Virus record (IMG/VR): IMGVR_UViG_3300017991_001902
Span: 1-23,908 of that record
DNA length: 23,908 nucleotides
Direction: 5' to 3' (one strand)
Source of the DNA: a virus
Below are positions 1 to 23,908 of this stretch, piece by piece; position 1 is the stretch's first letter, and each line of letters starts with the position of its first letter. The notes under the pieces were generated by a model. It searched no databases. It was given only the letters and a program-made list of their open reading frames with translations, and was not told where the DNA came from. The translations under genes and the position numbers were made by a program.

Positions 1-2
1 AT

Positions 3-128
3 CACGTGGGAGGCGTTTTGGAGCACAACCGTGTAGTGATCTTCGTGGCTCCAGCATACGTCCATCGTCCAGCGATTGTCGAGCAATACTGCTACCGCGT
101 CTGCCTGCCCGTTCATAAGCCGCTCCAT
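3..128 (-). CDS. Hypothetical protein, 3' end cut by window edge
   Basis: An ATG at 128 is preceded by GGAGGG four bases upstream (133-138). The frame stays open for 42 codons to the left edge, so only the N-terminus is present: it starts MERLMNGQADAVAVLLDNRW and contains a Cys-Trp pair and several His residues further on. No family is recognised. It lies downstream of two hairpins that separate it from the gene ending at 221, so it may belong to another transcription unit or depend on read-through. The strong ribosome binding site and unbroken frame make it likely to be real. The short visible length keeps confidence moderate. Confidence 0.55.
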   Translation of the reverse strand, partial: MERLMNGQADAVAVLLDNRWTMDVCWSHEDHYTVVLQNASHV

Positions 129-162
129 TGTGCCCTCCCGTGTGTTTGTCTCCGCTCATCAG

Positions 163-206
163 GCCGGGCCGATTTCCCGGCGAGCCCGGGGTGTGTGCCC
201 CGGGCT
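163..206 (-). terminator. Tandem GC hairpins after the 221-520 gene
   Basis: A perfect 9-bp inverted repeat (183-191 with 198-206, 6-base loop) lies 15 bases past the stop codon at 221. A second 6-bp hairpin (163-168 with 176-181) follows directly. On the minus strand no U-tract follows either stem, so this is not a classical intrinsic terminator. It may terminate with a factor or protect the 3' end of the message. Confidence 0.5.
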
Positions 207-220
207 TTCGCGTGCTTGGG

Positions 221-520
221 CTAGTCCGCTCTCATATATGGCAGATACACTGGCGCTGCGGGTGCGACAATGGTAACCAAGTAGCCATCTAGCGTTGCAG
301 TGTTGACCATGTTATATCCGTCGATCATAATGTCCCCGTTCAAAGGAGCGAACAAGGCTTTGAACACATCCGTATTCCAGGACTTGAGTGACTTCGTAGT
401 CCCCATGCTAGTACGGCGCATCACATGAATGGTCCCGTTTCGCTTGCAAACGATCTTGCTAATGCGTAAGTCGGAGTCTATAAGCAAAGCCTTCACAATC
501 TTTTGGAAGTCGGTTGCCAT
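221..520 (-). CDS. Hypothetical small protein (99 aa) with its own promoter
   Basis: The frame starts at ATG 520 with AAGGAG nine bases upstream and ends in TAG at 221. The N-terminal half looks helical and basic (Lys/Arg rich). The C-terminal half is hydrophobic and beta-like, with no clear membrane span. I do not recognise a family. It is the only gene in the window with a visible dedicated sigma70-type promoter (about 582-617) and it is bracketed by hairpins on both sides, so it looks like a single-gene unit outside the late structural operon. By eye its base composition is more AT-rich than its neighbours, which would fit separate acquisition. An accessory or regulatory role is possible but is only inference. 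Confidence 0.75.
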   Translation of the reverse strand: MATDFQKIVKALLIDSDLRISKIVCKRNGTIHVMRRTSMGTTKSLKSWNTDVFKALFAPLNGDIMIDGYNMVNTATLDGYLVTIVAPAAPVYLPYMRAD

Positions 521-581
521 TTCGTTCGTCTCCTTCGGGTGTCTGGGGGCAGTCCCTATCGCCGCCCCGTCCTTAACCTTA

Positions 582-617
582 CGACGATATTATAGCATAG
601 TTTCCCGCCTACGTCTA
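582..617 (-). promoter_or_regulatory. Sigma70-type promoter with extended -10
   Basis: On the minus strand a perfect TATAAT (589-594) is preceded by the extended -10 dinucleotide TG (596-597). A -35-like TAGACG (612-617) sits exactly 17 bases upstream of the -10. The predicted start is near 582, leaving a leader of about 60 bases before the ATG at 520. The flanks are conspicuously AT-rich in a GC-rich window. This is the best promoter I can find in the window. Confidence 0.8.
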
Positions 618-625
618 TAGCTATC

Positions 626-653
626 CGTAAAGATTGCGTAAATTTTGCGTAAA
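626..653 (-). repeat. Three CGTAAA direct repeats at 11-bp spacing upstream of the promoter
   Basis: CGTAAA occurs on the plus strand at 626-631, 637-642 and 648-653 (TTTACG on the minus strand). The outer two extend to CGTAAAGATT and the two right-hand ones share TTGCGTAAA. The 11-bp period puts each copy on nearly the same face of the helix. The block begins about 9 bp upstream of the -35 element. This is where an activator, an UP-element-like contact or a repressor would bind. Confidence 0.65.
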
Positions 654-671
654 GATTCCGCCCAACGAGAG

Positions 672-697
672 CCGCCCCGCCGGTGAGGGCGGGGCGG
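672..697 (-). terminator. GC-rich hairpin after the holin-like gene
   Basis: A perfect 10-bp inverted repeat (672-681 with 688-697) with a 6-base loop lies about 30 bases past the TAG at 727. It separates the end of the late operon from the promoter at 582-617. There is no U-run after the stem on the minus strand, so intrinsic termination may be weak. It is the likely end of the structural and lysis transcript. Confidence 0.55.
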
Positions 698-726
698 GGG
701 GAAATGGGGGTGATGGGGCCGCTACA

Positions 727-1083
727 CTATGGACGCCGCAGCGCGGACGTCCTGGCGTCCCGCGAGACCGCGTGGAACATCTGCGATGAGGTCCAGGTGG
801 TCACAATGATAATCATCACGGTCACGAGCCACTCCTCGCCCGTTTGTGGCCAGCTGCCGCTCGGGAGGCCGATGTCGAGCCGGGCCGCCAAGCCCAGCAA
901 CGCCAACACTGCCCAGGCCCCGACGCCTAGGATCGCCGAGACCACCAGGGCAAAGATGCGCTTCGCCAAGGTGCTCCACGCGCTCAGGTCCAGCTTCTCG
1001 ATGAGCCACTCTACGACTTTGCCTGCACCGCCACCGGTGATGACCAGCAGCACATACTGTAGGACCATCTCCATGCCGTTCAT
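727..1083 (-). CDS. Holin-like membrane protein (118 aa)
   Basis: The size, the position after the tail genes and two or three hydrophobic stretches suggest a holin, the membrane protein that triggers lysis by forming holes. The stretches are roughly residues 5-18 (short, glycine-rich), 42-67 (strong span with Leu/Val/Ala) and 83-96 (Val-Thr-Val-Met-Ile rich); a basic tail with several Arg follows. The ATG at 1083 overlaps the previous stop by ATGA and has AAGGAGG six bases upstream, which fixes the start. It pairs with the membrane coiled-coil gene upstream as a lysis cassette. No sequence family signature was recognised, so holin is an inference from topology and context. Confidence 0.6.
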   Translation of the reverse strand: MNGMEMVLQYVLLVITGGGAGKVVEWLIEKLDLSAWSTLAKRIFALVVSAILGVGAWAVLALLGLAARLDIGLPSGSWPQTGEEWLVTVMIIIVTTWTSSQMFHAVSRDARTSALRRP

Positions 1084-1415
1084 CCAGACCCTCCTTCTAG
1101 CCGTTCACACCGTACAGCTACACTGTCTAACACCGTTTCGATCCGAGCCACCACTGCCTGGATTTCGCTGATCGCCGTCAACTGCTCTATGTCCATCACG
1201 CGAGCACGCTCGTCCAGCCGGTCCAGGCGCTGCTCGAAGACGCCCATACGACGGATTATGTCATCCTGCTGCGCTTTGACCGTCGCGATCTCCACGCGCA
1301 CTATCCACATCGCGCCCACGACAGTGACGACCAGCGCGATGATCGTCAGCCAGCGTTGTACCTCCTTCCAGGTTACCATGCCGTTGCCGCTTCCGTTGGC
1401 CGGGGGGATAGCCAT
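1080..1415 (-). CDS. Single-span membrane protein with coiled coil, lysis-accessory candidate
   Basis: This 111-residue protein has one N-terminal membrane span (about residues 22-41). A long charged helix follows, with heptad-like spacing (about 42-105, rich in Arg, Glu, Gln and Leu). That layout resembles inner-membrane spanins (Rz type) and haemolysin XhlA-like lysis accessories, though XhlA usually has its membrane span at the C-terminus. Start ATG 1415 has AGGAGG six bases upstream, with the SD overlapping the previous TAG stop. The gene overlaps the holin-like gene by four bases, implying coupled translation. A role in lysis is likely from context. No outer-membrane partner (Rz1-like) was found, so the host envelope type is not settled. 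Confidence 0.6.
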   Translation of the reverse strand: MAIPPANGSGNGMVTWKEVQRWLTIIALVVTVVGAMWIVRVEIATVKAQQDDIIRRMGVFEQRLDRLDERARVMDIEQLTAISEIQAVVARIETVLDSVAVRCERLEGGSG

Positions 1416-1425
1416 ACATCACCTC

Positions 1426-1602
1426 CTATGCGTCCTGCGTCGCGGCGTCCGCTTGTCGTACTAGCGCATTCATAATCGCTTGCGCCATGCTCGCCAAGGG
1501 CTGCCCCCTGAGCACCTCGGCGCTAGCCTTTACCTCCAAGCTTTCTTCGTATAGCGTCTGCCCACCGTCTGTTTGTAGCGCTACTGAGAATAGCAGCTTC
1601 AT
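1426..1602 (-). CDS. Small hypothetical protein (58 aa)
   Basis: ATG 1602 is chosen over upstream alternatives because AGGAGG sits four bases before it and that SD includes the stop codon (TAG) of the tail gene upstream. The protein begins MKLLFSVALQTDGGQTLYEE and continues with a helical, Ala-rich C-terminus (SMAQAIMNALVRQAD). The pattern of a short beta hairpin followed by a helix is common in small phage proteins of unknown role between tail-fibre and lysis genes. No function is assigned. It is translationally coupled to both neighbours. Confidence 0.7.
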   Translation of the reverse strand: MKLLFSVALQTDGGQTLYEESLEVKASAEVLRGQPLASMAQAIMNALVRQADAATQDA

Positions 1603-1610
1603 CGCCCCTC

Positions 1611-2618
1611 CTAGTTTTGTCTGGTGTAAAAGCAAAATCCCGTGCGGTTCGTAACAACTACGGAGTCAACGTTGTTCTGCACATACACACGAAAGTCTAT
1701 CGTATGAGCGCCCCGCGCCACAGGCCCGAGCCGTGAGCTAATACCAGAGATCAACAGATGGTTTGCAGCGGGGCTACCGGAAAAGTGGTTTATCGGTACA
1801 GCTACGCCGTCGCAAAAAATTCGGAACTGATGCGTGAAAATGGCTCCTCGGGTCTGATTTACATGGTTAATCGTGTACCACACCCAAATATGCGCGGGCT
1901 CTTCCGTCGTAAGCGTCATCACTGACTGAGGATCTTGTGTCCACGCATTGACCGTTGTGGTAAAGTTGACTGCGGAATTGACATAATCGTGAATGAGGTG
2001 AATCTGAGGCGAGTAGCTGACCTTGCTCTGCTGGAACTGTACGTCGTCAAACTCGACGTATTGATTCGTCTCGCTGTTTGTGTTGCCTCGCAGCTCCACT
2101 TGGCAGTAGCGCGTGTTGGCGGGGAACGCTGCGTCCCCTGCTGGGCCTATGCGATACTGGCGCTGGACCCAGTTTACACCCGGAGCCCATGCGCCGATTC
2201 CAACCGTTCCCGTCAGCGCTTTGGCGGCGCTGTAACAACGAACGGCTAGCCCCCCTTGTACCGTTGCATTCGATCCGCGCATGGCCGCGCCGACGTAATA
2301 GTCTCGATCCTCGCTGACGGGGATATAGCGCAAGCTAGTCAAGACCCCCCCCGAGTGCCCGGCCACCGTGCTCCCGCAGCGCATACAATTGGCTCCGGCC
2401 CAGCCGCCGGTCTGGACTGTCGCGTATGCATCATTCCAGGTGTAGATTTTGTACCACCCCTCGGGCACGCCGTCTGGGTGGCTCAGCGCTTGGGCGATTT
2501 CAAACTGTCCATTCCAGATACCAAAATCGCCGATGGGCTCGTGCATCATTTCAAACTGGTTGGGCATCAAGTCTGCACCCACCAAGGTATTTCGTTCATC
2601 ATTCCGTGGCTGTGGCAT
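1611..2618 (-). CDS. Tail tip protein with CBM-like jelly roll, receptor-binding candidate
   Basis: The 335-residue protein has an N-terminal jelly-roll module resembling carbohydrate-binding modules of the CBM4/9 type (about residues 30-195). It opens with NGQFE and PEGW and closes with the typical FDDVQF strand. A separate C-terminal beta-rich domain follows (about 215-335). Its position just after the hub gene and before lysis genes is where siphoviruses place side or tip proteins that touch the host. The start ATG 2618 has GAGG nine bases upstream; an inner Met lies at residue 18. Cysteines at 78, 81, 129 and 172 could form disulfides. Receptor binding is inferred from fold-like features and position, not from a specific homologue. 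Confidence 0.6.
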   Translation of the reverse strand: MPQPRNDERNTLVGADLMPNQFEMMHEPIGDFGIWNGQFEIAQALSHPDGVPEGWYKIYTWNDAYATVQTGGWAGANCMRCGSTVAGHSGGVLTSLRYIPVSEDRDYYVGAAMRGSNATVQGGLAVRCYSAAKALTGTVGIGAWAPGVNWVQRQYRIGPAGDAAFPANTRYCQVELRGNTNSETNQYVEFDDVQFQQSKVSYSPQIHLIHDYVNSAVNFTTTVNAWTQDPQSVMTLTTEEPAHIWVWYTINHVNQTRGAIFTHQFRIFCDGVAVPINHFSGSPAANHLLISGISSRLGPVARGAHTIDFRVYVQNNVDSVVVTNRTGFCFYTRQN

Positions 2619-2624
2619 ACTCTT

Positions 2625-3833
2625 TTACCTCGCGTTGATCAAGCCGAGACGGGATAGCATCGCAGGCAATGTATCGACATCGCCGCCACTTACCACGAGC
2701 CGATCCGGGGCACTGAACGTCAGCCCCTCGATGTAGACATACCGCACGTCTTGGCGCGATGGCCCGAGATCGTGCCGACCGACAAACATCCCGCTCGTGC
2801 GCATCCACCGCCCGGGGCGGACCTGCCAAAGCTCGACGCGCGTCTGATCGCTAGTCAACACCTCTTGGGCTTCCGCCGCAATGCGGAATTCATAGGCTAC
2901 CGCGTCAGATACTTGCTCATAAATGACTTGCCGGTCCGCACGCACCTGTAGCGTATAGGCGTTGGCGCTGGCGTCGCCATACCCAACAAGTTCCTTGAGC
3001 ACCGTCCACGCCGCCCGCCGCTCGTGGTCATACGCAGGCACCGCCAATGTGTTTGTGGCAAGCATCGCGTTCGTGCTGGCGAATAAACCGTTGATATCAG
3101 CGTCCAATACCGCTGCGATCTTGGTATCTACGTTCTGTGTCCCGGTCGTGGTAGATTCGTACGGATAGAGCAAGTAAGCATAATAGCCAGACATCTCCAG
3201 GGCTACCGAGACGGCTCCTGAGCCCGCCTCGCCGACGGTGATCTTCTGGCTGAACTTTGGCCATGCGAGCTCCGCCAAAGCTGTGTCTCGTAGATTTTGC
3301 GCCAGTGCCGTCGTCAGCTTGCCTCCGGTCGTGTAGCCTTTCCAGATGCCGAATTGCGCCTGGCTTGCACTGTCCTCAGCCAGGTCCGTCATAACTTGTT
3401 CATAACCAGTTGGCGGTTGGGTGCTCGTGTCAATCCGCTGATAGATGACCCGCATGCGATTCATAATGGCGGAGAGCGGACCGTAGGTGATTGATGCGCC
3501 GCCGACCACAACGTCTAGGCGATCCACGAAGCCCTCCCACACACGCTCGCCTGCGCCGGAGGTAACTTCGACGTGAGCTCCGAGTAGTCGTTGCAACCAC
3601 CAATCCATTTCCGTGGGCTGGATTTCTAGCTGAGCGCGAGCATGTGTGAATCCGCCCACGGCCGCGGCTTCGTGCTCCCAAAGTGTTAGGCGTTGCTGAA
3701 ACTGATCGTCGAGCAGCTGGCCCCGCGGATTGATAATGACCGTGTTCGGGCTGCCCGGCGTCAATGCTACCGATGGCCGGTAGAGCGTGACGCTCAAGCC
3801 TTGCGAGTCCCAAAACGTGGAAAGGTCTGCCAC
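2625..3833 (-). CDS. Tail hub / tail-associated protein
   Basis: This 402-residue protein follows the Dit-like gene, the usual place of the baseplate hub (Tal / gp27-like). The segment around residues 95-120 (VWEGFVDRLDVVVGG, then a Tyr-Gly-Pro) matches the style of hub beta-barrels, where a domain is laid down along a local coordinate system. The C-terminal third (about 300-402) is again beta-rich and ends in a short helix. Start GTG 3833 overlaps the upstream TAG by one base (TAGTG), with GAGGGAG upstream. There is no long fibre or lysozyme extension, so host contact is probably left to the next protein. The family call is by position and general pattern, hence moderate confidence. Confidence 0.55.
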   Translation of the reverse strand: MADLSTFWDSQGLSVTLYRPSVALTPGSPNTVIINPRGQLLDDQFQQRLTLWEHEAAAVGGFTHARAQLEIQPTEMDWWLQRLLGAHVEVTSGAGERVWEGFVDRLDVVVGGASITYGPLSAIMNRMRVIYQRIDTSTQPPTGYEQVMTDLAEDSASQAQFGIWKGYTTGGKLTTALAQNLRDTALAELAWPKFSQKITVGEAGSGAVSVALEMSGYYAYLLYPYESTTTGTQNVDTKIAAVLDADINGLFASTNAMLATNTLAVPAYDHERRAAWTVLKELVGYGDASANAYTLQVRADRQVIYEQVSDAVAYEFRIAAEAQEVLTSDQTRVELWQVRPGRWMRTSGMFVGRHDLGPSRQDVRYVYIEGLTFSAPDRLVVSGGDVDTLPAMLSRLGLINAR

Positions 3834-5935
3834 TATCGGCTCCCTCGCGCCACGTCGTATCGATCCGCGGCCTCTGCGTTCACCTCCAAGGCCAGGTGCG
3901 GCGGAGCGTGGATGTCGGTAAAGGCCGCCGTATTGAGGTTATGACTCAGGACCCAGATGCGCTGGTCCGCTACTGTCTGGAGCACGAGCGGAACCGCCGC
4001 GTCTACCCGCCATCGACGCCACCACCGCTCGGGCGAGTAGAAAGCTCCCGAGCTCGAATCCCATGCTAGGGTCTGATCCAACTCTACCGTGGATCGCGGT
4101 ACGGTCAGGCTGCCCAGGGTCAGTCCGAACTGGCACCCAGTAAAATATGTTACCGGGTCGCGCGTATCAATAAAACATTCATCAGCAGGCATGAGAATGA
4201 AATCGTAAAAGTCCGCCGTATACGCGCCTGTGCTTTTCAGATCGATTCGCAGATATGTCGTGGTGAGGCCGGCCTGTGGCACGCTTGCGCCGGGAGGCAG
4301 CCGAAACACTCCCAGGTCGAGGAGCCCAAACGCGAGCAAACCCGCGAACGTCGCTACGCTGGGTACGTCTATGATGCCGGAGTCGTAAAATGTATATCCG
4401 CCGGTCCCCAGCGCCGTGTAAAACCTCGCCTGAATATCACTGCTTACGCCGCCAGCTCCTCGATTATATCGTAGGAACCCATGAAAAAGCCCGGCATAGT
4501 CTGGCCCTAAGGCGTTGCTCAGAGAATGATCAAATTCACCGGACCAAGCACTTGCCCCGCCAGGATTATAACGAATACACCGTCCTGTAGGCGCTCGCGG
4601 GTCACTCTGCCAAGCACAGCTTCCCGCTCCATTGAGCGTGGCCGTATGGCCAGTCGGCTGTTGCACGTCACTCAGATTTAGGTAGGCGTCGAACGCGGCC
4701 CCTCGGCTCATTTTCCGGCCGCCAAGAATGATGCGATTGAAGTAGCCTTCCAGGCTGGACAAATAGTCACTACGAGGTCGCATCATATATTGCGCCAGAG
4801 CAGGATAGTCGCCGTCGATTTGCGCTTCGTCCACCTCAAAAAATGGATTGACGATGGTGTAGATATCGCGGTTCTGTTGCTGCGCCCGCGTGATACCCGC
4901 AGCTTCTGTTACGACGGCGCGCACCCAGTATCCGGTCACGCCATTCACTGCAACCGTCGCCCAGTCGCTCGGAGGAGACCAAACCACTGTCCCCGTGCCT
5001 GTAGCAACGAATGGTTGGGTATCAGGCCCGCTGACGTCGAGGATCCCATTCGGATGCGCTGTCCAGTCGAGGGAGGTTAGATTTACCCACGCGCCATTCC
5101 AATATTCCCATGTGACGAAATCGCCAGCGCCATACGTGGCGGCAGTGAGAATGTCGAACACGAGCGAGTCGAATGGCCCGGCGTCGGCGTAGGTTACCGT
5201 GTCGATCCCAAAGTACATGATGTCGCCGTTACCCGGTCCCGCCGCTCCGCCCGGGAAAATGTCGAAGGGCAGCGCTGCTCCGAGCAGGTTAGCTGAGAAT
5301 GGCCCGCCAGGGCTCGTCCAGTTGTAGATATCAGTCAGGCTGGCCATGACGTGTTTGTTGCCTACGTACACCTCGGGCAACGTCGTCGCCGCTCTGCCCT
5401 GTGTGTTGCTGTCGAGGTCGGTATACCGACTGCTGATCTCGATGGCGTGGCCTTCGCCAGGCGGTTCGCTCTGCCATATTCCAAGCTCAAGATAGAGGCT
5501 GGAACTGATATTCCGCTGTCGGAACGTCTGCGACAGATGGACCGGATCGTCCACGTCTGGGATCGCGAACCCTTTGATGATGGCGTAGGCGATCCCTGTC
5601 TCTCGTCCAGAGCGCCGCTCCAACCAGACGGGCTCGTCTTGCTGCCACGTGGTCCAGTAGGAGACACCCTTCTCCAACAAGGCCAACAACGCCGCCCACT
5701 CCGCCCAAAGGCTATCGTCACAGCCACGATTGAGTACGAACGGAATCTCGAAGGTGATATTGGTCAGCCGTCGCGAGGCCAGGGATCGCCCGTCTGCCAG
5801 TGGCGAGTCGCGCCACGCTCCGCCGCCTTTCCATAGCGGGCGTGCTTGGCGGAACACATCCCGAACGTGAAACGGTGGCCGCAACAGGTCGACGCGAACC
5901 GTCCCGTCCGTGAGCGTTAGCAACGGTGTGGCCAT
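3833..5935 (-). CDS. Distal tail protein (Dit-like) with extra beta domains
   Basis: At 700 residues this is much longer than a classical Dit (about 200-300). Residues 1-155 look like a Dit N-terminal domain that would form the ring closing the tail tube. Residues about 235-360 form a separate Trp-rich beta module with YWNGAW, a VVWSPPSDW strand and a YWVRA strand, a pattern I associate with accessory modules of baseplate proteins. A further lectin-like beta region covers about 415-590, and a final domain returns to tail-like sequence (about 595-700). The ATG at 5935 overlaps the tape-measure TGA by one base (TGATG) with GAGGAGG upstream. An evolved Dit with glycan-binding insertions is the best reading. 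Confidence 0.6.
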   Translation of the reverse strand: MATPLLTLTDGTVRVDLLRPPFHVRDVFRQARPLWKGGGAWRDSPLADGRSLASRRLTNITFEIPFVLNRGCDDSLWAEWAALLALLEKGVSYWTTWQQDEPVWLERRSGRETGIAYAIIKGFAIPDVDDPVHLSQTFRQRNISSSLYLELGIWQSEPPGEGHAIEISSRYTDLDSNTQGRAATTLPEVYVGNKHVMASLTDIYNWTSPGGPFSANLLGAALPFDIFPGGAAGPGNGDIMYFGIDTVTYADAGPFDSLVFDILTAATYGAGDFVTWEYWNGAWVNLTSLDWTAHPNGILDVSGPDTQPFVATGTGTVVWSPPSDWATVAVNGVTGYWVRAVVTEAAGITRAQQQNRDIYTIVNPFFEVDEAQIDGDYPALAQYMMRPRSDYLSSLEGYFNRIILGGRKMSRGAAFDAYLNLSDVQQPTGHTATLNGAGSCAWQSDPRAPTGRCIRYNPGGASAWSGEFDHSLSNALGPDYAGLFHGFLRYNRGAGGVSSDIQARFYTALGTGGYTFYDSGIIDVPSVATFAGLLAFGLLDLGVFRLPPGASVPQAGLTTTYLRIDLKSTGAYTADFYDFILMPADECFIDTRDPVTYFTGCQFGLTLGSLTVPRSTVELDQTLAWDSSSGAFYSPERWWRRWRVDAAVPLVLQTVADQRIWVLSHNLNTAAFTDIHAPPHLALEVNAEAADRYDVARGSR

Positions 5936-8900
5936 CAGACCTTCCTCCTCAAAGCGCGCAGAACCGTGTGCTCGATTCGCGACTCAATCGCCACCATATC
6001 CGCATCGGATCTCATCGAGGGGTTGTAGATGTTCACCGCCGCATTGTTGTTCGTAGTCGTTCCCCCGCCAGCGCCTGCGCCCCTGTAGACTCGGGCGGGG
6101 ATGAGCATCGGCTGGGGCATCATCAGGCGACGCATGGCCGAGCCTGCTCTCTCGGCCTGATCCGCCACTTGGCCCATCCAGTCAGCGAGCGGTGGCGGGC
6201 TGTGCCCTTCGAGCTCTGGCGGCACATCAACGTCGTCTAGCGCCCTATTCAACGCTCCGACCTCGGTGATGAGCGCACGGACAGCCGTCGTGATGTCATT
6301 GAAATCACTCACGGCGCCATTGCGGAATCGTTTGAGAGCGCCCCCGCCCTTGTCCTCCAGCTCACCCAGTGACGCGATGAGGTGCCCTAGGCTGGATGCG
6401 CCGCGGGTGAAGAAGGGCTCGAAGGTCACGTTGAGGTAGCTCAGCGCCTTCTCGATGGCATTCTTGACTGCCAATGCTGCGGCCTCGAACGCCTTCGCAT
6501 GTGGCACGCCGTATGTCCACATGTCGCCCTGGACGCGATTGATGGTATTGATAATGTCGCCGACGGTCCGCTCGAACGTGTCCATAGCGGCCTCGTAGTC
6601 CTCGCTGTTCTGACTGACTAGTGCCGCAAGCGCCTGTAACGTAGGCTCGATAAGGCCGATGATCGTGCCAGCGGTGGTTGCAAAGGCTTCTGCATTTATC
6701 AGGCTGTCCCGATAATCGTCGGCGAGCCTCTTGATGCTGCCAATCACTAGCCGTAGGTCCGCCTCAAAATCAGCTAGCTCCTGGGGTAGATTCACCGACG
6801 ACGTATACCCAAGCAGCGCTTTCACGGCGTCGATGGCAGGCTTTACGATCCCGATCATTGTCCCGATGGCTGTAGCAATAGCCGCCGAGGCCTCCATCGG
6901 TCCGGTCGGCTCCTCTCCGGTACCCATGAAACTGTCGGCCACCTCTCTGAGCTTGGTCACCAGCGTGGTCAAGTCGGTTTTGAAGTTTTCCATCGCCTCG
7001 GGCAGCCTCAGATAGGGCACGTACAAAGCCAGAGCGCGCAGCGCCTCAAGGGCGGGCTTGACGATCCCGATGATGGTTTGAACGTCGGAATAAAACTCCG
7101 CAGCAGCAGATACGGCATCGACGTCAAGATCAGGGCTGAGTGTCGACAGGCCAGTCGCTAGTCCTTCGATGGCCAGTCGCAGGTCGTCGATCCATCCACT
7201 GCGCTCTAAGACGTTGGGCAGCGCATAATCGGTAGAGTAGAACTCTTTGAGTGCCTGGAACGCTGCCAGGAATCCGCCAATGACCGCGTTGGCCGCGTCA
7301 TAGAATCCGGCCGATGCCGTGGCCAGCGTGATTAGCTCCTCAGTTCCCGCCTCCAATAGCGGCACGAGCGCCTCTAGATTGATCTTGATAGCCTGGATTG
7401 TGAGCTGCATGGTGAACCATTCCAGACGCGTTGGCCCCATCCAGGCCGCCTTCGCAAGCTCCTTCAGATTGGCGAACGCGCTGAGGAACCCCTCTATCAC
7501 TCCGCTTACGGCGCCATAGAATGTCCCGCTAGTCGTGGCGATGGTAGTCAACGCCTCAGTCCCGGCCTCCAAAAGCGGGACGAGCGCCTCTAGATTGACC
7601 TTGATAGCCTGGATCGTGAGCTCTATGGTGAGCCATTCCAGGCGCGTTGGCCCCATCCAAGCGGCTTCAGTGAGCGCCTTCAATTCATCCATAGCTTCCA
7701 AGAAGCCGGATATGGCCTGGTCAACAGCAGAGTAAAAGGCCCCGCTAGTCGTGGCGATGGTAGTCGATGCCTCAGTCCCGGCCTCCAAAAGCGGGACGAG
7801 CGCCTCTAGATTGACCTTGATAGCCCGAATCGTGAGCTGCATGGTGAGCCATTGAAGTCGTGTCGGCCCCATCCAGGATGCTGTGGTCAGGTTGTAGAGC
7901 CCTTGAAATGCCGCGATGAACCCGGAGACGGCATCTGCGATGGCACCATAGAATGCCGCACTATTTGTAACGATGGCCGTCAGCGCCTCTGTGCCCGCAT
8001 CCAAAAGTGGAGCCAAGGCCTCTAGATATAGGTTCATGGCACGGATTGATAATTGCATGGTGAGCCATTCCACTTGCGATGGCCTGACCCACGCTACCTC
8101 GCTGAGCCTTTTGAGTCCTTCGAATGCTGTGAGGAACCCAGATATCGCGCCCTGTATGGCGTTGTACCATTCTCCAGCGGCTGCCGTGGCCTTGGTGTCA
8201 GTGGTAGTGGCCAGGTCGTCTAGCATGCCCGCGACGCGCTCCAGATCCTCTTTTGTCTGTAGCAACGCTGACTCGAATGCCTCCCAGCCGCCCTCCATCT
8301 CGACGCCGAGGTCCAGACTGACCAGCTGGCTTAATGCCTCGGCACCGGCGACAAAGTTCGTCACGAGCGCGTTTGTGGCAGCCCAGAACTCCGCCTGCGC
8401 CTTCGCTGTTTCGTTAGTGACGGTGGTGGTCAGCTCGGCAAGAATGCCAGCCACACGTGCCAGATCGTCGCGTAGGCCGGACAGCGTGACAGTGAAAAAT
8501 GCCTCGTCGAATACGTTCGCGTCGAGGTCTAGATTGCCGGTGATCTTGGCGATGGCCTCCATGCTGCTTGCCAGCGCCTCTATCACGCCAACGAGCTCAC
8601 TGAGCTTGCCCTTCCAGCGCTTGATGTCGCCCTCTTTGTAGGCCGCGAGGGCGTTTTTGACCTCCTCCAAGATGGAGGTGATGGCCCCGGCGAAGTTCTC
8701 TAGCCATTGCAACGAAAAGAAGCTGTCCGGCTCGATACTCATGTCTTGGGCTAGCTGAATCGTGCGCACAAACTGATCGAACGCCTCGATGAAATCCTCA
8801 ACGGCATCGGCGATGATCTTGAGGACCTTAGCCTCGCTGTCGCTCATGCCGTTGGCGAGCCCCTCCATGATGTCCGCACCGATGTCCCAGAACACCTGCG

Positions 8901-11466
8901 AGGGCGACTCCGATTTCAGCAACTTCTGTGCCCACGCGGGGAGGAGCTCAATGAGCTTGGTGAACACCTGCTCAACGTTGCTCCATGCGGCCTCCAGTCC
9001 CGCCTTCAGGCCGCCCATGATGTCCTCGCCTAGCCCTTTGAACGTCGCGATTAGGTTCCGTACCGGCTTCGTCCACTCCGCCACTTTGGTGGTGATCGCA
9101 GAGACGATTTCACCGGCCTTGGTCTCGATCTTGCTCTTGAGCCCTTCCCATGTCTCGGTGATGGTCGTCCACAGGTCCTCTTTGTTGGTCCCGAATATCT
9201 TGAGGATGCCGTCCAGGATGCCGCCCAGCACGCCCGCGACCGCCGTGAGCACCTCGCCCGGAACCTGCTTGATCGCCTGCCACGCTGCGTCCCAATCGCC
9301 TTGGAGGACGGCGAGCACGGTATTGATGATGTGCTGGATGATGTTGAGAGCGCCGCTGATGAGGCTCTGGATCGCCGTCCACGCGACCTCGACGATGACC
9401 TGGACGGCGGGCCAAACCGTATCAAAGACGATCTTGATGGCTTCGAGCGCCGCAGTGATGATGGCTGCGATCTGGGGCATCTTAGAGCCGATGAACTCCG
9501 CCATGCGAGCAATCAGGTCCATGGCGAAGGGCACGACCTTCTCAAAGATGTTGCCGACGATCTGGATGGCCTTCACCACGACGGGGGCCATGTTCTCGAT
9601 GATGCTCTGGACTACGGGGATGACGCGCTGGACGGTGCTGAGAACGACGGGGAACACGCGCTCGAATATGCTGCCGATGGTGGTGATGGCAGTGGTGACG
9701 ACGGGGAGCAAGGAGCGGAAGGTGGACTCGAACAGCGTCCCCAGTTTCCCGAGAATGTTCATGACGTCGGGGAGGCTCTCGAGCAGCGTGCCGCCGATGC
9801 TCTCGCCGATCTTCATGACGGCGCCCTTGACGAGCTTTTGGGCGTCAAAGAACAGTCCGGCGAGGCGCTTGCCGATGTCTAGCGCCGGACGTATGAACTC
9901 CTCGATGGTCGGGGCCAGGTCGGGAAACGCCTCAGCTAGCGCCACGGCGAGGCTGTCTGCTAGCTCAAAAGCCACGCCGATGAGCTTGGGCTTCAGTCCG
10001 GCGATGAGCGGTCCGATTTCCTGCGCCCCACCAAAGAGCGCGGCCAGGACGCCGCCCGCATCGCCGGACGATAGCGCGGCCTTGACCTCCTCGAAGGTGG
10101 TGGTGACGGCAGTGATGATCGGCTCGGCCAGCCCGCTCAACCGATCCATGAGCAGCTGCGCCGGGTCGCTGCCAATGATGGCGTCAATGAGGCCGCCACC
10201 CGCTGACGCGCCTTGCGTGAACAGCGTGCTCAGGTCCGGGAGCTGCGGCAAGGTGATGTCGAGCGAGCCTATGAACTCCTTGGCGAAGCCCACCGCATTG
10301 ATGAATGCGTCTCGGACGCGATAGACGGCCTGGGCGAGGCGGAACAGCACCGGCGTTGGCACCTTGCCCTCGAGGAGCTCAAAGGCCGTCTGTACCGGAT
10401 TCAGCGCCTTGCTGATCAGCTCCTCGACTGACTTGCGCGCCGCGTCAAAATGCGCCTTGAGCTGGAAGAAGCGCTCTCCACCAAGGACATTGATAAACGC
10501 GACCCACGCCCGGCGCAGCGGATCGAAGCCGGAGTCCTTGAGGGCAACGAACTCCTTGACGAAGCCGGGGAGCAACCCGCCTATCTCAGCGACTAGGCCG
10601 CCAAACCGTGAGCCAGCATTCCACACCGCCATGAGCGCCGACGAAAGCCCTTGCGCGGCTTTCACGAGCAGCGGAAACACCTTCGACGCCAGCTGTGCCA
10701 TAACGCTCATGACCGCCGACATGACCGGCAGGAGCGCCACGCCAATGTCGTTGCGGAGGTTCTGGACCTGGACGCCGAAGCTGGCCATCTGTTGTCCGGC
10801 GGTACCGGCGATGCTGGGCATGGAGGCCGTGTTGATAGCCAGCTTCTCCATGGTCATGTTCATCACAGCGGTCTGCTGCTCGGCCTTGGTCAGGTCCTTG
10901 GCGCTCTTGCCGATGGAGGCGGCGTAGGCTTCGTTGGCTTCGGTGAGGTTGACCTGGATCCCGAGGTTGTCCAGGATCATCGGGCTCAGACGCCCAACGC
11001 CCTTGACCAGCGAGTCGAGCATGAAGCCCATGTCCTCGCCGGTGGCCGCGCTCACCTTCGACAGCATGGACATGGCGTCGGGCAGCTTCTGGGCAAAGTC
11101 GGTGGAGACGAGCTGGGCGGCGGAGTTGAACGTCTTCATCAGCTCGATGTCGGTCACCATGCCCAGTGATGCTTCGCGCATCCGCTCGATGGAGCCGCCC
11201 AACCCTTCGAAAGCACCGGCGACGCCGGGGATCTGCCCCGCCGCCTTCACCATCTCAATCGTCTGCTGCGCGAGGCCTTGGATGCCGCCCGCAAGGAGGT
11301 TGCCAGCGGCGAATTGCGCGATCTTCTTGAGCCCCGCCCCGATGCCCTTGGCGGCACGGTCGGTGTTTTCCTCCATGCCCTTTATGGCCTTGTTGTAGGC
11401 CGCGGAGCCCTTCCCAAAGCCCTGGTCATCGAGGACCGTTGCGAGGCCGATTTTCTGAAGTGCCAC
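5935..11466 (-). CDS. Tape measure protein (1843 aa)
   Basis: The longest gene in the window lies directly after the tail chaperones, as tape measures do. It is almost wholly helical, with hydrophobic stretches in the first 300 residues and around residues 590-750. A motif SPSQVFWDIGADIMEGLANG near residues 850-875 is characteristic of siphovirus tape measures. Residues 1126-1413 are four tandem 72-residue repeats, and degenerate copies continue on both sides. The C-terminus is short and basic, after a Gly/Thr/Asn linker. Start is GTG 11466, with GGGAG upstream; an ATG at a comparable place is absent. The protein sets tail length and passes into the cell during ejection. At about 1.5 angstrom per residue it predicts a tail near 275 nm. 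Confidence 0.93.
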   Translation of the reverse strand: MALQKIGLATVLDDQGFGKGSAAYNKAIKGMEENTDRAAKGIGAGLKKIAQFAAGNLLAGGIQGLAQQTIEMVKAAGQIPGVAGAFEGLGGSIERMREASLGMVTDIELMKTFNSAAQLVSTDFAQKLPDAMSMLSKVSAATGEDMGFMLDSLVKGVGRLSPMILDNLGIQVNLTEANEAYAASIGKSAKDLTKAEQQTAVMNMTMEKLAINTASMPSIAGTAGQQMASFGVQVQNLRNDIGVALLPVMSAVMSVMAQLASKVFPLLVKAAQGLSSALMAVWNAGSRFGGLVAEIGGLLPGFVKEFVALKDSGFDPLRRAWVAFINVLGGERFFQLKAHFDAARKSVEELISKALNPVQTAFELLEGKVPTPVLFRLAQAVYRVRDAFINAVGFAKEFIGSLDITLPQLPDLSTLFTQGASAGGGLIDAIIGSDPAQLLMDRLSGLAEPIITAVTTTFEEVKAALSSGDAGGVLAALFGGAQEIGPLIAGLKPKLIGVAFELADSLAVALAEAFPDLAPTIEEFIRPALDIGKRLAGLFFDAQKLVKGAVMKIGESIGGTLLESLPDVMNILGKLGTLFESTFRSLLPVVTTAITTIGSIFERVFPVVLSTVQRVIPVVQSIIENMAPVVVKAIQIVGNIFEKVVPFAMDLIARMAEFIGSKMPQIAAIITAALEAIKIVFDTVWPAVQVIVEVAWTAIQSLISGALNIIQHIINTVLAVLQGDWDAAWQAIKQVPGEVLTAVAGVLGGILDGILKIFGTNKEDLWTTITETWEGLKSKIETKAGEIVSAITTKVAEWTKPVRNLIATFKGLGEDIMGGLKAGLEAAWSNVEQVFTKLIELLPAWAQKLLKSESPSQVFWDIGADIMEGLANGMSDSEAKVLKIIADAVEDFIEAFDQFVRTIQLAQDMSIEPDSFFSLQWLENFAGAITSILEEVKNALAAYKEGDIKRWKGKLSELVGVIEALASSMEAIAKITGNLDLDANVFDEAFFTVTLSGLRDDLARVAGILAELTTTVTNETAKAQAEFWAATNALVTNFVAGAEALSQLVSLDLGVEMEGGWEAFESALLQTKEDLERVAGMLDDLATTTDTKATAAAGEWYNAIQGAISGFLTAFEGLKRLSEVAWVRPSQVEWLTMQLSIRAMNLYLEALAPLLDAGTEALTAIVTNSAAFYGAIADAVSGFIAAFQGLYNLTTASWMGPTRLQWLTMQLTIRAIKVNLEALVPLLEAGTEASTTIATTSGAFYSAVDQAISGFLEAMDELKALTEAAWMGPTRLEWLTIELTIQAIKVNLEALVPLLEAGTEALTTIATTSGTFYGAVSGVIEGFLSAFANLKELAKAAWMGPTRLEWFTMQLTIQAIKINLEALVPLLEAGTEELITLATASAGFYDAANAVIGGFLAAFQALKEFYSTDYALPNVLERSGWIDDLRLAIEGLATGLSTLSPDLDVDAVSAAAEFYSDVQTIIGIVKPALEALRALALYVPYLRLPEAMENFKTDLTTLVTKLREVADSFMGTGEEPTGPMEASAAIATAIGTMIGIVKPAIDAVKALLGYTSSVNLPQELADFEADLRLVIGSIKRLADDYRDSLINAEAFATTAGTIIGLIEPTLQALAALVSQNSEDYEAAMDTFERTVGDIINTINRVQGDMWTYGVPHAKAFEAAALAVKNAIEKALSYLNVTFEPFFTRGASSLGHLIASLGELEDKGGGALKRFRNGAVSDFNDITTAVRALITEVGALNRALDDVDVPPELEGHSPPPLADWMGQVADQAERAGSAMRRLMMPQPMLIPARVYRGAGAGGGTTTNNNAAVNIYNPSMRSDADMVAIESRIEHTVLRALRRKV
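7228..8091 (-). repeat. Four 216-bp tandem repeats in the tape measure gene
   Basis: Anchor words recur at exact 216-bp steps: CCTCTAGAT at 7371, 7587, 7803 and 8019, and the codon for the first Trp of each unit at 7441-7443, 7657-7659, 7873-7875 and 8089-8091. Each unit encodes 72 residues: W-x-x-P, then EWLTMQLTI-like, NLEALVPLLEAGTE, an FY dipeptide and a GF-x-AF helix. The inner copies are nearly identical in DNA, so they duplicated recently. Units at the ends have drifted, and a degenerate fifth unit starts near 7227. Confidence 0.9.
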
Positions 11467-11484
11467 GGTACTCCCTAGATCGTG

Positions 11485-11679
11485 CTACCAGTAGGACGCG
11501 CTCGGCGGGCGGCTTTTCTTGGCGTCGCGGCGCGCCTGCTCCGTCTCCCACGTCTCCATGTCCGCAAGGACTCGCTCGTGCGCTATCAGCAGAGCCCGCA
11601 CCCAGGCCGGTAGTGCCCACCACTCACGCGGGTCACGATAGCCCCGCGCCTTCATGGTGTTGAGCTCAATCAGACTCAT
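11485..11679 (-). CDS. Second tail assembly chaperone reading frame (GT 'T' type)
   Basis: A small frame of 64 residues from ATG 11679 lies between the first chaperone gene and the tape measure, in the classical place of the T part of the G/GT system. It contains the compact PREWWALPAWVRALLIAHERV segment pattern (Trp-rich, then a helix) and a charged C-terminus. The two frames overlap by 14 bases and this one is +1 relative to the first. Candidate starts are 11712, 11685, 11679 and 11655, and none has a convincing SD. It is therefore made by translational coupling or by a frameshift. No standard -1 slippery heptamer is visible in the overlap. Confidence 0.65.
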   Translation of the reverse strand: MSLIELNTMKARGYRDPREWWALPAWVRALLIAHERVLADMETWETEQARRDAKKSRPPSASYW

Positions 11680-12409
11680 CGGCATCAGCCACGATCGACT
11701 CGATGCCGGCAATCGCGTCTGCCATGGCGTCCTTCGCGCGCTGGTCCATTGCGGCAGTAACGCGTCGTAGAAACGAGGTCACATCGTCCGGCTCCACGGA
11801 CGATGCGATGGTCAGGAACTGAATCTTGGCGAGGATCAGCTGCGACTCGAACAGATCGATCTTGCCGCCGTACAGCAGCCAGTAGCCTAGCCGCTCGCGG
11901 CGCTTCTCCGGCATCTCTAGGCCGATTATGTCGAGCGTGTCCTCTAGGCTCACCCACTCGGGGTCATCCTCGTCCGGTATCTGGTCGGGCTTGATGTCCA
12001 CGCCGAACACATAATTGGCTAGGGTTGCCCGGTCCTCTTGGATGGCCTCCAGTCGCTTGAGCGCGTCCTGGTGTGCTCGCCACGCCGCCCAGTTGCGCCG
12101 CGTCTCCTCCGAGTCCTCGACATCGAGCGTGTTGACGCCGTTTTCGGGATCGTAGGCGTGTGGGTACTCCTCGACAGGGACTGGCTGTCCCCTCGATTGA
12201 TAAAACTCCGGCGGGCCGCCCACCGTCAGTTGATAGGTCGGCGGATCGATGGCCCAGCCTGCCTCACGCGCCTCCGATTCGGCCTTGAGCAGGTACGCTT
12301 GGAGGACCACCTGCGGCACGGGCTTGAGCGTGAGATCCAGGCCACTGTGCGTGAGGAGGCGGTCCGGCTTGGTGCGAATCTCTTTCTCTAGGTCGCGGCG
12401 ATTCGGCAT
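11666..12409 (-). CDS. Tail assembly chaperone (G-like, 247 aa)
   Basis: The gene sits between the tail tube and tape measure genes and is followed by an overlapping short frame, the hallmark of tail assembly chaperones. These proteins bind the tape measure and recruit tube subunits during tail growth, and they are not part of the final virion. The sequence is acidic and helical with no membrane span. The C-terminal third (about 150-247) contains EWVSLEDTLDIIGLEMPEK and a long helix. Start ATG 12409 has only AAGGA about ten bases upstream, weaker than most genes here. It follows the only sizeable non-coding leader inside the late operon (12410-12528), which suggests its level is tuned. Confidence 0.75.
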   Translation of the reverse strand: MPNRRDLEKEIRTKPDRLLTHSGLDLTLKPVPQVVLQAYLLKAESEAREAGWAIDPPTYQLTVGGPPEFYQSRGQPVPVEEYPHAYDPENGVNTLDVEDSEETRRNWAAWRAHQDALKRLEAIQEDRATLANYVFGVDIKPDQIPDEDDPEWVSLEDTLDIIGLEMPEKRRERLGYWLLYGGKIDLFESQLILAKIQFLTIASSVEPDDVTSFLRRVTAAMDQRAKDAMADAIAGIESIVADADESD

Positions 12410-12528
12410 GATGTTCGCATCCTTTCATGGGGTTTGCTCAAGGGCCAACGACCGTTAGGCGGGATGCGGCGCCCCGGTGCGCTGGCCCTTGTAGCCGTTA
12501 GAAGCGCATCCTATCAAACCCGTCGCGT
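12410..12528 (-). promoter_or_regulatory. Structured leader between tail tube and chaperone genes
   Basis: This 119-base gap carries a perfect 9-bp inverted repeat (12439-12447 with 12483-12491). CGCATCC occurs twice on the plus strand (12416-12422 and 12505-12511). The reverse complement of that word lies inside the loop (12462-12468). In the minus-strand RNA the loop word could pair with the left copy, which overlaps the chaperone's AAGGA SD, or with the right copy. This could lower chaperone translation relative to the abundant tube protein. No U-tract or promoter was seen. The RNA switch is inference. Confidence 0.45.
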
Positions 12529-14070
12529 CTAGCCGACGGTGTTGACCACTTCAAAGATGTAGCTGGTCGTCTCGGTATTGCCCACGGCAAGGGCCCGGTT
12601 GGCGTGACAGACGTACATGCCCGGGAGGTAGTAGCTGTTGTCGTCCAGGGCGTCCGGTGTCGTCCACAGGTCCCAGTCCATGCCGCCGTTGCGCGACCGC
12701 TGAATGCCCGCATAGTACGCCGGGCCGCTGATGCTGTAGCCGAAGGCCAGGAACAGCACATAGCGGTCCAGGGCATAGATGTCGTCAACGGTGACGAGAG
12801 TGCCGCTAGCGGGAACGCGGATTGCTCGCTCTGCCCAGGCTGCGCCTTGATTGCGGGTGTAGTACACATCCCCGTTCTCAAAGCCGACGAACCAGTGCGA
12901 CTCGTCTAGCACCGCCACGCAGTTCGCCATGACCGTCGCGCCGGGGCCGCTGGTGAATCCGCTTGACGTCCAGTGGAGGCCGCCGTCGACGGTGTAGAGG
13001 CACACCTGACTCGCGCCAGTGGCCCCGCCCACCGCGACGCCAACCTTGCGGTCGATCATGCGGATGTAACGGAGCGCGACTGCATTGCCGCTCACCTGAT
13101 CGGCGAATGTCTCGGCCCCGTCGCTGCTGTAGTAGATGTCGCCCTGATCGTCAACGGCCCAAACCTCTTTGCCGACGTTACAAAGGCCACCACTGTGGAG
13201 GCCAAAGTTGGCGTTGACCGCGCCGAGGTTGGCCGTGGTCCAGGTCGCGCCACCATCGTCACTGTAGGCCACTTCGCCAGGGTTCGCGGCATCCGTGGTG
13301 CCGCGCATGACCACGACGCGCCAGGTGCCCTCGGAGATGGGGAAGCACACGACGGAGTTGATGTCCTCGTCGGCTGCAAACGGATCTGCCGCTGTCTGCG
13401 CCCAGGTGATGCCGCCGTCGGTAGAGTAGAGTACCGGCGCGTTACCACCGACGCCATCGGCGTTGCCGACTGCCCAGAGGTTGTCACAGTGCTCCTCTGC
13501 CGCTCCGCAGCCGTCCCCGCAAACGTCGTCACCGCACCCGGCAATGTCTCGAAGCGGGTCCGCGTTAGAGGTGGTGCGACGATACTTGCCGAGCTCAAAG
13601 ATCGCCAGTCGCTTGAACAGGTCCCAGTCCACACTGTCCATCACGTCCTGGCCTGACTCGCGGTTGCTGATCTGATTGAGCGTGATCTGCGTCGCGATGG
13701 AGTCCTCGTACACCTCGGATCGGTCATAGTGGTTGAACGTGTCGCGGGGCGGGCAGTTTGTGAAGTTCACATACAACCCCGCCGGACACCCGCGCTCCAC
13801 GACGCGCTCCATGTACGACTGGATCTTTGGCGTCAACTCCTCGACGCTCAGCGTCGGGGCGTCCGGCGCTTGGATGCGCCGTGAGGTCACCTCGTACTTG
13901 CCGGTGACCGGGTTGTAGCAGTTGGTCCGCTCCACCGAGCCTCGCGGATCGGTCACGCTGTCGATGTTCGCACAGCCTAGCCGGTACACGGTGGTGTTGG
14001 GGCCATCGGGCTGAATCCATACCGTGGTCCATTCGTCCTTGACGGTTTGATTCTGTCGTCGGTCCGTCAT
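12529..14070 (-). CDS. Major tail tube protein fused to a six-Asp-box beta-propeller
   Basis: Residues 1 to about 175 have the position and character of a siphovirus tail tube subunit, with strands around YRLGCANIDSV and a YEDSIATQITLNQISN helix. A Cys-rich linker follows (C179, C184, C188, C195). Residues about 197-513 carry six Asp boxes (S-x-D-x-G-x-x-W type) at about 215, 269, 314, 359, 404 and 458. These are spaced 54, 45, 45, 45 and 54 residues, as in BNR/sialidase, Ycf48 and sortilin-type propellers. The start ATG 14070 has GGAGG six bases upstream. The gene precedes the tail chaperones, which supports a tube role. The propeller should project from every subunit of the tube. I see no catalytic set for sialidase activity, so binding is more likely. 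Confidence 0.75.
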   Translation of the reverse strand: MTDRRQNQTVKDEWTTVWIQPDGPNTTVYRLGCANIDSVTDPRGSVERTNCYNPVTGKYEVTSRRIQAPDAPTLSVEELTPKIQSYMERVVERGCPAGLYVNFTNCPPRDTFNHYDRSEVYEDSIATQITLNQISNRESGQDVMDSVDWDLFKRLAIFELGKYRRTTSNADPLRDIAGCGDDVCGDGCGAAEEHCDNLWAVGNADGVGGNAPVLYSTDGGITWAQTAADPFAADEDINSVVCFPISEGTWRVVVMRGTTDAANPGEVAYSDDGGATWTTANLGAVNANFGLHSGGLCNVGKEVWAVDDQGDIYYSSDGAETFADQVSGNAVALRYIRMIDRKVGVAVGGATGASQVCLYTVDGGLHWTSSGFTSGPGATVMANCVAVLDESHWFVGFENGDVYYTRNQGAAWAERAIRVPASGTLVTVDDIYALDRYVLFLAFGYSISGPAYYAGIQRSRNGGMDWDLWTTPDALDDNSYYLPGMYVCHANRALAVGNTETTSYIFEVVNTVG

Positions 14071-14071
14071 C

Positions 14072-14524
14072 TCATTCCTCCATCCACTCTTGCGCCGCCC
14101 TCATCATCTCGTGGACGGCAGGCTTGATAGCGGCTAGGACGGCGGCCATGACCTTATTGCCGTCAGTGGCGTCCTCCAGCCTCCACACACCGCGCTTCCG
14201 TAGCTCGAGCTCAACATCATCAGCACTGACCTTGATCTTGGCGAAGCGATGCCATGGGATGCCATAGGGCGGTCCCGCATCCAGAATGTCCTCACGTACC
14301 GCGACCGCCTCACCGTCGCGCTCTAGCGCATCACGCGGGACGTAGCAGCGCTCGACGGTCCCTTTCGCCCAGGACCCGTACTCGACCAACGCTGCGCCTT
14401 GGGCGCTGGTACCGGCCCGGTCTATCACGCGCACCGAGATCATCTGGAGAGGCGGCGTGACGGGCTCGGGTGGCTCTGGCTCAGGCTGCTCCCCGTCCTC
14501 GATCCTCTCTAGCTCGTCACTCAT
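14072..14524 (-). CDS. Putative tail terminator or neck protein (150 aa)
   Basis: ATG 14524 is chosen because AGGAGG sits just before it and includes the upstream TAG stop. Longer upstream starts would run deep into the gp10-like gene. The N-terminus is acidic and Pro/Glu rich (residues 3-29). A compact beta domain (about 30-115) is followed by a C-terminal helix (about 122-150). Its place between the HK97-gp10-like gene and the tail tube gene is where tail terminator or tail-completion proteins are encoded. The assignment rests on position; the sequence itself gives no motif that I recognise. Confidence 0.6.
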   Translation of the reverse strand: MSDELERIEDGEQPEPEPPEPVTPPLQMISVRVIDRAGTSAQGAALVEYGSWAKGTVERCYVPRDALERDGEAVAVREDILDAGPPYGIPWHRFAKIKVSADDVELELRKRGVWRLEDATDGNKVMAAVLAAIKPAVHEMMRAAQEWMEE

Positions 14525-14531
14525 ATCCCTC

Positions 14532-15062
14532 CTAGCTGCGGCCCGCATAGTGACCGCTCTTCTTCGCCCCACGAACCATAGCCTTTTCCATCGCACGTTT
14601 GAACAGTTTCTGCCGCTTCTTGACGATGGCTTTGATAAAGTTCCGCGCCTTAGTGCCTGGGTGCCGGACGTGCGGCGTGTAGACTGTGGGGCCGCCGCTG
14701 CGCCCCGTACCTGACGCGAGCTTTCCCGGTCGCGTCTTGGGGCTGAACGCGGACGGAAAGGCCAGCGTGCGCTTGTTCGATTTCCCGGTGTAGTAGCCCG
14801 CCCAGATGTCGTGCGGGCGGGTCCCTTCGTTGACCCAGTTCCAAACCTGATTGTCGGTGAAAAAATCCACCTGCGGCCCCGGCTGGCGTAGGCTGATGCT
14901 GAATGAAAACTCCACCTCGGTGTCCCACGTGCGGACCGTGGCGTTGAGGTCCTCGCGAACGATCCGCCGGGCCTCCTTGCGCAGCTCGTTCAGCAATTCC
15001 AGGCGCACCGCGTCCATGTTGAGCTTGGGCGGTTTGATCGCCTTACAAAGCGGCCTAGCCAC
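14532..15062 (-). CDS. HK97 gp10-like neck / tail completion protein
   Basis: The 176-residue protein has the hallmarks of the HK97 gp10 family. These are a central WNWVNEGTRPHDIWAG segment, then HPGTKARNFIKAIVKK leading into a basic C-terminal helix that ends Arg/Lys/Ser rich. These proteins sit at the neck and help join the tail to the head. I place the start at GTG 15062, where GGGAGGAG lies upstream and the gene overlaps the previous stop by only eight bases. The longer ATG start at 15098 would overlap by 44 bases and has no SD. Neighbours on both sides are small neck-type genes. Confidence 0.8.
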   Translation of the reverse strand: MARPLCKAIKPPKLNMDAVRLELLNELRKEARRIVREDLNATVRTWDTEVEFSFSISLRQPGPQVDFFTDNQVWNWVNEGTRPHDIWAGYYTGKSNKRTLAFPSAFSPKTRPGKLASGTGRSGGPTVYTPHVRHPGTKARNFIKAIVKKRQKLFKRAMEKAMVRGAKKSGHYAGRS

Positions 15063-15258
15063 GCGGCACTCCTCCCGCCTCAAAGTATGGTCGCCCATCC
15101 TCGTCCTTGGCGGCCATGATCACAGGCACGTCTCGGGCGTCTAGCACCACAAGACCTCCTGGGCGCACCGGATACCACTGACAGGTCACCGAGCCGCGAA
15201 ATTTGCCGCCTCGGGCACCTTGGTATCTCGCCAGCACCGTCCCGACCTCGCCAAACAC
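15055..15258 (-). CDS. Small connector-region protein (67 aa)
   Basis: A short beta-rich protein starts at GTG 15258, without a clear SD. It includes a YPVRPGGLVVLDARDVPVIM segment, a style seen in small head-tail region proteins that carry a Tyr-Pro...Arg-Pro-Gly element before an Asp. No catalytic motif is visible. It lies between the connector gene and the gp10-like gene, and overlaps the latter by eight bases. The open frame extends upstream to a stop at 15307, so the start could be a few codons earlier at a rare codon. Real gene likely, role unknown. Confidence 0.55.
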   Translation of the reverse strand: MFGEVGTVLARYQGARGGKFRGSVTCQWYPVRPGGLVVLDARDVPVIMAAKDEDGRPYFEAGGVPRG

Positions 15259-15314
15259 GACAGGCCGGGGAGTCGTTGCGCCGCTACTGCGCCGCCGTGA
15301 ACCGCCTCAACCCA

Positions 15315-15968
15315 CTATCCCGACTCCCTCAGTTCGGCGTCATAGATGATCTTTTCGGCGTCCCAGACGGTATGGACCTGCTGCGCTGCTCCGAACGATG
15401 GCCACAAGGTACCGGTGTGCCCTTGGCAGAGCTCCACGCGTCCGTCCGCAATAGCCGTGAGTCGCTCGGTGATCCACATGCTCAGCTGCGTCTTGCGCTC
15501 GTCGCTTAGGTTCGGATTCTCACACGGGCAGTTGTGCCAGATCGCCGCGTCGATGACGTTGAGCTTGTTGAGGTAGGTCCGTGAACTCGCGCTGAGCGTA
15601 CAGTCGCAGGCGTTGGCCGCCATCATGGCCTCGTGGATGTCGCCAGCGGCCCGGTCCAGCTCCTCCTCGACAATGGCGACCAGCTCTACGTCCATGATCA
15701 GCAGCCGGTACTCGTCACCGTCGCTCCACGTGATGTTCGTCGTGAGCACGTTCGTCGCGACGTTGGTGACCTTGCCGAGCGTACCAGTCGTGGCGTTTTT
15801 GACCGGCATTCCCACCTCAGTCCCCAGCGCTACAAAGTCCTGCGCAAGGTCCTGGAGCGTTGCCACAGCGACGCCGCCGCCATCATCAAACCCGACCACA
15901 AGGTCATGGTCCAGGCAGCCGAAGCGCACATAGTCGTAGGCCTCAGCGAAGCGGCCAGTACAACTCAT
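15315..15968 (-). CDS. Head-tail connector / adaptor protein (217 aa)
   Basis: The second half (about residues 95-200) is helical and contains the pattern IVEEELDRAAGDIHEAM, then a Tyr-Leu-Asn-Lys-Leu segment, then QLSMWITERLTAIADGRVEL. Helical adaptors of the gp6/gp15 type, which form the ring under the portal, look like this. The first half is beta-rich (about 20-90). It is unusually rich in Cys (C3, C18, a CDC triplet near residue 117, CPCEN near residue 147, and one near 185). The start ATG 15968 has AGGAG eight bases upstream. Position after the head genes and before gp10-like genes supports the call. Confidence 0.65.
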   Translation of the reverse strand: MSCTGRFAEAYDYVRFGCLDHDLVVGFDDGGGVAVATLQDLAQDFVALGTEVGMPVKNATTGTLGKVTNVATNVLTTNITWSDGDEYRLLIMDVELVAIVEEELDRAAGDIHEAMMAANACDCTLSASSRTYLNKLNVIDAAIWHNCPCENPNLSDERKTQLSMWITERLTAIADGRVELCQGHTGTLWPSFGAAQQVHTVWDAEKIIYDAELRESG

Positions 15969-15973
15969 CCGCT

Positions 15974-16168
15974 CTACTCCTGATCCTCACGCGAGCGTGA
16001 GATACGCGAGTCGATGAGGCTCGCCCACTCCTCGCCGAGGACCGTCTCCAGCGTTTCCTCCGATGCGTTGGCGATATCCGCCGGAAGGCCCAATCCCGCC
16101 GCGACCAACGCCGCAGCCGTCTCTGCTGACGCGCCAAGATGCACCAGCTTGTCCTCCTGAGCAGCCAT
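15974..16168 (-). CDS. Small helical protein (64 aa), HhH-like
   Basis: The core LVAAGLGLPADIANASEETLETVLGEE-like region (residues about 22-48) resembles a helix-hairpin-helix or Rho-N-like mini domain of two helices joined by a Gly-Leu turn. Such tiny proteins are common near head-tail joining genes in siphoviruses. The start ATG 16168 has AGGAGG four bases upstream, and that SD contains the stop codon of the beta-helix gene before it. The C-terminus is charged (SRSREDQE). DNA or protein contact at the neck is possible, but no function is proven by the sequence. Confidence 0.7.
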   Translation of the reverse strand: MAAQEDKLVHLGASAETAAALVAAGLGLPADIANASEETLETVLGEEWASLIDSRISRSREDQE

Positions 16169-16176
16169 AGCACCTC

Positions 16177-17160
16177 CTACGTTGGATTCGTGACAGCGAG
16201 CCCGTCCATACAGTAATTGCCGATCCAGGCACTCGTCGCGGGCGCACCGTCGCTGTTGAGATCATCCCAGTCGCCGTTGGCCGGAACAGGTAGCAGGCAT
16301 GAAAACCAGCAGTCGGCGATGATGTTTTCGTCTCCTCCCGCCAGATCAAACCCTTCGTCAGTCGCTGCCGCCGCGCCGTAGGCATTGCTGTTCCACACTC
16401 GGCAGCGCAGTATCTCGCTGCTGTCTAGCACCCGACCCGAGATGGCACTTGTCCCCACGTCACGGAACTCGCAGTCGCTGACGTGGAGATAGTCTATGCC
16501 GCTCCCTGCTGGGTCGATGTAGATGCCGTACGCATCGCACTCTTGGAACACACAGCGCCTGATCCAGCAGTTCCACGAGTATTCGAGCTGAATGGCGATG
16601 TCCACTTCGTCGTCAAAGAAGCAATCCTCAATGACCAGGTTCTCGCCCCACAGCGTCGCCCCGTCCCACTCGGAATAGATCGCGTTGCCCCCGAGAGGAG
16701 CCCCGAAACAGAATCCGGCGATGCGCACGTCTAGGGCAGCAACGGTGATGGCCGTCTCGCCAGCTCCACCGGGTTGCCAGACAGGGCCTAGCGGCGACCC
16801 CGGCGAGACGCCCAGGATGGCGATCCCGTGCTTGTCCACGGTCACGCTCTCCTGGATGGGCGTCTCCGTCTGCGGCGCGTACTGCCACGCGTCCATGTGA
16901 CGGACAATGATAATGTCGCCATGCCACGAGCGGCACTTGGTGATAGCCGCCGCCACAGTCGCTAGCGGAGCATCGGGGTCCGTCCCGTCGCGTTGGTCCG
17001 TCACCCCGGTCGCGTTGGGGTCCACATAGAGCACCTTGGAGTCTGGGTAGCGCCGGAGCCCAGTCGTCAGGTCCGTCCCCGGTACCCCATATTGCGATGG
17101 GTACCAGGGCTTGAGCCTCTGGAGCGACCAGGATGGGACACGAACATCAGTTGCTGGCAT
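16177..17160 (-). CDS. Right-handed parallel beta-helix protein, copy 2
   Basis: The 327-residue protein contains regular short beta coils rich in Val, Ile, Cys, Asn and Gly (about residues 70-290), with phrases such as NLVIEDCFFDD, WIRRCVFQECDAYGIYID and LHVSDCEFRDVG. These are typical of pectate-lyase-like right-handed beta-helices. The entry motif GTDPDAPLATVAAAI lies at about 59-73. The N-terminal region and the C-terminal AWIGN...NPT match the copy at 17492-18487, so they are paralogues. Start ATG 17160 has AGGAG six bases upstream. A virion surface role such as head fibre or glycan binding is inferred from fold and place. No catalytic Asp/Lys set for lyase activity was identified. Confidence 0.8.
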   Translation of the reverse strand: MPATDVRVPSWSLQRLKPWYPSQYGVPGTDLTTGLRRYPDSKVLYVDPNATGVTDQRDGTDPDAPLATVAAAITKCRSWHGDIIIVRHMDAWQYAPQTETPIQESVTVDKHGIAILGVSPGSPLGPVWQPGGAGETAITVAALDVRIAGFCFGAPLGGNAIYSEWDGATLWGENLVIEDCFFDDEVDIAIQLEYSWNCWIRRCVFQECDAYGIYIDPAGSGIDYLHVSDCEFRDVGTSAISGRVLDSSEILRCRVWNSNAYGAAAATDEGFDLAGGDENIIADCWFSCLLPVPANGDWDDLNSDGAPATSAWIGNYCMDGLAVTNPT

Positions 17161-17189
17161 AGTGATCTCCTATCGCCCGATGCGTCCCC

Positions 17190-17483
17190 TTACACCCCGG
17201 CGGTCTCTCGGATGATGCGGTCTGTCGCCACCTTAGTGAACGGCGTCAGGACCGCCCGCTCCGCAGCCGAACATTCCTTCATGACGGCGCAAAGCTCAGC
17301 CATATTGGAGCAGCCCTCCTGGGTCTCGATGACGGGGGCCAAGATGCGTCGGATCGCCGCCGATTTCTCTCGCCGGATAGCGCCCATGGCGTCACCATCA
17401 CCGTTGGCAATGGCTGCGCGCATGTCCTCCTCAACACGCTCAAGGAGTGTCTCTACTTTCTCGAATCGGCCATACTCAGGCAT
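17190..17483 (-). CDS. Small helical protein (97 aa) between the beta-helix genes
   Basis: The frame starts at ATG 17483, with AGGAGG four bases upstream. The SD uses the TAG stop of the upstream beta-helix gene. The protein is nearly all helix: a charged first half (RFEKVETLLERVEEDMRAA) is followed by a Cys-containing second half (C58, C64, C70). No family is recognised. Placement between two paralogous surface proteins suggests it could be a chaperone or linker for them, but this is guesswork. It may simply be a separate small gene within the late operon. Confidence 0.65.
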   Translation of the reverse strand: MPEYGRFEKVETLLERVEEDMRAAIANGDGDAMGAIRREKSAAIRRILAPVIETQEGCSNMAELCAVMKECSAAERAVLTPFTKVATDRIIRETAGV

Positions 17484-17491
17484 GTGTCCTC

Positions 17492-18487
17492 CTACGTTGG
17501 TCGGGCGATGGTGATGCCGTTGTCCCCGACCTCAGCCTCCGCCGTATCGTCGGCCCAGTTGCCCAGCCAGGCATCAGCAGCGCCGGGGCGATAGCCGCCC
17601 GCAATGCTATAGTCGCCCGGGAACACGTTCTCCGCCACGATGTTGTCATCACCAGGGTTCGCCACCGTCGAGGTGTTGAGCACCTGGATCATAGCATAGG
17701 CGTAGCCCGTAGGCTGGAAGAGGCAACCGAGGATGAAGCTGCCATTCATGCTCCACTCCACGCCGTTGTCCGAGTCGTGGAAGTAGCAGCCGAGGATGTA
17801 GTTGCGGTACGGAATCGCCAGCGGGGTCGTGGTGGTCTCCATGCAAAACGCAGTGTTGCCCACGTTGTTGAACAGGGCAAACGTGCAGTTGACGACCCAG
17901 ACGTCATAGCAGCCGTGCGACTCGATGCCGCGCAGCCCCGTGGTCAGCCCGTCAAAGTAGCAGTCGTGGACGACCGTCCGGATGGCGATGTCGTTGGCCC
18001 CGCTATCCGTGTGGCGCAACACGAGGCAGGACGCCCCTGTCTTGCCATAGAAGCGAAAGCCGCTCACACGCCAGCCAACGGCTCGCATGTCTAGGCTGGC
18101 CGTGTCCGCATCGTCGCCGCTCCATGCCGGACTGTAGCGACTGATGCCGTTGCCGCGGATCCAGACATAGTTCGGGCCTGTCGCATAGTCCGGCGTGACG
18201 ACGTCCTCGGCCACCTCACCGCTCACCCTGATTTCGCTGTAGGGCGTGAGGAGGCTTGAGTTGACGGCGGCCTGGACGGTCGCCAAGGGCGCCGTCGGGT
18301 CCGTACCGTCGTTGGTGTCCAGGGCGTTGGGATGCCCGCTGTCCACGTACAGTATGACCGCATCAGGATGGGTGCGCCATCCTAGGGGGCTGTCGGAGCC
18401 CTTCACCCCGAACTGCCCGCCAAAGAACTGCGGCTCGCGCTGCATGATCGTCGGGCGCCCGACCATCTGCTCAGCCATCACATTCAT
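17492..18487 (-). CDS. Right-handed parallel beta-helix protein, copy 1
   Basis: The 331-residue protein shares its layout with copy 2. It has an N-terminal lead, an ILYVDS strand near residue 45, and the motif GTDPTAPLATVQAAV at about 61-75. A stack of short coils follows (about 78-295) with patterns such as AIRTVVHDCYFDGL, VWVVNCTFALF and NYILGCYFHDSDNGVEW. It ends AWLGNWADD ... ARPT. Right-handed beta-helices in phages are often tailspikes or head fibres that bind or cut surface glycans. Here the gene is next to the capsid gene, so a capsid-surface location is favoured. Start ATG 18487 has GGAGG six bases upstream; inner Met codons at residues 4, 8 and 15 lack one. Confidence 0.8.
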   Translation of the reverse strand: MNVMAEQMVGRPTIMQREPQFFGGQFGVKGSDSPLGWRTHPDAVILYVDSGHPNALDTNDGTDPTAPLATVQAAVNSSLLTPYSEIRVSGEVAEDVVTPDYATGPNYVWIRGNGISRYSPAWSGDDADTASLDMRAVGWRVSGFRFYGKTGASCLVLRHTDSGANDIAIRTVVHDCYFDGLTTGLRGIESHGCYDVWVVNCTFALFNNVGNTAFCMETTTTPLAIPYRNYILGCYFHDSDNGVEWSMNGSFILGCLFQPTGYAYAMIQVLNTSTVANPGDDNIVAENVFPGDYSIAGGYRPGAADAWLGNWADDTAEAEVGDNGITIARPT

Positions 18488-18488
18488 G

Positions 18489-18806
18489 TCACGCCTCCTG
18501 CTGCGCCCTTATCTTCGGTGGCAGCATCATCGGCGGGGCGTAGAACGGCGCTGTCGGATCATCGCTTTGATAATCCGGCATCGGCTGCTTGAGCTCCGTC
18601 ACCTTCTGCCTCAGCACCGTCCTGATCGCTCGCTCAGTCGCTGTCGGTCCGAGCATGTTAGGGTCCTGGAGCGTCCAGCCCTCATAGACTAGATCGCCGT
18701 CGTCCTCCGTCGCCTTGCGCAGGCCGAGGAGTCCCGCGTGCTGGTCGCTTCCACGCTCGATGTAGTCTGGCCGCCGATTCGCTGCCACCGTTGTCCGTCT
18801 CCTCAT
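18489..18806 (-). CDS. Small hypothetical protein after the capsid gene (105 aa)
   Basis: ATG 18806 is chosen over an upstream frame start at 18884 because GGAGG lies eight bases before it and it does not run into the capsid stop at 18841. The protein opens with MRRRTTVAANRRPDYIERGS (basic). It has a middle beta-like region with DGDLVYEGWTLQDPN, then a helix, and ends in a Pro-rich tail (DPTAPFYAPPMMLPPK). It ends in TGA one base before the next ATG. No family is recognised. It may anchor or regulate the beta-helix proteins that follow, but this is only context. Confidence 0.65.
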   Translation of the reverse strand: MRRRTTVAANRRPDYIERGSDQHAGLLGLRKATEDDGDLVYEGWTLQDPNMLGPTATERAIRTVLRQKVTELKQPMPDYQSDDPTAPFYAPPMMLPPKIRAQQEA

Positions 18807-18840
18807 GATCGCATCCTCCGTGTCGTATAGTTGCCTCAGT

Positions 18841-19983
18841 CTATGGAGCGGTCCCGGCGCTGTAGTACGCGCCACGGAAGTCAAACAGATTGCCCTCAGT
18901 CACCGTGTCCATGTAGGTGCCCCAGACGTCCCAAACCTTGACGACCACGTTGCCCGTCGCAAAGTCGCCCAGCATCGGCGACAGCGGCGACCCGCCAGCC
19001 TGGAAGCTGGTGAACGTCTCCATGTCGCTGCGCTTGCGGATCAGCTGCGGGGCCGGGAGCATCTGTAGCCGAGCCAGCACCAGCGGCACCACGTTGTCCT
19101 CTTGCCAATTCGAGAAGCAGTACCATGGGAGGTTTGGCGCGGTCCCCGCCATGTACGGGTCCTCGATGGGCGTGAAGTCGCCGCTGATCACGTTGGCCGC
19201 ATTGGTCGCGAGCTCGGGGATGAGCTGGCTGGCGCGGATGACCCGCACCTGATCAATGAGCCCCGTGTGGTGGACCAGGTAGCGCAGCGAAACCATGATC
19301 GGCTCGCCCCGGGCGTCGGTGCGCTGTGCGAAGGCCATGCGGGCCTCGCTGATGCGCGTTGACGTGAGGCGTCCGGTCTGCGAGTAGAGCGCTCCCAGGC
19401 CAGTGAGTCTGGCGATGCTGGTGGCGTTGGTGTACATGCGGCTGACAAACTTTTCGAGCGTCCGTCGGGCGCTGCGCCCCATCATCCGGCCTTGGTCTTG
19501 GAAGTAGCCCAGGTCATCGTTCACGAGCGCGTGGAAGTCGAAGTCGAACTGCTTCTGCCAGTCGTACACCTGATACTCACGCGGCGTCGCGTCGTTTACA
19601 CTGCCCGGACGCGCCTCGCCCTTTTCGCCCACGTACTCGAGGTCGTCGAGTTCGCTCCGGCGCTGGTACCGAGTCGCCACCATGTAGTTCGGGAGGCGAT
19701 CCTCTTTGATGAGCGGCTCGAACTCAAACCGCTTCTGCTGATACCCCGGGATGATCTGCCGCTGGACGAACTCGCCCAGGGCATAGGTGAAGTCGGCGGT
19801 GGTCATAACCTCGGTGATGAGGCTCTCGGGCCCCTCATAGCCGCGGCCTACCGTGCGCACGCCGTTCAGCGCCAAGTCGAATGCGCCGAACATATCCCGG
19901 ACCTCGCTGATCCGTTGGGGCTGGCCGCTCTCTTCTAGGCGAAGGGTCGCCAGGTCCATCATAGTGCCTACGATGTGTCGCAT
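18841..19983 (-). CDS. Major capsid protein (HK97-fold, Mu gpT-like style)
   Basis: I place the start at ATG 19983 (380 residues), which has AAGGAG five bases upstream. The longer frame from GTG 20031 lacks an SD at good spacing. The sequence follows the pattern of HK97-fold capsid proteins of the Mu gpT-like style. It has a long N-terminal helix region, then KQFDFDFHALVNDDLGYF and a Gly-rich turn into a long helix with SARRTLEKFVSRMYTN. Beta-rich P- and A-domain sequence follows and ends in VVKVWDVWGTYMDTV. Context (protease/scaffold and decoration genes just upstream) makes the call strong. It would form the head shell. Confidence 0.88.
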   Translation of the reverse strand: MRHIVGTMMDLATLRLEESGQPQRISEVRDMFGAFDLALNGVRTVGRGYEGPESLITEVMTTADFTYALGEFVQRQIIPGYQQKRFEFEPLIKEDRLPNYMVATRYQRRSELDDLEYVGEKGEARPGSVNDATPREYQVYDWQKQFDFDFHALVNDDLGYFQDQGRMMGRSARRTLEKFVSRMYTNATSIARLTGLGALYSQTGRLTSTRISEARMAFAQRTDARGEPIMVSLRYLVHHTGLIDQVRVIRASQLIPELATNAANVISGDFTPIEDPYMAGTAPNLPWYCFSNWQEDNVVPLVLARLQMLPAPQLIRKRSDMETFTSFQAGGSPLSPMLGDFATGNVVVKVWDVWGTYMDTVTEGNLFDFRGAYYSAGTAP

Positions 19984-20052
19984 GATGTCTCCTTGTCTGC
20001 CCCGCTCTGTGCCGTGCGCATAGTACGTCACGACCTCTAGCGGCGGCCTAGT

Positions 20053-20622
20053 CTAGCTGGCGGCGGGCCACAGCATGACACACGCCTCGAGGTAGTATGT
20101 CGCGTCGTTGCCAGTGAACGAGCGCGGGTAAGGGTCCGTATTGGCCCCGCCGATGTCCGCGTCCGGCTCTTCATCTTGACAACGCCACACAACACCTGCA
20201 ATCGGGTTGGCTGCGCCCGCGTCATTCAATGGCGACAGGCTCAGAGTCACCCCTGCGGCCAAGTCATCCGAGTCGTCGACGTACACGACCTGTCCTGCCG
20301 TCAGCGTACCACTCCATGTGTTCGGGGTGCCGGCATTGTAGGTAAGCACGTTGGCGATATAGTGCCGACTGATAAACCCCGGTGCGATGTTGAGCACGCC
20401 GCGGTCCAGCGTCGCGTTGTAGCTCACCAGCACCCCACACACCAATTCTGGCCGATCCGCCTTGGGGCCGATGGCCTGGATGGGATGGAGTCCTGGCGCA
20501 AGATCATCTTTCCCTGCGACATCGTTGCTGTTGGGCCAGCAGTCTGCCTCTAGCGCGTTACGCTCAATGAGCGGGCCGCTGCTCTGCTCCCAGTCCGATC
20601 CGCTGCTGAATTCAGTGGTCAT
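20053..20622 (-). CDS. Putative head decoration protein (189 aa)
   Basis: The gene lies between the protease/scaffold gene and the capsid gene, the place of lambda D-type decoration (cement) proteins. The protein is beta-rich, starts with a flexible Ser/Gly-rich segment (residues 1-18) and has strands such as LVCGVLVSYNATLDRGVL and TAGQVVYVDDSDD. It contains no membrane span or enzyme motif. Start ATG 20622 has AAGGAG seven bases upstream. It is longer than lambda D (about 110 residues), so an extra domain may face outward. The assignment is from position and general character. Confidence 0.65.
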   Translation of the reverse strand: MTTEFSSGSDWEQSSGPLIERNALEADCWPNSNDVAGKDDLAPGLHPIQAIGPKADRPELVCGVLVSYNATLDRGVLNIAPGFISRHYIANVLTYNAGTPNTWSGTLTAGQVVYVDDSDDLAAGVTLSLSPLNDAGAANPIAGVVWRCQDEEPDADIGGANTDPYPRSFTGNDATYYLEACVMLWPAAS

Positions 20623-20667
20623 CGTTTGACTCCTTGCTGCCGTCTAGGCGTATGGTCGGGGCGCAGC

Positions 20668-21159
20668 CTAGGCGGTGCCCCACTTCTCAAAGATTGCGTC
20701 CACGTTCTTGCCGTGGTCCTCGGCGACGTTCAGTGTGCCTGTCGCGCCTTTCTGATCTGGCGGCGTTGCGGTGCCCAGCCCGAAGGCCGCTGAACCTTCG
20801 CTGAACCGGCGCCACTTGTTGGCCTCTGGCGCTTGGGCCTTAGCAGGACCTTTGCCCGACGCAACGCTGGCCTCCGCCACCACCGCGTCGATGATGGTTT
20901 GGGTTTCCGCGATGGCCGCGTCGAGCTCCTCCCGCGTATCATACGTCCGCTTGGACAAGGCGACCATCGCTGCGTTTGGCAGGCTGGCTTCCGTGAGCGC
21001 GGTCACGATGTCCGATGCGGTCAGCACCTCCGTCGGCTGATCCTCCGTCACCGACGTCTCTGCCGCTTCGGTAGGCGTCGCGGCGGCCTCGGCTTCATGT
21101 ATCTCCTGTATCTCCACAACCGGCTCATCGTTCTCAGTCACTCGCTCAGCATCGCTCAT
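20668..21159 (-). CDS. Internal in-frame scaffold product (163 aa)
   Basis: Within the protease gene, ATG 21159 (residue 295) is in frame and is preceded by AGGAGGG at 21166-21172, six bases before it. A second AGGAGG lies at 21177-21182. The predicted product begins MSDAERVTENDEPVVEIQEI and covers the acidic helical tail. This is the same design as lambda C and Nu3, where a scaffold is made in excess from inside the protease gene. The tail ends with a short conserved-looking segment (VDAIFEKWGTA) that could bind the capsid protein. Separate expression is inferred from the SD, not demonstrated. Confidence 0.7.
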   Translation of the reverse strand: MSDAERVTENDEPVVEIQEIHEAEAAATPTEAAETSVTEDQPTEVLTASDIVTALTEASLPNAAMVALSKRTYDTREELDAAIAETQTIIDAVVAEASVASGKGPAKAQAPEANKWRRFSEGSAAFGLGTATPPDQKGATGTLNVAEDHGKNVDAIFEKWGTA

Positions 21160-22041
21160 GATAATCCCTCCTGAATCCTCCTGGAACATCGCCACCGCCC
21201 GCCCACCTGCCCCAGCGCGCGACACGAGGTCCACCGACTCGACGTGCTTGATGCTCTTGACCTTGTTGCCCGAGCGCCCGCCCGCTTTGTAGCCCCGCTC
21301 CACGTCGCCTACCGCGTGGATCGAGCACTGGAGCGATTCGAGCCGCCCGGCCTTGGCGCGTTGGCGCACACTGTACGCCATGTCCTTGTTGTAGACGGCG
21401 GCACGCCCGATAGGGGCGCCCGTCTCCGTAAAGTCCACAGGGCATTTGATAATCTCTGCCCACTCGCGCTCGACGGTCTTGGCCCGAGAGTCGTGCTCTG
21501 TCGGGTACATCTTCGCACCCTGGAACTTGTGTGCATACTCCCGCACCATCTCGGGCGAGTAGTAGTTGTTGTCGCGGGTGTTGCCCCAGCCTGGCTCGAT
21601 GACTACAAAGTCCACGTACACCAGCGGCTCATCGTCGCCGGGGGCCGCCTCGCCCAAGTCCACGTCCACGATCCGCGCCGACGCCGATTCAGCAAAAGTC
21701 ACGGGCCCGGCGGCCTCAGCGGTCTCCGCACTCATCCAAGGCAGGTCCGTGTACGGCACGCCCGGGCCTTCCTCGCTCGGCTCCTCTACGCCAGCCGAGG
21801 CTTCCGCCTCGAGGTCTTCCCACTTGCGCCGCAAGGCCACGCGCACGTCCTCGACTTCCTTGCGCAGCGCCTCAGGGATCGTGCGGTCCTTGAGGAACGA
21901 GGTCAGTTGGCGCATGAGCGCCTGCGCCTGGGCCTTGACCGTCGCCGCCTCCTGGACATCGTGGACCTCACGCCAGGTGTCAACGAGCTCTTGCATAGCA
22001 ACTCGCTGGTCATCGATCCGCAGGTACAGGTTGCTTGCCAT
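20668..22041 (-). CDS. Prohead protease with fused C-terminal scaffold
   Basis: The 457-residue protein has an N-terminal coiled-coil-like helix (about 1-80), then a protease-like domain (about 120-285). I read H183 in MYPTEHDS and S240 in SLQCSIHA as candidate catalytic residues, in the manner of assemblin-type prohead serine proteases. Another His is at 266. The stretch HVESVDLVSRAGAGG closes the domain, as in XkdF-like proteins. From residue 295 on the sequence is acidic, Ala/Glu/Thr rich and helical, as expected of a scaffold. A separate in-frame start at residue 295 has its own SD. Start ATG 22041 has AGGAGG four bases upstream. The protease would process the head proteins and clear the scaffold. 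Confidence 0.8.
   Translation of the reverse strand: MASNLYLRIDDQRVAMQELVDTWREVHDVQEAATVKAQAQALMRQLTSFLKDRTIPEALRKEVEDVRVALRRKWEDLEAEASAGVEEPSEEGPGVPYTDLPWMSAETAEAAGPVTFAESASARIVDVDLGEAAPGDDEPLVYVDFVVIEPGWGNTRDNNYYSPEMVREYAHKFQGAKMYPTEHDSRAKTVEREWAEIIKCPVDFTETGAPIGRAAVYNKDMAYSVRQRAKAGRLESLQCSIHAVGDVERGYKAGGRSGNKVKSIKHVESVDLVSRAGAGGRAVAMFQEDSGGIIMSDAERVTENDEPVVEIQEIHEAEAAATPTEAAETSVTEDQPTEVLTASDIVTALTEASLPNAAMVALSKRTYDTREELDAAIAETQTIIDAVVAEASVASGKGPAKAQAPEANKWRRFSEGSAAFGLGTATPPDQKGATGTLNVAEDHGKNVDAIFEKWGTA
21157..21182 (-). promoter_or_regulatory. Internal ribosome binding site for the scaffold
   Basis: In the minus strand two purine-rich SD-like blocks, AGGAGG (21177-21182) and AGGAGGG (21166-21172), precede ATG 21159 in the middle of the protease reading frame. 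The codons they occupy (for Q-E-D-S-G-G) are a protease-to-scaffold linker, so they are free to carry an RNA signal. Confidence 0.7.
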
Positions 22042-22049
22042 ATGACCTC

Positions 22050-22331
22050 CTACTCGGCCGCGGGCCCGTCATCACGGGGCCACTCGATCTCGACCACTGT
22101 GAATTGGGGCTTCCGCTCTTGCTCGATCCTCTTCCATCGCGTCCTGAGAATGGCGGGCATCTGCGCTTCCGCTCGAATCACCGCCCCTTGATCCTCGTCA
22201 CGCAGCGCCTCGAATCTTTCGGCTGTCTGAGCGCGGGTAAGGAAGCGCTCCCATTCACGGTCATCCATCTGTTCAAACGGAGCGAAAGGACGCACTACAG
22301 CAAGCCGCCGACTGAGCGCTGGAGTGATCAT
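22050..22331 (-). CDS. Small hypothetical protein (93 aa)
   Basis: The frame overlaps the ART-like gene by ATGA (22328-22331) and its TAG stop forms part of the protease gene's SD. The sequence is helical and charged, opens MITPALSRRLAVVRPFAPFE and contains DDREWERFLTRAQTAERF; it ends in a short beta strand with FTVVEIEWPR. No family is recognised. The tight coupling on both sides marks it as a genuine late gene. A role next to the ChaB-ART protein or in head assembly is possible. Confidence 0.65.
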   Translation of the reverse strand: MITPALSRRLAVVRPFAPFEQMDDREWERFLTRAQTAERFEALRDEDQGAVIRAEAQMPAILRTRWKRIEQERKPQFTVVEIEWPRDDGPAAE

Positions 22332-23344
22332 TGCCCCGCCTCGACGATCAGTGCGGTCCTATTCAGGATCAAATAGACGTCAAAGCCTTGATCGATGGCG
22401 TCATAGCCCATCGCGGCGGCGAGCCTCCCAGGGTCCGCGTATGCCCGCTCCAGCTGTTCGCGTTGCGGATGCGGGCTCCCATCAAGACGTTTCATATACT
22501 CGTCGGCATCGGCCTGGCGCCCCTCTCGCTGCGCCCGTCTATATTGCGTGAATAGCTGTTTCTGCTCCTCCGGGCTCGGACGCCCAGCGAGCCGCTCCTT
22601 ATACTGAGCGCGTATCTCTCTGAGCTCGTCATTCGTGATTGTCTTAGCTCCTGGCCGCAAGGCCATGTGAACCACAGCATCAGGTGTCCCACCGGAGTAG
22701 TTCTGTGCGTATCCTTGATCGGTCGTCGTATAAGTGCCTGATCCGCCACCACCTCGTCCTGAATAGAGATCGCCGCTACGAAACTGTTCCGCCTGTTCCC
22801 CCGTCGCGACTCCGCGCCAAAGCTCTACGCCACCCTCTGGAACCGCCAACTCATCGACAACCTGTGGGAGACCATCGAATCCTTGCGCGTGGAGAATCTC
22901 CTTCAGCACAAGGTCTTCCGAGTGAGTTGGGTTGAATGGGTCGACCTCGCCCGCGAACTTGTCTAGCCCGCACATTGATAAAGGCGGCTCGGCGCCGATA
23001 TAGTTGGCTCGCAGATACTGTCCGGCAACCCCTCCGCCGCCCCTAGGCGCGCTCCCGCCCCGCCGCCCCTTGATCCCTTTGTGCCCCCAGTTGCCGGAGC
23101 CTGGGCCGCCTTCTGTGAGAGCGTCGATCCACTCTAGCTCGACCACTGCCTCACGTGTTTGCGCGTTCGCTGCGGTGTAGGCGATACGGAACGCCTCCCC
23201 CTCACACTCACTGTTGTCCCCGCCGTCGCGCCGACAAGCCGAAAAGCTGCGGTTCCACGCTCGCACCCAGGTGATGCGTCGATCCTCAGACCACGCCTTC
23301 ACGCGATCCGGCAGCCCGGGATCGTCCTTCCCATCATAGGGCAT
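22328..23344 (-). CDS. ChaB-like and ADP-ribosyltransferase-like fusion (338 aa)
   Basis: Residues about 8-60 look like a ChaB-type domain (LPDRVKAWSED, W29-x-N31, two Cys and AFRIAYTAAN). A Gly-rich motif, GGPGSGNWGHKGIKGRRGGS (79-98), is widespread as a linker in phage head-associated proteins. Residues about 165-338 resemble an ADP-ribosyltransferase: LWRGV with R177, an STS-like GTYTTTD (203-209), and a closing GYDAI...VYLILNRTALIV. The usual catalytic Glu pair is not clear, since the ExE region reads FDVYLILN, so activity is uncertain. Like T4 Alt, it may be packaged and ejected. The start ATG 23344 has only AGG two bases upstream. Position upstream of the protease suits a minor head protein. 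Confidence 0.65.
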   Translation of the reverse strand: MPYDGKDDPGLPDRVKAWSEDRRITWVRAWNRSFSACRRDGGDNSECEGEAFRIAYTAANAQTREAVVELEWIDALTEGGPGSGNWGHKGIKGRRGGSAPRGGGGVAGQYLRANYIGAEPPLSMCGLDKFAGEVDPFNPTHSEDLVLKEILHAQGFDGLPQVVDELAVPEGGVELWRGVATGEQAEQFRSGDLYSGRGGGGSGTYTTTDQGYAQNYSGGTPDAVVHMALRPGAKTITNDELREIRAQYKERLAGRPSPEEQKQLFTQYRRAQREGRQADADEYMKRLDGSPHPQREQLERAYADPGRLAAAMGYDAIDQGFDVYLILNRTALIVEAGQ

Positions 23345-23347
23345 AGC

Positions 23348-23908
23348 CTATATTGCCGCCCAACCATACTCGCCCGGAGCCCAGACGTTGTTGTCAATCT
23401 CGCTCCGCCAAGTTTGGCCGCCGTGGGTCGCCACATCGCCCTCGTTCCACACGCCGATAGCCCCAGACGGCGCTACCCACATCGGTGGATCGCTTTGATC
23501 ACGCCACGTGCCCGCCTTGGACGGCTCGTAGCCGTTCCCGTTCATCAGGGATAGCCACACGCGCCCCAGGTGTGTCGCCAAATCGTCCAGCGCATACACC
23601 TTAGGCGCCCACGGCTGCGGCTCGTCCGGCGGCTCCTCATCGTCAACCACCGACCACAGCGTGAGCAGCGTAGCAGGCGGCGTCCAATCGCTCTGGGTCA
23701 CGTGGTCCTGGACGGCCTCGTAGGTCACGTCGTCGTACACGCGCCGCGTACCGCGCCACACCTGCTCGCCAGCGATCCACGGTAGCACATCGGCGGCGTC
23801 CTCACGGTACACCAGCCACAGTGTCGGATACGAGCTCGGATCATCGCCGTACACGCCGCGATCATGCGGCTGTCTGACCATGACCACCTGGTCACCGTGT
23901 TGGTAGAT
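23348..23908 (-). CDS. Carbohydrate-binding-like module protein, 5' end cut by window edge
   Basis: The frame is open to the right edge, so the true start is outside the window. GTG 23887 and ATG 23881 are inner candidates with only GGTGG upstream. At least two copies of a chitin-binding-like (CBM5/12 type) pattern are visible. One is VTYEAVQDHVTQSDWTPPAT ending in LW; the other, at the C-terminus, has GDVATHGGQTWRSEIDNNVW followed by PGEYGW. A third Trp-rich stretch lies between them. Such modules occur in phage structural proteins and bind polysaccharide. The gene ends in TAG four bases before the ATG of the ART-like gene and would be a head-region surface or minor structural protein. Confidence 0.6.
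   Translation of the reverse strand: MYQHGDQVVMVRQPHDRGVYGDDPSSYPTLWLVYREDAADVLPWIAGEQVWRGTRRVYDDVTYEAVQDHVTQSDWTPPATLLTLWSVVDDEEPPDEPQPWAPKVYALDDLATHLGRVWLSLMNGNGYEPSKAGTWRDQSDPPMWVAPSGAIGVWNEGDVATHGGQTWRSEIDNNVWAPGEYGWAAI

Follow-up and report, generated by a model that had tools for sequence, protein, structure and literature searches.

A putative tail-tube protein with a C-terminal seven-bladed Asp-box propeller in a family of uncultured viruses of microbes

Introduction

Several phage tail-tube proteins, including lambda gpV, T5 pb6, YSD1_22, and SPP1 gp17.1*, have an N-terminal tube fold followed by a surface-exposed C-terminal accessory beta domain. Ig-like domains of this kind are common on tubes (PMC9022992). 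The lactococcal 936 phages provide a precedent for a large adhesive module: TpeX, the carbohydrate-binding extension of their major tail protein, attached to host cells when fused to GFP (PMC6669499). TpeX is produced by programmed frameshift and occurs in only some of these phages.

The 513-aa viral protein described here shares this general layout, and its gene holds the same position as those of the Ig-bearing tube proteins. In contrast to the Ig domain of lambda gpV-type tubes, which spans approximately 90 residues, its outer domain is a predicted propeller of 340 residues, which makes it twice as large as the tube domain, and the tube domain itself has no sequence similarity to the lambda gpV-type tubes. 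Unlike TpeX, the propeller is encoded in frame, has a different fold, and is present in every member found. A tube protein with an outer domain is thus of a known kind; what is new is the propeller domain, its size, and its constancy. A full-text literature search, judged by titles and abstracts, returned no description of a tail-tube protein with a propeller.

Results and Discussion

The gene occupies positions 12529–14070 on the minus strand of the window, the whole 23,908-base stretch that was analyzed (IMG/VR record IMGVR_UViG_3300017991_001902). It is a single uninterrupted frame of 513 codons, with its ATG at 14070 and its stop at 12529, and its annotation draws on the frame, Pfam, structural models, and gene order. 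The window is 99.98–100% identical to part of IMGVR_UViG_3300018080_000024, a contig of 55,666 bp. Both ends of that contig lie inside the tube-propeller gene and overlap by approximately 120 bp, and the genome is therefore probably circular and complete.

Other elements of this genome deserve mention. A type II hammerhead ribozyme-like element (Rfam RF02276) occurs in four copies (window 144–213, minus strand; locus L137 4365–4434, 5966–6035, 6380–6447, and 11458–11529), in which the letters of stem III vary and complementarity is kept. The best copy scores 41.2 bits (gathering score 37) and two others 35.6 and 33.0, while the fourth is seen as a repeat copy only. A promoter-like repeat beginning TATGCTATAATATCGTCGTAAGGTTAAGGACGGGGCGGCGATAGGGAC shares the genome region with the hammerhead copies and is found in three places (window 515–600, minus strand; L137 5677–5754 and 11185–11262). 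Two right-handed beta-helix-like proteins (window 17492–18487 and 16177–17160, minus strand), kept in most relatives, are encoded in the interval from the major capsid gene to the next connector gene. One has a weak match to tail-spike PHROGs; from their gene position, both may be capsid decorations rather than tail spikes. Adjoining the capsid genes is a 338-aa protein (22328–23344, minus strand) whose C-terminal half looks ADP-ribosyltransferase-like by eye only.

The tube-propeller gene lies within a recognizable tail module on the minus strand. A 188-aa tail completion or Neck1-like protein (14532–15098; PHROG 5, E = 4.4e-4) is followed by a conserved 174-aa protein directly upstream of the tube gene (14072–14596), named from its position as a probable tail terminator. 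Between the tube gene and the tape measure is a conserved 247-aa protein (11666–12409), a probable tail assembly chaperone, again by position. The frames of this ORF and the next ORF, of 75 aa, differ by +1, and no clear slip site for a frameshift between them was seen. The tape-measure protein (1843 aa; 5935–11466) is identified by its length, its position, a weak TMP_N match, and its retention in relatives. The order completion protein, small protein, tube, chaperone-like protein, tape measure, and baseplate proteins is nearly constant over approximately 45 loci. The earlier note had raised the possibility that the tube protein is encoded elsewhere; no other gene was found at the tube position, and no rival or tube-only gene in the tube region, in the window or in its relatives.

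The tail-tube domain

The predicted tail-tube domain comprises residues 13–166 (13573–14034, minus strand) and is modeled as a beta sandwich with a long hairpin (residues 46–66) and a helix (residues 86–93). An AlphaFold2 (AF2) model of residues 1–185, built with 43 homologues, has a pLDDT of 86.7 and a pTM of 0.74. When this model was compared to the PDB with Foldseek, tail-tube proteins were the best matches (E = 1.9e-6 to 1e-5), including those of AFP (1.9e-6), 80alpha (2.8e-6), lambda gpV (4.6e-6), NF5 (7.1e-6), and Sf11 (1.0e-5), with Hcp at 4.3e-5. The PVC tube, phage 812, cyanophage A-1(L), and monocin are also among the matches, and the PDB entries listed are either tubes of tails, injection systems, or type VI secretion systems, or tail, neck, or baseplate assemblies that contain tubes. 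TM-scores are moderate, mostly 0.5–0.68, as expected for remote tubes that differ in loop conformation. The suggestion that the N-terminal domain is tail-tube-like, made in the earlier note from the sequence, is supported by this confidently predicted fold, and the prospect raised there of a prediction with no tube-like fold did not materialize.

Sequence searches of the N-terminal domain against Pfam, PHROGs, and the PDB gave no match to any known tube family. Such similarity is usual for a tube protein but not required, as tube proteins diverge beyond recognition. The tube identity consequently rests on the predicted fold and the gene position, which together make a major tail-tube protein of siphovirus type the most likely assignment. 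The fold is common to terminator, distal-tail, and baseplate rings as well, and several assemblies of these types are among the PDB matches, so that the protein could instead be a minor tail or neck component (a terminator, distal-tail, or baseplate ring) rather than a shaft subunit. However, the gene has the completion/terminator genes immediately on one side and the chaperone/tape-measure genes on the other, the distal-tail candidates are located downstream of the tape measure, and no suitably sized gene would otherwise remain for the tube. A minor component is for these reasons very improbable.

The propeller

Residues 170–510 (12541–13563, minus strand) form the putative propeller, as indicated by Pfam, Asp boxes, the structural model, and the family consensus. 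Six Asp boxes, at residues 215, 269, 314, 359, 404, and 458, are spaced 54, 45, 45, 45, and 54 residues apart, just as the earlier note had read them. A relaxed Asp-box pattern occurs six times, whereas 20,000 residue shuffles average 0.11 occurrences and never exceed 3. Two Pfam families, BNR (E = 3.3e-7) and PSII_BNR (YCF48; E = 1.2e-6), score above their cut-offs, and no glycosidase family scores above its Pfam cut-off for the 513-aa protein; the analysis pointed to no catalytic site or ligand. The full-length AF2 model (9 sequences) has a pLDDT of 74, with a good propeller, in whose blades pLDDT is approximately 86, and poor tube loops. In the PDB it most closely matches YCF48 propellers (E = 1.8e-11, TM-score of 0.71 by target), which likewise consist of seven Asp-box blades. 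YCF48 serves in the assembly of photosystem II; the two propellers differ in that identity is approximately 15% and the viral one is fused to a tube, and no photosynthetic role is implied. The best match in BFVD, the unnamed viral protein A0A1P8DJ39 (497 aa; E = 3.2e-17, TM-scores of 0.67/0.69, 16% identity), aligns over the full length and probably has the same two-domain design. Such proteins are therefore already in databases, without description.

Each blade is laid out as strand A, strand B, strand C, Asp box, and strand D. In the consensus of 40 sequences, the A-strand motif LNDIAFC also appears at residues 172–179, ahead of a Cys-rich stretch, and at the C-terminal end strands A, B, and C recur with no Asp box. 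On these grounds the propeller is predicted to have seven blades, the seventh lacking both Asp box and strand D. The propeller would thus begin near residue 170 rather than at residue 195 as first proposed. Strands at residues 160–166 and 173–178 are modeled with good confidence, and in the family consensus the linker between tube and propeller is only a few residues long. The Cys-rich stretch (residues 179–197, with C179, C184, C188, and C195; 13480–13536, minus strand) was considered as a disordered linker and rejected as such: because residues 172–179, which precede it, match the innermost-strand pattern of the other blades, it is predicted to form a loop that connects strands A and B of blade 1.

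The cysteines provide additional evidence on how the parts may be joined. C33, C51, C95, C106, C184, and C188 are each found in 80–98% of sequences. Three Cys pairs change together on the tree: C195–C488, in blades 1 and 7 (7 shared change branches, 0.8 expected), C179–C242 (7, 1.1 expected), and C106 of the tube with C188 of the propeller (4, 0.5 expected), compared to 0 and 1 in two control pairs. This joint gain and loss suggests disulfides. A C195–C488 bond would join the first blade to the seventh and so seal the ring, and a seven-bladed ring with this co-varying pair now replaces the earlier idea that the last and first strands pair to close it. A C106–C188 bond would anchor the propeller on a tube domain, either that of its own subunit or that of a neighbor.

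Distribution of the family

A scan with the major capsid proteins of the window and one relative yielded 18 viral loci, and every contig among them that reaches the tube position encodes a protein with both tube and propeller. A second scan, with tube proteins as query, yielded 43 loci; it used a 4-sequence alignment, as an alignment of nine tube proteins was too diverse. No tube domain without a propeller was seen among the approximately 45 loci (more than 40 viral contigs), although the second-scan patterns drew on both domains and a tube-only relative may have escaped them. In complete copies the two domains are always in one frame of 483–527 aa. As judged from these sequences, a large family of uncultured microbial viruses has retained the tube-plus-propeller design.

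Three family members had no tblastn match in 50,697 phage records, leaving no cultured relative to draw on. Methanoculleus virus L4768/Blf4 has a distant relative of the major capsid protein, and its tube candidate had no match. In a collection of genome contigs, 53 of 54 matches rest chiefly on the propeller with its Asp boxes, and the one full-length relative (L076) is on a 101-kb contig placed in an Anaerolineae bin. This is a weak hint at the host, since tail genes and a portal-like gene are present on the contig itself. Tandem, divergent tube-plus-propeller genes occur at L033 (5995–7452 and 7459–8934, with a copy in L036) and at L028 (1–1086 and 1100–2614), which hints that some members may build mixed tubes.

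Architecture and role of the propeller coat

We propose that residues 13–166 would assemble into stacked hexameric rings that enclose the DNA channel of a non-contractile, siphovirus-type tail, and that each subunit would display its propeller on the outside through the few-residue linker and probably a disulfide, so that the whole tail would be studded with propellers. As read from the genes and the predicted models, it is likely that the protein is a tube subunit and that most or all of its copies bear a propeller on the outside. The tail of lambda has 32 rings for a tape measure of 853 aa. Scaled from lambda, a tape measure of 1843 aa gives an estimate of approximately 69 rings and 400–415 propellers; such hundreds of propellers per tail would follow from the in-frame fusion to the tube subunit. 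By our own estimate, a propeller approximately 45–50 Å wide at a radius of approximately 75 Å would fit six to a ring, and the helical rise of tail tubes is 38–43 Å (PMC9022992).

A sparser decoration, in which precursor processing or an early end of translation leaves the propeller on a minority of subunits, would have parallels in SPP1 and the lactococcal 936 phages, where frameshifting produces mixed tubes (PMC9022992, PMC6669499). Yet the fusion is in frame and unbroken in every complete homologue, and a linker of a few residues should offer little space for a cleavage site. We consider such a minority arrangement unlikely.

If most or all subunits do carry a propeller, the coat would most likely be an accessory that attaches weakly, through many contacts at once, to a common surface component, such as a cell-surface polymer or matrix. 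Such contact would help the tail reach its receptor, with the true receptor binders at the tail tip. The propeller is not hypervariable, being slightly more conserved than the tube domain, and its loop lengths are nearly fixed across the family, unlike those of a typical receptor binder. This argues against a receptor binder that determines specificity; what remains is a coat that is either structural or adhesive in a generic, low-affinity way. The chances that adhesion is the role are evenly balanced, and binding of a glycan or a surface by a putative adhesive propeller is plausible.

A structural role, in which the propellers pack against their neighbors and stiffen or protect the tail without binding the host, has a lesser but substantial claim. 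The propeller is as well conserved as the tube (mean pairwise identities of 35% and 31%, respectively), its loops are near-constant in length, the linker is very short, and a Cys pair links the two domains; moreover, all members found have it, whereas carbohydrate-binding extensions are optional. Against this, a whole propeller would be expensive merely for stiffening, and known tube extensions are dispensable for tube formation (PMC9022992). In a six-fold ring with a 40 Å rise there would also be spare room by our estimate, so that packing contacts would not be forced.

Returning to the adhesive reading, it is possible that a large, so far undescribed clade of tailed phages has permanently joined a seven-bladed propeller to every tube subunit and so turns the whole tail into a polyvalent adhesive surface of several hundred disulfide-stapled propellers; we hold this full picture tentatively, its chances falling a little short of even.

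Implications

The purpose of outer domains on phage tail tubes is an open question, and tubes can often do without their Ig-like domains. In the diverse family described here, all members found have kept a domain of far greater size, which is thus probably needed. A deletion or binding test on the propeller could reveal what tail decorations do. The self-assembling tube would, in addition, offer a dense and regular display of the propeller, a common binding scaffold.
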